A stretch of 64,000 nt of DNA from Egicoccus sp. AB-alg2 (lineage in GTDB: Bacteria; Actinomycetota; Nitriliruptoria; Nitriliruptorales; Nitriliruptoraceae), in the NCBI RefSeq assembly GCF_041821065.1, contig NZ_JBGUAX010000005.1, positions 62,001-126,000 on the forward strand. The letters run 5' to 3'. Below, in pieces: positions 1-64,000 of the stretch. The translations under genes were made by a program, and so were the position numbers. The first letter of the stretch is position 1, and each line of letters opens with the position of its first letter. The notes below the pieces were generated by a model. The model was not told the origin of the DNA, made no database searches, and worked only from the letters and a program-made list of their open reading frames with translations.

Positions 1-1492
1 TGACGGCGGTGACGTCGCTGAGGGTCCCGGTCTTGCCGAAGAAGCGGCCCGCCGCGGGCGTGCCCGTCAGCCGCTGGCGCAACGTGCCGCTCTCCCCCGC
101 CACGGCCTGGAACGACGCCCACGTGTCGGCCTGTTCGCCGGACCACATCGCACGGTCGAGGTCGACCAGCAGGCGGGCGGTGACACGGTCGTCACGTGAC
201 AGGCCCGAGCCGTCGGCGAACCGGCTGCCGGTGTGGTCGATCCCGAGCTCGTCGAGGATGGCCTTCACGGCACGCTCGCCCCGCGGCCAGCTCGCCCCGC
301 CCGTGCGCACGCGCGACACGACCTGGAACAGCTGGTCGGTGAGATGGTTGTCGCTGCGCTGCACGGCGAAGCGCAGGACGTCGGCCATGGGCGGGCTGTC
401 GACGCTGGCCAGTCCCCGCTCGGAGCTCCGACCGGCCAGCGTGACGGTGGCCTGCCCGTCGACCGTGACCCCCCGCTCGATCAGCAGTCGCCGCAGCTCG
501 TCCGCGGCCTGCAGCCGGGGATCGGGGACCACCTCGACGCGCGCGAGCGGTGGGTCCAGGCCGGCCAGCCGTTCCTCGATCTCGTCTCGGGTGCCGATCA
601 GCGGGATGCTGACCCGCTCGGGCGACGGCACCTGGGCCTCCGGATCGCCGTCCTCCTCGTCCGGGGCGGCATCGTCGACGGGCCCGTCCACCTGCAGGGC
701 GCGCTCCTCCTCGAGCTGCGGCCAGCGGATGGACGTGGCCAGACCCCCGTCCACCGTCAGACCGCTGACGTAGCGCGCGTCGAAGTCGGCGAAGTAGCGC
801 GGCAGCCACCCGGAGGGCTCGCTGGGGCCCGCGAAGCCCGGCGCCATGCCGTGCACGTCACCGGTGACCCGGGTCAGCCCGGCGTCGACCAGTTCGTCGG
901 CGAGTTCCTCGAGCGGGGTGCGCGGACGGGCGGGATAGATCCAGCGGCCGTACTCCGGGGTGCCCAGGGTCGGGTCACCGACCCCCACCAGCGTGAGGTC
1001 ACCATCGAGGACCCCGTCGTCGCCGATCGGCGCGGTGGCGTCCACCCGGGTGGTCAGACGCGCATCGGCACCCAGGGTCACCAGCGTCGCCGCCGCGGTC
1101 ACGATCTTCAGGGTGCTGGCGGGCAGCACCGGGGTGTCCGGCGCGAGCCCGCCGAGCTCGCGGCCGTAGGCATCGGTGACCAGCACGGCGACGGTCGCGT
1201 CCTCGACCGCCTCCTCGGCCGCCGCCAGCAGCTCCTCCACGTGGGCCACCAGCGCCGCTCGGGAGGCCGGCTCGGGCGGCAGCGGGGGTGGCTCGGGCTC
1301 GGCCTCGGAGTCCCCGGCCGGTGGGTCGGGGCTCGGGTCCGGGGCCCCGGCGCCGGGCGCGGCGTCGGTCGGCGCCGCGGTCGGCCGGGGTTCCTCGGGA
1401 TCGGGCGCACCCTCCGGCGAGCAGGCGGCGACCAGCAGCGCCATCAGCACCAGCGCCGCGGCACTCCGCCGCGGCGGCACCGACCCGGGCAT
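1..1492 (-). CDS. dacB: D-alanyl-D-alanine carboxypeptidase/endopeptidase, PBP4 family (S13), C-terminus outside window
   Basis: Peptidoglycan-trimming penicillin-binding protein acting outside the membrane. All three serine-acylase motifs are visible: S126-T-L-K129 (SxxK), an SDN triad in the sequence RSDNHLTDQ, and KTG near the truncated end (FFGKTGTLSDVT). The N-terminus has a hydrophobic stretch ending LLVAAC, a lipobox, followed by a Pro/Ala/Glu-rich linker of about 50 residues, so it is probably a lipoprotein tethered to the membrane. The ATG overlaps the stop of the upstream sigma factor gene by one base (TGATG), so the two are probably co-transcribed. The last residues lie beyond position 1. 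The family assignment is firm; the lipid anchor is inferred. Confidence 0.93.
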   Translation of the reverse strand, partial: MPGSVPPRRSAAALVLMALLVAACSPEGAPDPEEPRPTAAPTDAAPGAGAPDPSPDPPAGDSEAEPEPPPLPPEPASRAALVAHVEELLAAAEEAVEDATVAVLVTDAYGRELGGLAPDTPVLPASTLKIVTAAATLVTLGADARLTTRVDATAPIGDDGVLDGDLTLVGVGDPTLGTPEYGRWIYPARPRTPLEELADELVDAGLTRVTGDVHGMAPGFAGPSEPSGWLPRYFADFDARYVSGLTVDGGLATSIRWPQLEEERALQVDGPVDDAAPDEEDGDPEAQVPSPERVSIPLIGTRDEIEERLAGLDPPLARVEVVPDPRLQAADELRRLLIERGVTVDGQATVTLAGRSSERGLASVDSPPMADVLRFAVQRSDNHLTDQLFQVVSRVRTGGASWPRGERAVKAILDELGIDHTGSRFADGSGLSRDDRVTARLLVDLDRAMWSGEQADTWASFQAVAGESGTLRQRLTGTPAAGRFFGKTGTLSDVTAV

Positions 1493-2628
1493 CAGCTCGG
1501 GGCGTCGACGGAATCGAGCAGGCCGCGCAACTGGAAGCCGCGCGAGGGGTGGCGCAGCTTGGTGAGCGTCTTCTTCTCGATCTGCCTTATACGTTCGCGG
1601 GTCAGCCCGAACTGGGCGCCGATGTCCTCGAGGGTGTGCTCCTCGCCGTCCATCAGCCCGTAGCGCAGCATCAGCACGGTGCGTTCGCGATCGGTCAGCG
1701 CCGCCAGCGCCCGCTCGACCTCGCGCTTGGCGAGCACGGCCGTGGCCGACGACTCCGGGTCGATCGCGTCCTCGTCGGCGACCAGCTCACCCATGGTGGC
1801 GTCGCCGTCCTCGCCGATCGGCTTGTCGAGCGAGGCGACGTCCTGGGCGGCGAGCTTGACCTCGCGCAGCCGTTCGACCGGCAGGCCGAGCTCGGCGGCG
1901 ATCTCGTGCTCGGTGGGCTCGCGACCCAGCTGCTGCAGCAGCGCGAACTCCGCGTAGCGGACCTTGCCCATCAGCTCGTGGACGTGGACCGGCAGTCGCA
2001 CCGTTCGGCCCGTGTTGGCCAGCCCGCGCTGCAACGCCTGCCGGATCCACCACGTGGCGTAGGTGGAGAACTTGTAGCCCTTGGTGTGGTCGAACTTCTC
2101 CACGCCGCGGATCAGCCCGAGGTTGCCCTCCTGTATCAAGGAGAGCAGGTCGACGCCGCGGCCGCGGAACTTGCGGGCGACCGACACGACCAGCCGCAGG
2201 TTGGCCCGAATCATGTGGTCCTTGGCCCGCTCGCCACCGCGGGTGACCATCCGCAGCTGCGCCTTGCGACGCGGGGTGAGCTTCTGGCCCGACCCGAGCA
2301 GCGCCGCTGCGGCCAGCCCGGCCTGGTAGCGCTTGGCGAGGTCGACCTCCTGCTCGGGCGTGAGCAGGTCGGTGCGCCCGATCTCGTTGAGGTACTGCCG
2401 CACGGAGTCCGACGACGCGGACAGCGGCGTCGCCTCCGGGCGGTCGGCGTCCTCGACCAGGTCGTCCAGCACCTGCATGTTGAGGTCACGCGCCTTCTGC
2501 GCCGTGTCCTCGACCCAGTTGTCCGGCATCGTCAACGGGTCGAACAGGTCGTTCAGCTCCGACAGCAGCACGTAGCCGCGAGAGGCGCCGCGCTCGAACA
2601 GCTCGGAGATGGGAGTGACGTCGCTCAA
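1492..2628 (-). CDS. RNA polymerase sigma-70 factor, RpoD/SigA-like (probably group 2)
   Basis: 378-residue sigma factor. The N-terminal 60 residues resemble sigma region 1.1 (ERGASRGYVLLSELNDL). Region 1.2 follows (SVRQYLNEIGRTDLLTPEQE), then region 2 with LIQEGNLGLIRGVEKFD and KGYKFSTYATWWIRQALQRG, region 3, and a region 4.2 helix-turn-helix (TLEDIGAQFGLTRERIRQIE) ending KLRHPSR. The 2.4 segment reads QRGLANTGRTVRLPVH, not the ITRAMADQARTIRIPVH of vegetative actinobacterial SigA, which argues for a group 2 factor. A close paralogue lies at 6841-7998. Coupled downstream to the carboxypeptidase gene, which hints at a cell-wall regulon (inference). Confidence 0.93.
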   Translation of the reverse strand: MSDVTPISELFERGASRGYVLLSELNDLFDPLTMPDNWVEDTAQKARDLNMQVLDDLVEDADRPEATPLSASSDSVRQYLNEIGRTDLLTPEQEVDLAKRYQAGLAAAALLGSGQKLTPRRKAQLRMVTRGGERAKDHMIRANLRLVVSVARKFRGRGVDLLSLIQEGNLGLIRGVEKFDHTKGYKFSTYATWWIRQALQRGLANTGRTVRLPVHVHELMGKVRYAEFALLQQLGREPTEHEIAAELGLPVERLREVKLAAQDVASLDKPIGEDGDATMGELVADEDAIDPESSATAVLAKREVERALAALTDRERTVLMLRYGLMDGEEHTLEDIGAQFGLTRERIRQIEKKTLTKLRHPSRGFQLRGLLDSVDAPS

Positions 2629-2702
2629 GGGGTGTTCCGTCTCGTGCTGGCGAACCGGGACGCCATGGGCGCAGGCGTGCGGGCGGCAGGCCGCGACCCG
2701 TC

Positions 2703-2731
2703 ATGGTACGGGCAGACTCCCGACCCGTCAC
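2703..2731 (-). promoter_or_regulatory. Candidate promoter for the sigma factor gene
   Basis: On the minus strand GTGACG (-35) and TACCAT (-10) are separated by 17 bases, each matching four of six consensus positions. This would place the transcript start about 68 bases before the ATG at 2628. Motif match only; in such GC-rich DNA a chance match is possible. Confidence 0.3.
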
Positions 2732-2855
2732 CGGTGTGGGTTCCAAGGGCCGCGGACGGTACCCGGCTTCGGCCTGCTCGGCTGTACGCCGGGCGCGAAC
2801 CGCTGGTGGTTCGCCGCCCACGGCCCGTCAGGCGCACGAGGGGAACCTCGCCGCT

Positions 2856-4211
2856 TCAGCCGCGCACCGGCCGTGCCGACCGCACGGCGTTGGCGATGAT
2901 CACGAGGCCACCGGCCAGGCAGCCGGCCGCGACGACCGGGAGGTCGGCGGGCGCGCCGGGGACGGTGAAGCCCTGACCCGCGAAGCCCGCCATGGCTGCG
3001 CAGGCCAGCAGCGTGGCGGCCACGACCGGCGCCGCTTCGACGCGGCGCCCGCGCAGCTTGCCGACCGCCGCGACGGTGGCCCGCTCGACCGGGAGGACGA
3101 GCCGCACGACCACCAGCGTGGGCACGGCGAACGCGGCCAGCCACAGCGGCCGGGCGGCCCACCAGGCGGCCGTGCCGGTCGGGGCGGCCAGCAGGCGCGA
3201 ACCACCCGGCAGGAGCAGGGCGACGCCCAGCACGGCGACCATCGCCGTCAGGTGCCACAGGTAGACCGACATCGCCATCGCACCGAGCCGCCCCGTGGGG
3301 TGCCACACCCGTGGCCGACGCAGCCAGCCCGACAGCCGCCCGTGGGCCAGCATCACGACGCCGAGGTGGGCCGCGGCCAGCAGCAGGATCGCGAGGCTCG
3401 GTGGGGTGTTGTTGCTCCGCTCGTCGCCCGGCACCCCCACCATCGACAGCGGGTAGAGGTCAAGGACGCGGGTGACCAGCACCAGGCCGCCGAACCCGCC
3501 GACCGTCAGCGCCCACCAGCACCGGCGCCCCGCCGCCCGCAGGCGCCCGTCCTGCCAGAAGAAGCCGAGCTGGTGCACGGCGCCCCACACCAGCGGGAAC
3601 TGCAGCCACCCGACGACCGGAAGACCGAGTCCCCGGGTGAGCAGCTCGACGCCGACGGCGGCCCCGACCAGGAGCAGCACGGCGCGGACGCCGAGGCGGT
3701 CGTGCCAGGCCAGCAGCCGTGGCGTCGCGGCCACGAGCAGGACGTACACGGCCAGGAACCACAGCGGGACCGCGACCACGCGCGTCGCCTCGCGCAGGAC
3801 GTCGGCCGCCACGACCCCGGACCGACCGAGCAGCCATGCCAGTGGCAGCCAGACGGCGACCAGTGGGAGGGTCGGGCCCAGCAGGCGGTGGAAGCGTCCC
3901 GCCAGCCACGCGCCGTAGCCGCCGCCGCGGGCGACGTGGTTGCGCCAGCTGGTGGCGTTGGCGTAAGCGCCGGCGAGCATGAACAGGCCGATGACCTGCG
4001 CGCCCCAGGTCAGCCACTGCGTCCACGGTTGCGCGGCCAGCAGGTGCTCGACGTGGACGGCGCCGTCGGGTGCGACCCACAGGCCGGCCAGCAGCCAGTG
4101 GCCGAGGGCGACCACCAGCAGGCTGACGGCCCGCAGCAGGTCGACGACGCGGTCGCGGCCGGCGGCGGCCGGTGTGGTGGTTGGCTTCAGGGTCGACGTC
4201 GGGGCGGTCAC
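2856..4211 (-). CDS. Acyltransferase family 3 membrane protein
   Basis: Integral membrane protein of about 451 residues with some ten hydrophobic segments, resembling the acyltransferase-3 (OafA/NodX-like) family that O-acylates surface polysaccharides or lipids. It begins with the typical first-helix pattern RDRVVDLLRAVSLLVVALGH, which carries the family's R and H residues, and later has a YLWHLT motif. The GTG start at 4211 is preferred because GAGGAG lies about 12 bases upstream; an extension to 4373 reads as low-complexity sequence. The acceptor substrate is unknown. It is separated by 121 bases from the transporter gene upstream on the same strand. Confidence 0.75.
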   Translation of the reverse strand: MTAPTSTLKPTTTPAAAGRDRVVDLLRAVSLLVVALGHWLLAGLWVAPDGAVHVEHLLAAQPWTQWLTWGAQVIGLFMLAGAYANATSWRNHVARGGGYGAWLAGRFHRLLGPTLPLVAVWLPLAWLLGRSGVVAADVLREATRVVAVPLWFLAVYVLLVAATPRLLAWHDRLGVRAVLLLVGAAVGVELLTRGLGLPVVGWLQFPLVWGAVHQLGFFWQDGRLRAAGRRCWWALTVGGFGGLVLVTRVLDLYPLSMVGVPGDERSNNTPPSLAILLLAAAHLGVVMLAHGRLSGWLRRPRVWHPTGRLGAMAMSVYLWHLTAMVAVLGVALLLPGGSRLLAAPTGTAAWWAARPLWLAAFAVPTLVVVRLVLPVERATVAAVGKLRGRRVEAAPVVAATLLACAAMAGFAGQGFTVPGAPADLPVVAAGCLAGGLVIIANAVRSARPVRG

Positions 4212-4332
4212 GCTCTTCGGCTCCTCGTCGGGGCGCGCCCGATCGGCGCGCTCCTCGAGGGCAGCCTGCGTCAGCCGGCCCGCGGACGCCCTGGGGGCTG
4301 GCCCCCCACCCGTCCTGGGGCGTCCCCCGGCC

Positions 4333-5223
4333 TCAGCCCTTCGTGGCCGGCTCCACCCGCATCCCGGCGGCACGACGGCCCACGACCACCAGCACGGCGG
4401 CCGACAGGTACATCAGCAGCCCGTAGACGGCGGCGGGCACGGCGATCTCCTCCGAGCGCAGGACGTTGACGGCGATCAGGATCCCCAGCGTCGAGTTCTT
4501 GATGCCGAGCTCGATGGCCACGGCGAGCCGGTCCGCGGGGCGCAGGCCGGCGCCACGCGCCGCGAGCCAGCCGACCGCCAGCCCGGCGAGGTTGAGCAGC
4601 AGGGTCGCGGGCCCCGCCTGCGCCAGCAGCTCGAAGAACCGGTCCCGCAGCGACAGGGCGATCCCGGCGATGAGCACGACCAGCACCGCGGCCCCGAAGG
4701 CCGACACACGCCGCTCGAGGGCGGCGGCACGCGCGGGCGCACGACGGCGCACGAGCATCCCGAGCACCACCGGCACGAGGACGATCCCGACCAGCAGGGT
4801 GATCGTGCGTCCCAAGGGCACGCTGACGGAGACGTCGGTCCCCACCGGCTGGCGACCCAGCGCGACGTTCGCGAACAACGGCAGTGTCACGATCGTGACG
4901 ACGCTCGCGACGACGGTGAGGACGATGGAGAGCGCGACGTTGGCGCGCGCCAGGAAGGTGATCAGGTTCGAGCTGGTCCCGCCGGGGCAGGCGGCCACGA
5001 TGACCAGCCCGACCGCCAGCGCCGGCGGCAGTCCCAGCAGTGCGGCGATGGCGAACCCCAGCGCCGGCATCACCAGCAACTGGGCCAGCGAACCGACGAC
5101 CGCACCGCGGGGCGTGCGGGCCTCGCGCCGGAAGTCGCCCGTGGTCAGGGTCAACCCGATGCCGACCATGATCACGAACAACGCGATCGGCAGGCCGATC
5201 TCCACCAGCGGGTTCTGTTCCAT
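4333..5223 (-). CDS. BASS-family (bile acid:sodium symporter-like) transporter
   Basis: About 296 residues with nine to ten predicted membrane segments. The pattern PGGTSSNLITFLA in the fourth helix region and GIKNSTLGILIA near the C-terminus correspond to the two crossover helices of the BASS fold. Family members move bile acids, pantoate, pyruvate or other organic acids with sodium; the substrate here cannot be told. The ATG at 5223 has GGGAGAGG just upstream and is preferred over a longer frame start at 5292. Confidence 0.85.
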   Translation of the reverse strand: MEQNPLVEIGLPIALFVIMVGIGLTLTTGDFRREARTPRGAVVGSLAQLLVMPALGFAIAALLGLPPALAVGLVIVAACPGGTSSNLITFLARANVALSIVLTVVASVVTIVTLPLFANVALGRQPVGTDVSVSVPLGRTITLLVGIVLVPVVLGMLVRRRAPARAAALERRVSAFGAAVLVVLIAGIALSLRDRFFELLAQAGPATLLLNLAGLAVGWLAARGAGLRPADRLAVAIELGIKNSTLGILIAVNVLRSEEIAVPAAVYGLLMYLSAAVLVVVGRRAAGMRVEPATKG

Positions 5224-5355
5224 CGACGCCTCTCCCACGTCGGAAGCGATCCCGGCCGGGGTCGCGGACCGGTCCACGACGGCCGCTTCCACGGCCGCCG
5301 CGTGCGGCAGGCCTTCTAGCAGCCCGCGACGGTGCCGGTCACGTCGGTGCCGGGA

Positions 5356-6681
5356 TCAGCGGCGCTCGTCGGGCTCGCCGGCGCCGGGGCCCTCGCGCAG
5401 GTAGCGCATCCAGGCGTCGTGGGCACGCTCGTCCTCCGAGCGGTGGTCGTCGCGGGGCGGGACGCGCTCGGCCGGGGTCCCGGGTGCAGCCACGGCCGGA
5501 CGCTCGGCGTGGTGAGGGTGATGGTCGTGGCCGGCGACGAGCGACGGTGCATCGACGTCCCGCCGGATCGCCACGGTGGCGGCCAGCGCGGTCGTGATCG
5601 GCACGGCCGCGATCAGCCCGAGCGAGCCCACGACCGTCTTCACGATCTCCACCGCCAGGATCTCCGCATTCACCAGCTCGAGGACCGGGACGCCACCGGT
5701 GGAGAACAGCACGAGCAGCGTCAGCGACGCTCCGGCGTAGGCGAGGAACAGCGTGTTCACGACCGAGGCGATGTGGTCGCGCCCGACCTTCATGGCGCGG
5801 CCGAACAGCGATCGCCAGGGCAGGGTGCGGTCGGTGTCGTGCAGGGCGAACACGGTCGAGGCCTGGCTGACGGTGACGTCGTCGAGGACGCCGAGTGCCG
5901 CGATGATCAGCCCGGCCAGCACGAGGCCGCGCAGGTCGATGCCCTCCACGGTGAAGCGCACCATGCCGGCTTCCTCGGAGGAGAAACCGGTGATGCTGGC
6001 CTGGTCGATGAACAGCACGCCCAGCAGGATCGTCAGCAGCAGCGCGGCGCTGGTGCCGACGATGGCTGCCGTCGTCATGGGGTTGACCCCGTGCGCGAGG
6101 TACAGCGTGACGATCATGACGGCGATCGAGCCGACCAGCGCGACCAGGAACGGGCTGCTGCCGGCCAGGATGGCGGGCACCACGAACCGCACGACGATCA
6201 GCAGGCTGAGCGCGAGCCCGACGAGCGAGCGCAGCCCGTGCCATCTGCCGATGGCGAGCACCGCCAGCACGAACAGCCCCAGCAGCATGCCGAGCGCCGG
6301 CAACCGCTGGAAGTCGGCCACGAAGTAGCCGCTCTCCCCCTCGCCGCCGATGTTGGCCACCTGCACCTCGATGCGGTCGCCGACCCGGAAGTTCGGGTAG
6401 CCGTCCGCGGCGGCGCGGATCGTCGTGGTCGTGCCCGCGTCGGGCCCCTCGAGCAACTCGGCCTGCAGGACCACCTCGTCACCGGAGATGCCCAGCATCG
6501 GATCGATCTCGCCCGGGACCACCTCGAGGTCGCGGATCACGGCCGTGTAGCGGTCCTCGAGCGGGGCCTGGTCCGGCACGTCGCGGGGTGCCGGCCACAG
6601 CGCCACCATGCCAACGACGGTCGCGACGAGCAGGACACCGACGACGGCGAGCAGCCACCGGTGCGTTCGATCCTCGAGCAT
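5356..6681 (-). CDS. YibE/F-family membrane protein
   Basis: 441 residues. A single N-terminal membrane helix is followed by an extracytoplasmic beta-rich domain (about residues 40-130, including the segment NFRVGDRIEVQV), and then about seven more helices, the layout of YibE/YibF proteins. The conserved-looking segments GVLDDVTVSQAS and LFLAYAGASLTLL are visible. A His/Asp-rich cytoplasmic tail (GHDHHPHHAE) closes the protein and could bind metal, which is inference only. The molecular function of the family is unknown. Confidence 0.85.
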   Translation of the reverse strand: MLEDRTHRWLLAVVGVLLVATVVGMVALWPAPRDVPDQAPLEDRYTAVIRDLEVVPGEIDPMLGISGDEVVLQAELLEGPDAGTTTTIRAAADGYPNFRVGDRIEVQVANIGGEGESGYFVADFQRLPALGMLLGLFVLAVLAIGRWHGLRSLVGLALSLLIVVRFVVPAILAGSSPFLVALVGSIAVMIVTLYLAHGVNPMTTAAIVGTSAALLLTILLGVLFIDQASITGFSSEEAGMVRFTVEGIDLRGLVLAGLIIAALGVLDDVTVSQASTVFALHDTDRTLPWRSLFGRAMKVGRDHIASVVNTLFLAYAGASLTLLVLFSTGGVPVLELVNAEILAVEIVKTVVGSLGLIAAVPITTALAATVAIRRDVDAPSLVAGHDHHPHHAERPAVAAPGTPAERVPPRDDHRSEDERAHDAWMRYLREGPGAGEPDERR

Positions 6682-6840
6682 GTGTCGACCACGGGTCGGC
6701 GTACGGCGGGGACGTCGCCGGATGCTACGGCGCCCCCCGCGTGGAGGGCAGATCGGCGCGCGCAGGAACCGCTCGTCGTTCGCGGGGAACCAGCGACGCC
6801 CGCCGAAGGCTCGGCGGGCGTCGAGACGGTGCGGGTGATG

Positions 6841-7998
6841 TCAGGCGGCGCGGTCGAGGACGTCGAGCAGGCCGGACAGGTTGTGGGCGCGCGAGGGGTG
6901 GCGCAGCTTGGCGAGGGCCCGGTTCTGCATCTGACGGATGCGCTCGCGGGTCAGGCCGAAGTGGGCACCGATCTCCTCCAGGGTCTGCGGCTCCTCGCCG
7001 TGGAGGCCGAAACGCAGCACCAGGATGATCCGCTCGCGCTCGTCGAGAGCACCCAGGGCCGCCTCGATCTGGGCGAACGCGTCCCCCTCCAGCGCGGTCT
7101 CGGCCGGGTCGACGACGGCGGCGTCGGGGATCAGGTCCCCCATCGTCGCGTCGCCGTCCTCACCGATGGGGCGGTCGAGGCTGACCAGTTCCTGCATGGC
7201 CTCGCGGACCTCGCGGACGCGCTGGGCGGTCAGTCCGACCTCCTCGGCGATCTCGTCCTCGGTGGGGTCGCCGCCCTTGGCCTGGCGCAGGCGCAGCTCG
7301 GCCGAGCGCAGCTTGCCGTACAGCTCCCAGACGTGGGCGGGGACGCGGATCGTGCGGCCCTTGGAGGCCACGCCGCGCTGCAGTGCCTGCCGGATCCACC
7401 ACACGGCGTAGGTGGAGAACTTGTAGCCCTTGGTGTGGTCGAACTTCTCGACCGCACGCAGCAGCCCGAGGTTGCCCTCCTGGATCAGCTCGATGAAGTC
7501 GAGGTCGCGGCCGGAGAACTTGCGGGCCTGGGGCACGACCAGGCGCAGGTTGGCCTGGACCATGCGCTCCTTGGCGCGGGCCCCGTCGCGGCTGATCTGG
7601 CGCAGCTTGGCCTTGGCGGTCCGGCTGAGCTTGCCCTTGCCCGCGAGGAACTCGTCGGCGGCCAGCCCGGCCTGGTAGCGCTTGGCCAGGTCGGCCTCGT
7701 CCTCCTTGGTCAGCAGGGCGTGGCGACCGGCGTCGTTGAGGTACTGACGCACCAGGTCGGTCGTCATGGCGGCGCCGTGGTCGACCACCTCCTCGGGCGC
7801 GTCGTCGGCGACGTCGTCCACGACCTGGGTGCCCTGCGTGCGGATCTCCGCGACGACGTCTTCGAGCCACGTGTCGCCGTGCAGTTCGGGGACGTGCAGT
7901 TCCTGCAGCTCGGAGAGCAGCACGTAGCCGCGCTCGGACGAGCGCTCGAGCAGTTCCTCGACGGCCACCTCTGCGGTGGGCAGTTCGGTCGGGTTCAC
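6841..7998 (-). CDS. RNA polymerase sigma-70 factor, RpoD/SigA-like (paralogue of 1492-2628)
   Basis: 385-residue sigma factor with the same layout as the one at 1492-2628: a region 1.1-like N-terminus (ERSSERGYVLLSELQEL), 1.2 (LVRQYLNDAGRHALLTKEDE), 2.2-2.4 (LIQEGNLGLLRAVEKFD, YKFSTYAVWWIRQALQRG), region 3, and 4.2 (TLEEIGAHFGLTRERIRQMQ). GTG at 7998 is chosen because GAGGAGG lies directly upstream and the region 1.1 similarity starts just after it; the open frame continues to 8265 but looks non-coding. The 2.4 helix differs from that of the first paralogue (RGVASKGRTIRVPAH against RGLANTGRTVRLPVH), so promoter preference may differ. Confidence 0.92.
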   Translation of the reverse strand: MNPTELPTAEVAVEELLERSSERGYVLLSELQELHVPELHGDTWLEDVVAEIRTQGTQVVDDVADDAPEEVVDHGAAMTTDLVRQYLNDAGRHALLTKEDEADLAKRYQAGLAADEFLAGKGKLSRTAKAKLRQISRDGARAKERMVQANLRLVVPQARKFSGRDLDFIELIQEGNLGLLRAVEKFDHTKGYKFSTYAVWWIRQALQRGVASKGRTIRVPAHVWELYGKLRSAELRLRQAKGGDPTEDEIAEEVGLTAQRVREVREAMQELVSLDRPIGEDGDATMGDLIPDAAVVDPAETALEGDAFAQIEAALGALDERERIILVLRFGLHGEEPQTLEEIGAHFGLTRERIRQMQNRALAKLRHPSRAHNLSGLLDVLDRAA

Positions 7999-8387
7999 CG
8001 GGGCCTCCTCGACGGGTCGGAGGGCGTGATCGCGTCCGCGGGGTGGGACGCTGGGGAGACGACGACGGCCGGGCGTCGGGCGCGTCCGACGGGTACGGTC
8101 GTGGGCGTCGCTGGCGTTCGTCCCACCCTCGCACGTCTGGTTCGGAGCCGCGGACGCCGCGGTGCCGACGCTGGGACGGGTGAGCGCGAGGGGGGCGGGG
8201 CGATGGTGTCCCTCCGGACGCATCTGTCCCGGTCCGAGGGCACCTTCGGAGGAGTCAACGTCCAATATCGGCCGTTAGCGTCCTTCGCTACCCGATACGT
8301 GCGCTGCGTGCGCAGAACCAGGCGATGTGGTCGCTCTGCGAGCCGTTCTGCGCGCTGAACGCCTGCACTGCCTCGGGGGGCACACCG
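7999..8387. other. Intergenic region upstream of the second sigma factor gene
   Basis: 389 bases with no convincing gene. It must hold the sigma factor promoter, but I cannot pick a clear -10/-35 pair. It contains a short inverted repeat TAGCG-TCCTT-CGCTA at 8276-8290 and a longer hairpin at 8310-8353. Confidence 0.5.
8310..8353 (-). terminator. Possible terminator hairpin after the VOC gene
   Basis: Perfect 9-base inverted repeat GCGCAGAAC / GTTCTGCGC with a 26-base loop, 35 bases past the stop of the minus-strand VOC gene. The loop is long and no T-run follows, so a regulatory or chance origin is also possible. Confidence 0.25.
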
Positions 8388-8858
8388 TCAGCGCGTGCCG
8401 ATGGCCGAGTGGTCCGCGGCGACCAACTCGACCTTGAGGCCGTCGGGATCCTCGCAGAACAGCGCATAGTGATCCCGACCGCCGGCGTACGGATGCCGGT
8501 CCGGATACAGCACCCGGACCCCGCGCTCGCGCATCGCCGTGGTGAGCCGGTCGACCGCCGCGGTGTCGGCGACGTGGAAGGCGAGGTGGTTGAGCCCCAC
8601 GCCGCGCCGGTCGAGCCCCCGCTCGGCGCGCGGCGCCTGGGTGAACACGAGGTAGGTGCCCTCGAGGCGGAAGGACACGCCCTCGTCCCACTCCTGGAAC
8701 ACCTCGTAGCCGAGCTCGAGCAGCAGCCAGCCCCAGAAGGCGACGCTGCGTTCGAGGTCGGAGACGTAGAGCTCGACGTGGTGGAGCACGCCCGGCCGGG
8801 GGCGCGCCGCAACGGCGGCGCCACCCAGGGTCGCCGAGACGTCGAGTCCGCTACCCAT
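8388..8858 (-). CDS. VOC (glyoxalase/bleomycin-resistance fold) family protein
   Basis: 156-residue protein of the vicinal oxygen chelate fold: two beta-alpha-beta-beta-beta modules starting LHHVELYVSDLERSVAFWGW and LNHLAFHVADTAAVDRL, ending in the typical DPDGLKVELVA. Likely metal ligands are the His in the first and second modules and the Glu of KVELV. The ATG at 8858 has GGGAGG at good spacing, whereas the ATG two codons earlier would sit directly on that Shine-Dalgarno. It follows the alkyltransferase-like gene by 25 bases, probably one operon. Substrate unknown. Confidence 0.85.
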   Translation of the reverse strand: MGSGLDVSATLGGAAVAARPRPGVLHHVELYVSDLERSVAFWGWLLLELGYEVFQEWDEGVSFRLEGTYLVFTQAPRAERGLDRRGVGLNHLAFHVADTAAVDRLTTAMRERGVRVLYPDRHPYAGGRDHYALFCEDPDGLKVELVAADHSAIGTR

Positions 8859-8883
8859 GGTCATCCTCCCGACCAGACGAACG

Positions 8884-9252
8884 CTACCGCTGCCCCGCCG
8901 CCGCGCCGCCGCCCTGCGGACGGACGCCGGTGGCCGGCCCCGGCGGCGTGGAGCGCCGTGCCGAGCCCCGCGACCCGACCACCCGTCCGTCCCGCGTCGC
9001 CACGCCCTCCGCGGCGAGGCGACGCGCGTGCTCCTCTTCGAGACCGGGCACGAGGCGCCCCGTGGCGGTCACGACCCGCCACCACGGCAGCGGCACCTCG
9101 GCGTCCCGCAGCACCCGGCCGACGGCCCGGGCGGCCCCGGGCCGTCCCGCCTCGGCGGCCACCTCGCCGTAGGTCACGACCTCGCCGGGCGGCAGACCCG
9201 CCACGACCGCGACGACGGCGGCGCCGAAGTCGCTGCGCTCGACCGATCCCAT
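8884..9252 (-). CDS. Alkyltransferase-like protein (ATL; MGMT C-terminal-domain family)
   Basis: 122 residues matching the DNA-binding domain of O6-alkylguanine-DNA alkyltransferases: GLPPGEVVTYGEVAAEAG, an arginine-finger region (ARAVGRVLRD) and PWWRVVTATGRL. The active-site Cys of the PCHRV motif is replaced by Trp (PWWRV), the known signature of ATL proteins, which bind O6-alkylguanine and recruit nucleotide-excision repair instead of dealkylating. The last 25 residues are a Gly/Arg/Ala-rich tail. The ATG at 9252 is used; a start further upstream is possible. Probably co-transcribed with the VOC gene. Confidence 0.88.
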   Translation of the reverse strand: MGSVERSDFGAAVVAVVAGLPPGEVVTYGEVAAEAGRPGAARAVGRVLRDAEVPLPWWRVVTATGRLVPGLEEEHARRLAAEGVATRDGRVVGSRGSARRSTPPGPATGVRPQGGGAAAGQR

Positions 9253-9300
9253 GCCCGGGGACGCTAGCGTGACCACGGTCCGCACCCGTCAGGAGCTCGC

Positions 9301-9585
9301 GTGATCACCGCATTCGTCCTGCTCGACGTCCAGACCGACCAGGTACCCGAGGTCGCCGAGGCGCTGTGCGACGTCGAGGGTGTCGTCGAGGTCTACTCCG
9401 TCACCGGTCGCTACGACCTGATCGTGAAGGTCAAGGTCGCCCGCAACGAGGACCTCGCGGACGTCGTGACCGGCCGGATCGGCAAGATCCACGGCGTCGC
9501 GAACTCGGAGACCGTCATCGCGTTCCGCAGCTACTCACCGCGTGTGCTCGATGCGGGTTTCGCGCTCGGGCAGGACCCGCTCTAG
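9301..9585 (+). CDS. Stand-alone Lrp/AsnC ligand-binding (RAM/SIM) domain protein
   Basis: 94 residues consisting only of the alpha-beta sandwich effector domain of Lrp/AsnC regulators (AFVLLDVQTDQVPEVAEALC, YSVTGRYDLIVKVKV, IHGVANSETVIAFRSYSP); the DNA-binding helix-turn-helix is absent. Such single-domain proteins bind amino acids and may modulate full-length regulators. GTG start with AGGAGCT upstream. Its 3' end overlaps the 3' end of the convergent 7TM-HD gene by 51 bases, so the coding sequence runs under the other gene's tail. Confidence 0.87.
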   Translation: MITAFVLLDVQTDQVPEVAEALCDVEGVVEVYSVTGRYDLIVKVKVARNEDLADVVTGRIGKIHGVANSETVIAFRSYSPRVLDAGFALGQDPL

Positions 9586-11880
9586 CCGGCTGCCGTCGCC
9601 GTCGGCGCTCGCCTCCGCGGCCGGCGTCGGCTCGGGGCTCGCCTCGTCACCCGCCTCCGCCGCCGGCTCCGCGGCGCGGTCCTCGCTGGGCTCGCCGGCC
9701 GGGACGGGCGCCACCGGTTGGTCCTCCTCGGGCACGGCCGTTGCGGCCCTCGCCGGTTCGCCGGTGCCCGTGGCCTGCTTGCCCGGGTAGGCGATGCGCG
9801 GGTGGTAGATGCCCACCAGCGACTCGACGATCGTGTCGCGTGCCGTCATGAGCTCGCGGAACGTGAGGTCGCACTCCTCGAACTGACCGTCGTCGATGCG
9901 CTCCTGGAGCAGCTTGTCGACGGTGGACTCGATCTCGTCGCGCGGGAGCGTGCCGCGTGACATCGCCATCGCGCGGGTCGCCGCCTCGCAGCAGTCGGCG
10001 AGCAGCAGGACCGCGGCCTCCTTGCTGCGCGGCTTGTGGCCCTTGTAACGGAAGTGGTCCTCGTCCACGGCGCTGGCGTCGCCGCCGGCCGCCTCGACCG
10101 CCCGGTCGAAGAAGTAGCTGACCAGCATCGTGCCGTGGTGGCTGCCGATGCAGGCCACCACCTCCGGCGGCAGGCGGTACTCGGTCGCCATCTCCACGCC
10201 GTCGACGACGTGGTTCTGGATGATCACGGCGGACACCTCGGGCTCGAGGTCGTCGTGCGGGTTGGCGATGCCCTGCTGGTTCTCGATGAAGAAGTGGGGC
10301 TGGCGGACCTTGCCGATGTCGTGGTAGAGCGCGGCGACGCTGCCCAGCAACGGCTGGGCGCCGATGGCGCGGCAGGCCCGCTCGCACAGCGACGCCACCA
10401 TGACCGAGTGGTTGTACGAACCGAGGGCCTTGGCCTCCAGCTCGCGCAGCAGCGGATGGTTGCGGTCGGCGAGGTCCAGCAGCCCGGTGACGGTCGGCAG
10501 GCGGAACAGGTTCTCCAGGAACGGCATGGCGCCTTGGACGGCGACCGCGGTGACCAGGCCGTTGATCGCCCCCGCGAGGATCGCGGTGAGCAGTTCGTCG
10601 CGGGGGCCGAAGACGAGCACCAGGACCGCCGCCAGCACCGGGTAGCTCAACCCGGCCCGGAGCGTCGCCGAGCGCAGGTCGGACCGCGAGGTGATCCGCG
10701 TCGTCAGCGGGACGCTGACCAGCACCGCGGCCGCCGCGAACAGCGCGACCGGTGCCACGGACGGCTCGACCAGCAGGACCAGCACGGACGCGGGCAGCAT
10801 CGTCGCGATGCCGACCACCGGATGGATCAGCAGCGCCGTCAGCATCGCCAGCGCCCCGGCCGGCACCACGTACGACCAGCCGCTGGAGGTCGCGCCGGTG
10901 AGGGCGGAGGCCCCGACGACCAACGCCGCGTACGCCGTCACCAGCAGGCCGAGCAGCAGCAGCTTCTTGCCGGACACCCACACGCGCGGCTGCATGCGGT
11001 GCAGGTAGACCGCCGCCACGGCCGTGACCATCGCCATCGCGGCGAAGGCGCGCAGCAGCGCCCGGGCCGGCGACGATCCCGCCAGGCCGAGTTGCTCGAT
11101 GGCGCGCGCCTGCATCGCGTCCACGATCTCGCCCTCGCGGACGATCGCCTGACCGGCGCTCCAGGACCGCGCGACCTCGTCGGTCTCCTCCGCGGCGCGC
11201 TCGCGTCGTGCCGTCGTCGCGTCGGGGTCGACCACCACGGTCGGGCGCATGACGGTGCGGATGACCGGTTCGACGATGGTCTGCGCGGTCTCCCCCGGCA
11301 GGGACTGGACGGCGATCTCCACAGGCAGGCGGTCGGCCAGCAGCTGCTCGATCTCCTCCTGGTCCGCGACGGGCTGTCGGGCGAAGTTCTGCGCGATGGC
11401 GACGGTCGCCGACTCGATCGACGGCAGCTGCGTCTCCGGCACGTCGAGCAGTGCGGTCAGGACCTCCTCGGGCACCTCCAGCTCCAGGCCCTGCAGCTCG
11501 CCCAACTGCTGCTCCCGCGACAGCGTGCGTGGGGGGACGTCGTCGTCCTCCGCGTCGTCCACGGGGTCGCGGACGTCGCGCACCGCGGCGAAGATCCGTC
11601 GGGTGTCCGCCACGATGGCCGCCTGCGACGCGGGATCGTTGACCTCGACCGGATCGACGGACTGCGCCGCGGTCGCCCGGGCCTGCTCGGTGGCCTGCTC
11701 GTCCACGATCCGCACGCGCTCGTCGGCGAACACCGTGCGCGGTGCCGGCTCGCCCTCGCGGACCGGCTGCTCGTCGGCCACCGCGCCGACGGCCACGACC
11801 ATGGGGACCGCGACCACGGTGAGCAGCACCGCGGCGACGCGGTGCCACAGCAGTGATCGGACGGCCCCGTCGGTGCTCAC
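9535..11880 (-). CDS. pgpH: 7TM-HD phosphohydrolase, PgpH-type cyclic-di-AMP phosphodiesterase
   Basis: About 781 residues. One N-terminal membrane helix, an extracellular 7TMR-HDED domain (roughly residues 40-270), about seven membrane helices, then a cytoplasmic HD domain with AKALGSYNHSVMVASLCERA, ALYHDIGK and IGSHHGT, the His/His-Asp/His set of the HD superfamily. PgpH proteins of this layout hydrolyse cyclic di-AMP. The C-terminal 80 residues are a Pro/Glu/Ala-rich tail. The GTG at 11880 is taken because the frame upstream is Arg-rich and unlike protein; no strong ribosome site is visible. It is divergent from the coaA gene across 182 bases. Confidence 0.87.
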   Translation of the reverse strand: MSTDGAVRSLLWHRVAAVLLTVVAVPMVVAVGAVADEQPVREGEPAPRTVFADERVRIVDEQATEQARATAAQSVDPVEVNDPASQAAIVADTRRIFAAVRDVRDPVDDAEDDDVPPRTLSREQQLGELQGLELEVPEEVLTALLDVPETQLPSIESATVAIAQNFARQPVADQEEIEQLLADRLPVEIAVQSLPGETAQTIVEPVIRTVMRPTVVVDPDATTARRERAAEETDEVARSWSAGQAIVREGEIVDAMQARAIEQLGLAGSSPARALLRAFAAMAMVTAVAAVYLHRMQPRVWVSGKKLLLLGLLVTAYAALVVGASALTGATSSGWSYVVPAGALAMLTALLIHPVVGIATMLPASVLVLLVEPSVAPVALFAAAAVLVSVPLTTRITSRSDLRSATLRAGLSYPVLAAVLVLVFGPRDELLTAILAGAINGLVTAVAVQGAMPFLENLFRLPTVTGLLDLADRNHPLLRELEAKALGSYNHSVMVASLCERACRAIGAQPLLGSVAALYHDIGKVRQPHFFIENQQGIANPHDDLEPEVSAVIIQNHVVDGVEMATEYRLPPEVVACIGSHHGTMLVSYFFDRAVEAAGGDASAVDEDHFRYKGHKPRSKEAAVLLLADCCEAATRAMAMSRGTLPRDEIESTVDKLLQERIDDGQFEECDLTFRELMTARDTIVESLVGIYHPRIAYPGKQATGTGEPARAATAVPEEDQPVAPVPAGEPSEDRAAEPAAEAGDEASPEPTPAAEASADGDGSRLERVLPERETRIEHTR

Positions 11881-12062
11881 CGGCGCACGAGTCCTTCGTC
11901 GTCGACAACGGCGGACCCGGACGCCGGGGAAGGCGACACTGCTCGGTCCGCGTCCCGACAGTGTCGCGCATCGGCGGCCGTCCTGCTCGGATGCCACTTC
12001 CTGACGACCGCCCACCGAGCACTACGCTGGTCGGTCGCCGCCCGTGAGCAGGGACACCACCC

Positions 12063-13073
12063 GTGCCCGAACGCACCCGCCAGCCGCGCCTCGGCCAGGC
12101 TCCCGTCACCGGGAGCGGGCCCAGCCTCGCCATGGTGCCGGACGCCGCCGCGACCCCGTGGATCGAACTGGCCCGGCCCGACTGGGCGGCACTGCGGTCG
12201 GCCACGCCGCTGACGCTGTCGGAACAGGACCTGGTCCAGCTCCGCGGCATCAACGAGCGGGTGTCCCTGGACGAGGTCGCGGACGTCTACCTGCCGCTGT
12301 CGCGCCTGCTCAACCTCTACGTCGCCGCGACGCAGGAGTTGCACCGGGCGACGGACACCTTCCTCGGCTCGCTGGCCGCCAAGGTGCCCTTCGTGATCGG
12401 GATCGCGGGATCGGTGGCCGTCGGCAAGTCCACCACCTCGCGCATCCTGCAGGCGCTGCTGTCGCGCTGGCCCGACCACCCCGAAGTGGCCCTCGTGACC
12501 ACCGACGGGTTCCTGCTGCCCAACGCCGAACTCGAACGGCGGGGGCTGATGGAGCGCAAGGGCTTCCCGGAGTCCTACGACGTCGCGAGCCTGGTCCGGT
12601 TCGTCGCGCGGGTGAAGTCCGGGCAGCCGGCGGTGGCGGCGCCCGTCTACAGCCACCTCACCTACGACATCGTTCCCGGCCAGCACATCGTCGTCCGCCA
12701 GCCCGACATCCTGATCGTCGAGGGTCTGAACGTGCTGCAGACCGGCACGGCGACCGACGAGCGGCGGGTCTTCGTGTCGGACTTCTTCGACTTCTCCATC
12801 TACGTCGACGCCGACGAGGCCGACGTCGAACGCTGGTACGTCGAACGGTTCCGGACCCTGCGCTCGACCGCGTTCCGGGACCCCCGCTCGTACTTCCGCC
12901 GCTACGCGGCCCTCAGCGACGACGAGGCCGACGCCACCGCCCGCGACATCTGGGCCCGCATCAACGGCGTCAACCTGCGCGAGAACGTCCTGCCGACCCG
13001 TTCCCGGGCCGACCTGGTGCTGCAGAAGGCCGCCGACCACGCCGTGCAGCGGGTCCACCTGCGCAAGCTCTGA
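12063..13073 (+). CDS. coaA: Pantothenate kinase, type I
   Basis: First step of coenzyme A biosynthesis (ATP-dependent phosphorylation of pantothenate) in the cytoplasm. 336 residues, usual length plus about 20. Walker [13 protein letters not shown], followed by [36 protein letters not shown] and [11 protein letters not shown], all diagnostic of prokaryotic type I kinases. The GTG at 12063 has no strong Shine-Dalgarno; an ATG at 12132 ([10 protein letters not shown]) would give the standard length and cannot be excluded. Confidence 0.95.
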
Positions 13074-13081
13074 ACTCCTTC

Positions 13082-13260
13082 GCCGGCGGTTCCTCGCCGC
13101 CCCTGCGCCGGACCCGGACGCACGGCGTCTGCCGAACGGTCACCGCCGGCAACCCCAGCCGCCGCCGCCGTCGGCTCGGACCCGCACGCAGCTGCCGGCG
13201 GTTCCTCGTCGAGCTTGGCCCGGACCCGTACGCGCCCCGATCGTGAGCCGTCACCGCCGG
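13082..13260. repeat. Imperfect direct repeat, about 67 bp, two copies
   Basis: Copy A (13082-13149) and copy B (13194-13260) both begin GCCGGCGGTTCCTCG, share a CCGGACCCG[GT]ACGC core and end in TCACCGCCGG. The centre is diverged. The copies start 112 bases apart. Origin unknown; possibly a duplicated non-coding segment. Confidence 0.5.
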
Positions 13261-13365
13261 CCGGCAGGGCACGCCACCGCCGTCTGCCGGCGTCACCGGC
13301 ACGCGTTCCTGACCGGCGGCTGACGGCGCTCTGTCGGCGGGCTGGGCGGGATCTTCGGCGTCCCT

Positions 13366-13382
13366 GGGCACGTGTAGTGCCC
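13366..13382. promoter_or_regulatory. Candidate operator palindrome
   Basis: GGGCAC-GTGTA-GTGCCC is a perfect 6-5-6 inverted repeat upstream of the exported protein gene at 13469, the size expected for a homodimeric regulator. A related but imperfect string, GGACACGTACAGCCCC, lies on the minus strand at 31015-31030, before the Crp gene that leads the third family member. Regulator unknown. Confidence 0.3.
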
Positions 13383-13468
13383 TCCACAGTCGCCGGATCC
13401 GGGTCGTGGGCGCTTCGTAGCGTCGTCGCACCGGCCCGGTGGGCGGGCCTGGACAGGAGCAGACCACG

Positions 13469-15145
13469 ATGAGCGGACGAACCGAAGGTGCGGCCGAACG
13501 CTGGTACCGCACCATGGCAATTCTCCTGGCGTTGCTGATCGCCGTCGCGACGGGGTTCCTCGCGGCGTCGATCCGGCCGACGCCGAACGCCAACGCACAG
13601 ACGACCGGTGCCACCGGTGGCGACACCGGCGGGCAGACCGGCGCCGACACGGGTGCCGACACCGGCGCCGACACGGGTGCTGACACGGGTGCCGAGACCG
13701 GCGCCGACACGGGTGCTGACACCGGCGCCGAGACCGGCGCCGACACTGGTGCCGAGACCGGCGCCGACACCGGCGCCGACACCGGTGCGCAGCCCGATGA
13801 CGAACTCACCGAGGGTGGTCAGGCCGAGGAGGGCGAAGAGCCCGAAGCCGGCGAGGAGGGCGGCGAAGCGGGTCGCACCACCGGGCTGACCCTGGACCTG
13901 CGGCTGAAGCGGGCCGCCATCGAGTCGCTCGACCTCGACGCCTCCGACGAGGAGTACGTCCTGTTCGCGTTCGAGGACAACGTCAACAGCATCGAGGACG
14001 AGAGTGGCTTCACCATTCGCGGCCGCAGCTCCGACGGTGAACTGTCCTCCGTGAGCGCTCGCCTGGTCCGCGACAAGAACAACCAGGTGCTGGTCGGCTT
14101 CGAAGACGGCACGAACCTCGAGGAGTACCGCATCGCGTCCGTCGAGACCGACGTCGTGCGTGACGAGTCCGACGAGGGCAACCCGCCGACGACCGTCGCC
14201 CTGTCGGGCGCCGAAGTGGACGAGAACGACCCGACCACCGGACCGAACCTGGTCAGCGTCACGGTCAACGACACCCTCGACCGGGTGCAGTACACCTTCG
14301 ACACCGACATCGACGACGAGGCGTCGGCCGACGCCGCCTCCTTCGGCTACCGGACCCTGTCGGGCCGTGTCGAGGAGGGCGCCGAGGTCGTCGACATCGA
14401 CGACGCGAACGTCTCCGTGGACTTCGACAGCTCGGTCCAGGACGCCGTGCGGTTCTTCGTCTCGCCTGGTGCGGCGAGCGACGAGCAGGGCGTCGAGAGC
14501 CTGCCGGGTTCGGTCGGTGGTCAGACCACCGCACCGGAGCTCACCACGATCGCCCGCGTCGGTGACCTCACGCAGTACGACTTCTCCTTCAACGAAGCCG
14601 TGACCAACGTCGACCCCGCCGCCTTCAAGGTCTACGACGCCACCGGCGACGAGTACGCCGCGGAGGACTGGACGCGGGTCGACAAGAGCACGGTGCGCCT
14701 GAACTTCCCGGACACCCGTGACTTCAACGACCAGATCTCGCTCGGCTCCGTCGACGAGGGTGCGGTCGAGGACTTCAGCAACGCCGGCGTGACCAACACC
14801 CTCTCCGCGGGCCGGATCGACGGTGGTTCGCTGAGCGACGCGGCCGGCCTGACCGACGGCCCGGACCTCGTGGGCACCGTCGTGGACGCGGACACCGGTG
14901 AGGTGACCTTCGAGTGGGACGAGCCGATCGACGACGCCAACGACCCGGACCCGGCGCTGTTCATGGCGCTGACCGAGGAGGGCGACCTCGTCGAGGGCCG
15001 TCACATGATCGAGATCGGCGAGGACGACGACACGGTCGTGATCGCCTTCGACCCGAACATCGTCGAGGCGGCGGACGGCTTCGTCGTCGAGCCCGGCGCC
15101 GTGACCGACTACCAGGGCAACGACAACCCGGGTGGCCTGCGCTAG
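13469..15145 (+). CDS. Acidic exported protein with Thr-Gly-Ala-Asp/Glu repeats and four Ig-like repeat units (family member A)
   Basis: About 558 residues. A single hydrophobic segment (about residues 15-35, MAILLALLIAVATGFLAAS) acts as signal or anchor. It is followed by roughly 12 tetrapeptides of GADT/GAET, then four beta-rich units of 90-110 residues. Units 2-4 start near GPNL, APEL and GPDL and show patterns of the kind VQYTFDTDI...FFVSPGA and VTFEWDEPI...FVVEPGAVTDYQGN, reminiscent of SbsA/Big_5 Ig-like domains. Unit 1 has SARLVRDKNNQVLV. The protein is very acidic. No anchor motif is seen at the C-terminus. ATG at 13469 with AGGAG upstream. The same four-unit order is found at 15331-17295 and 28756-30300. 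No known function; a surface or envelope role is inferred. Confidence 0.85.
   Translation: MSGRTEGAAERWYRTMAILLALLIAVATGFLAASIRPTPNANAQTTGATGGDTGGQTGADTGADTGADTGADTGAETGADTGADTGAETGADTGAETGADTGADTGAQPDDELTEGGQAEEGEEPEAGEEGGEAGRTTGLTLDLRLKRAAIESLDLDASDEEYVLFAFEDNVNSIEDESGFTIRGRSSDGELSSVSARLVRDKNNQVLVGFEDGTNLEEYRIASVETDVVRDESDEGNPPTTVALSGAEVDENDPTTGPNLVSVTVNDTLDRVQYTFDTDIDDEASADAASFGYRTLSGRVEEGAEVVDIDDANVSVDFDSSVQDAVRFFVSPGAASDEQGVESLPGSVGGQTTAPELTTIARVGDLTQYDFSFNEAVTNVDPAAFKVYDATGDEYAAEDWTRVDKSTVRLNFPDTRDFNDQISLGSVDEGAVEDFSNAGVTNTLSAGRIDGGSLSDAAGLTDGPDLVGTVVDADTGEVTFEWDEPIDDANDPDPALFMALTEEGDLVEGRHMIEIGEDDDTVVIAFDPNIVEAADGFVVEPGAVTDYQGNDNPGGLR
13641..13788 (+). repeat. 12-bp coding tandem repeat (GADT/GAET)
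   Basis: About twelve copies of a 12-base unit of the type GGCGCCGACACG encode Gly-Ala-Asp/Glu-Thr near the N-terminus of the exported protein. Third-base changes between copies suggest an older expansion kept by selection, but copy number may still vary. Confidence 0.85.
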
Positions 15146-15170
15146 CGACGCCATCCGTCACACCCGCACC

Positions 15171-15201
15171 CCAGGGCCCCGACCACGCGTCGGGGCCCTG
15201 G
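15171..15201 (+). terminator. Intrinsic terminator-like hairpin after member A
   Basis: Perfect 12-base stem CCAGGGCCCCGA / TCGGGGCCCTGG with a 7-base loop, 25 bases past the stop codon at 15145. No T-tract follows, as is common in high-GC actinobacteria. It separates the two tandem paralogous genes. Confidence 0.75.
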
Positions 15202-15330
15202 CCCGTGCCGCACCTGACCGTCCTGTGGCCCTTGCGACCATCGGGCCGGAGCCGCACCGCATCGGGCGTTTCCTCCGGGGTAGGGCGCGCCGCACCGTGC
15301 GGCGCGCGCGGGATCGAGGAGCGCTCACCA

Positions 15331-17295
15331 ATGCCCAGCAACGAACGACGCACAACCCGCCGGCGACCGTCACGTGTCGCGGCGCTGCTCGCCGTGCTGG
15401 CCCTAGCCGTCGCCAGCACGCTTCCCGCGACCGGCCTCGCCCAGGAGACCGACGGGGACACGGGTGCGGGCACCGGCGGACAGACCGGCGGCAACGGGAC
15501 CGGCGGCGACCAGACCGGCGGCGAGACCGGTGGCGAGACCGGCGCCGACCAGCCCTCCGACGAAGCACCGCTGCAGGAGGGCGGCCAGGGCGGCGAACCG
15601 GAGACGACCGAACCGGAGACCGAGGACGAGCGCGACGGTGGCGCGCGCGAGGAGGACGGGCGCACGACGGGACTGACCCTCGACCTGCGGCTGAGCCGCG
15701 CCGAGATCGAGTCGGAGGATCTGGAGGACGACGAAGAGGAGTTCGTCGTCTACGAGTTCGAGGACCGCGTCGTCGAGATCAATGACGAGAGCGGCTTCTA
15801 CGTGCGTGGTTCGACGTCCGACGAAGAGGTCGCGTCCGAGTCCGCCCGACTGGTGCGCGACGAGGACGACCAGGTGCTCGTCGAGTTCCCCGAGGACACG
15901 AATCTCGACCAGTTGTCACTCGCGGGCATCGACACGGACACGGTCCGGGACGCCGGTGGTGACGGCAACCCGCCGGACACGGTGGAACTCGCCGGCGCCA
16001 GCGGGCGTGACCGCACCTCTGCCGGTCCGGAGCTCGAGGACGTCGACACCGACGAGACGCTCGACCGGGTGCGTTACCGCTTCGACGAGGATCTCGATGA
16101 CGAGGACGGTTCGGCGGACGCGAGCGCGTTCGGCTTCCGTACCCGCTCCGGCCGTACGACGACGGGCAGCGACGTGGTCGGCTTCGACGACGACGAGATC
16201 GTCATCGAGTTCGACGACGCGGTCCAGGACGGCGAGCGCTTCTACGCCGAGGGCGGCGCCGTCACCGACCAGGCCGGCAACGACTCGCTACCCGGCAGCA
16301 CCGGCGGCGACACGGCACTTCCCGAGTTGAGCGACGTCAACAGCATCGGTCGGACACAGTTCGACTACCGGTTCACGGAGGACGTCGACGAGATCGAACC
16401 CGACCGGTTCGAGGTGTACACCGACGCCGGTGACGTCTTCACCGGGGAGGACTGGTCACGCGTCAGCTCGCGGACCGTGCGGATCGTGTTCTCCGACATC
16501 GAGGACTTCGACGAGGACCTGGTGTGGGCCGCCGTCGACGTCGACGCGGTGCGCGACGCCAGCGGGTCCGACAGCGGCAACACGATCGGCGGAGAACGGA
16601 TCGGCTCGAAGTCGAACCGGTCGAGCGGCCCGACGACGGGACCGGACCTCGAACGGGCCCGTGCCGACGACGACACCGGCGAGGTCACGTTCGTCTTCGA
16701 CGAGGACGTCGACGACGACCTCAGCCCGGACCCGGCCGCCTTCCAGGTGGTCACCGTCGAAGGTGACCTCGTCCAGGGACGGAGCTTCATCGAGATCGAC
16801 GACGACGAGGTCGTGATCCGCTTCGACCGCAACGTGGTCGACGCCGCCGACGGGTTCCTGGTCGAGGCCGGTGCCGTCGAGGACAACTCCGGCCAGCCGA
16901 ACCCGACGGCCACCACGAGCGAGAGCGGTCGCCGGAGCGAGTCGGGCGATCGGTCCTCGACCCGTGACGACGACGACAGCGACGACGACAGCGACAGCAA
17001 CGACGACGACAGCAACGACGACGACAGCGACAACGACAACGACGACAACGACGACAACGACAGCAACGACGACGACGACAGCAACGGCGACGGCAACGAC
17101 AGCGACGCTTCGGGCACCTCGTCATCCGGCGACGGCTCGTCCACGGACGCGTCCTCCTACACGGTCGTGCGTGGCGACACGCTCTGGAACATCTCGCAAC
17201 GCTACGGCACGACGGTGCAGGCCATCGTCGACGCCAACGGCATCCCGGACCCGGACCTCATCTTCCCCGGGCAGGTCTTCGTGATCCCGCGCTGA
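15331..17295 (+). CDS. Acidic exported protein with four Ig-like repeat units, Asp/Ser/Asn linker and C-terminal LysM (family member B)
   Basis: About 654 residues. Cleavable-looking signal peptide (residues 1-30, ending ATGLAQ), a short Thr/Gly-rich stretch, and four beta units in the same order as the neighbouring paralogue (SARLVRDEDDQVLV in unit 1, LSPDPAAFQVVTVEGDLVQ in unit 4). Then comes a 47-residue run of only Asp, Ser, Asn and Gly, and a LysM domain in the last 45 residues (YTVVRGDTLWNISQRYGTT...IFPGQVFVIP). LysM binds peptidoglycan or chitin-like glycans, so this member is probably retained at the cell wall and the acidic linker may span it. ATG at 15331 with GAGGAG upstream. Function unknown. 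Confidence 0.88.
   Translation: MPSNERRTTRRRPSRVAALLAVLALAVASTLPATGLAQETDGDTGAGTGGQTGGNGTGGDQTGGETGGETGADQPSDEAPLQEGGQGGEPETTEPETEDERDGGAREEDGRTTGLTLDLRLSRAEIESEDLEDDEEEFVVYEFEDRVVEINDESGFYVRGSTSDEEVASESARLVRDEDDQVLVEFPEDTNLDQLSLAGIDTDTVRDAGGDGNPPDTVELAGASGRDRTSAGPELEDVDTDETLDRVRYRFDEDLDDEDGSADASAFGFRTRSGRTTTGSDVVGFDDDEIVIEFDDAVQDGERFYAEGGAVTDQAGNDSLPGSTGGDTALPELSDVNSIGRTQFDYRFTEDVDEIEPDRFEVYTDAGDVFTGEDWSRVSSRTVRIVFSDIEDFDEDLVWAAVDVDAVRDASGSDSGNTIGGERIGSKSNRSSGPTTGPDLERARADDDTGEVTFVFDEDVDDDLSPDPAAFQVVTVEGDLVQGRSFIEIDDDEVVIRFDRNVVDAADGFLVEAGAVEDNSGQPNPTATTSESGRRSESGDRSSTRDDDDSDDDSDSNDDDSNDDDSDNDNDDNDDNDSNDDDDSNGDGNDSDASGTSSSGDGSSTDASSYTVVRGDTLWNISQRYGTTVQAIVDANGIPDPDLIFPGQVFVIPR
16966..17106 (+). 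repeat. Low-complexity GAC/AGC/AAC coding repeat
   Basis: 141 bases made almost only of GAC, AGC and AAC codons encode the 47-residue Asp/Ser/Asn linker before LysM. The pattern resembles the SD-repeat stalks of cell-wall proteins and is prone to slippage. Confidence 0.85.
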
Positions 17296-17320
17296 GGACC
17301 TGCCCGCGGCGGGGCGCTGC

Positions 17321-18289
17321 TCAGGGCAGCCGACCGAACCAGCGCACCGACAGCGCCCCGCCGACCAACACCAGCACCAGGGCCGCCGCGAGCACCCACC
17401 GGGTGACGTCCACGCGCACGGGCACCGTGCCGATCGTCGCCGTGACGTGCTCGTAGGCGGCCTCGAGCTGTTCACCGGTCGCCGCGCGGTAGAACCGGCC
17501 GCCGGTCTCCTCGGCGATCTGCTGGAGGATGTCCTCGTCAGGTGCCGCCGGCACGACCGTGCCGCCGAGTTCCACCGTCCCGTCGGGCGTGCCGTACGCG
17601 ATCGTCGACACCGGCACCCCGGCCTCACCCGCGACCTGCATCGCCTCCTCCGCCGGGCGGCCGACCGTCGACGCACCGTCGGAGAGCAGCAGGATCTGGC
17701 GGGGCACGGTCTCGTCGTCGGCCGTGCCACTGGCCTCCACGGCCTCCAGCGACGCGTGGATGGCCTCCCCGATCGCCGTCTCCGAGCGGTAGTCCAGCGT
17801 GCCCAGCGACGCGCGCACCACCGTGTGCTCCTGCGTGGGCGGCACGAGCACCTCGGCGGTGCCCGCGAACGACACGAGGCCGACGTCGAACGTGTCCGGC
17901 AGCAGGGCGAGGAAGCGGTCGGCCGCTTCCCTGGCCTGCGCCAGGCGTGAGGGCGGCACGTCGGTCGCCTGCATCGACGGAGAGACGTCGATGGCCAGCA
18001 CGATCGTCGCGAGCTCGCGGGGGCGCTCCACCGCCAGCATGGGTTGCGCCAGTGCGACCACCATCGCGACCAAGGCGACGAGCACGACGACGGGCGGCAG
18101 GTGGCGCCGCCAGTCGGGGCGGTCGGGCATGACGACGTCGACGAGGTCGAGGTTCGTGAACCGGACGGCGTACTTGGCACGGCGGCGCTGTACCCACACG
18201 TAGGCCAGCCCCAGCCCGGCCACCGCTGCGAGGGCGGCCAGCCACCCCGGTGCGCCGAACACCAACGACATGGCGAGCAGGCCCGTCAC
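17321..18289 (-). CDS. VWA-domain membrane protein, BatA/BatB-like
   Basis: 322 residues. Two N-terminal hydrophobic segments flank a basic loop (VQRRRAKYAVRFTNLDLVD), followed by a von Willebrand A domain with an intact MIDAS (AIDVSPSMQ, i.e. DxSxS; ILLLSDGAST) and a C-terminal membrane helix. This is the usual layout of VWA partners of MoxR ATPases. GTG at 18289 overlaps the MoxR stop as GTGA, so translation is coupled. The first residues after GTG are VTGLLAM; a start at ATG 18271 is the alternative. It ends 25 bases from the convergent LysM-protein gene. Confidence 0.9.
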   Translation of the reverse strand: MTGLLAMSLVFGAPGWLAALAAVAGLGLAYVWVQRRRAKYAVRFTNLDLVDVVMPDRPDWRRHLPPVVVLVALVAMVVALAQPMLAVERPRELATIVLAIDVSPSMQATDVPPSRLAQAREAADRFLALLPDTFDVGLVSFAGTAEVLVPPTQEHTVVRASLGTLDYRSETAIGEAIHASLEAVEASGTADDETVPRQILLLSDGASTVGRPAEEAMQVAGEAGVPVSTIAYGTPDGTVELGGTVVPAAPDEDILQQIAEETGGRFYRAATGEQLEAAYEHVTATIGTVPVRVDVTRWVLAAALVLVLVGGALSVRWFGRLP

Positions 18290-19335
18290 CGCGTCGCCGT
18301 GCGGCGGCCCACCATGGTGAGCCGGCCGTGCTCGGTCGGCCGGACCGCCCGCAGGACCTCGACGATCAGCTCGTCCGTGGTCACCCCCTGCGCCAGCGCC
18401 TCGTAGGAGAGCACGAGGCGATGGCGCAGGATCTCCAGGGCGCACGCGCGGATGTCCTCCGCGAGCACGTAGCCGCGCCCCTGCAGCAGGGCCAGTCCCC
18501 GTGCCGCACGCACGAGCCCGATGCTCGCGCGGGGACTGGCACCCTGGGCCAGCAGCGGCACCAGATCCGTCAGTCCGTGACCGGCCGGGTCACGTGTGGC
18601 GCCGACGAGGCGCACCGCGTGCTCCACCTCGGCGCGGTCGACGTAGACCTGGTCGGTCAGCTCTTGCAGCGCCTGCAGCTGCAGCGGGTCGAGGACCGCG
18701 CTGGCGTGAGGCGGCCGGACCGTCATCCGCTGGACGACCTCGATCTCCTCCTCGTGTGCCGGGTAGCCCATCACGATCTTCATCAGGAAGCGGTCCTGCT
18801 GCGCCTCCGGCAGCGGATACACGCCTTCGGACTCGATCGGGTTCTCCGTCGCGAGTACCAGGAACGGGCGCGGCACGCGGTGGGTCTCGCTGCCGATGCT
18901 GACCTGCGCCTCGGACATGACCTCGAGCAGCGCCGACTGCACCTTCGCGGGCGCGCGGTTGACCTCGTCGGCGAGCACGAAGTTGGCGAACACCGGGCCG
19001 AGTTCGACGTCGAACCGCTCCGCACTCGCGCGGTAGATGCGGGTCCCGACGATGTCGGAGGGCACCAGGTCCGGGGTGAACTGGATACGGGTGAAGGTGC
19101 CGCCGACCACCTCGGCCAGCGTCTCCACCGTCAGGGTCTTCGCCAATCCGGGAACCCCCTCGAGCAGGACGTGTCCGCGGGCGAGCAGGCACACCAGCAC
19201 CCGCTCCAAGACACGTTCCTGGCCGACGATGACCCGTTTGACCTCGAACAGCGCGTGCTCGATCGCGTCGGCGCCGGCCCGGAAGCGGGCGGGGTCCGTG
19301 GCGTGCAGGGGCGGAGGAGGAGGAGCGTCGGTCAT
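18286..19335 (-). CDS. MoxR-family AAA+ ATPase
   Basis: 349 residues. Walker A EGVPGLAKT, Walker B VLADEVNRAPAK, sensor 1 LATENPIE and the lid-domain segment PRASIGLVRAARGLAL are typical of MoxR proteins, chaperone-like AAA+ ATPases that act with VWA proteins on protein complexes. Start at ATG 19335 with GAGGTG nearby. The downstream VWA gene is coupled. Unlike many MoxR loci, the DUF58 gene is not in this operon but on the other strand after a Crp regulator (21473-22411). Confidence 0.93.
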   Translation of the reverse strand: MTDAPPPPPLHATDPARFRAGADAIEHALFEVKRVIVGQERVLERVLVCLLARGHVLLEGVPGLAKTLTVETLAEVVGGTFTRIQFTPDLVPSDIVGTRIYRASAERFDVELGPVFANFVLADEVNRAPAKVQSALLEVMSEAQVSIGSETHRVPRPFLVLATENPIESEGVYPLPEAQQDRFLMKIVMGYPAHEEEIEVVQRMTVRPPHASAVLDPLQLQALQELTDQVYVDRAEVEHAVRLVGATRDPAGHGLTDLVPLLAQGASPRASIGLVRAARGLALLQGRGYVLAEDIRACALEILRHRLVLSYEALAQGVTTDELIVEVLRAVRPTEHGRLTMVGRRTATR

Positions 19336-19464
19336 GTCACCTCGAGTGGCGTGGACGGTCGCGAGCCCCAACCCCCCGGTTCGCGTCCGCGCTGGCAGGA
19401 GCGCCGCAGGGCGCGACACCGTTGGGCAAGGCTACGAAGGCGCTTCCCACCTGCCACCCGAACT

Positions 19465-19478
19465 GTCGCGGGCGCGAC
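19465..19478. promoter_or_regulatory. Candidate operator, copy 1
   Basis: GTCGCG-GG-CGCGAC, a perfect 6-2-6 palindrome, part of an 18-base direct repeat GTCGCGGGCGCGACCATC. Copy 2 lies 28 bases further on. Its position between divergent operons suggests a regulator site, possibly for the adjacent Crp-type protein (inference). Confidence 0.45.
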
Positions 19479-19492
19479 CATCTCCGGGCATC

Positions 19493-19506
19493 GTCGCGGA
19501 CGCGAC
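19493..19506. promoter_or_regulatory. Candidate operator, copy 2
   Basis: GTCGCG-GA-CGCGAC followed by CATC, identical to copy 1 except for one central base. The centres are 28 bases apart, a little under three helical turns. Confidence 0.45.
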
Positions 19507-19662
19507 CATCCCGGCGGGGGCGCTGCAGCGTCTCGTCAGCCGACCGTCAGGCTCGGCTGCCACGCTCGTGGACACCGCTGCGTGAACGGTGCCTGGGGCG
19601 ACGATTGCCGGCGGTGTGGAGCCCCACGAACCGCGTGGCGGCCGGTCCGGGAGCGATCCGCG

Positions 19663-20373
19663 ATGAGAGTCAAGACGGTCGCCCGCAACGGGCGCGGACT
19701 GGACGGACAGCCGCCACCGGCCCGGCGATCGCTGGCCGGGCTGCTGTCGGCCACCGGCCAGGCGCAGGAGCGCACCATCGCGGCCGGCTCGTTGATCGCC
19801 CGCGAGGGCACGCGGCCGGCCGAGGTGTCCGTCGTCACGGCCGGGCTCCTCGAGCTGTCACGGCACGTCGCCTCGCGGCGCGTCACCTTCGACCTCGTAC
19901 ATCCCGGGGAAGCGTTCGGCGACATCGAGGTGCTCACCGGCGGCGAGCGGGCCTCCGACATCCGCGCGCTCGTCCCCAGCCGGTTGCTGTCGGTGGACGT
20001 CGGCACGTTCGTGCGCCTGCTCAGCACGAACACCACGGCCAGTTTCCGCTGGCTGCTGGACCTGGCCGAACGGGTCGCGCTGGCGGACGCGCGCCTGGGC
20101 GAGCGTTCGACGGCGACGCTGGAGGGCCGGCTCGCCCTGATCCTGCTCGAGGAGAGCCGTGGTGGCGAGGTGGCGCTCACCCAGACCACCCTGGGCGGAC
20201 TGCTCGGGGTCCACCGCAGCAGCGTCAACCGCGGGCTCAAGCACCTCGCCGCGCGCCAGCTCATCGCCGCCGGCTACGGGCGCATCCGCATCCTCGACCG
20301 CAGCGGGCTCGAGCGGGTCGTGGAGGCCGGCACGCCACCGGTGCCGACCGCCTCGCCACAGCCGCGCCCATGA
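19663..20373 (+). CDS. Crp/Fnr-family transcriptional regulator
   Basis: 236 residues. An N-terminal cyclic-nucleotide-binding-type beta barrel (TIAAGSLIAREGTRPAEVSVVTAG, HPGEAFGDIEVLTGGERASD) is followed by a dimer helix and a winged helix with recognition helix LGGLLGVHRSSVNRGLKHLAA. The phosphate-binding segment lacks a clear RxA[RK]TA signature, so the ligand is uncertain. Its stop overlaps the ATG of the next gene (ATGA). A second regulator of similar plan lies at 30297-30959, and both head two-or-more-gene operons with envelope proteins. Confidence 0.9.
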   Translation: MRVKTVARNGRGLDGQPPPARRSLAGLLSATGQAQERTIAAGSLIAREGTRPAEVSVVTAGLLELSRHVASRRVTFDLVHPGEAFGDIEVLTGGERASDIRALVPSRLLSVDVGTFVRLLSTNTTASFRWLLDLAERVALADARLGERSTATLEGRLALILLEESRGGEVALTQTTLGGLLGVHRSSVNRGLKHLAARQLIAAGYGRIRILDRSGLERVVEAGTPPVPTASPQPRP

Positions 20374-21476
20374 ACGGGATCGATCTCAGCAGACGCCACC
20401 ACGCGCCAGGCCCCCTGCGCACCCGCCTGCTGCTGCTCGCCGGGTTGCTGCTGACGATCACGGTGGTGGTCCTGGCCGCCACCGGCGTCACCCGGATCGT
20501 GACGGCACCCGCCGCGGACGAACCGTCCCCGCTGCCGGGAACCGGCCCGGACACCGGTGTGGACGTCTACCGCGGCGTCGGCACCTGGATCGACGTCTAC
20601 GACTACGTACCAGCGCGTCAGGCCGAGGGGCTGCGGCCGCCCATCCGTCCCGAGGACCTGCTGACGGCGGTGGCCGCCGGCGTGAGCACCGTCTACCTGC
20701 AGGCCGCGGACCAATCGGCGCCCGGGGTCGTCGACGCGGCACTCGTCGGCGCCTTTCTGCGCGCGGCGCACGAGGCCGGGCTGAACGTGGTGGGGTGGTA
20801 CCTGCCGACGTTCGCGGATCCTGACGCCGACCTGGGTCGCCTGCAGGCCATCCTGGACTTCTCGTACGAGGGCCATCAGTTCGACGGGGTCGCCGTCGAC
20901 ATCGAGGACGTCCGGGCCGTCCCCGACGCGCAGGAACGCAACGAACGCCTGACCGCGCTGTCCGCCGCGCTCGGCGAGGCGGCCGACGGGCGTCCCGTCG
21001 GCGCCATCGTCCCCGCCCCGGTGCTGCTGGAGGACGTCAACCCGGCGTTGTGGCCGGACTTCCCCTGGGCGGACCTCGCACCGCACTACGGCGCATGGCT
21101 CGTCATGAACTACTGGACCGGACGGACCGAGTCGTCGGGCTGGCGCGACGCCTACCGCTACACCGTGGAGAACGTCGTCCGCCTCCGTGCCCGCCTGACC
21201 GACGACCGCGTGCCGGTCCACCTGGTCGGCGGGGTCGCCGACGAGGCGTCCGACGAGGACTACGCGCGCTTCGCGTCCGCACTGGCCGAACTCGACCCCG
21301 TGGGTGCGTCGCTCTACGACTTCCGCACGTCCTCCGTGTCCGGCCTGCTCACCCTGCGCCGGCTCGGCGCCGATGGGGTCTGGGGTGGCGACGGGTTGCG
21401 CGAGGGCGGCGACGGGGTCCAGCCACCCGCGACACCGGAGGGGACGACGCGCGACGCGCCGTCGCCGGCGTCGTGA
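20370..21476 (+). CDS. Membrane-anchored TIM-barrel-like protein, putative glycoside hydrolase
   Basis: 368 residues with one N-terminal membrane helix (about residues 18-40, LLLLAGLLLTITVVVL), so the rest is probably outside the cell. The body alternates strands and helices as in a glycoside-hydrolase-like barrel: GTWIDVYDYV, VSTVYLQAADQS, GLNVVGWYLPTF, FDGVAVDIEDVRA (acidic cluster after strand 4), VGAIVPAP, YGAWLVMNYWTG and ASLYDFRT. No family is recognised with confidence. Its start overlaps the Crp stop (ATGA) and its stop overlaps the DUF58 start (GTGA), so the three are one operon. Hydrolase activity is inference from fold-like patterns only. Confidence 0.7.
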   Translation: MNGIDLSRRHHAPGPLRTRLLLLAGLLLTITVVVLAATGVTRIVTAPAADEPSPLPGTGPDTGVDVYRGVGTWIDVYDYVPARQAEGLRPPIRPEDLLTAVAAGVSTVYLQAADQSAPGVVDAALVGAFLRAAHEAGLNVVGWYLPTFADPDADLGRLQAILDFSYEGHQFDGVAVDIEDVRAVPDAQERNERLTALSAALGEAADGRPVGAIVPAPVLLEDVNPALWPDFPWADLAPHYGAWLVMNYWTGRTESSGWRDAYRYTVENVVRLRARLTDDRVPVHLVGGVADEASDEDYARFASALAELDPVGASLYDFRTSSVSGLLTLRRLGADGVWGGDGLREGGDGVQPPATPEGTTRDAPSPAS

Positions 21477-22411
21477 ACCGGCCGCGACGCAGGCGGCCGG
21501 ACCCGTCGTCGCACACCAGTCGCACCGAAGCGGCCCTCCGGCGCCTTGAGTTGCTGGTCACGCGCCGCCTGGAGGGTTTCCTGCACGGCGACCACCGCGG
21601 CTTCGGACCCGGCCCCGGATCCGAGCCGGGCGAGAGCCGGCTGTACGAACCGGGTGACGACGTGCGACTCATGGACTGGAGCGTCACCGCCCGGACGGGC
21701 GTGCCGCACGTCCGCATGCCGATCGCCGACCGCGAACTGGAGACGTGGCTGGTGGTCGACCTGTCCGCCAGCCTCGACTTCGGCACGGCCGAACACACCA
21801 AGCACGAGCTGGCCGTCATCGCCGCCGGCGTGGCCGGCTACCTCACGCAGGGCGGCGCGAGCCGGATCGGTGCCGTGCTCCTCCACGGCGACGTCCTCGA
21901 GGTGGTGCCCGCCCGGCGAGGCCGACGCCATCTGCAGGCACTGCTGCGTCACACGGCCGCCCCGCCGTTCGAGGCGCGCGGCTCGGACCTTGCGGCGGCC
22001 CTGCGACACGTCGAACGCATCGCCCGGCGCCGCGGACTCGTGGTGGTGATCTCCGACTTCCTGTCCCCCACCGACTGGGGCGGCGCGCTGGCCCGCCTGG
22101 GGTTGCGGCACGACACGCTCGCCGTCGAGGTCGTCGACCCGCGCGAGATGGCGCTGCCCGACGTGGGCGTGGTGCCGCTCCGGGACCCGGAGACGGGCCG
22201 GACCCGGATGGTCGACACCGCGAACCCGGCCTTCCGCACCCGCTACGCCGAGGCCGCCGAGGCTCAGCGGCGGGACATCGCCGCGACGATCCGCAGGAGC
22301 CGCGCGGAGCACCTACAGCTGCGCACCGACCGGGACTGGCTGGCCGACGTGGTGAGCTTCGTGGAGATGCGCCGCCGCCGCCGCGGCGCAGCCCGAGGAC
22401 CCGCGCGATGA
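21473..22411 (+). CDS. DUF58-family protein
   Basis: 312 residues. It carries the family signature GESRLYEPGDDVRLMDWSVTARTG followed by a VWA-like fold (WLVVDLSASLDFG, VVISDFLSPTDW). DUF58 proteins commonly accompany MoxR ATPases and VWA membrane proteins; here those partners are on the opposite strand at 17321-19335. The usual N-terminal membrane helices are missing, so it is probably cytosolic. GTG at 21473 is coupled to the previous gene by GTGA. Confidence 0.9.
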   Translation: MNRPRRRRPDPSSHTSRTEAALRRLELLVTRRLEGFLHGDHRGFGPGPGSEPGESRLYEPGDDVRLMDWSVTARTGVPHVRMPIADRELETWLVVDLSASLDFGTAEHTKHELAVIAAGVAGYLTQGGASRIGAVLLHGDVLEVVPARRGRRHLQALLRHTAAPPFEARGSDLAAALRHVERIARRRGLVVVISDFLSPTDWGGALARLGLRHDTLAVEVVDPREMALPDVGVVPLRDPETGRTRMVDTANPAFRTRYAEAAEAQRRDIAATIRRSRAEHLQLRTDRDWLADVVSFVEMRRRRRGAARGPAR

Positions 22412-22413
22412 CC

Positions 22414-22806
22414 TCAGCCGAGTTGACCGCCCGGTGCACCGTGGGCCGGCCGACCGTCCGCCGCCAGGAACCGCTCCCACCAGTCGGCCCGCTGCAGCAG
22501 CAGGTGCAGGTCCAGCAGGTCGTCGCGGGTGAGCGGCGGGAAGCTCGGGTGCCGTGGCCTGGGTGGCGGCGGTGGCGGCTCGGCCCGGACGGTGCCGTAG
22601 CGGCGCGGCCGTGCCCCGTGCGACCGCAACAGCTGCAGCTGCGGCTCGTCGAGCTGCGTGACGGTGCGCAGCGAGCACGCCGAGCACCGGAACGAGTAGT
22701 ACGACGGCTGCGGCTCCGGCTCGTCGACCCAGATGATGAGGTCGATCGCGTCACCGGCGACGACGACGTGACCGCAGTGGCGACAGACGACGCGGATGCG
22801 GCTCAC
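22414..22806 (-). CDS. Hypothetical protein with zinc-ribbon-like cysteines
   Basis: 130 residues. Two CxxC knuckles, CRHC near residue 8 and CSAC near residue 41, separated by an acidic beta segment, suggest a small zinc ribbon. A poly-Pro stretch (about residues 77-86) and a helical C-terminal part (DDLLDLHLLLQRADWWERFLA) follow. No family is recognised. It ends three bases from the convergent DUF58 gene. Confidence 0.7.
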   Translation of the reverse strand: MSRIRVVCRHCGHVVVAGDAIDLIIWVDEPEPQPSYYSFRCSACSLRTVTQLDEPQLQLLRSHGARPRRYGTVRAEPPPPPPRPRHPSFPPLTRDDLLDLHLLLQRADWWERFLAADGRPAHGAPGGQLG

Positions 22807-22891
22807 GATCCTGCCTCCTCGAACGGCTCACATCGAGCATGACGCGCACGACCCACGGGCGGCTGAGCGATCGCTGCCGAAACGCTGACGG

Positions 22892-24043
22892 TCACGTCCG
22901 TGCGGCGGGGAGCTCGACGACCCACGTCGTCGTGCCGTCCTCGCGCACCGCCTGCAGCCGGCCGCCCTGCGCCCGCGCCAGTGCATCGGCGAGGAAGAGC
23001 TCGAGGCCCAGTCCACCCTGGTTCCGGGTCAGACGGCTGCGCCGCTGCAGCGCCTGCGTGACCAGCTCGGGCGGGAGGCCGGGTCCGTGGTCCGTGCAGC
23101 GCAGCACGACGGCATCCGCACCCCCGGGGCCGAGCTCGAGGGCGACGGCCGAGTCCGGCGGCCCGGTCCGCACGGCATGCAGCAGCAGCTGCGTCACCAG
23201 CGACCGCAGGCGGTCCGGGTCCGCCTCGACCAACGCGCCCGGCGGCGCGTCGGCCGTCACGCGGTGTCTGGCGAGCAGTGGCTCGAGATGCGTGAGCACC
23301 TCCTGCACCGTCCGGGCGGCGTCGACCGCTTCCGGGCGGACCGACAGCCGCCCGGTCATCACCTCGGCCTCCAGCGCCAGGGCGTCGAGGAGGAGGGTCA
23401 GTCGCAGCACGTTGCGCCGGACACCGTCGGCGGCGTGCGCGAGCAGGGCCTCGTCGCCGCGCGCGGCGGCCGACGGCAGCACGGCGGCATAGCCCTGCAG
23501 GGCCGTCAGGGGCGTACGCACGTCGTGCAGCGCGTCGGCGTCCCACGTGCCCGCTACCCCACCCGACGGCGCCTTCGCCGGCACCAGGTGCCTCGGCACG
23601 GCGGCCCCACCCTCCGGCACCCTCGCGGGGGGTGTCGCCGCCGGGGGTGCGAGCAGCGCCTGGGTGAGGCTCGACAGCGGCGTGCCCTTCGGCAGGTGAC
23701 GCGTCGCGCCGGCGTCCAGCGCCGCCGACGTGACGGCCGGGTCCGACGTGCCAGACAGGACCACGACCCGACGACCGGGGCGCTGGGCCACGATACGCCG
23801 CACGGCGACGGCCGCGTCCGTCACGTCGCCCCGGCCGGGCGGCATCGACCAGTCGAGGACGACCACGTCGGCGGCCCGGTCGACGGCGTCGCGAACGGCC
23901 CGCTCCAGGGTGTCCGCCTCCCCGCAGACCTCGAAACGGTCGTCCGCCTCCAGCCACGCGCGCAGGATCGTGACGATGTCCGGGGCGTCGTCGGCGAGCA
24001 GGACCCGCAGAGGACGTTCGGTGGCGGCGTCGGTGCTCGTCAC
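22892..24043 (-). CDS. Soluble REC-histidine kinase fusion
   Basis: 383 residues with no membrane segment. An N-terminal receiver domain has the acidic pair (LLADDA), phospho-acceptor D64 (VVLDWSMPPG) and conserved Lys (LPKGTPL). After a Pro/Ala linker comes a dimerisation segment with an H-box DALHDVRTPLTALQGYAAVL (H173) and a HATPase with the G1-like CTDHGPGLPPELV and a short G2 (NQGGLGLELFLA). The receiver-first order means the kinase may itself be gated by phosphorylation from another kinase. GTG at 24043; the open frame further upstream lacks protein character. Confidence 0.82.
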   Translation of the reverse strand: MTSTDAATERPLRVLLADDAPDIVTILRAWLEADDRFEVCGEADTLERAVRDAVDRAADVVVLDWSMPPGRGDVTDAAVAVRRIVAQRPGRRVVVLSGTSDPAVTSAALDAGATRHLPKGTPLSSLTQALLAPPAATPPARVPEGGAAVPRHLVPAKAPSGGVAGTWDADALHDVRTPLTALQGYAAVLPSAAARGDEALLAHAADGVRRNVLRLTLLLDALALEAEVMTGRLSVRPEAVDAARTVQEVLTHLEPLLARHRVTADAPPGALVEADPDRLRSLVTQLLLHAVRTGPPDSAVALELGPGGADAVVLRCTDHGPGLPPELVTQALQRRSRLTRNQGGLGLELFLADALARAQGGRLQAVREDGTTTWVVELPAART

Positions 24044-24218
24044 GGCACGGCTCCGACTCGGTCGTGGGCGCCGGCCCCGGTGCGGGCCGCGAACGAACGT
24101 ACGGACCAAGTTCGCGGCTGGGAAGTACCCACCGGAAGTCGACAGGGACCGGTCAGCCACCCGCCCGGAACCACGACGACGATGGCGATGGAGGGTTCGT
24201 CGACCCGAGGCTCGCACC

Positions 24219-25025
24219 ATGCGCAACCGGCACCGCCACCACCGCCGCGGGTTCGTCGCCCGCCTGGCCTGCGCGGTCGTCGGGTTCGCGCTGCTCACGG
24301 TGGCGCCGGCGACGGCGGCGCCGGCTCCGGCGGGCGACCAGCGCGAGCAGCCGGTCGCGGTGGACCAGTTGCCCTTCACGGCGACACAGGACGTCCGTGG
24401 CGCGACGTCGGCACCGGACGACCCGTCCTGCTCGGGCAACGGACACAGCGTCTGGTACCGGTTGCGGCCGACGCGGAACGCGACCCTGTCGATCGACACC
24501 TACGGCAGCGACTACGACACCACCCTGGCGGTCTACGGCGCCGACGGCGAGTTGCTCGCCTGCGCCGACGACACCCGCGGCGTGCAGGCCGCAGTGCGGG
24601 TCGACGTTCGCGCCGGTGCGGTCTACGACGTGATGGCCGCGGCCTGCTGTGGACGCGCGGCCGGCACCTTGACCCTGAACGCCTCGGAGGTGGAAAGCGG
24701 GCCCTCCCTGGCGCTCACGGTGCAGCCGACCATGCAGCGGGCAGGAGGCAGCGTGCGCGCCACGGTGAGCGGTTCGGTGACGTGCGCCCGCGCGTCGTCG
24801 GTCCAACTGGAGGTGCGTCTGCACGACGACGCGGGCAGGCCGCCGACCGCCGTCGGCTACGGCGAGACCGCCTGCGAGGGCCAGGCCTCGTGGGCGGTCC
24901 CGGTCGTCCCGCGCGGCGCGGCGACGAAGGGTCCGGTGCCGGTGACCGTGACCGCGCTCAGCTGCGACGACATGGGCCGCTGCCGCATCGACGAGGTCGC
25001 CGCCCGGGTCCGCCTGGTCCGTTGA
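24219..25025 (+). CDS. Secreted protein with PPC-like beta-sandwich
   Basis: 268 residues with a signal peptide (Arg/His-rich n-region, hydrophobic core, ATAAPAPA cleavage region). The segment SVWYRLRPTRNATLSIDTYGSDYDTTLAVY followed by LLACADD matches the pre-peptidase C-terminal (PPC) beta-sandwich pattern. The second half is another beta domain with several Cys (VTCARA, ETACEG, LSCDDMGRCRI), which fits disulphide bonding outside the cell. No catalytic domain is present, so it may be a binding or accessory protein. Confidence 0.78.
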   Translation: MRNRHRHHRRGFVARLACAVVGFALLTVAPATAAPAPAGDQREQPVAVDQLPFTATQDVRGATSAPDDPSCSGNGHSVWYRLRPTRNATLSIDTYGSDYDTTLAVYGADGELLACADDTRGVQAAVRVDVRAGAVYDVMAAACCGRAAGTLTLNASEVESGPSLALTVQPTMQRAGGSVRATVSGSVTCARASSVQLEVRLHDDAGRPPTAVGYGETACEGQASWAVPVVPRGAATKGPVPVTVTALSCDDMGRCRIDEVAARVRLVR

Positions 25026-25051
25026 CGCGGACGTCGCCGACGGCCGGCGCA

Positions 25052-27962
<2,911 letters not shown>

Positions 27963-27979
<17 letters not shown>

Positions 27980-28640
27980 AGCCGACGCCCCGCACCGTCT
28001 GGATCAGGCGCGGCCCCAACGCCTCCAACTTGCGCCGCAGATCGCTGATCCGGACCTCCACGACGTTCGGCGAGTACCAGTCGGCCCCCCACACCTCGTT
28101 GAGCAGCTGCCCCTTGGACAGGACGCGGCCCGGACGGCGGCAGAACGCCAGCAGCAGGGCGAACTCGGTCGGGGTGAGATCGATCTCGACACCCCCGCGG
28201 GACACGCGGTGGCCGGCCTCGTCCACGACGAGGTCGTCGATCTCCCAGACGGTCGCCGACCGCCGGCCCGCGCGGCGCAGCAGCGCACGAACGCGTGAGA
28301 GCAACTCCTCCATGGCGAAGGGCTTGGTCAGGTAGTCGTCACCACCCACGCTGAAGCCCGCGAGACGGTTCTCCAGGGATCCGGCCGCGGACAGGAACAG
28401 CAGCGGAGTGTCGGTGGTCGTGCGCAACGCGCGTGCGAGCCCGAAGCCGTCGGGACCGTCGCCGAGCCGGACGTCGATCACGACCAGGTCCGGATGCAGT
28501 GCCATGGCGGCGCGGTTGGCGCCGACGGCTTCCCGCTCGCCGTGCACGCGGTATCCGTCGCTCTGCAGCGCGAGCGTGATGGCGTCGCGGGTGTCATCGT
28601 CGTCCTCGACCACGAGCACGCGGGCCTCGCGTGGTGTCAT
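27963..28640 (-). CDS. OmpR/PhoB-family response regulator
   Basis: 225 residues: a receiver domain with the acidic cluster EDDDD, phospho-acceptor D56 (LVVIDVRLG) and Lys in YLTKPFAMEEL, then a winged-helix DNA-binding domain (LTPTEFALLLAFCRRPGRVLSKGQLLNEVWG, VVEVRISDLRRKL, IQTVRGVGYVL). It overlaps the downstream hybrid kinase by 17 bases. Pairing a hybrid kinase containing its own HPt with an OmpR-type output is like ArcB/ArcA or TorS/TorR. Confidence 0.95.
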
Positions 28641-28755
28641 GGTCCACCCCCGTTCCTCGTCGAGCGGTACCGGTCGGTCACCTCACAGCGGTTCCGATGG
28701 CCACCGTCGACACGGGACCCGGACGGCGTCTGCCGTCGACCTTGACAGCCCAGCT

Positions 28756-30300
28756 TCACCGCCCATCGTGTCGCCGTGTCGTGAGGGTGTCCACAGGGCT
28801 TTTGTCACCAACACCGTCGTGCACCGCACCATCGGCGACCACCAGCGCCGTGGCCGCCCGCACCGCGGCCGGGTCGGCGTCGAGCCGGACCGTGTCGCCG
28901 GCCACCTCGACCAGACGGTGTGCCGGGACCCGTCGTCCACCGTCGGTCACCAGCACGAACCCGGCTGGGTCGGGTGACGGTGTGGTGGCCAGGTTCCCGT
29001 CGAACCGGACCGTGAACTGGCCGGTGCGCGGATCCGCGTCCCAGGAGCGCGGATCCGGACCGGCGGTGACGCCGCCGGCGGGCAGGTCGAGGACCGTCGC
29101 GGCCGTGCCGGCCGTCCCTGCCACGCCGCCCGCGAGACCGCGCACGGCGCCCGCACCGGCGCCCAGCAGCGTCACCTCGTCGCCCATGGCGTCGGCCGGG
29201 AACGCCACGCGGACGACCTCGGGGGTCGGACGCAGCACCGACCGGCCACGCACGCCGCGCCCGTCGGCCCGGTACGCGACGAAGCCGTCGGCGGGCCCCG
29301 CCACCACGGCCTCGTCGTAGCGGAAGTCGAACTGCACGCCGCCGGGCCCACGGTCGACGGCGACCAGGTCGGGTGCGGCCGTGTCGCCGCCGGAGACGCC
29401 CAGCGGTGCCGGCCGTCCACTGGTGCCACCGCGCACGGCCCCCTCCTCGGCCACGAACCGGCGTGCCATCGCCACCTGCCCCGGGAAGGCGACGGTGACC
29501 TGTGTGCTGCCGCGGGACACGATGCGCTCGCCGCGTGCGGCGGTCCCGTCGGAGGCGACGGCGAGGAAGCGGGACGCGACGGGTTGCCGGACGGGTTCGT
29601 CGAACCGGAACACGACGTGGTCCAGGGTCGGTTGTGCCGCGACGTCCAGCAGCTCCGGCCCCGCCACCCGACCGAAGCCGTCGCCCCCGTCCAGGCGCAC
29701 CGCGGCCACGACGTTGGGCAGGCCGTACTCGTCACGTACGGCCCCCTCCTCCACGACCAGCCGGACCCGGTGCGGCAGGTCCGCACCGGCCGGGAACGTG
29801 ACGAGCACCCGGTCGTCCGTATCGCGCACCAGCCGGGCATCGACGGCGCGGACGGTCTCCTCGGCGCGGTGGCCCTGCGCGACGAACGCGCCCGGGTCGA
29901 GCACGGCAGCCACGAAGTCGCCGAACGCCACCTCGACCTGGCGCGCGGCGCGGTCGCTGCCCGCGTCGGCGAGCCGCGCCCTTCGTGGACGCAGGTCCGT
30001 CGAGACGATCCCGGCCGGGGGCGCCGGCCGATCGGCTGCCGTCTCCTCGTCGGTCGCCTCGTCGAATGGGCGTGACGGTGCGCGGGGCGCCGCCGGCGCC
30101 GAGGATGCGGACACGTCCGGTGCGTCCGGGGCGGACGTGGGTGCGCGCGAGGGTCCGTCGACGAGCAGGCCGGTGGCGAACGCGACCAGCACCGTCGCCG
30201 CCCAGGCGCTGCCGAGTTCCAGGGTGCGGCGGCGTCGCCGGATGCTCGGGGCGCCGCCGGGGGACCGCGGCGGCGACGACGGCGTCCGCGGCCCCGTCAC
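28756..30300 (-). CDS. Exported protein with four Ig-like repeat units (family member C)
   Basis: 514 residues. Arg-rich start, one hydrophobic segment (SAWAATVLVAFATGLLV), a Pro/Ala/Ser linker of about 60 residues, then four units in the order seen at 13469-17295: unit 1 with DARLVRDTDDRVLVTF, unit 2 beginning GPELLDVAAQPTLDHVVFRF, unit 3 APDLVAV, unit 4 with SPDPAGFVLVTDGG. It is less acidic and has no LysM. GTG at 30300 overlaps the stop of the Crp gene as GTGA, so regulator and exported protein are translationally coupled. Function unknown. Confidence 0.85.
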   Translation of the reverse strand: MTGPRTPSSPPRSPGGAPSIRRRRRTLELGSAWAATVLVAFATGLLVDGPSRAPTSAPDAPDVSASSAPAAPRAPSRPFDEATDEETAADRPAPPAGIVSTDLRPRRARLADAGSDRAARQVEVAFGDFVAAVLDPGAFVAQGHRAEETVRAVDARLVRDTDDRVLVTFPAGADLPHRVRLVVEEGAVRDEYGLPNVVAAVRLDGGDGFGRVAGPELLDVAAQPTLDHVVFRFDEPVRQPVASRFLAVASDGTAARGERIVSRGSTQVTVAFPGQVAMARRFVAEEGAVRGGTSGRPAPLGVSGGDTAAPDLVAVDRGPGGVQFDFRYDEAVVAGPADGFVAYRADGRGVRGRSVLRPTPEVVRVAFPADAMGDEVTLLGAGAGAVRGLAGGVAGTAGTAATVLDLPAGGVTAGPDPRSWDADPRTGQFTVRFDGNLATTPSPDPAGFVLVTDGGRRVPAHRLVEVAGDTVRLDADPAAVRAATALVVADGAVHDGVGDKSPVDTLTTRRHDGR

Positions 30301-30959
30301 GGCACGGGCTCCAGACCGGCGGTGGCACGCAGGGCGCGGGGGTCGAGCACCTCGATCCGCCGGTAGCCGAGCCGGATCGTGCCGGCCGCCTCGAAGGCCT
30401 TCAGGGCCCGGTTGACGCTGGTCCGGTGGGCACCGAGCAGCCGGGCGAGCACCGACTGGCTCAACTCCACCTCGCCGTGCTCCGCTTCGTCGAGCAGCAG
30501 CAGCGCGAGACGGGTGTCGACGTCGTGGGCGAGCAGTTCGATCAGGCGCGACTCGAGCTCGTAGGAGCGCTCGGCGCTGGCACGCAGCCACTCCAGCGCG
30601 ACCCGTCGGTGGCGGGCGACCAGGTCGACCAGCGCCGGCCCGTCGACGGTCAGCAGCTGCGTGTACTCGAGCGTGCGGGCCTCGAAGCGTGCGGGACGGC
30701 CGGAGAACACGTGGGCGTCGTTGAAGGCCTCGCCCGGCCGCACCACGGTGGCCGTGACGCGCCGGGCGCCGCTGCCCAGCGACAGCTCGACGGCACCACA
30801 CAGCACGAGGTGGACCTCGGCGCGGTCCGGGCCGCCCCGGACGAGCGCGCCGGCCGGATAGGTCTGCGTGCGCCCCACGGCCAGCAACTCCCCGACCAGG
30901 GTCGGATCGCGCCCGGCGAGCGGGACCGCCACCGTGCGCCCATCGGCCTGGATGCCCAC
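30297..30959 (-). CDS. Crp/Fnr-family transcriptional regulator
   Basis: 220 residues with a cNMP-binding-type barrel (LAVGRTQTYPAGALVRGG, VRPGEAFNDAHVFSGRPARFEA) and a winged helix with LARLLGAHRTSVNRALKAFEAAG. Same plan as the regulator at 19663-20373, with the shared HR[TS]SVNR[AG]LK recognition helix, so the two may bind similar sites. ATG start after a GC-rich leader. Coupled by GTGA to the four-repeat exported protein downstream. Confidence 0.9.
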   Translation of the reverse strand: MGIQADGRTVAVPLAGRDPTLVGELLAVGRTQTYPAGALVRGGPDRAEVHLVLCGAVELSLGSGARRVTATVVRPGEAFNDAHVFSGRPARFEARTLEYTQLLTVDGPALVDLVARHRRVALEWLRASAERSYELESRLIELLAHDVDTRLALLLLDEAEHGEVELSQSVLARLLGAHRTSVNRALKAFEAAGTIRLGYRRIEVLDPRALRATAGLEPVP

Positions 30960-31110
30960 GGCAATCCCCTTCGCTCGGCCCCCCCGTGGAGCCGTCCTCC
31001 GCAGCGTCCGTCACGGGGCTGTACGTGTCCTGACCGGATTCTTCGGGAGGGCTGACGACGGTGGCCGTCTCGCGACCCGCGCCCCGGCGACCGGCGCCCG
31101 CCGGCCGGGC

Positions 31111-32076
31111 TCAGCCGGGGTGCCGGTCGGGGGCCGGAACGGGTGCGGGCGGGGTCCCGACCGGCCACCAGGCGGCCAGCACCGCCCGCAGCGCGGTCAC
31201 GGTCGCCAGCGGCTGGTCGAGCAGCAGGTGGTGGTGCGCCTCGGGGACCCGGACGAAGGGCACGCCGGCCGCGGCGGCCGGCGAGCCCGCGACGAGCGCA
31301 CGCATCTGTGCGATGACGTCGTCGTCGACGATGGCAGAGCGGGCACCCGACACGATCGCGAGCCGGCAGGCCGCCCGGGACAGGTCGGCGGCGTACTCGC
31401 TGGGTCGGCTCGGGCCCGTCCGCTCCACGAAGACCCGCGGATCGAACTTCCACCGCCAGCTGCCGTCCTCCCATCGGCGCAGGCTGTGGCGGGCGACCTC
31501 CGCGACCAGCCACCCGTTCGTGGTCGGCTGGGGCGGTACCAGGTGGAAGTGCGCCATGCCGGTGGCGAGGTCGGGGTAGGCCTTGGGCTGGCGGAACATG
31601 TTGCGGCCCCGGCGTCGCGCCTCCTCCGATTCGGGGTCGGCGCGACGGACGGGCGAGTCCAGCACGATGGCGCCCGCGAGTTCCTCGCCGTGGCGGGCTG
31701 CCGCGACGATCGTCACGAAGCCGCCCATGGAGTGACCGACCACGACGGGCGGTCCCCCGCCGTGCCGCTCCTGCGCGCAGACGGCCATCACCTCACGGGC
31801 CCACTGCTCGGCGCGGTAGCGCGGGCGGTGGTCGCTGTCGCCGTGACCCGACAGGTCCACCGCCACGACCCGGTGCTCCTCGGCGAGCAGCGGGCCGAGG
31901 TGGGCCCACCACCGGGCGTGGGCGGCGCCGCCGTGGACGAGCGCCAGCACCGGGGCGCCGACCCGTCCCCATGCCAGGTAGGCGATGCGTGCGCCCTCGA
32001 CCGTCGTGTGGTGCGCCTCGGGCGCGTCGGCCATGGCCGCCGAGAACCACGCCGGTGCGGCGGTGGCGGCATCCAT
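31111..32076 (-). CDS. Alpha/beta-hydrolase-fold protein
   Basis: 321 residues. Oxyanion-hole segment LALVHGGAAHARWW, nucleophile elbow VVGHSMGGFVT (Ser in GHSMGG), acid-region VSGARSAIVDDDVI and a late His in PEAHHHLLLDQP, forming the usual Ser-Asp-His set. The ATG at 32076 has GGAAGGAG upstream; the longer frame to 33387 is a shadow of genes on the other strand. Substrate unknown. Confidence 0.9.
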   Translation of the reverse strand: MDAATAAPAWFSAAMADAPEAHHTTVEGARIAYLAWGRVGAPVLALVHGGAAHARWWAHLGPLLAEEHRVVAVDLSGHGDSDHRPRYRAEQWAREVMAVCAQERHGGGPPVVVGHSMGGFVTIVAAARHGEELAGAIVLDSPVRRADPESEEARRRGRNMFRQPKAYPDLATGMAHFHLVPPQPTTNGWLVAEVARHSLRRWEDGSWRWKFDPRVFVERTGPSRPSEYAADLSRAACRLAIVSGARSAIVDDDVIAQMRALVAGSPAAAAGVPFVRVPEAHHHLLLDQPLATVTALRAVLAAWWPVGTPPAPVPAPDRHPG

Positions 32077-32184
32077 GGGGCTCCTTCCGGGGGACGTCAC
32101 GAGCCTATGCGGACCGAACCGTGCGCCCGCGTGCGGTAGCGTCGCTCGGCCCGCCTCCCGTCTCGCCACCCTCGAGAACCGCCC

Positions 32185-33117
32185 GTGCACGCGCCCGCCC
32201 GCGGTTCGTCCGGCTTCGCGCCGGCCGACACCGGCCTGCTCCTCGCCCTCGGTGGGATGTGGGGCCTGTCCTTCCTGTTCATCGAACTGGCGCTGCGTGG
32301 CCTCGGCCCGATCTGGATCGTCGCCGGCCGCACGCTGGTCGGCACGCTGGTGCTGCTCGGCGCCCTGCTCGTGCGCCGGCAGCGACTGCCGGGATCGCTG
32401 CGGCTGTGGGGACACGTCGCCGTGCTGGGCGTGCTGTCGAACGCGGTGCCGTGGGCGGCGGTCGCCGCCGCGCAGCGCGCCATCCCGTCCGGTCTCGCCG
32501 CGCTGCTGATGGCGCTGGTGCCATCGAGCACGTTCGTGGTCGCCGCCACCCTGCGGATGGAGCGCGTCACCGTGGCGCGGGTGGCCGGCCTGGTACTGGC
32601 GCTGTCGGGCGTCGCGATCATCGTGGTTCCCGACCTGGGCGACCGGGGCCGCGTCACGGCCATCGGCACGGTCGTCGTCGCCACGCTGCTGTACGCGGGC
32701 GGCGCGGTGTACGCCAAGCGGTTCGTGTCGGGTGCCGCCGCCCCCCTCGTCGTCGCCACCGGCCAGGTGGCGACCGCGTTCCTGGCGGCCGTCCCGATGG
32801 CGCTGGTGCTCGACGGCGTCCCGACGACGGCAGCGCTGCGGTGGGACGTGATCGGGGCGGTCACGGCGCTGGGCGTGCTCGGCACCGGCCTGGCCTACCT
32901 CGTCTTCTACATGCTGATCGCGCGGGTGGGCGCGACGAACACGACGCTGGTCACCTACCTGATCCCCCTGGTGGCGGTCGTCGCCGGGGCCCTCGTGCTC
33001 GGCGAGCGGCTGGGCGCCGGCGAATGGCTGGGGGGCGCCGCGATCGGCCTCGGGATCTGGCTCGCGCAGCGGCGCGCGGCCGGGCCCGTCGAGCAACTCG
33101 AGGAGCTGAAGACCTAG
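32185..33117 (+). CDS. EamA/DMT-superfamily exporter
   Basis: 310 residues with ten hydrophobic helices in two EamA repeats (LLLALGGMWGLSFLFIELAL in the first, ATLLYAGGAVYAKRFVSGA in the second), typical of drug/metabolite transporters that export amino acids or metabolites. GTG start. It is followed at 31 bases by a small membrane protein and then the ferrochelatase gene, probably one operon. Confidence 0.87.
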   Translation: MHAPARGSSGFAPADTGLLLALGGMWGLSFLFIELALRGLGPIWIVAGRTLVGTLVLLGALLVRRQRLPGSLRLWGHVAVLGVLSNAVPWAAVAAAQRAIPSGLAALLMALVPSSTFVVAATLRMERVTVARVAGLVLALSGVAIIVVPDLGDRGRVTAIGTVVVATLLYAGGAVYAKRFVSGAAAPLVVATGQVATAFLAAVPMALVLDGVPTTAALRWDVIGAVTALGVLGTGLAYLVFYMLIARVGATNTTLVTYLIPLVAVVAGALVLGERLGAGEWLGGAAIGLGIWLAQRRAAGPVEQLEELKT

Positions 33118-33148
33118 CATCCGCCTCCCGCACCGCTCGAGGAACTCC

Positions 33149-33610
33149 GTGCCCGACGACGTCCTGGTCTCGCTCCGGCGCATCTGGTCGGCGGCGGCCG
33201 CCGGCATCCTGGTGCTGACGGGGATCGTGCTGGCGACGGCCGACGCGACCTCGACCGTGCCGACGGCCCTGCCGGTGCTGCTGGTCGTGCTCGTGGGCGT
33301 GGCCGCCGTGGCCGGCGTCGTGGCCGCCGAACGGGCGCTGCACCGGCAGCGTCCCCGCCCGCGCGAGGCGATGGCCGTGGTGCGCACCCAGGCCTACCTG
33401 CAACTGGCGATCGGCGAGTTCCCGCTGCTGCTGGCGGTCGCGATGGCGTACGTGCTGGGGCCGCCGTGGCTGGTCGTTCCCGGCGCGGCAGCCGCACTCG
33501 CGGCGCTCGCGATCGGACGCCCCACAGCCGACCGCCTCGGCCGCCTCGAAGCGGGGTGGGCCCTGCCGCCCGGCACCCTCGGCGGCGGCCACGACGTCAC
33601 CGACCTCTAG
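33149..33610 (+). CDS. Hypothetical membrane protein
   Basis: 153 residues with about four hydrophobic segments ([66 protein letters not shown]). No family is recognised. GTG start. It sits between the exporter (31-base gap) and ferrochelatase (11-base gap) genes, so it is probably co-transcribed with haem synthesis. Confidence 0.7.
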
Positions 33611-33621
33611 GACATCGCCCG

Positions 33622-34686
33622 ATGACGACCCCCTACGACGCGATCCTGCTCGTCTCCTTCGGCGGACCGGAGCAGGAAGCCGACGTGCTCCCGTTCATGG
33701 AGAACGTCACCGCCGGTCGCGGCATCCCCCGCGAACGGCTCGAGGAGGTCAGCCAGCACTACTTCCAGTTCGGCGGCCGCTCCCCCATCAACGACCAGAA
33801 CCGTGCGTTGAAGGCCGCACTCGAGGAGTTGCTGGCCGCCGAGGGTCCGGACCTGCCGGTCTTCTTCGGCAACCGCAACTGGCACCCGCTGCTGCCCGAC
33901 ACGCTGCGCGAGATGCGCGAGGCGGGTGTGCGGCGCGCATTGTGCTTCGTGACCAGTGCGTACTCGTCCTACTCGGGCTGCCGGCAGTACCGGGAGGATC
34001 TCGCCGCCGCCCGCGCCCAGGTCGGTGACGGCGCCCCCGAACTCGACAAGCTGCGCGTCTACTACAACCACCCCGGGTTCGTCGAACCGCAGGTGTCGAT
34101 CATCGAGGACGCCCTCGCGACGCTGCCCGAGGACGTGCGCGACACGGCCCACCTGGTGTTCACCACGCACTCCATCCCGCGGACGATGTCGCGCCACTGC
34201 GACTACGAGGCACAGCACTACGAGACCTGCCGACTGGTGGCGGACGCGTTCCCGGGTCGCCCCTGGCAGCTGGTGTTCAACTCGCGATCGGGTCCCGAGC
34301 ACGTCCCGTGGCTCGAGCCGGACGTCAACGACCACCTCGAGGACCTCGCCGGGCGGGGTGTGCGCGCCGTCGTGGTCGTGCCGATCGGGTTCATCTCCGA
34401 CCACATGGAGGTCATCTACGACCTCGACGTCGAGGCGGCCGGCACCGCACAGCGGCTCGGCCTCGCGTTCACGCGGGCGGCGACGGTCGGCACCGACGCG
34501 CGGTTCGTCCGCGGCATCCGGGACCTGATCCTCGAGCGCACGGACGGTGCGACGGCCCGGGCGCTCGGGACGCGGGGACCGAACTGGGACGTGTGCCCGG
34601 TCGACTGCTGCTTCACCCCCGGGCAGGACGCCCGCCCCACGGTGGCGCAGGCCGAACCGCGCCGGCGCCCTGCCGCGACCACCTGA
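33622..34686 (+). CDS. hemH: Ferrochelatase (coproporphyrin ferrochelatase type)
   Basis: 354 residues. It inserts Fe2+ into the porphyrin (coproporphyrin III in actinobacteria). It starts with [13 protein letters not shown], has the active-site His in [11 protein letters not shown], and the late helix [15 protein letters not shown] with the conserved Glu. The C-terminal CPVDCCFTP supplies the Cys cluster that binds the [2Fe-2S] centre in actinobacterial enzymes. The start ATG is 11 bases after the previous gene. Confidence 0.96.
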
Positions 34687-34725
34687 CCCGACCGCCGCCG
34701 TCGGCGTCCGCGTGACCGGCACCGG

Positions 34726-35049
34726 TCAGGCGGCGGCCTCCAGCGCCGTGCGGAGCTCACGGGCCAGCTGCGCGGCCTCCTCGCGCAGCGCGGCGTCCGG
34801 CTCGGTGGTGCCCGCGACGCGGGCCTCCAGACGCTCGGCGAGCTGCCCCGCCTCGACCTGCCCGAACGAGCCGAGGGTGCCCGCCAGCCGGTGGGCCAGC
34901 GCACGCACCCGCTCCCAGGCGGCGGCGTCGGCCGGCTGCGCGACGACCCGGGTCGCCGCCGCCTCCAGCTCGTGGGCCGCCGCGAGCTGTTCGGGCGCCA
35001 CCTCGCGCCAGAGCGCGGCGATGGCGGCGGCCAGCGGGTCCCCGCTCAT
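34726..35049 (-). CDS. Stand-alone HPt (histidine phosphotransfer) domain protein
   Basis: 107 residues forming a helical HPt domain with ALAHRLAGTLGSFG, H53 being the phospho-acceptor. The next residue is Arg where Lys is usual. It overlaps the upstream receiver gene by ATGA, so the two are co-translated. No kinase is adjacent, so the pair is likely a relay module served by a distant hybrid kinase such as the one at 25052-27979. Confidence 0.85.
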   Translation of the reverse strand: MSGDPLAAAIAALWREVAPEQLAAAHELEAAATRVVAQPADAAAWERVRALAHRLAGTLGSFGQVEAGQLAERLEARVAGTTEPDAALREEAAQLARELRTALEAAA

Positions 35050-35426
35050 GCCGGCGACCAGCCGAGCAGCGCCGACACCTCCGCCGCCAACGACCGCGGA
35101 TCGAACGGTTTGCCGATCACGCCGTCGACACCGAGCCCGCGCAGGCGCTCGATCTCGGTCCGCTGCGCCGTGGCGGTGAGGAACACCACGGACAACTCGT
35201 CGCCGCCGGGCAGCGCGCGTAGCCGGGCGAGCGTCCGGAGGCCGTCCTGGTCGGGCATCATCACGTCCAGGAGCACGGCGTCCGGTCGGCGGGCCGCGAC
35301 GGCCTCGACGGCCGCGTCGGCGCCCGCGGCCTCGCTCACCGACCAGCCCGCGACGCGTTCGAGGCCGAGCCTCGCGACCATCCGGATCGCGTGCTCGTCG
35401 TCGACGACCAGGACGTGCGGGGACAA
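35046..35426 (-). CDS. Single-domain response regulator (CheY-like)
   Basis: 126 residues if it starts at TTG 35426, which places VLVVDDEHAI at the usual distance from the N-terminus. No in-frame ATG or GTG lies near, and longer frames add non-protein-like sequence. The receiver is complete: acidic DDE, D54 (AVLLDVMMPDQDG), Thr in VVFLTATAQ and Lys in VIGKPFDP. No output domain. Coupled by ATGA to the HPt gene. Confidence 0.8.
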   Translation of the reverse strand: MSPHVLVVDDEHAIRMVARLGLERVAGWSVSEAAGADAAVEAVAARRPDAVLLDVMMPDQDGLRTLARLRALPGGDELSVVFLTATAQRTEIERLRGLGVDGVIGKPFDPRSLAAEVSALLGWSPA

Positions 35427-35543
35427 CGGCGTCTCGACGCGTCGGAGCTGCGGGGCGGGGCAGTATGCCCGCTCGGGTGCGGCCGGGGCCGTCGGCGTGA
35501 CCGGGCGTGCCGGCTCGCGGCCACGCGGTAGCGTTCGGCCCCC

Positions 35544-36221
35544 ATGGAACTCCTCCTCGTCCGCCACGCCCAGCCCGAGTGGTCGCGCGACCGTGCGGCC
35601 CGTGTCGACCCGGGCCTCACCGACCGCGGCCAGCAGCAGGCGCTGCGCGTCGCCCGACGCCTCGCGCGCGAGCCGTTCGACCGCCTGCTCGTCTCCACGG
35701 CCACGCGCGCCCGTGAGACCGCCGCGCCGCTGCGCGACCTGGTGCCCGAGGTCCCCGCCGAGGAGCGCGACTGGCTGCACGAGATCCGGATGCCCAGCAA
35801 CTGGGAGGGCACCCCGCAGGAGGAGGTCGAACGCGTCTTCCGCGAGGCCCGGGTGCGCGGCCGTCAGGACTGGTGGGAGGGCATCCCGGGCGGCGAGAGC
35901 TTCCGCGACTTCCACGCCCGGGTGACCGCCGGCCTCGACGAGGAGCTGGCCAAGCTGGGGCTGGAACGCGACCCGCACGGCCTGTGGCAACTGCCGGACC
36001 TGTTGCCACGGATCGTCGTGGTCGCGCACGCGGGCACCAACAGCGTCGTGCTGGGGCATCTGCTGGGCCTCTCTCCCGAGCCGTGGGAGTGGGAGCGGTT
36101 CTCCTCCGACCACGCGTCCGTGACGCTGCTGTCCACCACCCGGATCGCCAGCGGCCACATCTTCAGCCTGCAACGCTTCAGCGACGTCGAGCACCTGCCC
36201 CCCGAACTCGTCACCGCGTGA
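35544..36221 (+). CDS. Histidine phosphatase (phosphoglycerate-mutase-like) family protein
   Basis: 225 residues. Catalytic RHG-type motif LLLVRHAQPEW, second Arg in VSTATRARETA, acid/base Glu in GGESFRDF, and the second His in VVVAHAGTNSVVLGHLL. Substrate unknown. ATG start, divergent from the REC-HPt operon across 117 bases. Confidence 0.9.
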   Translation: MELLLVRHAQPEWSRDRAARVDPGLTDRGQQQALRVARRLAREPFDRLLVSTATRARETAAPLRDLVPEVPAEERDWLHEIRMPSNWEGTPQEEVERVFREARVRGRQDWWEGIPGGESFRDFHARVTAGLDEELAKLGLERDPHGLWQLPDLLPRIVVVAHAGTNSVVLGHLLGLSPEPWEWERFSSDHASVTLLSTTRIASGHIFSLQRFSDVEHLPPELVTA

Positions 36222-36349
36222 CGTCACCGAGCGGCCCGGATCGCGGCGAGCGCGCTGCGTGACGGCCCGCACCGGCCTGCGTGGCCCCGCGCGCACGGCA
36301 TGCCACACTCCGCCCGCCGCCAGGCACCCCCCGTGTACAGGAGCACCCC

Positions 36350-37609
36350 GTGAGCGCCGACGTCGACCAGGACTGGGGCCCGAGCGTCCGTGGCCGCGGG
36401 CGTCGCCGGCTGCCGTTCGTGCGCGTGCTGGCGGGCGTGCTGCTCGTGCTCCTAGTCGCTGTCGTGCTGCTGGCCGCCTGGATCACCTCCCGCATCCCGA
36501 AGCTGGACGTCGACGGGCTGGCGGGCTCCGGCTCGCCGATGCACGTCCTGGTCGTCGGCTCCGACAGCCGGGAGGCGCTCTCGCCCGAGGAACGGCGGGA
36601 GTTGTCGACCGGCAGCGCGGAAGGCGAGCGCACCGACACGATCTTCCTCCTCAGCGTGCGCGGTGGTGACGCGGCCCTGCTGGCCTTCCCCCGCGACCTG
36701 CTGGTGCGTCGGTGCGACGGCTCCGAGGGACGCATCAACGCCGCCGTGGCCATCGACGGCCCGAGCTGCCTCGTGCGGTCCGTCCGGGATCTGTCCGGCA
36801 TCCCGGTCCAGCACTACCTGCAGGTCACCTTCGGCGGTTTCCGCGACGTCGTCGACGCCGTCGGCGGGGTCGAGTTGTGTCTGGAGGAGGCGATCAACGA
36901 CCGCGACGCGGGCATCGACCTCCCGGCGGGCTGCCAGACCCTCGACGGCCGTGACGCGCTGGGCTACGTCCGCGTCCGCAAGATCGACGACGACTTCGGC
37001 CGGATCGGCCGGCAGCAGACCTTCCTGCGGGCCCTCGCCGGCGAGATCGCGCAGCCCTCGACGCTGTTCGACCCCCGGCGCGTGCTCGCGCTCTCCAACG
37101 AGATGGGCGACGCGGTCGCGACCGACCGCGGGCTCGGCATGATCTCGCTCGGCCGCCTGGCGTGGGGTGGGCGGGCGCTGGCCGACGGGCGTGCGACCAT
37201 GCACGTCGTCCCGTCCGAGCCGGGCCGAACCTCGGGCGGTGCCGACGTGCTGTACGTGCGCCAGTCGGAGGCCGAGCCGCTCTTCGCCGCCTTCCGCGAC
37301 GGCAGCGTGCTGGACACGGGACCGGCCCAGGTCACCCCGGGCGAGGTGTCGGTCCGCGTCCTGAACGGCGCCGGTGTGCCCGGCCTCGCCGGCCAGGTCG
37401 GCGACCTGCTCGACGGGCGCGGCTACGAGGTCACGGAGGTCGGCAACGCCGACCCGACGCAGCGTACGGTGGTCCGCCATCCCCCCGGCGCACGTCCGGG
37501 TGCCGCGCTGATCGCCAACGACGTGCCCGGCGGCGCGCAGCTCGAGGAGTCGCGCGACGTCGCCCAGATCACGCTGATCCTGGGTCGCGACGTCGTCAAC
37601 GCCCAGTAG
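36350..37609 (+). CDS. LytR-CpsA-Psr (LCP) family protein with LytR_C domain
   Basis: 419 residues. One N-terminal membrane helix (about 25-47), then the LCP phosphotransferase domain: VLVVGSDSREA, RTDTIFLLSV, LLAFPRDLLV, INAAVA, VDAVGGVELCLE and ALGYVRVRKIDDDFGRIGRQQ, with the conserved Asp/Arg residues. A LytR_C domain closes the protein (VSVRVLNGAGVPGLAGQVGD). LCP enzymes transfer wall polymers such as arabinogalactan or teichoic acids onto peptidoglycan. GTG at 36350 with ACAGGAG upstream. Its 3' end overlaps that of the convergent hrpB gene by 14 bases. Confidence 0.93.
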   Translation: MSADVDQDWGPSVRGRGRRRLPFVRVLAGVLLVLLVAVVLLAAWITSRIPKLDVDGLAGSGSPMHVLVVGSDSREALSPEERRELSTGSAEGERTDTIFLLSVRGGDAALLAFPRDLLVRRCDGSEGRINAAVAIDGPSCLVRSVRDLSGIPVQHYLQVTFGGFRDVVDAVGGVELCLEEAINDRDAGIDLPAGCQTLDGRDALGYVRVRKIDDDFGRIGRQQTFLRALAGEIAQPSTLFDPRRVLALSNEMGDAVATDRGLGMISLGRLAWGGRALADGRATMHVVPSEPGRTSGGADVLYVRQSEAEPLFAAFRDGSVLDTGPAQVTPGEVSVRVLNGAGVPGLAGQVGDLLDGRGYEVTEVGNADPTQRTVVRHPPGARPGAALIANDVPGGAQLEESRDVAQITLILGRDVVNAQ

Positions 37610-40145
37610 CCGTCCCGCGTCGGCGCGTCCCGCGCAGCGGGGTTGCGGACCGCGGGTCCTCCGGCCAGGCGTGCTTCGGGTAGCGGCCGCGCAGTTCCGC
37701 GCGCACCTCGGGGTAGGCACGGTCCCAGAACCCGGCGAGGTCGTCGGTGATCTGCACCGGCCGGCGCGCGGGCGAGAGCAGGTGCAGCAGCACGGGCACG
37801 CGGCCGTCCAGGATCGTCGGTGTGGCGGTGGCGCCGAACAGTTCCTGCAGGCGCACGGCGAGCACCGGCCGCTCCCCCGCGTAGTCCAGCCGGACCTGCG
37901 AGCCGGACGGCACGGTCAGGGTCGCCGGCGCCAGCCGGTCCAGTTGCTTCTCGTGCCCCGCGGGCAGGCGGGCCCGCAGCACGTCGGCCGGCCGGACACG
38001 GCGCAGGTCGGCGCGCCGCCGTAGTCCCAGCAGGAACGGTGCGACGGCCGTGTCGAGGTCGGCGAGCAGCGCCTCGTCGGACACGTCCGGCCAGGGCTCG
38101 CCGAGGTGGCGGTGCAGCAGGCCGGCGCGGGCCTGCAGTTGCCGGTCGGCCGGCGTCCACGGCAGCAGGTCGAGGCCGTGGGTGCGCAGGCCGTCGAGCA
38201 GCGCGGCCAGCACGGCGTCGGCAGGTGGATCCGGCAGCGGCCGCCTGGCCAGCACGAGCGCGCCGAGGTGCTCGCGGCGTTCGGCGACGACGTCGCCGTC
38301 GCGCCAGGCGACCTCCTCGACGTGGTGCAACTCGTCGCCCAGCACCCGCCGCAGCACCTCGACGTCCAGGGCCGCGGCCAGGTGGATCCGCGCCTCCCGC
38401 TCGCCCCGGTCGACGGCGGCCACCGCCAGCAGCGACTCCCCGGCCAGCAGGTCCTCCGCGGGCAGGCGGGCGCCACGGCCGTTGGCGAGCAGGAAGCTGC
38501 CGCGCCCGCCCCGGGCGCTGGCGACCCGGTCCGGCCAGCCGAGTGCCAACAGCGCCCCTACCGCGTCGTCGCCGCCGGCGCGTGCCGAGCGCCCGGCCCC
38601 CGGTTCCGGCAGGTCGCGGCAGGCGCGCCGCAGGCGGGCCACCTCCCGGCGCAGACGTGCCCGCGCCCCGGCCCGGAGCCGCGCGTCGCGTGGCAGGTCC
38701 TCGCCGCGCAGCGCGGCCAGCCGGACGGTCAGGTCGACGACGGAGGCGGGCGGCTCCACACGCACGGGATCGCGGTCGCCCAGGACGGCCGCCACCTCGA
38801 CGGCCAGTGCGCCCAGCCCGGCCGCGTGGCCCCGCACCAGCAGGTGCCCCAGCCGCGGGTGGACCGGCAACGCGACCAGCCGGCGGCCGTGGCCGGTCAC
38901 CCGCCCGTCGTCGTCGAGGGCGCCGAGGTCGGCCAGCGTGGCGCGGGCACGGTCCCAGCCGGCGGGGTCGGGCTGGTCGAGCAGCGCCAGGTCCTGGACG
39001 GGGCTGCCCCAGGCGGCCACCTCCAGCGCGGCGCCGGTCAGGTCGTCGGTGCGGATTGCGGGACGTGGGAAGGCGTCGCGGCCCGGATGCTCGGACGCGG
39101 CCCACAGCCGCACGCACCGGCCCGGGGCGGTCCGCCCGGCCCGGCCCGCCCGCTGGTCGGCGGACGCCCGCGAGGCGGGGACCGTGACGAGGCCGGTCAT
39201 CCCGGTTCGTGGGTCGAACCGCGGCTCGCGGGCCAGTCCGGCGTCGACGACGACGCGGACGCCCTCGATGGTGAGGCTCGACTCGGCCAGGTCGGTGGCG
39301 AGCACGACCTTGCGGGTCCCGTGGGAGGGCGGCGCAAGCGCCCGGTCCTGCTCGTCGGGCGGCAGGCGCCCGTGCAGGGGGCGGACCTCGGCACGGACGG
39401 GCAGGGCGCGCGTCGCCAGGGCGCGGGCGGTACGGCGGATCTCCGCGACGCCGGGGAGGAACACCAGCACGTCGCCAGGCGCGTCCCTCAGGACCTCGGC
39501 CACCGTGTCGGCGACGGCGTCTGCGAGCCCGCCGGGCGCGGGCCGCGGCCGGTGCTGGACCTCGACGGGATACTGCCGGCCCTCGGTGTGCACCTGGGCC
39601 GGCGCGGGCGAGCCGCCGGCACGCAGCAGGCGCGCGACCCGTCCGCCGTCGAGCGTGGCCGAGGCGACCAGCAGCCGCAGGTCGTCGCGCAGGGCCGCGC
39701 GGCACTCCAGCGCGAACGCGAGCGCCAGGTCCGACTCCAGGTTGCGTTCGTGGAACTCGTCGAAGAACAGCGTGCCGACGCCCTCGAGCGCCGGATCGCG
39801 CTGGAGGCGGCGCAGCAGCACCCCCTCGGTCACGACCTCGACACGCGTGGCCCGTGACACGCGGCGCTCGTCACGGGTGGTGAGCCCGATCGTCGCCCCG
39901 ACCCCTTCGCCGAGTTGCGCGGCCAGACGCTGCGCCGCTGCCCGCGCGGCCACCCGTCGCGGCTCGAGCAGGACGAGTCGGCCGTCGAGCCCCGCCTGCA
40001 GCAGGTCGAGCGGGACACGCGTGGTCTTGCCGGCCCCGGGCGGCGCCTCCAGCACCACGGCACCGGCGGTGTGGAGGCCGTCACGGATCGCGGGCAGCAC
40101 GGCCTCGACGGGGAGGTCACCGGACGGAGCGGGGGCACACGACAT
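37596..40145 (-). CDS. hrpB: ATP-dependent RNA helicase HrpB
   Basis: 849 residues, normal for HrpB. Walker A EAPPGAGKTTRVP, the HrpB-type motif II DEFHERN, motif III SATLDG, motif V ATDLAESSLTIEGV and motif VI QRAGRAGRTAPGRC, followed by helicase-associated domains and the C-terminal HrpB domain (HEKQLDRLAPATLTVPSGS...LDYAGERPVLAVRLQELFG). The role of HrpB in RNA metabolism is poorly defined. ATG at 40145. Confidence 0.95.
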   Translation of the reverse strand: MSCAPAPSGDLPVEAVLPAIRDGLHTAGAVVLEAPPGAGKTTRVPLDLLQAGLDGRLVLLEPRRVAARAAAQRLAAQLGEGVGATIGLTTRDERRVSRATRVEVVTEGVLLRRLQRDPALEGVGTLFFDEFHERNLESDLALAFALECRAALRDDLRLLVASATLDGGRVARLLRAGGSPAPAQVHTEGRQYPVEVQHRPRPAPGGLADAVADTVAEVLRDAPGDVLVFLPGVAEIRRTARALATRALPVRAEVRPLHGRLPPDEQDRALAPPSHGTRKVVLATDLAESSLTIEGVRVVVDAGLAREPRFDPRTGMTGLVTVPASRASADQRAGRAGRTAPGRCVRLWAASEHPGRDAFPRPAIRTDDLTGAALEVAAWGSPVQDLALLDQPDPAGWDRARATLADLGALDDDGRVTGHGRRLVALPVHPRLGHLLVRGHAAGLGALAVEVAAVLGDRDPVRVEPPASVVDLTVRLAALRGEDLPRDARLRAGARARLRREVARLRRACRDLPEPGAGRSARAGGDDAVGALLALGWPDRVASARGGRGSFLLANGRGARLPAEDLLAGESLLAVAAVDRGEREARIHLAAALDVEVLRRVLGDELHHVEEVAWRDGDVVAERREHLGALVLARRPLPDPPADAVLAALLDGLRTHGLDLLPWTPADRQLQARAGLLHRHLGEPWPDVSDEALLADLDTAVAPFLLGLRRRADLRRVRPADVLRARLPAGHEKQLDRLAPATLTVPSGSQVRLDYAGERPVLAVRLQELFGATATPTILDGRVPVLLHLLSPARRPVQITDDLAGFWDRAYPEVRAELRGRYPKHAWPEDPRSATPLRGTRRRGTATGR

Positions 40146-40298
40146 CGACACGACGCTAACCACGCCACAGCCGCGATCGAAAGCCGTCCCGAAACACTTC
40201 AGTGCCACGGACGACCGGCCGACGGGTGCGAGGGGGCGCGCGCCGGGCTGCGGTGCGCCCACGGGGGACGCGGACGAGCCGACAGCCGAGGAGGCGTC

Positions 40299-42542
40299 GT
40301 GGGAGCGACGACGGACGGGATCCGACGACGTCTGCGTGTCCATGCACCCGAGTTCGTGGGGGCTGCGCTGGTGGTGGCGGTGGCGAGCGCGTCGGGCGCC
40401 ACCCGCCTGAGCCTGCCGGCCCTGCTCGTGCTGCTGGCCGGCGCGGTGCTCGTCAGCGTCAGCGCGTACGCGTTCTGGGGACGGGACGCGGGCATGCGGG
40501 GCGTGCACGCGCGAGGGGCGCTGCAGGTGTCGGCGTTCGCGCTGCTGCTGTACGCGTCCGGGACCGGTCCCACGCTCGCCGCGCTGCTGCTGCTACCGGT
40601 CGCCGACACCGTGCGCTACTCGGGTGCCCGGGCCGGCACGGTCGTCCTCGCCTGGGCCAGCCTCGCGATCGCGGTCGGCCAGGCCGCGGTCGCCGTGGGC
40701 CTGGCCCCCACGCTGCTGCCGGCCGACGTCGCGCACGGCCTGGCAGCGTTGGGGCTGCTCACCACGTGGCTGATCGGCCTGCGCATCGTGCGGCTCTCCC
40801 GCGCCGGCGAGGAGGCCCACGAGCGCCTCGTGGAGGAGGAGGCCCGCGTCCGTGCCCTGCTGGCGACCGCCAGCGACGTCACCCTCGTGATCAGCGACGC
40901 CGCGGTGGTCTACCAGTCCCCGTCGGCCGAGCGCCTCTTCGGGTACGGCCCCGGCGAACTGCTCGGCCGGCGCTACCTCGACCTCGTCCATCCCGACGAC
41001 CGGGCCACCACGGTCGACTTCGTCCGCGACCTGCTCGCCCACCCGGGACGGTCGGGGCTGGTCGAGTGCCGCCTGCTCGCCGCCGACGGGTCCTGGGTGC
41101 CGGTCGAGTCCAACTGCCGCAACCTGCTCGACGACCCGCAGGTGCGCGGCTTCGTGGTCAACAGCCGTGACGTGTCCGAACGCAAGGACCTCGAGCGCCA
41201 GCTCGAGCACCGCACGATCCACGACCCGCTCACCGGGCTGGCCAATCGGGCCCTGCTGCTCGACCGGCTGGACCACACCGTCGCACGGGCCAACCGGCTG
41301 GGCGGCTCGTTCGCGGTGCTCTTCGTCGACCTCGACGGGTTCAAGACGATCAACGACGTCCGCGGACACGTCGTCGGCGACGCCGTGCTGCGGACGGTCG
41401 CCTACCGGCTGCTCGACGTGGTCCGCGCCGCCGACACGGTCGCCCGCATGGGCGGCGACGAGTTCGCCGTCCTGCTCGAGCACGACGACAGCCCGGTCGA
41501 CGCCGCCAAGGTCGCCCAGCGGATCCTCGCCGCCGTCGCCCGGCCGATCGACGCCGACGGTCGTCGCGTGCAGCTGACCGCCAGCATCGGCATCGCCCAC
41601 GCCGAGGACGGCGTCCAACCCGCCGAGGTGCTCCGCAACGCCGACATCGCGATGCACCTGGCCAAGGAGAGCGGCCGCGACCGCTTCGAGGTGTTCGAGA
41701 CCTCCATGCACGTGCGGGTGGTCGAGCGCCTGGAGCTGGAGGCGGACCTGGCCGCCGCCGTCGAGCGCGACGAGTTGGCGATCCACTACCAGCCCATCGT
41801 CGCGCTGTCCGACCAGCGCATCTGCGGGTTCGAGGCCCTGCTGCGGTGGACCCACCCGCGGCGGGGGCCCGTGCCGCCGAACCGGTTCATCCCGCTGGCC
41901 GAGCAGAGCGGCCTGATCGTCCCGATCGGCCGGTTCGTGCTCCGCGAGGCCTGCCGGCAGCTGGCCGACTGGCGCCGCAGTCTGCCCGGCGCCGCCGACC
42001 TCACCGTCAGCGTGAACGTGTCGATGCGCCAGCTCACCGACAGCGACCTCGTCGCCGACGTCCGCGAGGCGTTGACGGACGCCGGACTGGCGGCCGAGGC
42101 GCTGACGCTGGAGCTCACCGAATCGGCCCTGGTGACCGACACGGAGTCGACCATCGCCACCCTGACCCAGCTGAAGGGACTGGGGATCCGGATCGCGGTC
42201 GACGACTTCGGGACCGGCTACTCGTCGCTCGCGTACCTGCACCGCTTCCCGGTCGACGTGCTGAAGATCGACCGCTCCTTCGTGAACTCGGTCGCCTCGG
42301 GCCGGCAGAGCCCCGCCCTCGCCCGGGCCATCGTCGACCTGGGGCGGTCCCTGGACCTGCTCACGGTCGCCGAGGGCATCGAGCACGACGCCGAGCTGAC
42401 CCAGTTCCGCCAGCTCGACTGCACCCACGGGCAGGGGTTCCTGTTCTCACGTCCGGTGACGGCGGACGCCGTGGCCGGCCTGGTCGGCACGGCGGGCACC
42501 GAGCCGGCGGTTCTCGCAGACGCCCGCGGGGTCGCCCGCTAG
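40299..42542 (+). CDS. Membrane PAS-GGDEF-EAL protein (cyclic-di-GMP turnover)
   Basis: 747 residues. About five to six N-terminal helices (residues 20-165), a PAS domain (about 185-290, LVISDAAVVYQSPSAERLFGY), GGDEF domain with intact G385-G-D-E-F389 and DLDGFKTINDVRGHVVGD, and EAL domain with E512-A-L in FEALLRW, NVSMRQL, DDFGTGYSSLAYL and EGIE. Both catalytic sites look intact, so it may make and degrade cyclic di-GMP. GTG at 40299 preceded by GAGGAGG. Divergent from hrpB. Confidence 0.93.
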   Translation: MGATTDGIRRRLRVHAPEFVGAALVVAVASASGATRLSLPALLVLLAGAVLVSVSAYAFWGRDAGMRGVHARGALQVSAFALLLYASGTGPTLAALLLLPVADTVRYSGARAGTVVLAWASLAIAVGQAAVAVGLAPTLLPADVAHGLAALGLLTTWLIGLRIVRLSRAGEEAHERLVEEEARVRALLATASDVTLVISDAAVVYQSPSAERLFGYGPGELLGRRYLDLVHPDDRATTVDFVRDLLAHPGRSGLVECRLLAADGSWVPVESNCRNLLDDPQVRGFVVNSRDVSERKDLERQLEHRTIHDPLTGLANRALLLDRLDHTVARANRLGGSFAVLFVDLDGFKTINDVRGHVVGDAVLRTVAYRLLDVVRAADTVARMGGDEFAVLLEHDDSPVDAAKVAQRILAAVARPIDADGRRVQLTASIGIAHAEDGVQPAEVLRNADIAMHLAKESGRDRFEVFETSMHVRVVERLELEADLAAAVERDELAIHYQPIVALSDQRICGFEALLRWTHPRRGPVPPNRFIPLAEQSGLIVPIGRFVLREACRQLADWRRSLPGAADLTVSVNVSMRQLTDSDLVADVREALTDAGLAAEALTLELTESALVTDTESTIATLTQLKGLGIRIAVDDFGTGYSSLAYLHRFPVDVLKIDRSFVNSVASGRQSPALARAIVDLGRSLDLLTVAEGIEHDAELTQFRQLDCTHGQGFLFSRPVTADAVAGLVGTAGTEPAVLADARGVAR

Positions 42543-42581
42543 CGTGCGCGGGCGGCGGGGACGAGACGAAGGGAAGCGGCC

Positions 42582-42938
42582 GTGGGCGCGCTCTTGCGGA
42601 TCCTGATCAACGCGGCGGCGCTGTGGGTGGCCGTCGCCCTGCTCGACGGGTTGGAGTTCACCGGCACGTGGTTGGCGCTGCTCGGGATCGCCCTGCTGCT
42701 CGGCGTCGTCAACGTGATCGTGAAGCCGATCCTCAGCCTCCTGTCGCTGCCGCTCGTGATCCTGACGCTGGGGTTGTTCCTGCTGGTCGTCAACGCGGCC
42801 GTGCTCGCCATCGTCATCGCGCTGTCCGACGCCCTCGACCTGGGCCTCAGCAGCGACGGGTTCGGCTGGACGTTCCTCGGCGCCCTGGTGGTGTCGCTGG
42901 TCAGCTGGGGGCTGGAGACCGTCACCGGCACGCGCTGA
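42582..42938 (+). CDS. Four-helix membrane protein of the mycobacterial phage-holin superfamily IV (PF04020-type)
   Basis: 118 residues with four hydrophobic helices and the family pattern NVIVKPILSLLSLPLVILTLGLF. These proteins are widespread chromosomal membrane proteins despite the holin name. GTG start, 39 bases after the GGDEF-EAL gene. Confidence 0.85.
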   Translation: MGALLRILINAAALWVAVALLDGLEFTGTWLALLGIALLLGVVNVIVKPILSLLSLPLVILTLGLFLLVVNAAVLAIVIALSDALDLGLSSDGFGWTFLGALVVSLVSWGLETVTGTR

Positions 42939-42961
42939 CGCCGGGCCGCGGCCTCGACCGC

Positions 42962-43005
42962 GCCCGTCCCGCCGACCCCTTCGGCCCGTCCCGCCGGCCG
43001 CCTCG
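42962..43005. repeat. 22-bp tandem duplication
   Basis: Two copies of GCCCGTCCCGCCGACCCCTTCG-type sequence (42962-42983 and 42984-43005) with three differences, in the intergenic gap before the M20 peptidase gene. A GCCC remnant follows. Confidence 0.6.
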
Positions 43006-43069
43006 GCCCGCGGTGACCGACCGCCGCGGCCTCTAGGCTCGGGCCACGCCGAACATGGGAGGCCCGTAG

Positions 43070-44410
43070 GTGACGTCGGTCGATCCGGCCCTCACCGGGC
43101 AGACGGTGGAGCTGCTGCAGCACCTCATCCGCAACGCGTGCGTCAACGACGGGGCGCCCAGCTCCGGCGGTGAGGTCCGCAACAGCGACCTGCTGACCGA
43201 CTACCTCGACGGTCTCGAGCTCGCCCACTACGAGCCCTTCCCGGGCCGGCGCAGCGTGCTGGCGACCCTGCCCGGCAGCGACCCGACCGCGCCCACGGTG
43301 CTGCTGATGGGCCACACCGACGTCGTGCCGGTGTCCCCCGACGACTGGCGCGAGGACCCGTTCGGCGGCGAGCTCATCGACGGCGAGGTGTGGGGCCGCG
43401 GCGCCGTCGACATGCTCAACCTGACGGCGTCGATGGCGGTCGCGGTCCGCGAGCTGCACCGCCGCGGACGTCCGCTCAAGGGCACGCTGAAGTACCTCGG
43501 TGTCGCCGACGAGGAGGCCGGCGGTACCTGGGGCGCCGACTGGATCGTCGCGAACGCGTGGGACGACGTCGCCTGCGACTACGTGCTGACGGAGAACGGC
43601 GGGATCCCGGCCCCGATGCCGTCGGGCACCAAGGTGGTCATGACGGTGGCGGAGAAGGGCATCGGCTGGCGGCGGATCACCGTGCGCGGCACCCCCGGCC
43701 ATGGCTCGATGCCCTACGGTGCCGACAACGCCCTGCTGGTGGCCGCCGAGGTGGTGCGCCGCCTGCAGGCCTACTCCCCCACGGCGGAGCTCGGCGAACT
43801 CTGGCGCGGACTGGTCGAGGCGATGGCGCTGCCCGACGAACAGCGCGACGCGCTGCTCGACCCCGGCCGGCTGCGCGACGCGCTCGCGGCGATGGACCCG
43901 AAGCTGGCCCGCTACTGCCACGCCATGACCCACACCACGTTCAGCCCCAACGTCATCCGTGGTGGCGACAAGACCAACATCATTCCGGACCGCGTCGAGC
44001 TCGAGGTCGACATCCGCACGCTGCCGGGGGTCACCAGCGACGAGGTCGACGTGATGCTGACCGAGGCGCTGGGTGACCTCGCCGGCCGGGTGGAGGTCTC
44101 GCCGGTCGTGAAGGACCGGCCCGCGTCCGCCTCGCCGGTCGGTACGCCGATGTGGGACACGTTGCGGCGCCGGGCCGAGGCGGCCCACCCGGGCGCCGAG
44201 GTGCTGCCGTGGATGATCGTCGGCGGCACGGACGCGGCCTTCTTCCGGGCCCGCGGGGTCCCCAGCTACGGCGCCGGGCTGTTCAGCGCCCAGGCCACGC
44301 TGCAGGAGTTCCAGTCCCGCTTCCACGGCCACGACGAGCGCGTCGACGTGGCCTCGCTCGGGCTGTCGACGCAACTGTGGCTCGACGTCGCCGGGGACCT
44401 GCTCACCTGA
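43070..44410 (+). CDS. M20-family metallopeptidase
   Basis: 446 residues. Zinc-binding residues are seen in LLMGHTDVVPV (His, Asp), GRGAVDMLN (bridging Asp), ADEEAGG (catalytic and metal Glu pair) and FHGHDERV (late His). A dimerisation domain lies between about residues 200 and 330 (GTPGHGSMPYGADNAL). It hydrolyses amide bonds of peptides or N-acyl amino acids; the exact substrate is unknown. GTG start. The sugar-dehydrogenase gene follows after 24 bases. Confidence 0.92.
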   Translation: MTSVDPALTGQTVELLQHLIRNACVNDGAPSSGGEVRNSDLLTDYLDGLELAHYEPFPGRRSVLATLPGSDPTAPTVLLMGHTDVVPVSPDDWREDPFGGELIDGEVWGRGAVDMLNLTASMAVAVRELHRRGRPLKGTLKYLGVADEEAGGTWGADWIVANAWDDVACDYVLTENGGIPAPMPSGTKVVMTVAEKGIGWRRITVRGTPGHGSMPYGADNALLVAAEVVRRLQAYSPTAELGELWRGLVEAMALPDEQRDALLDPGRLRDALAAMDPKLARYCHAMTHTTFSPNVIRGGDKTNIIPDRVELEVDIRTLPGVTSDEVDVMLTEALGDLAGRVEVSPVVKDRPASASPVGTPMWDTLRRRAEAAHPGAEVLPWMIVGGTDAAFFRARGVPSYGAGLFSAQATLQEFQSRFHGHDERVDVASLGLSTQLWLDVAGDLLT

Positions 44411-44434
44411 CCAACGCCTCGACGGGAGCCTCCC

Positions 44435-45628
44435 ATGCGAGCGCCGCTGCGAACGGCCGCCGTCCTGTTCGCCGCGCTGCCGGCGCTGGCGGGCTGCGAC
44501 ACCACCGACGAGCCTCCGGCCGCGGAAGCACCAGCGCCCGAGCCCGAGCCGACCGACCCGGCCGACGGCGACGACCCGCCCGCCGGCGACGGCGCCACGC
44601 CCGAGGACGAGCCGGCCGGCGAGCCCACCGACGAGGCGGCGGACGACGCGGCGGGCGCCGAGGAACCGGTCGAGATAACCGTCGAGGTGGTCGCCACCGG
44701 GCTCGAGGCGCCGTGGGACGTGGTGGCGCACGACGGGCGGGTCCTGGTGACCGAGCGCGACACCGGCCGGCTGCTGGAGGTCGGCGAGGACGGCGGTGTC
44801 GACGAGGTCCGCACCTTCGACGTTGATCCCACGGGCGAGGGCGGGCTGCTGGGGCTCGCCAGCGACGGCGAGGCCCTGTTCGTCCACTACACCGCCGACG
44901 ACGGCAACCGGGTCGTCCGCCTCGACGACGTCGACGGCGGTGAGGAGCAGCCGGTCGTCACCGGCATCCCCAAGGGCGCGACCCACAACGGCGGCCGCCT
45001 CGCCCTCGGTGCCGACGGCCTCCTCTACGTCGCCACGGGCGATGCCGGCGACCCGGCGCTGGCCCCCGACCTCGACTCGCTGGCCGGCAAGATCCTGCGC
45101 GTCGACCGCGAGGGCCGGGTGCCCGACGACAACCCGTACGATGGCTCCCCCGTGTGGTCGTCGGGGCACCGCAACGTGCAGGGCCTGGCGTTCGACGCGG
45201 ACGAGCGGCTGTGGGCCGCCGAACTCGGTCCCGACGTCGACGACGAGATCAACCTCATCGAGCCGGGCGCCGACTACGGCTGGCCCGAGGTCACCGGCGC
45301 CCCCGGCGTCGAGGGCTACGTCGACGCCGCGTTCGTCGCCCAGCCGCCCGAGGCGTCGTGGTCGGGTGCCACGGTGCTGCGCGACGGTGCGATCCCCCAG
45401 TGGGAGGGCGATCTGCTGGTCACCGCCCTGCGCGGCGAGCGGCTGTGGCGGTTGGGCCTCGACGGCGAGGAGGTGACCGACGCGGAGGAGCTGTACGCCG
45501 GCGAGTACGGACGCCTGCGCACCGCGGTGGTCGCCCCGGACGGTGCGGTGTGGCTCCTGACGACCAACCGTGACGGGCGGGGCGACCCCGGCCCCGACGA
45601 CGACCGCCTCCTGCGCCTGGGGCCCTGA
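44435..45628 (+). CDS. PQQ-dependent sugar dehydrogenase-like lipoprotein
   Basis: 397 residues. Lipobox ALPALAGCDTT, an acidic Pro-rich linker of about 60 residues, then the beta-propeller of the soluble aldose/glucose dehydrogenase family: LEAPWDVVAHDGRVLVTERD, GEGGLLGLA, HNGGRLALGADGLLYVATGD, GKILRVDREG, WSSGHRNVQGLAFD, and GADYGWPEV. Members oxidise sugars with PQQ or are cofactor-free homologues. Probably anchored to the outer face of the membrane. No PQQ synthesis genes are in the window. Confidence 0.88.
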   Translation: MRAPLRTAAVLFAALPALAGCDTTDEPPAAEAPAPEPEPTDPADGDDPPAGDGATPEDEPAGEPTDEAADDAAGAEEPVEITVEVVATGLEAPWDVVAHDGRVLVTERDTGRLLEVGEDGGVDEVRTFDVDPTGEGGLLGLASDGEALFVHYTADDGNRVVRLDDVDGGEEQPVVTGIPKGATHNGGRLALGADGLLYVATGDAGDPALAPDLDSLAGKILRVDREGRVPDDNPYDGSPVWSSGHRNVQGLAFDADERLWAAELGPDVDDEINLIEPGADYGWPEVTGAPGVEGYVDAAFVAQPPEASWSGATVLRDGAIPQWEGDLLVTALRGERLWRLGLDGEEVTDAEELYAGEYGRLRTAVVAPDGAVWLLTTNRDGRGDPGPDDDRLLRLGP

Positions 45629-45698
45629 CCGCGCGAGGTCCGGGTCCGCGGGCCCGTCGCCGACACGGAGGCCGGCGGGCTGGCTAGGGTCCGCCCTC

Positions 45699-46238
45699 AT
45701 GCTGGAGTTCGCACTGAGGGGGGACGCGGTGACCGCGTTCATCGTGATCGGCGCCGTGGGGCTGGCGCTGGTCCTGCTGTCACTCCTCCTCGGCGAGGTG
45801 TTCGAGGGGCTGTTCGGCGGGCTGGACATCGACGTCGGTGGGGGCATCTTCAGCGCGCCGGTGCTGGGCTCGTTCCTCGCCAGCTTCGGGTTCGGTGCCG
45901 CGCTCATCGTCTACGCGACGGGCGCCGGGGCCGCGCTGGGGGCCCTCGGCGGGCTCGCGAGCGGTCTGGTCGTCGGTGGCATCGCCCTGGCGATGATGCG
46001 CTCGCTCGTGAACATGCCCACCGACGACACGGTCAGCACCAGCGGCCTGGCCGGCTCGGCCGGCGTCGTCATCACCGCCATCCCCGCCGACGGGTTCGGT
46101 GAGGTGACCGTGCGCCATCACGGCAGCCAGCACAAGTACAACGCTCGCGCCCTCGAGCCGATCCCGGCGGGTTCCCCCGTGCGGGTCACCGCCGTGCTCT
46201 CCGCCTCCGCCGTGCAGGTCGAGCGCGCCAGCGACTGA
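45699..46238 (+). CDS. NfeD-like membrane protein
   Basis: 179 residues from ATG 45699 (an internal GTG at 45729 has the stronger Shine-Dalgarno GAGGGGGG and would give 169). Three hydrophobic segments are followed by a small beta-barrel (OB-like) domain, LAGSAGVVITAIPADGFGEVTVRHHGSQHKYNARAL. NfeD proteins partner with SPFH/flotillin proteins, and the next gene is a flotillin 74 bases on, which supports the call. Confidence 0.8.
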   Translation: MLEFALRGDAVTAFIVIGAVGLALVLLSLLLGEVFEGLFGGLDIDVGGGIFSAPVLGSFLASFGFGAALIVYATGAGAALGALGGLASGLVVGGIALAMMRSLVNMPTDDTVSTSGLAGSAGVVITAIPADGFGEVTVRHHGSQHKYNARALEPIPAGSPVRVTAVLSASAVQVERASD

Positions 46239-46312
46239 CCATCGCGACGGCCGGCGCCACCCGCCCGCCGCCGCCCGACGCCACCCCCGCAACGACGATC
46301 CCTCCGAGGGCC

Positions 46313-47686
46313 GTGATGCTCGACTTCATCTTCAACTCACCGCTGGTGGCCGCCATCATCGGCGCCGTCACCCTGCTGATCCTCGTCGCCTACCTGATCG
46401 TCAGCCGGATCAAGGTCGCCGGCCCGAACGAGGCGTACATCATCACCGGCCGCAAGGGCTCGCCGGTCAAGAACCCGGAGACCGGGCAGGTCTCCCACGA
46501 CATGAGCGGCCAGAAGGTCATCATGGGCGCCAGCGTGTTCGTGCTGCCGTTCGTGCAGCGCCTGCACGTGATGGACCTGTCCAGCCGCCGCATCTCGGTC
46601 AGCATCCGCGGTGCCGTGTCGGCGCAGGGCATCAAGGCGGACCTCGACGGCGTCGCGGTCGTGAAGGTCGGAGGCAACGAGGACGCCATCCGGGCGGCCT
46701 CGCAGCGCTTCCTGACGCAGCAGAAGGAGGTGGAGACCTTCACCACGGAGGTCCTCGCCGGCTCGCTGCGCGCCATCGTCGGTCGTCTGACGATCGAGGA
46801 GATCATCAAGGACCGCGCCCGGTTCGCCTCCGCCGTCGCCGAGGAGGCCGAGGTGTCGTTGACCAACCAGGGTCTCACGCTGGACACCTTCCAGCTCCAG
46901 GACATCCAGTCAGAGGGCGACTACCTGCAGGACCTCGGTCGTCCCGAGGCGGCCCGGGTCGAGCAGGACGCCAAGATCGCCGAGGCACGCGCCCACCAGG
47001 CCGCCGAGGAGGAGCGCCTGCGCGCCGACGAGGCCATCGCCGTCCAGCAGCGCCAGCTCGAGCTGCGCAAGGCCGAGATCAAGGCCGAGATCGACGAGGC
47101 GCAGGCGCAGGCCGCCGCGGCCGGGCCGCTGCGCGAGGCCGCCCGCAACCGCGAGGTCATCCAGGAGCAGCAGCTGGTCGCCGAGCAGGAAGCCACGCTG
47201 CGCGACCGGCAGCTGGACGCGGAGATCCGCAAGCCGGCCGACGCCGAGCGCTACCGCATCGAGCAGGACGCCGAGGCCCGCAAGAACGCCGCCATCCTGG
47301 ACGCCGAGGCGGAGAAGGCCCGCCGTGCCCGCATGGCCGAGGCGGTCGAGCTCGAGGGTCGCGCCGACGCCGAGGCCATCCGCGCCAAGGGTGAGGCCGA
47401 GGCCGAGGCCCGGCGCAAGAACGCCGACGCGTTCAAGCAGTACGGCGACGCGGCCGTCATCGACCTGCTCACCCAGATCCTGCCGGACCTGGTCAGTGCC
47501 GCCTCGGAGCCGATCAGCGCGATCGACAAGATCACGGTCATCTCCACCGACGGTGCCTCGGACCTGACGAAGAACGTGGCCAACAACGTCGAGCAGGGCA
47601 TCCAGATCGGCTCGGACCTGACCGGTCTGGACCTGAAGGCGCTGCTGGCACGGCTCGGCGGCGACCGACACGACGACGAGATGTAG
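46313..47686 (+). CDS. Flotillin-type SPFH-domain protein
   Basis: 457 residues. A short N-terminal membrane hairpin (AAIIGAVTLLILVAYLIV), an SPFH/PHB domain (about 35-190, VFVLPFVQRLHVMDLSSRRI), a long Glu/Ala-rich coiled coil with repeated EAR/EAE motifs (about 210-390), and a flotillin-like C-terminus (DLLTQILPDLVSAASEPISAIDKITVI). It organises membrane microdomains. GTG at 46313 or ATG at 46316. It follows an NfeD gene, the usual pairing. Confidence 0.95.
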   Translation: MMLDFIFNSPLVAAIIGAVTLLILVAYLIVSRIKVAGPNEAYIITGRKGSPVKNPETGQVSHDMSGQKVIMGASVFVLPFVQRLHVMDLSSRRISVSIRGAVSAQGIKADLDGVAVVKVGGNEDAIRAASQRFLTQQKEVETFTTEVLAGSLRAIVGRLTIEEIIKDRARFASAVAEEAEVSLTNQGLTLDTFQLQDIQSEGDYLQDLGRPEAARVEQDAKIAEARAHQAAEEERLRADEAIAVQQRQLELRKAEIKAEIDEAQAQAAAAGPLREAARNREVIQEQQLVAEQEATLRDRQLDAEIRKPADAERYRIEQDAEARKNAAILDAEAEKARRARMAEAVELEGRADAEAIRAKGEAEAEARRKNADAFKQYGDAAVIDLLTQILPDLVSAASEPISAIDKITVISTDGASDLTKNVANNVEQGIQIGSDLTGLDLKALLARLGGDRHDDEM

Positions 47687-47695
47687 GACGCCCTG

Positions 47696-48568
47696 ATGCC
47701 ACTGGACGACCTGGCCGAGCTCCTGCAGCGCTGGCAGCTGACGGATGGTCGGCTCGACCGGACCCGGGTCGCGGCCGAGGGCGCGGTCCTGTTGCGCGGA
47801 CTGTCGGAAGGCGAGCGACGCGAGCTCGGCCGGGCGCTGGCACAGCAAGGCGCCGTGACGGTCGCCGACCGGGTCACGGGTCACCTGCCCGCCAGCGGCG
47901 ACGCCGCGGTGCGGCCGACGGTCGACGCGCTGCTCGACCTCGGCCAGGACGACACGCTCGGCGTGCTGGCCCGCGTGGCCGCGGCGGGTGGAGATGAGCT
48001 GCCGCCTCCCCCGCCGGGTTCTCCCTCGCCGTCGCAGCCGCGCGCCGCCGCCCCGGTCAGCGACACGACCGACGCGTGGCCCGACACGCCCGCCCGCACC
48101 TCCGAGCCCGAACCGTTGCCGTCCCCGGAGCCACTGCCGACCCCCGAGCCGCTCCCCACCCCCGAGCCGCTGCCTGCCCCGGAGCCGCTCCCGGCTCCGC
48201 AGCCGCTGTCGACGACGTCGGTGGTCGGGGACCGTCGGGTCGCGGCCCTCGACGAGGCGCGCCACGCGCTCGCCCGCCTGCGGCGCGTCGAGGACCTCGT
48301 CGACACCGACACGGACGCCTTGCACCTGGTCGCCGCCGTCCCCGCCGGCTGGCAACGGCGGCGCGCCGCCATGCGGCTGCTGGAGGCCGGGGCACTGGAC
48401 GAGGTGGACCCGCAGCCGTTGCTGGCGATCTTCGACCGGCCCGGCGACCGCGATCGGGTCGCGGCGGCGCTGGTCGCGGCCGGACGACTGGACCTCGAGG
48501 CGGTGCGGCCGGCGCTGACGCCGGCGACCGCGCGCCGCCTCGCCCGCCGCGCCGCTCGGCGGGCCTAG
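47696..48568 (+). CDS. Hypothetical protein with Pro-rich EPLP repeats
   Basis: 290 residues. A helical N-terminal region (1-100), a Pro-rich middle with about seven EPLPxP repeats (around 136-170), and an Arg/Ala-rich helical C-terminal half. No family is recognised. It starts 9 bases after the flotillin gene, so it is likely co-expressed; a scaffold role with flotillin is speculation. Confidence 0.7.
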   Translation: MPLDDLAELLQRWQLTDGRLDRTRVAAEGAVLLRGLSEGERRELGRALAQQGAVTVADRVTGHLPASGDAAVRPTVDALLDLGQDDTLGVLARVAAAGGDELPPPPPGSPSPSQPRAAAPVSDTTDAWPDTPARTSEPEPLPSPEPLPTPEPLPTPEPLPAPEPLPAPQPLSTTSVVGDRRVAALDEARHALARLRRVEDLVDTDTDALHLVAAVPAGWQRRRAAMRLLEAGALDEVDPQPLLAIFDRPGDRDRVAAALVAAGRLDLEAVRPALTPATARRLARRAARRA

Positions 48569-48570
48569 CC

Positions 48571-49167
48571 GTGGAGGGGCTGGCCGGGCTCGTCGCCGGG
48601 GTCGGCTACGCGTCCGGCCTCAACCTCTACGCCGTCATCGTGCTGCTGGGCCTCTTCGGCCGTTTCGCTGGCGCCGACGTCCCGGCGGTGTTCCTACGGA
48701 CCGACGTGCTGGCCATCGCCGGGGCGCTGTTCCTCGTGGAGTTCGTCGTCGACAAGATCCCGTACCTCGACGACGCCTGGGACGTCGTGCACACGGCGAT
48801 CCGGCCGTTGGGCGCGGTCGGTGTCGCGCTGCTGCTGACCGGGGACGCGACGGCGTGGCAGCAGGCGGGCTCGGCCGTGGCGGCCGGCGGACTCGCGACC
48901 GTCAGCCACCTCACGAAGGCGACGACCCGCGCGGCGGTGAACACCTCGCCGGAGCCCTTCACGAACACCGCCGTGAGCCTGGGCGAGGACGGCATCGTGG
49001 CGTTCGTGGTCTGGCTGGCGGTCACCAACCCAGTGCTGGCGCTGGTGACGGTCGGCGTGCTGCTGGTGGTCGGCACGGTCGTCGCGCTGCTGGTGCTGCG
49101 CCTGGCGCGGCGGACGTGGCGGCGTTGGCGCGAGCAACGTCGTGGGGACCGGGAAGTTCGTCCCTAG
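48571..49167 (+). CDS. DUF4126-family membrane protein
   Basis: 198 residues with about five hydrophobic helices. SGLNLYAVIVLLGLFGRF, EFVVDKIPYLDDAWDVVHT and RAAVNTSPEPFTNTAVSLGED match the DUF4126 pattern. A basic C-terminal tail follows. GTG start two bases after the previous stop, in the NfeD-flotillin operon. Function unknown. Confidence 0.85.
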   Translation: MEGLAGLVAGVGYASGLNLYAVIVLLGLFGRFAGADVPAVFLRTDVLAIAGALFLVEFVVDKIPYLDDAWDVVHTAIRPLGAVGVALLLTGDATAWQQAGSAVAAGGLATVSHLTKATTRAAVNTSPEPFTNTAVSLGEDGIVAFVVWLAVTNPVLALVTVGVLLVVGTVVALLVLRLARRTWRRWREQRRGDREVRP

Positions 49168-49225
49168 CGCCGGCACGGGGGCCGGTCGACGCTGGGTGCG
49201 CTGCCCAGCGCTGCGAGGTACCCGC

Positions 49226-49897
49226 ATGTCCGATGCCGACCTGCCCTTCGAGGCCGCCGCCGGCCCACCGCCCGAGGAGTTGCTCATCGACCGCTGGTTG
49301 CCGCGGTTCGACACGACGATCCTCGAGCACCTGGTGGTCGACGCGGACGTGCCGACGACGTGGCGTGTGCTGGGCGAACTCGACCTGACGAAGGTGCACA
49401 CCCCGTTGATGGACGCCGCCTTCCGGGCCCGTGAGCTGCCGGCGCGGCTGTCCACCGTCTTCGGCCGCGAGCGGCCCCTGCCGCCGCCACCGCCGTCGCT
49501 CAAGCTGCGCGGCGAGGAGGTCGGCAACCTCGACGGCTGGCTGTCGCTCGGCGAGGTCGCCGGTCGCGAGATCGCCTTCGGGGCCGTGGGGCGCTTCTGG
49601 CAGCCGGAGATCGAGTGGTATGACGTCTCGACGATGCGGCCCGAGGATTTCGCGGCGTTCCAGACGCCGGGCTGGGGCCGGATCGCGGCCAACTTCTCGC
49701 TGCGCCCCTACGGCCGGACCCGGACGTTGGCCTCCTACGAGGCGCGCACCGCGACGCCGGACCCGGACTCGGCGCGACGCTTCCGCCGCTACTGGACGGT
49801 GATCAGGCCGTTCGTCGGTCACATCATGCGCGCGGCGCTGAACGACCTGCGCGACCGGGCGGAGACCGAGTACGCCACGATGCGTCGCTCCGCCTGA
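49226..49897 (+). CDS. Hypothetical protein, SRPBCC-like
   Basis: 223 residues. The order of segments (LIDRWLPRFDTTILEHLVVDADVPTTWRVLGELD..., GWLSLGEVAGREIAFGAVGRFW, RIAANFSLRPYGRTRTLASYEART, FRRYWTVIRPFVGHIMRAAL) suggests a START/SRPBCC helix-grip fold that binds a hydrophobic ligand. This is by pattern only. ATG at 49226 with CGAGGTA upstream. It overlaps no neighbour and meets the ion-channel gene tail to tail. Confidence 0.7.
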   Translation: MSDADLPFEAAAGPPPEELLIDRWLPRFDTTILEHLVVDADVPTTWRVLGELDLTKVHTPLMDAAFRARELPARLSTVFGRERPLPPPPPSLKLRGEEVGNLDGWLSLGEVAGREIAFGAVGRFWQPEIEWYDVSTMRPEDFAAFQTPGWGRIAANFSLRPYGRTRTLASYEARTATPDPDSARRFRRYWTVIRPFVGHIMRAALNDLRDRAETEYATMRRSA

Positions 49898-49903
49898 CGG
49901 TTC

Positions 49904-52469
<2,566 letters not shown>

Positions 52470-52483
52470 CCCGGGAAGGGCGC

Positions 52484-52640
52484 CGCTGCGGGTGCGGTGG
52501 TCACCTGCCACGGCTGCGACGTCACGCCCGCTGCGGGTGCGGTGGTCACCTGCCACGGCTGCGAGGTCACGCCCGCTGCCGGTGCGGTGGTCACCTGCCA
52601 CGGCTGCGAGGTCACACGCCCGCTGCGGGTGCGGTGGTCG
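52484..52640. repeat. 45-bp tandem repeat, three full copies plus part of a fourth
   Basis: Copies start at 52484, 52529, 52574 and 52621, each with CGCTGCGGGTGCGGTGGTCA, then CCTGCCACGGCTGCGA and GTCACGCC. The third copy has two extra bases. The fourth diverges after 20 bases and runs into the left arm of the palindrome. There are no spacers, so it is not a CRISPR array. Confidence 0.9.
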
Positions 52641-53033
52641 CCTCCGCAGGGGGCGCTTCGCTCGCTCTCGGTTCGCGCCGGGGGCGCTCCCGAGATAGCC
52701 CCTGCCACGGCGACCACCCCACCCTCCGCTCCGGGGTCGGCCCCGCGCGCCGTCCCCCCGGGCTGGACGCGTCGGATCCGTCCGGTCGCGCCTGCCGGCA
52801 ACGGTCGCGCGTCGCTGCCGCGGCGTGGCACCCAGCCGCGACCGTTGCCGGCTCCCGCGACCGAACGACCCGCGCGGTGCCGCCGGGGCCAACCGCCGCA
52901 ACGGCCGAGGGAGCGGAGGGGCGGGTGGTCGCCGTAGCAGGGGCTGTGAGCGAGCGAAGCGATGCTCACGAGTGGAGCCGAGTGTCAGGGGCGGAACGCC
53001 CCCTGCGAAGGCGACCACCCGGCCCGCAGCGGG
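52619..53033. repeat. Concentric long imperfect palindrome
   Basis: Three pairs of inverted arms share one centre near 52823: 52619-52655 with 52997-53033 (33 of 37 match), 52697-52732 with 52910-52945 (33 of 36), and 52783-52809 with 52837-52863 (24 of 27, including a perfect 15-base core CCGGCAACGGTCGCG). Segments between the arms are unrelated. A small hairpin GTGAGC...GCTCAC lies inside the right part (near 52946-52969). It could be a non-autonomous mobile or recombinogenic element; no transposase is present. Confidence 0.8.
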
Positions 53034-53102
53034 GGCATGGACGCGACCCGGCCCCGGGCGGGGGCAGGGACGCCGCCCGCCCCGGACCGCGGGCGCGGGG
53101 CG

Positions 53103-54071
53103 TCAGGCCTTGGTGATCTCGTCGATGCGTGCGAGGACGTCGTCGGTCAGCTTCGGCAGCACCTCGAGGGCCGCCATGTTCTCGTGCACCTGCTCGACCC
53201 GCGACGCGCCGGTGATGACGGTGGACACGTTCGGGTTCTTCGCGCACCAGGCGATGGCCAGCTGGGCGAGCGAGCAGCCGAGTTCGTCGGCGACGCCCTT
53301 GAGCTCACGCACGATCGCGTTCTGCTGCTGATCGGTCAGGCGCTCCGCGAGCCAGCCGAACCCCTCGAGCGCGCCGCGGCTGCCCTCCGGGACGCCGTCG
53401 AGGTACTTGCCCGTGAGCAGGCCCGACGCCAGCGGCGACCAGATCGTGGTGCCCAGCCCGACGTCCTCGTAGAGGCGCGCGTACTCCTGCTCGACGCGCT
53501 CGCGGTGGAACAGGTTGTACTGCGGCTGCTCCATCACCGGCTTGTGCCAGCCATGGCGGTCGGCGACGTCCCAGGCGGCGCGGATCTCGTCGGCGCTCCA
53601 CTCCGAGGTGCCCCAGTACAGCGCCCAGCCGCGCTCGATAGCGTCCGACATGGCGCGGACGGTCTCCTCGATGGGCGTGTCGGGGTCGGGCCGGTGGCAG
53701 TAGATGAGGTCGAGGTACTCCAGGCCGAAGCGCTCGAGCGAGGCCTCGATCGCCTCCAGCAGGTACTTGCGGTTGAGCGTGTTCTTGCTGTTGGGACCCG
53801 CGTGGAGGCCCCAGAAGTACTTCGACGAGACGAGGTAGCTGTGGCGCGGCCAGTCGAGCTCCTGGATCGCCTGGCCCATGATCCGCTCGGACTCGCCGCC
53901 GGCGTAGGCCTCGGCGTTGTCGAAGAAGTTCACGCCGGCCTGGTAGGCGGCGTCGAGGCACTCGACCGCCTTCTGGACGTCGACCTGGTTCTTGAACGTC
54001 ACCCACGAGCCGAACGACAGCACGCTGACCTTGATGCCGGCGTTGCCGAGACGGCGGTACTGCATCTCCAT
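53103..54071 (-). CDS. Aldo/keto reductase, Kv-beta-like (AKR6-type)
   Basis: 322 residues. NADPH-dependent carbonyl reductase barrel with the tetrad visible as [11 protein letters not shown] (Asp, Tyr), VSSKYFW (Lys) and LIYCHRPD (His), plus the cofactor segment [14 protein letters not shown]. The Kv-beta-type features [19 protein letters not shown] and [19 protein letters not shown] support the subgroup. ATG at 54071 with CGGAG upstream. Substrate unknown. Confidence 0.93.
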
Positions 54072-54199
54072 GCTGGGACTCCGAGGATCGGGACGGGATC
54101 GGGAGGTTCGTGTCGCCTGGCAGCCTAGGACGGGCGGACCGGGTGCCACCAGGCGCCCCGGTACGGTCCGCCGGACGACGTCGACAGGCAGGAGACCGC

Positions 54200-55093
54200 A
54201 TGGTGCGGGTGCTGGTGACGGGTGCGACCGGGTTCGTCGGTGGACGGGTGGCGCGGGCGCTGCGGGCACGCGGCGACGAGGTGACCGCGACGGTGCGCAC
54301 GCCCAGCACGGACCTGGACGCCCTCGGGGTCACGCAGCCGGTCGTACCGATCACCGACGTCGACGGCCTGACCACCGCGATGCGAGGGGCCGATGCGGTC
54401 GTCCACGCGGCGGCGACCTCCGGTCCGGACCTGGACACGGCCCGTGAGGTCAACACCCACGGCACGCGCGCGCTCGTGACGGCCGCCCTCGCCGCCGGCG
54501 TCGGGCGGTTCGTGCACGTGTCCACGACCTCCGTGTACGACCTCGAGGCGATCGGTGACGCGGAGGTCGCCGAGAACGCACCGCTGGTGGGCGCCGACGA
54601 CGCGGCCGCCAGCGGCGGAGCCGGCAGCCCGTACGCCGTGACGAAGGCGGAAGCCGAGGCCGAGGTCGTGCGCGGTGGGCGGCAGGGACTCTCGATCGCG
54701 ATCCTGCGACCCCCCGCCGTGCTGGGCGCCGGTCCGACCTCGACCTGGGGGACGCGGATCCCGCAACGCTACGCCGACGGCGAGTTGCCGCCACGACCGG
54801 CGGAGACGACGTTCGGATGGGTCCACGTCGACGACCTGGTCGACGCGGTCCTGGCGGCGCTCGACGACGAGGCGCAGGCGACGGTGAACGTGGTCGGAGG
54901 CCACACGACCTTCGGCCGCTACCTCGCGAGCCTCCGCGAGTTCGTGCCCGCCCCGCCCGCCACCTCGGCGATCAGCGACGGTGCGCCGTGGCAGGGCTCC
55001 TACGCGACCGAGCGCCTGCCCGGGGTGTTCGGGGTCCGCCCGTCGCGCGACTTCGCCACGGCGATGGCCGAGATCCAGGCATCTTGGACCTGA
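54200..55093 (+). CDS. NAD-dependent epimerase/dehydratase (extended SDR)
   Basis: 297 residues. Rossmann motif [24 protein letters not shown] (catalytic Ser/Thr region), and a Tyr-Lys pair in [11 protein letters not shown], with [12 protein letters not shown] after it. Sugar-nucleotide or related substrate unknown. ATG at 54200 with GGCAGGAG upstream, divergent from the aldo/keto reductase gene by 128 bases. Confidence 0.9.
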
Positions 55094-55202
55094 TGGACCC
55101 CCCTCATGTACGCCCGGCCCCTGTCCGGGCAGGCACCCCGCCCCCACGGCGCGTACGGTCGCGGCCGACCTCACGCACGGTTCCCGCGACACACCACCAA
55201 GT

Positions 55203-56996
55203 GTGACGAACGTGGACGATACGACGACCAGCCAGCAACTCGCCGGACGCTACGTGCTGCACGACCAACTCGGTTCGGGCGGCGCGGGCTCGGTGTGGCG
55301 TGCCCACGACGAGGTGCTCGACCGCACGGTCGCGGTCAAGCTCCTGCACCGCGAGCTGGCTCGCGAGCCGGAGACGGCGGCCCGGTTCCGGGCCGAGGCC
55401 GCCGCGGCCGCCAAGCTCACGCATCCCCACGCGGTCATCGTCTACGACATCGGCACCTCCGACGGCTGCGACTACCTCGTGATGGAGCTGGTCGAGGGCG
55501 GCACGCTGGGGGACGTCCTGGCGCAGGGGCCGCTGCCGGCGGGGGTCGCGGCGGCGCTCGGCGCCCAGATCGCCCGGGCCCTGGGCACCGCCCACGGCCG
55601 TGGGCTGGTGCACCGCGACGTCAAGCCCGCCAACGTGCTGGTGACCCGGGACGGGATCGCCAAGGTGGCCGACTTCGGCATCGCCCGCGCGCTCGGCGAG
55701 GCGACGTCGCGGCTGACGACACCGGGCCAGGTGGTGGGCACGGCCCGCTACCTCGCCCCGGAGCAGCTGCGCGACGAGGCCATCGACGCCCGCGCCGACG
55801 TGTACGCGCTGGGCCTGCTGCTGCACCAGATGGTCACGGGACGCCAGCCGTTCGGGGATGGCACGGCCGTCGAGGTGGCTGCCCGCCGGCTCGTCGCGGA
55901 CGGGCTGCCGCGCGTGTCGACCCTGATGGCCGGGGTGCCGCCCGCGCTCGACGACGTGATCGCCCGCGCGACCGCGCTGGAGCCGGACGACCGGTACACC
56001 GACGGCTCCGCGCTGGCGGCCGCGCTGGCGCCATTGGCCGCCCCGCAGGCCGCGACGGAGTTGGCGTCCCGCATCCGCCGGGTGCGGCGCACGCCGACGG
56101 CCGCCACGCCGCCGATCACGCCGCCCTCGCGTGCCGACGCGGCGGCGGCCGGTACCGCGGCGCTGCCGCCGCTCGAGGGCGAGGCGGCGGCCCCCGTGTC
56201 ACGCCCGGCAGCGTCGCCCGACGAGGCCGAGGCCACACGGCGGCACCGACCCGTCGGCGTGGCGGCCGGCGGTGCCGGGCGCGCCGCCGCGACCGGTACC
56301 GGCGCCGGCGGCGGCCACGTGGACCGGACCAGCGCGCTGACCGCCGAACCCGACGTCGACGACGCGCCGCAGGACACCGGCCGGCGGCGACGCTGGCTGC
56401 CGGTGCTGGCGGTGCTGGCCGCGCTGCTGCTCGGCGTGTGGCTCGTCTGGTCGGGCGTGTTCGGCGGCGACGGTGACGACCTGGCCGACGACACCGACGC
56501 GCCGGCCGAGGACCCGGCCGACGACGAACCCGCGCAGGCCGAGCCCCTGCAGATCCAGCAGGCCGGCGACCACGATCCGTTCGGTGGCGGCAGCGAGAAC
56601 CCGGACCAGGTCGACAACGCCTTCGACGGCGACCCGGGCACGACCTGGCGGACCGTCGGCTACAACAACAACCCGGCGCTCGGTGGCCTCAAGCCGGGGG
56701 TCGGGCTGTGGGTCGATCTCGGCGACACCCACACCCTCGACGAGGTCGTGGTCACGACCGAGCATCCCGGCTACGACCTGACCGTCTACGTCGGCGACGA
56801 GCCGCCGTCCGGCGGCGACGACCCCGATGCCTGGGGCGAGGCGGTCGGCACCGTCGGCGACGGGAGCGCGGAGGAGGCGATCTCGCTCGACGACGGCACC
56901 GAGGGACGCACGGTGCTGCTGTGGTTCACCTCGCTGGGGCCCGACGACGGCCGCTTCCGGGGCAGCGTGGCCGAGGTCGAGGTGCACGGCTCGTAG
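55203..56996 (+). CDS. Membrane Ser/Thr protein kinase with extracellular discoidin-like domain
   Basis: 597 residues. Kinase domain 15-275 with glycine loop LGSGGAGSVW, K46, catalytic HRDVKPANVL (D139), DFG (157-159) and APEQ, all intact. An Ala/Pro-rich juxtamembrane linker follows, then one membrane helix at about 400-422 (WLPVLAVLAALLLGVWLVW), an acidic stretch, and a C-terminal beta domain of about 145 residues (NAFDGDPGTTWRTVGYNNNP, GVGLWVDLGDTHTLDEVVV) of galactose-binding/discoidin type, where many actinobacterial kinases have PASTA. GTG at 55203 or 55212. The kinase probably senses a surface glycan or other envelope ligand (inference). Confidence 0.92.
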   Translation: MTNVDDTTTSQQLAGRYVLHDQLGSGGAGSVWRAHDEVLDRTVAVKLLHRELAREPETAARFRAEAAAAAKLTHPHAVIVYDIGTSDGCDYLVMELVEGGTLGDVLAQGPLPAGVAAALGAQIARALGTAHGRGLVHRDVKPANVLVTRDGIAKVADFGIARALGEATSRLTTPGQVVGTARYLAPEQLRDEAIDARADVYALGLLLHQMVTGRQPFGDGTAVEVAARRLVADGLPRVSTLMAGVPPALDDVIARATALEPDDRYTDGSALAAALAPLAAPQAATELASRIRRVRRTPTAATPPITPPSRADAAAAGTAALPPLEGEAAAPVSRPAASPDEAEATRRHRPVGVAAGGAGRAAATGTGAGGGHVDRTSALTAEPDVDDAPQDTGRRRRWLPVLAVLAALLLGVWLVWSGVFGGDGDDLADDTDAPAEDPADDEPAQAEPLQIQQAGDHDPFGGGSENPDQVDNAFDGDPGTTWRTVGYNNNPALGGLKPGVGLWVDLGDTHTLDEVVVTTEHPGYDLTVYVGDEPPSGGDDPDAWGEAVGTVGDGSAEEAISLDDGTEGRTVLLWFTSLGPDDGRFRGSVAEVEVHGS

Positions 56997-57037
56997 CGCC
57001 GGACGCGCGCATACGATGGGAACTGCCCCCATCCGCC

Positions 57038-57406
57038 ATGTCCGAGAGAGCCGTGACGACGACCATGCCGCCAGCCATGCCCGGATCACGACGGGCGGTC
57101 CCCGACCGCCTGACCGACGAGCAGGCGGCCCGGTTGCGCTGGCTCCTGGAGGACCCGGTCCACTGGGTGCGGCGCACCAAGTGGGAGGACTTCCTGCTGC
57201 AGGGCAACGAGGCGGTCGTGGTGGAGACCGACAGCCTCACCAGTGACCAGAAGGTCGCGGCGCTCGCGTGGCTGCGCCAGCAACGGCACCGTCTGTACGC
57301 CGTGCTCGAAGGCGGCAGCCGCGCGCCCGACGGCTGGCTGGAGAGCTTCCCGCTCTATGACCGCCTGGGTGGCGAGGTCGGCCAGGTCGCCGCTCATCGC
57401 GGCTAG
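57038..57406 (+). CDS. Hypothetical protein
   Basis: 122 residues, mostly helical, with a Pro-rich N-terminus and a conserved-looking core (RLRWLLEDPVHWVRRTKWEDF, DSLTSDQKVAALAWLRQQRH, SFPLYDRL). No family is recognised and no membrane segment seen. ATG 57038; a GTG at 57052 with GAGAG upstream is possible. It ends three bases from the convergent AI-2E-type gene. Confidence 0.65.
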   Translation: MSERAVTTTMPPAMPGSRRAVPDRLTDEQAARLRWLLEDPVHWVRRTKWEDFLLQGNEAVVVETDSLTSDQKVAALAWLRQQRHRLYAVLEGGSRAPDGWLESFPLYDRLGGEVGQVAAHRG

Positions 57407-57409
57407 CCC

Positions 57410-58600
57410 TCAGGCCCGGTCGGAGGGGGCGTCCAGCACCTCGGGCCGCGGCTCGTCGGGCCGCTGCACGACCACCGGCGCCGGGTCCTCGTCGAGGTGG
57501 CCGCGCCGGCCCCCCAGCGGGTGCGGACCACCGACGTCGGTCTGGTGCCGCAGGCGCAGTTCGTTGGTGACGGCGGAGGCCACCGCGGCCAGCGGCACGG
57601 CCAGGAACGCCCCCACCACACCGACCAGCACGGTCCCGGCGATCAGCACCGCCAGCACCACCATCGGGTGCAACGGCACGGCCCGGCGCATGATCAGGGG
57701 CTGTAGCAGATCGGACTCGACCTGCTGGACGACCACGACGATCAGCAGGACGATCAGGGCGGTGCCGGCGCCCCCGTCGGCCAGCGCCACCAGCACGGCC
57801 ACGAGGCCCGACACGAACGCGCCGACGATCGGCACGAACCCGCCGATGAAGACCAGCACGGTCAGCGGCAGCACCAGCGGGACCCCGACGATCGCCAGGC
57901 CGATGCCGATGCCGACGGCGTCGATCAGGGCGACCAGCGCGGTCCCGCGCACGTAACCGGCCGACGCGTCCCACGCGCGTGCGCCCAGGGCCTGCAGGGT
58001 GTCCCGGTGGACGTCGGGCGCCCGGGCGAGGAACCAGGCCCAGATCCGCTCGCCGTCCTTGACCAGGAAGAACAGCAGGATCACGGCGAGGATCAGGGCG
58101 GCGAGGAACTCGAGGGTCGTGGCCAGCACCGCCAACGCCCCGATGGCCAGCGGACCCTGCTGCTCCTCGGCCTGGGCGAGCACCTGCTCCCCCAGGGCCT
58201 GCAGCTGCGCCTGCTCGAACCCGAGCGGGCCGGTCTCCAGCCAGTCGAGCAGGTCCTGCAGCGCGATCAGCACGGTCGGGATCAGTTCACGGGTCTGCTC
58301 GATGAACGTCGGCACCAGCGCCAGCAGCCCCGTGACCGCGACGGCCACGCCCCCGAAGACGACGAGGAACGACGCGAACGCCGGGCGCCAGCCGCGACGC
58401 ATGAGCCAGCGCGCCGGCGGCGACGCGAGGGTCGCCAGGATCAGCGCGACGATCAGCGGGACGGTCACCAACGACAGTCGGGTGGCGACCTGCACGAACA
58501 CGGCAGCGCCGAGCACGAGCAGCAGCAGCCGCCAGGTCCAGGCCGCGGCCGTTGCCAGCCACGACGGCACCAGATCCTGCTCTCGCACCGGTGCGCTCAC
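57410..58600 (-). CDS. AI-2E family (PerM/YdiK-like) transporter
   Basis: 396 residues with about eight hydrophobic helices and the family patterns VALILATLASPPARWLMRRG, AAGYVRGTALVALIDAVGIGIGL-like segment (as ASAGYVRGTALVALI) and GGFVPIVGAFVSGLVAVLVAL. Family members export autoinducer-2 or are sodium/proton antiporters; the role here is open. GTG at 58600. Last gene of the probable minus-strand operon from 62586. Confidence 0.9.
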   Translation of the reverse strand: MSAPVREQDLVPSWLATAAAWTWRLLLLVLGAAVFVQVATRLSLVTVPLIVALILATLASPPARWLMRRGWRPAFASFLVVFGGVAVAVTGLLALVPTFIEQTRELIPTVLIALQDLLDWLETGPLGFEQAQLQALGEQVLAQAEEQQGPLAIGALAVLATTLEFLAALILAVILLFFLVKDGERIWAWFLARAPDVHRDTLQALGARAWDASAGYVRGTALVALIDAVGIGIGLAIVGVPLVLPLTVLVFIGGFVPIVGAFVSGLVAVLVALADGGAGTALIVLLIVVVVQQVESDLLQPLIMRRAVPLHPMVVLAVLIAGTVLVGVVGAFLAVPLAAVASAVTNELRLRHQTDVGGPHPLGGRRGHLDEDPAPVVVQRPDEPRPEVLDAPSDRA

Positions 58601-58647
58601 GCTGCGGCTCCCCGATCACCCCTGGAGCGGGCAGCTTAGAGGCCGGG

Positions 58648-59097
58648 TCAGCCGGCCCGACGGAACGAGGCCGCCGTGAGGGACACCTCCGCGCCACGGC
58701 CGTCCAGGGCCCGGCGCAGGTCGGCGATGAGGGCGTCGGCGGCGCCACCGTCGAGGTAGGCCAGCGCCATCGAGCCGTACTCGCGTCCGTCCTTGAGCAG
58801 GAACCGCACGGAGGGTGAACCACCCTCGGTCCGGCCACCCGCGTCGATCCGTCGTAGGGCGTCGAGCGGCAGCCGGTGCGTCCGCCAGAACGTGCGGACC
58901 CGCACCTGCTCGGCGTCGGTGTCGACCCGCACACCGGTCCGCAAGGCCCGCAGGGCCCCCAGCAGGATGACGGCCGCGGCGGCCTGCCCCCCGACCGTCG
59001 GCGCGGCGGTGAGGCCGGCCACGACCATGCCGACCCCGACGCCGGCCAACATCACCGGCACCAGGACGAGCGACCTGCCGATCCACGAACCTGTCAC
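58648..59097 (-). CDS. PH-like membrane protein
   Basis: 149 residues: two hydrophobic helices (LVLVPVMLAGVGVGMVVAGL; AAAAVILLGALRAL) followed by a beta-rich domain (GVRVDTDAEQVRVRTFWRTHRLPLDALRRID) like bacterial PH domains. GTG at 59097 with GGGGGGTG upstream. 47 bases before the AI-2E gene. Confidence 0.7.
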   Translation of the reverse strand: MTGSWIGRSLVLVPVMLAGVGVGMVVAGLTAAPTVGGQAAAAVILLGALRALRTGVRVDTDAEQVRVRTFWRTHRLPLDALRRIDAGGRTEGGSPSVRFLLKDGREYGSMALAYLDGGAADALIADLRRALDGRGAEVSLTAASFRRAG

Positions 59098-59199
59098 GCA
59101 GCACCCCCCGTGCGACGCTGCCACGAGCGTCGGGGGCGACACCGCTCACGTCAACGACCGGTCACCGGCCGGGTGGCCGCTCGCGCGGGCGTCGCGCGT

Positions 59200-59955
59200 T
59201 CAGGGCCACAGCGCCACGGCGACCGGCGCGACGACCAGCGCGGGCAACAGGTTCGCCACCCGGATCGCGCGGATCTCGAGCAGGCGCAGCCCGATCCCGA
59301 CCACGAGGAAGCCGCCGACGGCGCCGACGGTCGCGACCATCACCTCGGTGGTCCACGGGCCGACGGCGGCGGCCGCCAGCGTCAGGCCGCCCTGGTACAG
59401 CAGCAGCGGCAGGGCGGCGAAGGCCACGCCCAGGCCCAGGGCGGAGGCGAACGCCAGCGCCGCGAACCCGTCGAGCACGGACTTCACCGACAGCAGCTGC
59501 ATGCTGCCGGTCAGCCCACCCTCGACCGCGCCGAGCACGGCCAGCGGCCCGACGCACACCAGCAGGGTGGTGACGACGAATCCCTCGACGAACCGGTGCC
59601 GGGCGCCCTCGGCGTCTGGGCCGTGCGCGGCTGCGGCATCCGGGCCGCGGCCGAGCACCGCGTCGCGCAGGCGCTCACCGAGCCGGGTCAGCCGCGCCTC
59701 GACGTCGACGGCCTCGCCGACCAGGCCGCCCACCAGCAGGGAACCGAGCACGAGGAGCACCGCGCCACGTCCGAGGTGACCGGCCAGTTCCGGCCCGAAG
59801 GTGTCCAGCGCGTCGGCGATGCCGAGGACGACGACGAAGAGACCGAGCAGGTCGGTGACCGTCGTCCGGACACGCGCGGGCAGCCGGCCGCCGACGGCGG
59901 TGCCGGCCAGGGCGCCCACGACGATGGCGCCGACGTTCAGGAAGGTCCCGGTCAC
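59200..59955 (-). CDS. DUF554-family membrane protein
   Basis: 251 residues with about seven hydrophobic helices. The opening TGTFLNVGAIVVGALAGTAVG, FVVVLGIADAL, the VEGFVVTTLLVCVGPLAVLG segment and SVKSVLDGFAALAFAS match DUF554 (YdfK-like) proteins. Function unknown. GTG start 37 bases after the RNA methyltransferase gene. Confidence 0.92.
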   Translation of the reverse strand: MTGTFLNVGAIVVGALAGTAVGGRLPARVRTTVTDLLGLFVVVLGIADALDTFGPELAGHLGRGAVLLVLGSLLVGGLVGEAVDVEARLTRLGERLRDAVLGRGPDAAAAHGPDAEGARHRFVEGFVVTTLLVCVGPLAVLGAVEGGLTGSMQLLSVKSVLDGFAALAFASALGLGVAFAALPLLLYQGGLTLAAAAVGPWTTEVMVATVGAVGGFLVVGIGLRLLEIRAIRVANLLPALVVAPVAVALWP

Positions 59956-59992
59956 AGCCGGCGCAAGGTACTCGGTCCGGCGACCAGCTCCG

Positions 59993-60799
59993 TCACGGGC
60001 GGGCGGCGAGGGCGTGGAACGCGATGGCGCCGGCCGCGGCCACGTTGAGCGAGTCGACGCCGTGGTGCATCACGATCCGTGCGGCATGGGTGGCGGCGCC
60101 GACCGCGGCCGGGGTCAGACCGGGCCCCTCCGCACCCAGCAGGACCGCGACCCGCGCGCCCGGCCGCGGCATGGTGGCCAGGTCGGCCGCGTCGTCGCGG
60201 GGGGTGAGTGCCACGGTCGCGAAGCCCGCCTCGTGCAGCCGCGGCATCGTCAGGTCCAGCGGCGGCACCCATGCGAAGGGCACGTGCAGGACGTGCCCCA
60301 TGGACACCCGCACGGCGCGCCGGTACAGCGGATCGGCACACCCCGGCGCCAGCAGGACCGCGTCGACGCCCAGCCCGCGGGCCGACCGGAACAGCGTGCC
60401 GAGGTTCTCGTGGTCGTTCAGCCCCTCGAGCACCGCCACGGTGCGCGCGCCGACCAGGACGTCGTCGAGGTCGGGCGCCGGCCGGCGCCCCCCACAGCCC
60501 AGCACGCCCTGGTGCAGCCGGAAGCGCACGAGCGCGTAGAGCAGCTGGCGCGTGACGACGTAGACGGGCAGCTGCTCGTGGCCGGCCAGGTCGGCCAGCA
60601 TCGTCTCCAGCTGCTCCTCGACGACCAGCACCGACCGCGGCGGGTAGGCCGAGCGGAGCAGCTCCCGGACGACGTTGGGCCCCTCGGCGATGAACACCCC
60701 GAGCTGGTGCTCATAGCGCTTGCGCAGGGCCGGGTCGTTGAGCGCGGCGTAGTCGGCGAGGCGCTCGTCGTCCGGATCGTCGATCCGGACCACGTTCAC
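59993..60799 (-). CDS. SpoU/TrmH-family RNA 2'-O-methyltransferase
   Basis: 268 residues. An N-terminal substrate-binding domain is followed by the SPOUT knot domain with motif 1 VLEGLNDHENLGTLFRSARG, motif 2 VAVLLGAEGPGLTPA and motif 3 HHGVDSLNVAAAGAIAFH. It methylates tRNA or rRNA ribose with S-adenosylmethionine; the target nucleotide is unknown. GTG at 60799 overlaps the plsC stop as GTGA. Confidence 0.93.
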   Translation of the reverse strand: MNVVRIDDPDDERLADYAALNDPALRKRYEHQLGVFIAEGPNVVRELLRSAYPPRSVLVVEEQLETMLADLAGHEQLPVYVVTRQLLYALVRFRLHQGVLGCGGRRPAPDLDDVLVGARTVAVLEGLNDHENLGTLFRSARGLGVDAVLLAPGCADPLYRRAVRVSMGHVLHVPFAWVPPLDLTMPRLHEAGFATVALTPRDDAADLATMPRPGARVAVLLGAEGPGLTPAAVGAATHAARIVMHHGVDSLNVAAAGAIAFHALAARP

Positions 60800-61560
60800 G
60801 ACCCGTCGCGCTCCCGTCGCCGGCGCTGGGCGTCGGCCCGCGCCGCCGCCTCGGCCTGGGCGACCGTCGGCGCGCTGCCACCCAGGTGGGCGGGCTGCCA
60901 CCAGGTGTCGTCCGGACCGCTGGGCACCTGCGGGTACGTGCGCTGGAGCTCGTCGACCAGGTCGCCGATGGCGGCCATCAGCCGCTTGTGGACCTCGAGC
61001 GGGTCGTCGTCGGCGGTGTAGGCGATCCGCGGGCCGAAGGCGACCGTGACGACCAGGTTGCGGAACAGGCGCGGCTTGCGGCCCTTGGTGAACACGCGTT
61101 GCGTGCCCCACACCGCCCCGGGGATCAGCGGGACGCCGGCCTCCATGGCCATGCGCACGGCACCCGGACGGCCCGCCAGGGGCACGAACGAGCGGCTGAT
61201 CGTGCCCTCGGGAAACATCCCGACGAGGTCGCCGGCGGCCAGTGCCTCGCCGACCTCGCGCAGCGCGACCCGCGTGTTGCCGGCCCGGTCGACCGGGATG
61301 TGGCCCATGGCGCGCATCAGCGGGCCGGACACCTTGTGGTCGAAGACCTCACGTTTGGCGACGAAGCGCAGGCGGCGCTTGCCCTGCTCGCGCACGCCGT
61401 AGCCGGCGAACACGAAGTCGAGGTAGCCGATGTGGTTGGTCGCGACGACGGCGGGCCCGGACGCGGGCACGTGCTCGTGCCCAGTCACCCGGACCTTCCA
61501 GTTCAGGACCCGGAACGCGGCGAGGACGGTGCCGATGACACCTGTGTAGACGGGGTTCAC
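60796..61560 (-). CDS. plsC: 1-acyl-sn-glycerol-3-phosphate acyltransferase
   Basis: 254 residues. Acyltransferase motifs I (NHIGYLD, the H-x4-D pair), III (MFPEGTISR) and IV (VPLIPGAVWGTQ) are present. It makes phosphatidic acid at the membrane in phospholipid synthesis. A hydrophobic N-terminus and a charged C-terminal tail are seen. ATG at 61560, 15 bases after the ilvE stop; coupled downstream to the methyltransferase gene. Confidence 0.92.
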   Translation of the reverse strand: MNPVYTGVIGTVLAAFRVLNWKVRVTGHEHVPASGPAVVATNHIGYLDFVFAGYGVREQGKRRLRFVAKREVFDHKVSGPLMRAMGHIPVDRAGNTRVALREVGEALAAGDLVGMFPEGTISRSFVPLAGRPGAVRMAMEAGVPLIPGAVWGTQRVFTKGRKPRLFRNLVVTVAFGPRIAYTADDDPLEVHKRLMAAIGDLVDELQRTYPQVPSGPDDTWWQPAHLGGSAPTVAQAEAAARADAQRRRRERDGS

Positions 61561-61575
61561 CCGGGGCTTCCTTCG

Positions 61576-62586
61576 TCAGACCGGCTGCGTCCACCCATGG
61601 GGGTCGGCCGCCTCACCACGCTGGACGGCGAGCAGCGCGTCGCGCAAGCGTGCCGTGTTGGGGCCCATGCCGCCGTCGCCCACCATGACCCGACGACCCT
61701 CGTGCACGAGGTGGCCGACGGGTGCCAGCACGGCGGCGGTGCCGGCGAGGGCGGCCTCGCCGGTGTCGGCCCAGGCCAGCACCTCGTCGACCGTGATGTC
61801 GCGCTCGTCGACCTGGTAGCCGAGGTCCCGGGCGATCGTGAGCACGGAGTCGCGGGTCACCCCGTGCAGGAACGACCCGTCGAGCGCCTTGGTGATCACG
61901 CGGCGGTCGTCGAGCAGCAGGAAGTTGGCCGCGCCGGTCTCCTGCACGTCGCCGTCGGGCGCGAACAGCACCTGGTCGGCGCCGTGCTCGGCCCGGGCAC
62001 GGCGCGTGACGCCGAGCGCCATCGCATAGTTCGCGCCGGACTTCACCTGCCCGAACTGGGGTGTCGTCCGCGGCAGGCGCGTCTCCACGGCCAGCGTCAG
62101 CCCGCCGCCGTCGCCCCGGAAGTAGTCGCCGACCGGGCTGGCCAACACGTACAGCAACGCCTCGGCCGACGGCGCCGCCGCCGCACCGATGTTGGGCTCG
62201 GTCCCCAGCAGGACGGGCCGCAGGTACAGCGCGCCCGGCACGGCCGGCACGACATCGAGGTTGGCCGCCACCACGTCGTGGAGCGCCCTGGTCACCAGCT
62301 CCAGCGGCGGGACGGGCAGCGAGAGCAACGCGGCCGAGGCACGCAGGCGCTCGGCGTGGCGCGGCGCCCGGAACAGGCGCACCTTGCCGTCGATGCCGGG
62401 ATGCGCCTTCAGGCCCTCGAAGCAGGCGCTGCCGTAGTGCAGCGCGTGCGCGGCGGGGTGAAGCGCCAACGGCCCGGTCTCGACCAGCTCCACGTCGCCG
62501 AAGACGCCGTCGGTGGTGGTGGCCTGAATCATCCGGGGCGCCATGACCGTGCCGAAGGCCGGTGCCGTCGTCGCCGAACCGCTCAT
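61576..62586 (-). CDS. ilvE: Branched-chain amino acid aminotransferase
   Basis: 336 residues of PLP fold type IV. LHYGSACFEGLKAH, the PLP lysine in GQVKSGANYAMALG, and the Glu-containing VQETGAANFLLL. It catalyses the last step of Leu, Ile and Val synthesis in the cytoplasm. ATG at 62586 with GGAGGAG upstream. First gene of the probable operon running to 57410. Confidence 0.95.
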   Translation of the reverse strand: MSGSATTAPAFGTVMAPRMIQATTTDGVFGDVELVETGPLALHPAAHALHYGSACFEGLKAHPGIDGKVRLFRAPRHAERLRASAALLSLPVPPLELVTRALHDVVAANLDVVPAVPGALYLRPVLLGTEPNIGAAAAPSAEALLYVLASPVGDYFRGDGGGLTLAVETRLPRTTPQFGQVKSGANYAMALGVTRRARAEHGADQVLFAPDGDVQETGAANFLLLDDRRVITKALDGSFLHGVTRDSVLTIARDLGYQVDERDITVDEVLAWADTGEAALAGTAAVLAPVGHLVHEGRRVMVGDGGMGPNTARLRDALLAVQRGEAADPHGWTQPV

Positions 62587-62857
62587 CGCCGCTCCTCCAC
62601 GCCTGTCGGGCCTCGCGGATCGTAACCGCCGCCCGGGGCGCCACCCGCGTCGGCGCGCGAGCCGGCCGCACCGGCGACCTGCCGGCCGTACCCGGCCGCG
62701 GGCACCTTCCGACGTCGGTGGCCGGGCACCGTCCGTGCGATCAACGGCGGAGCAAGCCCGCCCCGTTCGTACATACGCGCGCCCTGGTTCGTGCTCCGAG
62801 GGGCCGTTACACCTGTCTGCGACCGGAACGAACCGCCTCACCAACCGGAGGAACACC

Positions 62858-62917
62858 GTGTACATCGGCCTCGGAACCCTGCTGCTCATCATCATCCTCA
62901 TCCTGCTGTTCGCCTGA
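62858..62917 (+). CDS. Very small hydrophobic membrane peptide
   Basis: A 19-residue frame starting at GTG with CGGAGGAA upstream, encoding Tyr-Ile-Gly-Leu-Gly-Thr followed by a run of Leu/Ile ending Phe-Ala, just enough for one membrane helix. The strong ribosome site and the hydrophobic content argue that it is real; proof would need expression data. It lies 39 bases before the next small membrane protein gene. Confidence 0.5.
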   Translation: MYIGLGTLLLIIILILLFA

Positions 62918-62956
62918 TCCCCACACCCGCCTGTTACGACGGGGGAAGGACACGGC

Positions 62957-63205
62957 ATGGCAGTGGACGTGAAGAGCGACACCGATCGGGTCCGTGAGGA
63001 GTTCGACGGCCTGTCGAACGCGACGCAGGTGTTCATCTGGTGCCTCGTCGGGCTCGGCGTGATCGTCGGACTCCTGCTCGGCGGCGCCGTCGGGTACGGC
63101 GTGGCCGTCGAGGACGTCGAGGGTCGCGACTGCATCGAGCACGACGGAGAGCTCTACTGCGCCGACGACGGCGCGGCGGGCGACGACACCGGCGAGACCG
63201 GCTGA
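62957..63205 (+). CDS. Small single-pass membrane protein
   Basis: 82 residues. A charged N-terminus, one membrane helix (about 26-50, VFIWCLVGLGVIVGLLLGGAVGYGV), and an acidic C-terminal tail with two Cys (DCIEHDGELYC) that could form a disulphide outside the cell. ATG with GGGGGAAGGA upstream. No family is recognised. Terminator hairpin 23 bases after its stop. Confidence 0.75.
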   Translation: MAVDVKSDTDRVREEFDGLSNATQVFIWCLVGLGVIVGLLLGGAVGYGVAVEDVEGRDCIEHDGELYCADDGAAGDDTGETG

Positions 63206-63228
63206 GTCGCACCGCGACTTCGACCTGA

Positions 63229-63264
63229 CGAGGACGGGCGGCCACCACGAGCCGCCCGTCCTCG
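63229..63264 (+). terminator. Strong intrinsic-terminator-like hairpin
   Basis: Perfect 14-base stem CGAGGACGGGCGGC / GCCGCCCGTCCTCG with an 8-base loop, right after the small membrane protein gene and before the next start codon. No long T-run follows. Confidence 0.8.
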
Positions 63265-63318
63265 CGTTCGCGGCCGGCACGCTGCCGCGCCGCTTCCCGC
63301 TCCGACCGAGGACCACAC

Positions 63319-64000
63319 GTGAGCGACCGCGACTACGACGTGGTGCTGTTCGGCGCCACCGGCTTCACGGGCCGCCTGGTGGCCGCCCACCTCGCCCGCC
63401 GCGTCACCGGCACCACCACCCGGTGGGCGGTCGCCGGACGCGACCGCAGCCGCCTTCAGCGGCTGGTCGCCGAGCTGCCGGGCGACCCACCGGCGATCGA
63501 GGTCGTCGACCTCGCCGACGACGCCGGTCTGCGCGCGCTGACGGCCCGCACCACGGTGGTCGCCACGACCATCGGACCCTACGCCCGCCTCGGCGAGCCC
63601 ATCGTCGCCGCCTGTGTCGACACCGGCACCGACTACGCCGACATCACCGGCGAGCCCGGCTTCGTCGCGCTCGTGCGCGACCGCTACGGCGAGGCGGCCC
63701 ACCGCGCCGGCGTGCGCCTGGTCACCTGCTGCGGCTTCGACTCGGTCCCGCACGACCTGGGTGCGCAGTTCACGGCCGCGCTGCTCCCCCAGGACGCCGA
63801 ACTCGAGGTCCGCGGCTACGTCGAGGCCAACGCGCGCTTCAGCGGCGGCACGGCGCACAGCGCACTGGAAGCGGTCGCCTCCCGCCGGCTGGGTGGTGCC
63901 GGGCGGCCCGGTCCGGGCGCGCCCGAACTGCGGCCCGTCCGGGCGTTGCCGCCGCGCGTGCACCGGGCCGTCGACGGTGTCGTGACGGGCTACGGCGTGC
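63319..64000 (+). CDS. Saccharopine-dehydrogenase-like / trans-acting enoyl reductase-type oxidoreductase, truncated by window end
   Basis: The first 227 residues are present. Rossmann motif VVLFGATGFTGRLVAAHLA, then WAVAGRDRSRLQRLVAEL, TIGPYARLGEPIVAACVDTGTDYADITGE and CCGFDSVPHDLGAQF, which match the saccharopine dehydrogenase-like NADP-binding family, including mycobacterial trans-acting enoyl reductases of lipid synthesis. GTG at 63319. The substrate-binding half lies beyond the window, so the exact subfamily is open. Confidence 0.85.
   Translation, partial: MSDRDYDVVLFGATGFTGRLVAAHLARRVTGTTTRWAVAGRDRSRLQRLVAELPGDPPAIEVVDLADDAGLRALTARTTVVATTIGPYARLGEPIVAACVDTGTDYADITGEPGFVALVRDRYGEAAHRAGVRLVTCCGFDSVPHDLGAQFTAALLPQDAELEVRGYVEANARFSGGTAHSALEAVASRRLGGAGRPGPGAPELRPVRALPPRVHRAVDGVVTGYGV

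Follow-up and report, generated by a model that had tools for sequence, protein, structure and literature searches.

What is a 633-bp block of inverted and tandem repeats doing between two genes that end face to face? The block (52470..53102, no strand assigned) lies in the window, by which we mean the whole 64,000-nucleotide stretch of Egicoccus sp. AB-alg2 DNA analyzed here, and it is exactly the space between the stop codon of guaB1 (52469, plus strand) and that of an aldo/keto reductase gene (53103, minus strand). The guaB1 gene (50595..52469, plus strand) encodes a GuaB1-family GMP reductase/IMPDH-related protein (NF005869, 823.9 bits; NF052358, 796.2 bits; PF00478), whose true start is probably further inside the predicted open reading frame, while the facing downstream gene (53103..54071, minus strand) matches the aldo/keto reductase family (PF00248, E 1.2e-69). 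An earlier note, made from the sequence alone, saw in this space a concentric palindrome fused to a tandem array and proposed that it may be a non-autonomous mobile element, a replication or recombination hotspot or a long structured RNA.

The palindrome itself is present as described. It is imperfect, 415 bp long and centered near 52823, and its arms are concentric, with the centers of the three longest inverted pairs falling near 52821-52826. These pairs are 52619-52661/52991-53033 (43 nt, 86% identity), 52697-52732/52910-52945 (36 nt, 92%), and 52779-52822/52824-52867 (44 nt, 80%), and a shorter pair at 52654-52667/52948-52961 (14 nt) is identical throughout (100%). Arm identity in the three main pairs is therefore 80-92% rather than the 89-92% claimed, and the segments between the arms, which had been taken as not complementary, are partly so: a gapped alignment spans the whole 415 bp at 72%, and each half of the palindrome contains a complete hairpin of its own (inverted pairs I4 and I5). 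Aligned against its own reverse complement, the block scores 212 bits, compared to a maximum of 75.4 and a mean of 47 for 60 dinucleotide shuffles, and its RNA folding z-score is -11.4, with 0/20 shuffles folding equally well. The 45-bp array that merges into the left arm is also borne out (52483-52643, 3.5 copies, 94% matches), the fourth unit matching for ~24 bp before it turns into the arm. A second, shorter array of 29-bp units (2.8 copies, 53015-53094) lies at the right edge, such that there are arrays at both outer ends. No terminator-like site (a GC-rich hairpin with a T-tract) occurs in 52300-53300, where hairpins are present and the T-tract is absent; the block contains no promoter-like site; and neither Rfam matches at the gathering score nor tRNA or tmRNA genes were found across the window. 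Inverted repeats are absent from the one further long gap between convergent genes in the window (22412-22891).

Two dispersed palindrome families, which we call M1 and M2, account for the genomic matches of the block. When the block was used as a query against the organism's own genome (G000; 4.84 Mb, 29 contigs, 98.5% complete), it gave 65 DNA matches, nearly all of them to parts of the block. The layout that emerges is an outer-arm array, M2, M1, an inverted M2, and a second outer-arm array. On the left, three 45-bp units (52483..52618, plus strand) begin with the outer (5') arm of M2, the 45-bp repeats being copies of this arm, and they lead into a 113-bp M2 hairpin of loop type A (52619..52731, plus strand), assigned by model R2 and by alignment A3 with its covariation. 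The central palindrome of ~80 bp, M1 (52778..52865, no strand assigned), was located with model R1 and a pattern search, and it is followed by an inverted 123-bp M2 hairpin of type B (52911..53033, minus strand; model R2). The 29-bp units of the right array (53015..53094, minus strand) overlap and extend the outer arm of this second M2.

The modules recur at many places, and the block is neither unique nor unconserved. For M1, model R1 gives 56 matches that correspond to at least ~28 places, most matched on both strands, and a pattern search independent of R1 gives 24 forward and 23 reverse matches, compared to 1 and 0 in the control; the latter adds a place at C13:80945, bringing the total to at least ~29. 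For M2, which has loop types A and B in hairpins of 113-123 bp, model R2 finds at least 13 places in the same genome. Both sets of counts are lower bounds, as the models scored only the 103-150 top candidates from a permissive initial scan. The two modules also occur singly, and their combinations vary between sites: two inverted M2 copies frame one M1 in the window, M2 and inverted M2 are likewise found around M1 copies at C3:239-240, and neighboring M1 copies are often 104-107 bp apart. Contig C5 holds 9/24 element-bearing gaps while making up 10% of the genome (binomial p 4e-4). Several individual sites deserve mention. At C5:402.7-402.9 kb, the end of the upstream gene, including its stop codon (GCCGACAAGTGACGGCGG), is present ~3 times in tandem before an M2. 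At C3:239626-240811, a deaminase gene (PF00383) beside an HPPD-like gene lies between two inverted M2 copies; it is kept with one or more M2 copies in G002 and G003, whereas the G001 site has no predicted gene and half an M2 remains, so that the inverted pair may frame a gene that was gained or lost.

The whole composite is present a second time at C5:328451-329127, ~214 kb from the window block, with a luciferase-like gene and a leucyl-tRNA synthetase gene as its neighbors. The type A and type B M2 copies of the window are each 98% identical to their counterparts there (C5:328570-328682 and C5:328988-329110, respectively), and the M1 copies are ~86% identical. The ends of the composite are inverted (CCCGCTGCGGG ... 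CCCGCAGCGGG), and similarity between its two copies is lost just beyond the right end. At the corresponding site in G001, M1 and M2 are absent and the gap is ~111-117 bp, compared to ~703 bp here. A third dispersed palindrome (GCATGCGTGCATCC...GGATGCACGCATCCG) is found inside the second composite (C5:328854-328934); it has about ten other matching places in the same genome and a few in G003, and its motif is not enriched in the window.

When the guaB1/aldo/keto reductase junction is compared with that of three relatives in the genus, in which the orthologous guaB1 loci show 86% identity, the stop-to-stop gaps are 22, 3, and 3 bp versus 633 bp here. The block is therefore inserted DNA, the composite having either entered or grown within a gap that measures 3-22 bp in the relatives sampled. 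No target-site duplication is evident in comparison with these three relatives, the strong divergence of the flanks limiting how firmly this can be read. The gene ends flanking 17 other sites were also searched for in relatives, and both flanks were found for seven. Six of these seven gaps (C1:526, C13:56, C1:438, C5:320, C2:329, and C6:336) are shorter in at least one relative (182-357 bp here versus 3-105 bp), a comparison of lengths in which diverged modules in the relatives were checked through models R1 and R2 only. The C17:34 gap is not clearly shorter in G001 (425 vs 435 bp).

Beyond the genome of the window, M2 is found in G002 and G003 and, in diverged form, in G015, a single-contig genome of another genus in which it again lies between facing genes. 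Type B is the form seen in the relatives within the genus, and half an M2 is kept in G001, beside which (C1:920880-921160) a unit GGTTTCCGTCGTGGGCGCGGG(A/T)AACCGC, or nearly so, occurs twice. M1 is present in G000, with weaker matches in G002 and G015 and one in G023. A degenerate M2 pattern searched against genome contigs matches the G002 record JAGXST01 (an actinomycetote MAG), and it also gives single matches in unrelated records, possibly by chance. A literature search on such repeats in Nitriliruptor-like bacteria or actinobacteria returned nothing relevant.

The M1 and M2 copies are intergenic, any overlap with a predicted gene being limited to a few bases, and they favor the 3' ends of genes. 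The element-bearing gaps comprise 11 convergent, 10 tandem, and 1 divergent (C5:189), whereas the control set, taken from gaps in the window that reach 80 bp or more, comprises 1 convergent, 15 tandem, and 9 divergent (Fisher p = 4.5e-4 for convergent). Orientation was classed by hand on the basis of codon-position gene predictions, and the control represents a single window instead of the genome. In most of the tandem gaps, the distance from the element to the stop of the upstream gene is shorter than that to the start of the following gene. Facing gene pairs in the window are mostly separated by 39 bp or less, which leaves no room for a module.

The structural constraint on the two modules differs. 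In alignment A3, for which 20 M2 copies were drawn from four genomes representing two genera, both sides of the stem change in 12/23 pairs, and 47 cells covary, compared to 13.1 +/- 2.7 in shuffled alignments and 2-7 with slid partners. Only 3 of the paired cells in M2 are G-U. M1 displays little covariation (1/17 pairs), and its conserved GTCGCG/CGCGAC motifs may reflect either recent spread or a putative binding site. The hairpins are predicted to be very stable. The near absence of G-U in M2 fits either a need for both strands to fold or repair of one arm from the other by template switching.

There is also a polarity to the way in which the modules are combined. M1 lies within 160 bp of M2 in 10/13 of the M2 copies listed, and in 10/10 of these cases, it is on the 3' side. 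Partial copies of the M2 5' arm are found 18 times upstream (at 10/13 of the M2 copies listed) and 0 times downstream, and extra copies of the 3' arm are found on neither side of the listed copies. These polarity counts are not all independent, as some copies (the window and C5:328) share ancestry. Other M2 arm arrays consist of 24-bp units (C13:56) and of units of ~72-76 bp (C7:274). A more doubtful interpretation is that M2, its outer-arm array, and M1 travel together as one compound unit, by a so far undescribed mechanism that works from one end and does not depend on a RAYT; partial outer arms would then be added on one side only, with M1 always carried on the other.

When compared to known repeat systems, the block most resembles REP and BIME sequences, which form comparable mosaics in E. 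coli. Like these, M1 and M2 are extragenic palindromes in many dispersed copies that prefer gene 3' ends, and the order M2 - M1 - inverted M2 places palindromic units in alternating orientation. A REP is defined as a unit of 20-40 bp, one end of which bears a GTAG or CGTC tag (PMC3733652), whereas M1 is ~80 bp and M2 is 113-123 bp, and M1 edges carry GTAG in 1/23 and CGTC in 7/23 copies, which is no consistent tag. There are also fewer copies here, and no Y1/RAYT transposase (PF01797) is matched in the 98.5% complete genome, while the same profile matches 5/14 control genomes, E. coli included. The block works like a REP/BIME that lacks two defining features, the tagged 20-40 bp unit and the RAYT transposase. 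CGTC-tagged REPs have been reported without a dedicated transposase (PMC3733652), and this likeness is tempered by the low frequency of CGTC edges in M1. REPINs are hairpins formed by REP doublets and moved by a RAYT. M1 recalls them in being two inverted half-units that form one hairpin of similar length, and its spacing of 104-107 bp is a little like the regular spacings of repeats in P. fluorescens SBW25 (PMC3116915); unlike REPINs, however, it has neither RAYT nor tag, and its copies number in the tens, not the hundreds. On anatomy alone, integron attC sites and CRISPR were set aside.

Several other explanations must be weighed against a REP-like origin. It is possible, though on balance unlikely, that selection keeps the modules as two-way terminators or 3' end stabilizers for facing genes, with mobility being secondary. 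The bias toward the 3' ends of genes and toward facing pairs, the very stable hairpins, the retention of the M2 stem through two-arm changes across two genera, its position between facing genes in G015 as well, and the 3 wobble cells expected if both strands must fold all speak for such a role. On the other hand, the block is devoid of a T-tract or a terminator-like site, and since orthologous gaps are mostly without modules and most facing pairs are so closely spaced, the modules are not required. Alternatively, and somewhat less plausibly, the symmetry of the palindrome could be a mutational product in which template switching between the arms keeps them matched in the absence of selection or mobility. 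Such switching can, according to a published description (PMC8794818), both generate and repair hairpin stems, and it would account for compensatory changes in which G-U intermediates are almost missing; however, it does not explain why modules are found in more than 20 gaps, why the composite is duplicated, or why sites are empty. Template switching and a REP-like spread can act together.

MITEs are short, non-autonomous elements with inverted ends and a target-site duplication. M1 and M2 are likewise short, non-autonomous modules with inverted ends inserted between genes, and the inverted composite ends, together with the divergence just beyond the right one, would suit a classical MITE derived by deletion from an insertion sequence with a DDE transposase, terminal inverted repeats, and target duplication. 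This origin is nonetheless improbable, as there is no longer parent element among the 65 DNA matches, no target duplication is evident between the strongly diverged flanks, and the modules occur singly and in varied combinations. The proposal of one long structured RNA of ~633 nt draws on the folding z-score of -11.4, but it is highly improbable given that the modules occur separately, that Rfam has no match in the window, that there is no promoter-like site, and that the site is empty in relatives; strong covariation is confined to the M2 module and does not support a 633-nt unit. Finally, long inverted repeats are prone to misassembly, and the block is a repeat of this kind. Two contig ends (C13 and C14) bear M1- or M2-related repeats, which may break assembly. 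That the block is an assembly artefact is still very unlikely, because many contigs carry the modules, as do relatives whose genomes were assembled independently, among them the single-contig genome of another genus.

We therefore favor, with a probability of about 0.8, the interpretation of the block as a REP/BIME-like mosaic, in which two families of non-autonomous intergenic palindromes would have been spread by trans-acting or replication-based copying and be tolerated at gene ends. The mobile-element proposal of the earlier note is largely supported by the dispersed modules, the site that is empty in three relatives, and the second composite on C5; it does not hold for a single element, as the block is a mosaic of separable modules, and the search for a mobilizing enzyme, which covered Y1 transposases in the organism's own genome, was negative. 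The suggestion of a recombination hotspot receives partial support from the tandem arrays of M2 arms and from the duplication of the composite, insofar as such events can be read from sequence. In the REP-like interpretation, M1 and M2 would be copied by a trans-acting or replication-based process rather than by a RAYT resident in the same genome, and they would persist mainly where harm is least, downstream of stop codons and above all in the gaps between facing genes. At the outer arm of M2, slippage or unequal exchange probably gave rise to the arm arrays. Readthrough from either side would yield stable hairpins on both strands, a possible two-way barrier or 3' end cap, and the cellular role is most likely none or mild, amounting to predicted hairpins in both readthrough transcripts behind the gene ends.

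Three things are unusual in this system: no Y1 transposase is matched, the arm arrays lie on one side only, and a stem that covaries strongly contains hardly any G-U pairs. The last of these makes M2 a clean test case for distinguishing two-strand selection from template-switch repair. For readers of genomes, a striking palindrome is here ordinary repeat DNA and not a new RNA, and a REP-like system in an actinobacterial lineage without a detectable Y1/RAYT bears on how repeats spread when the usual enzyme is absent.
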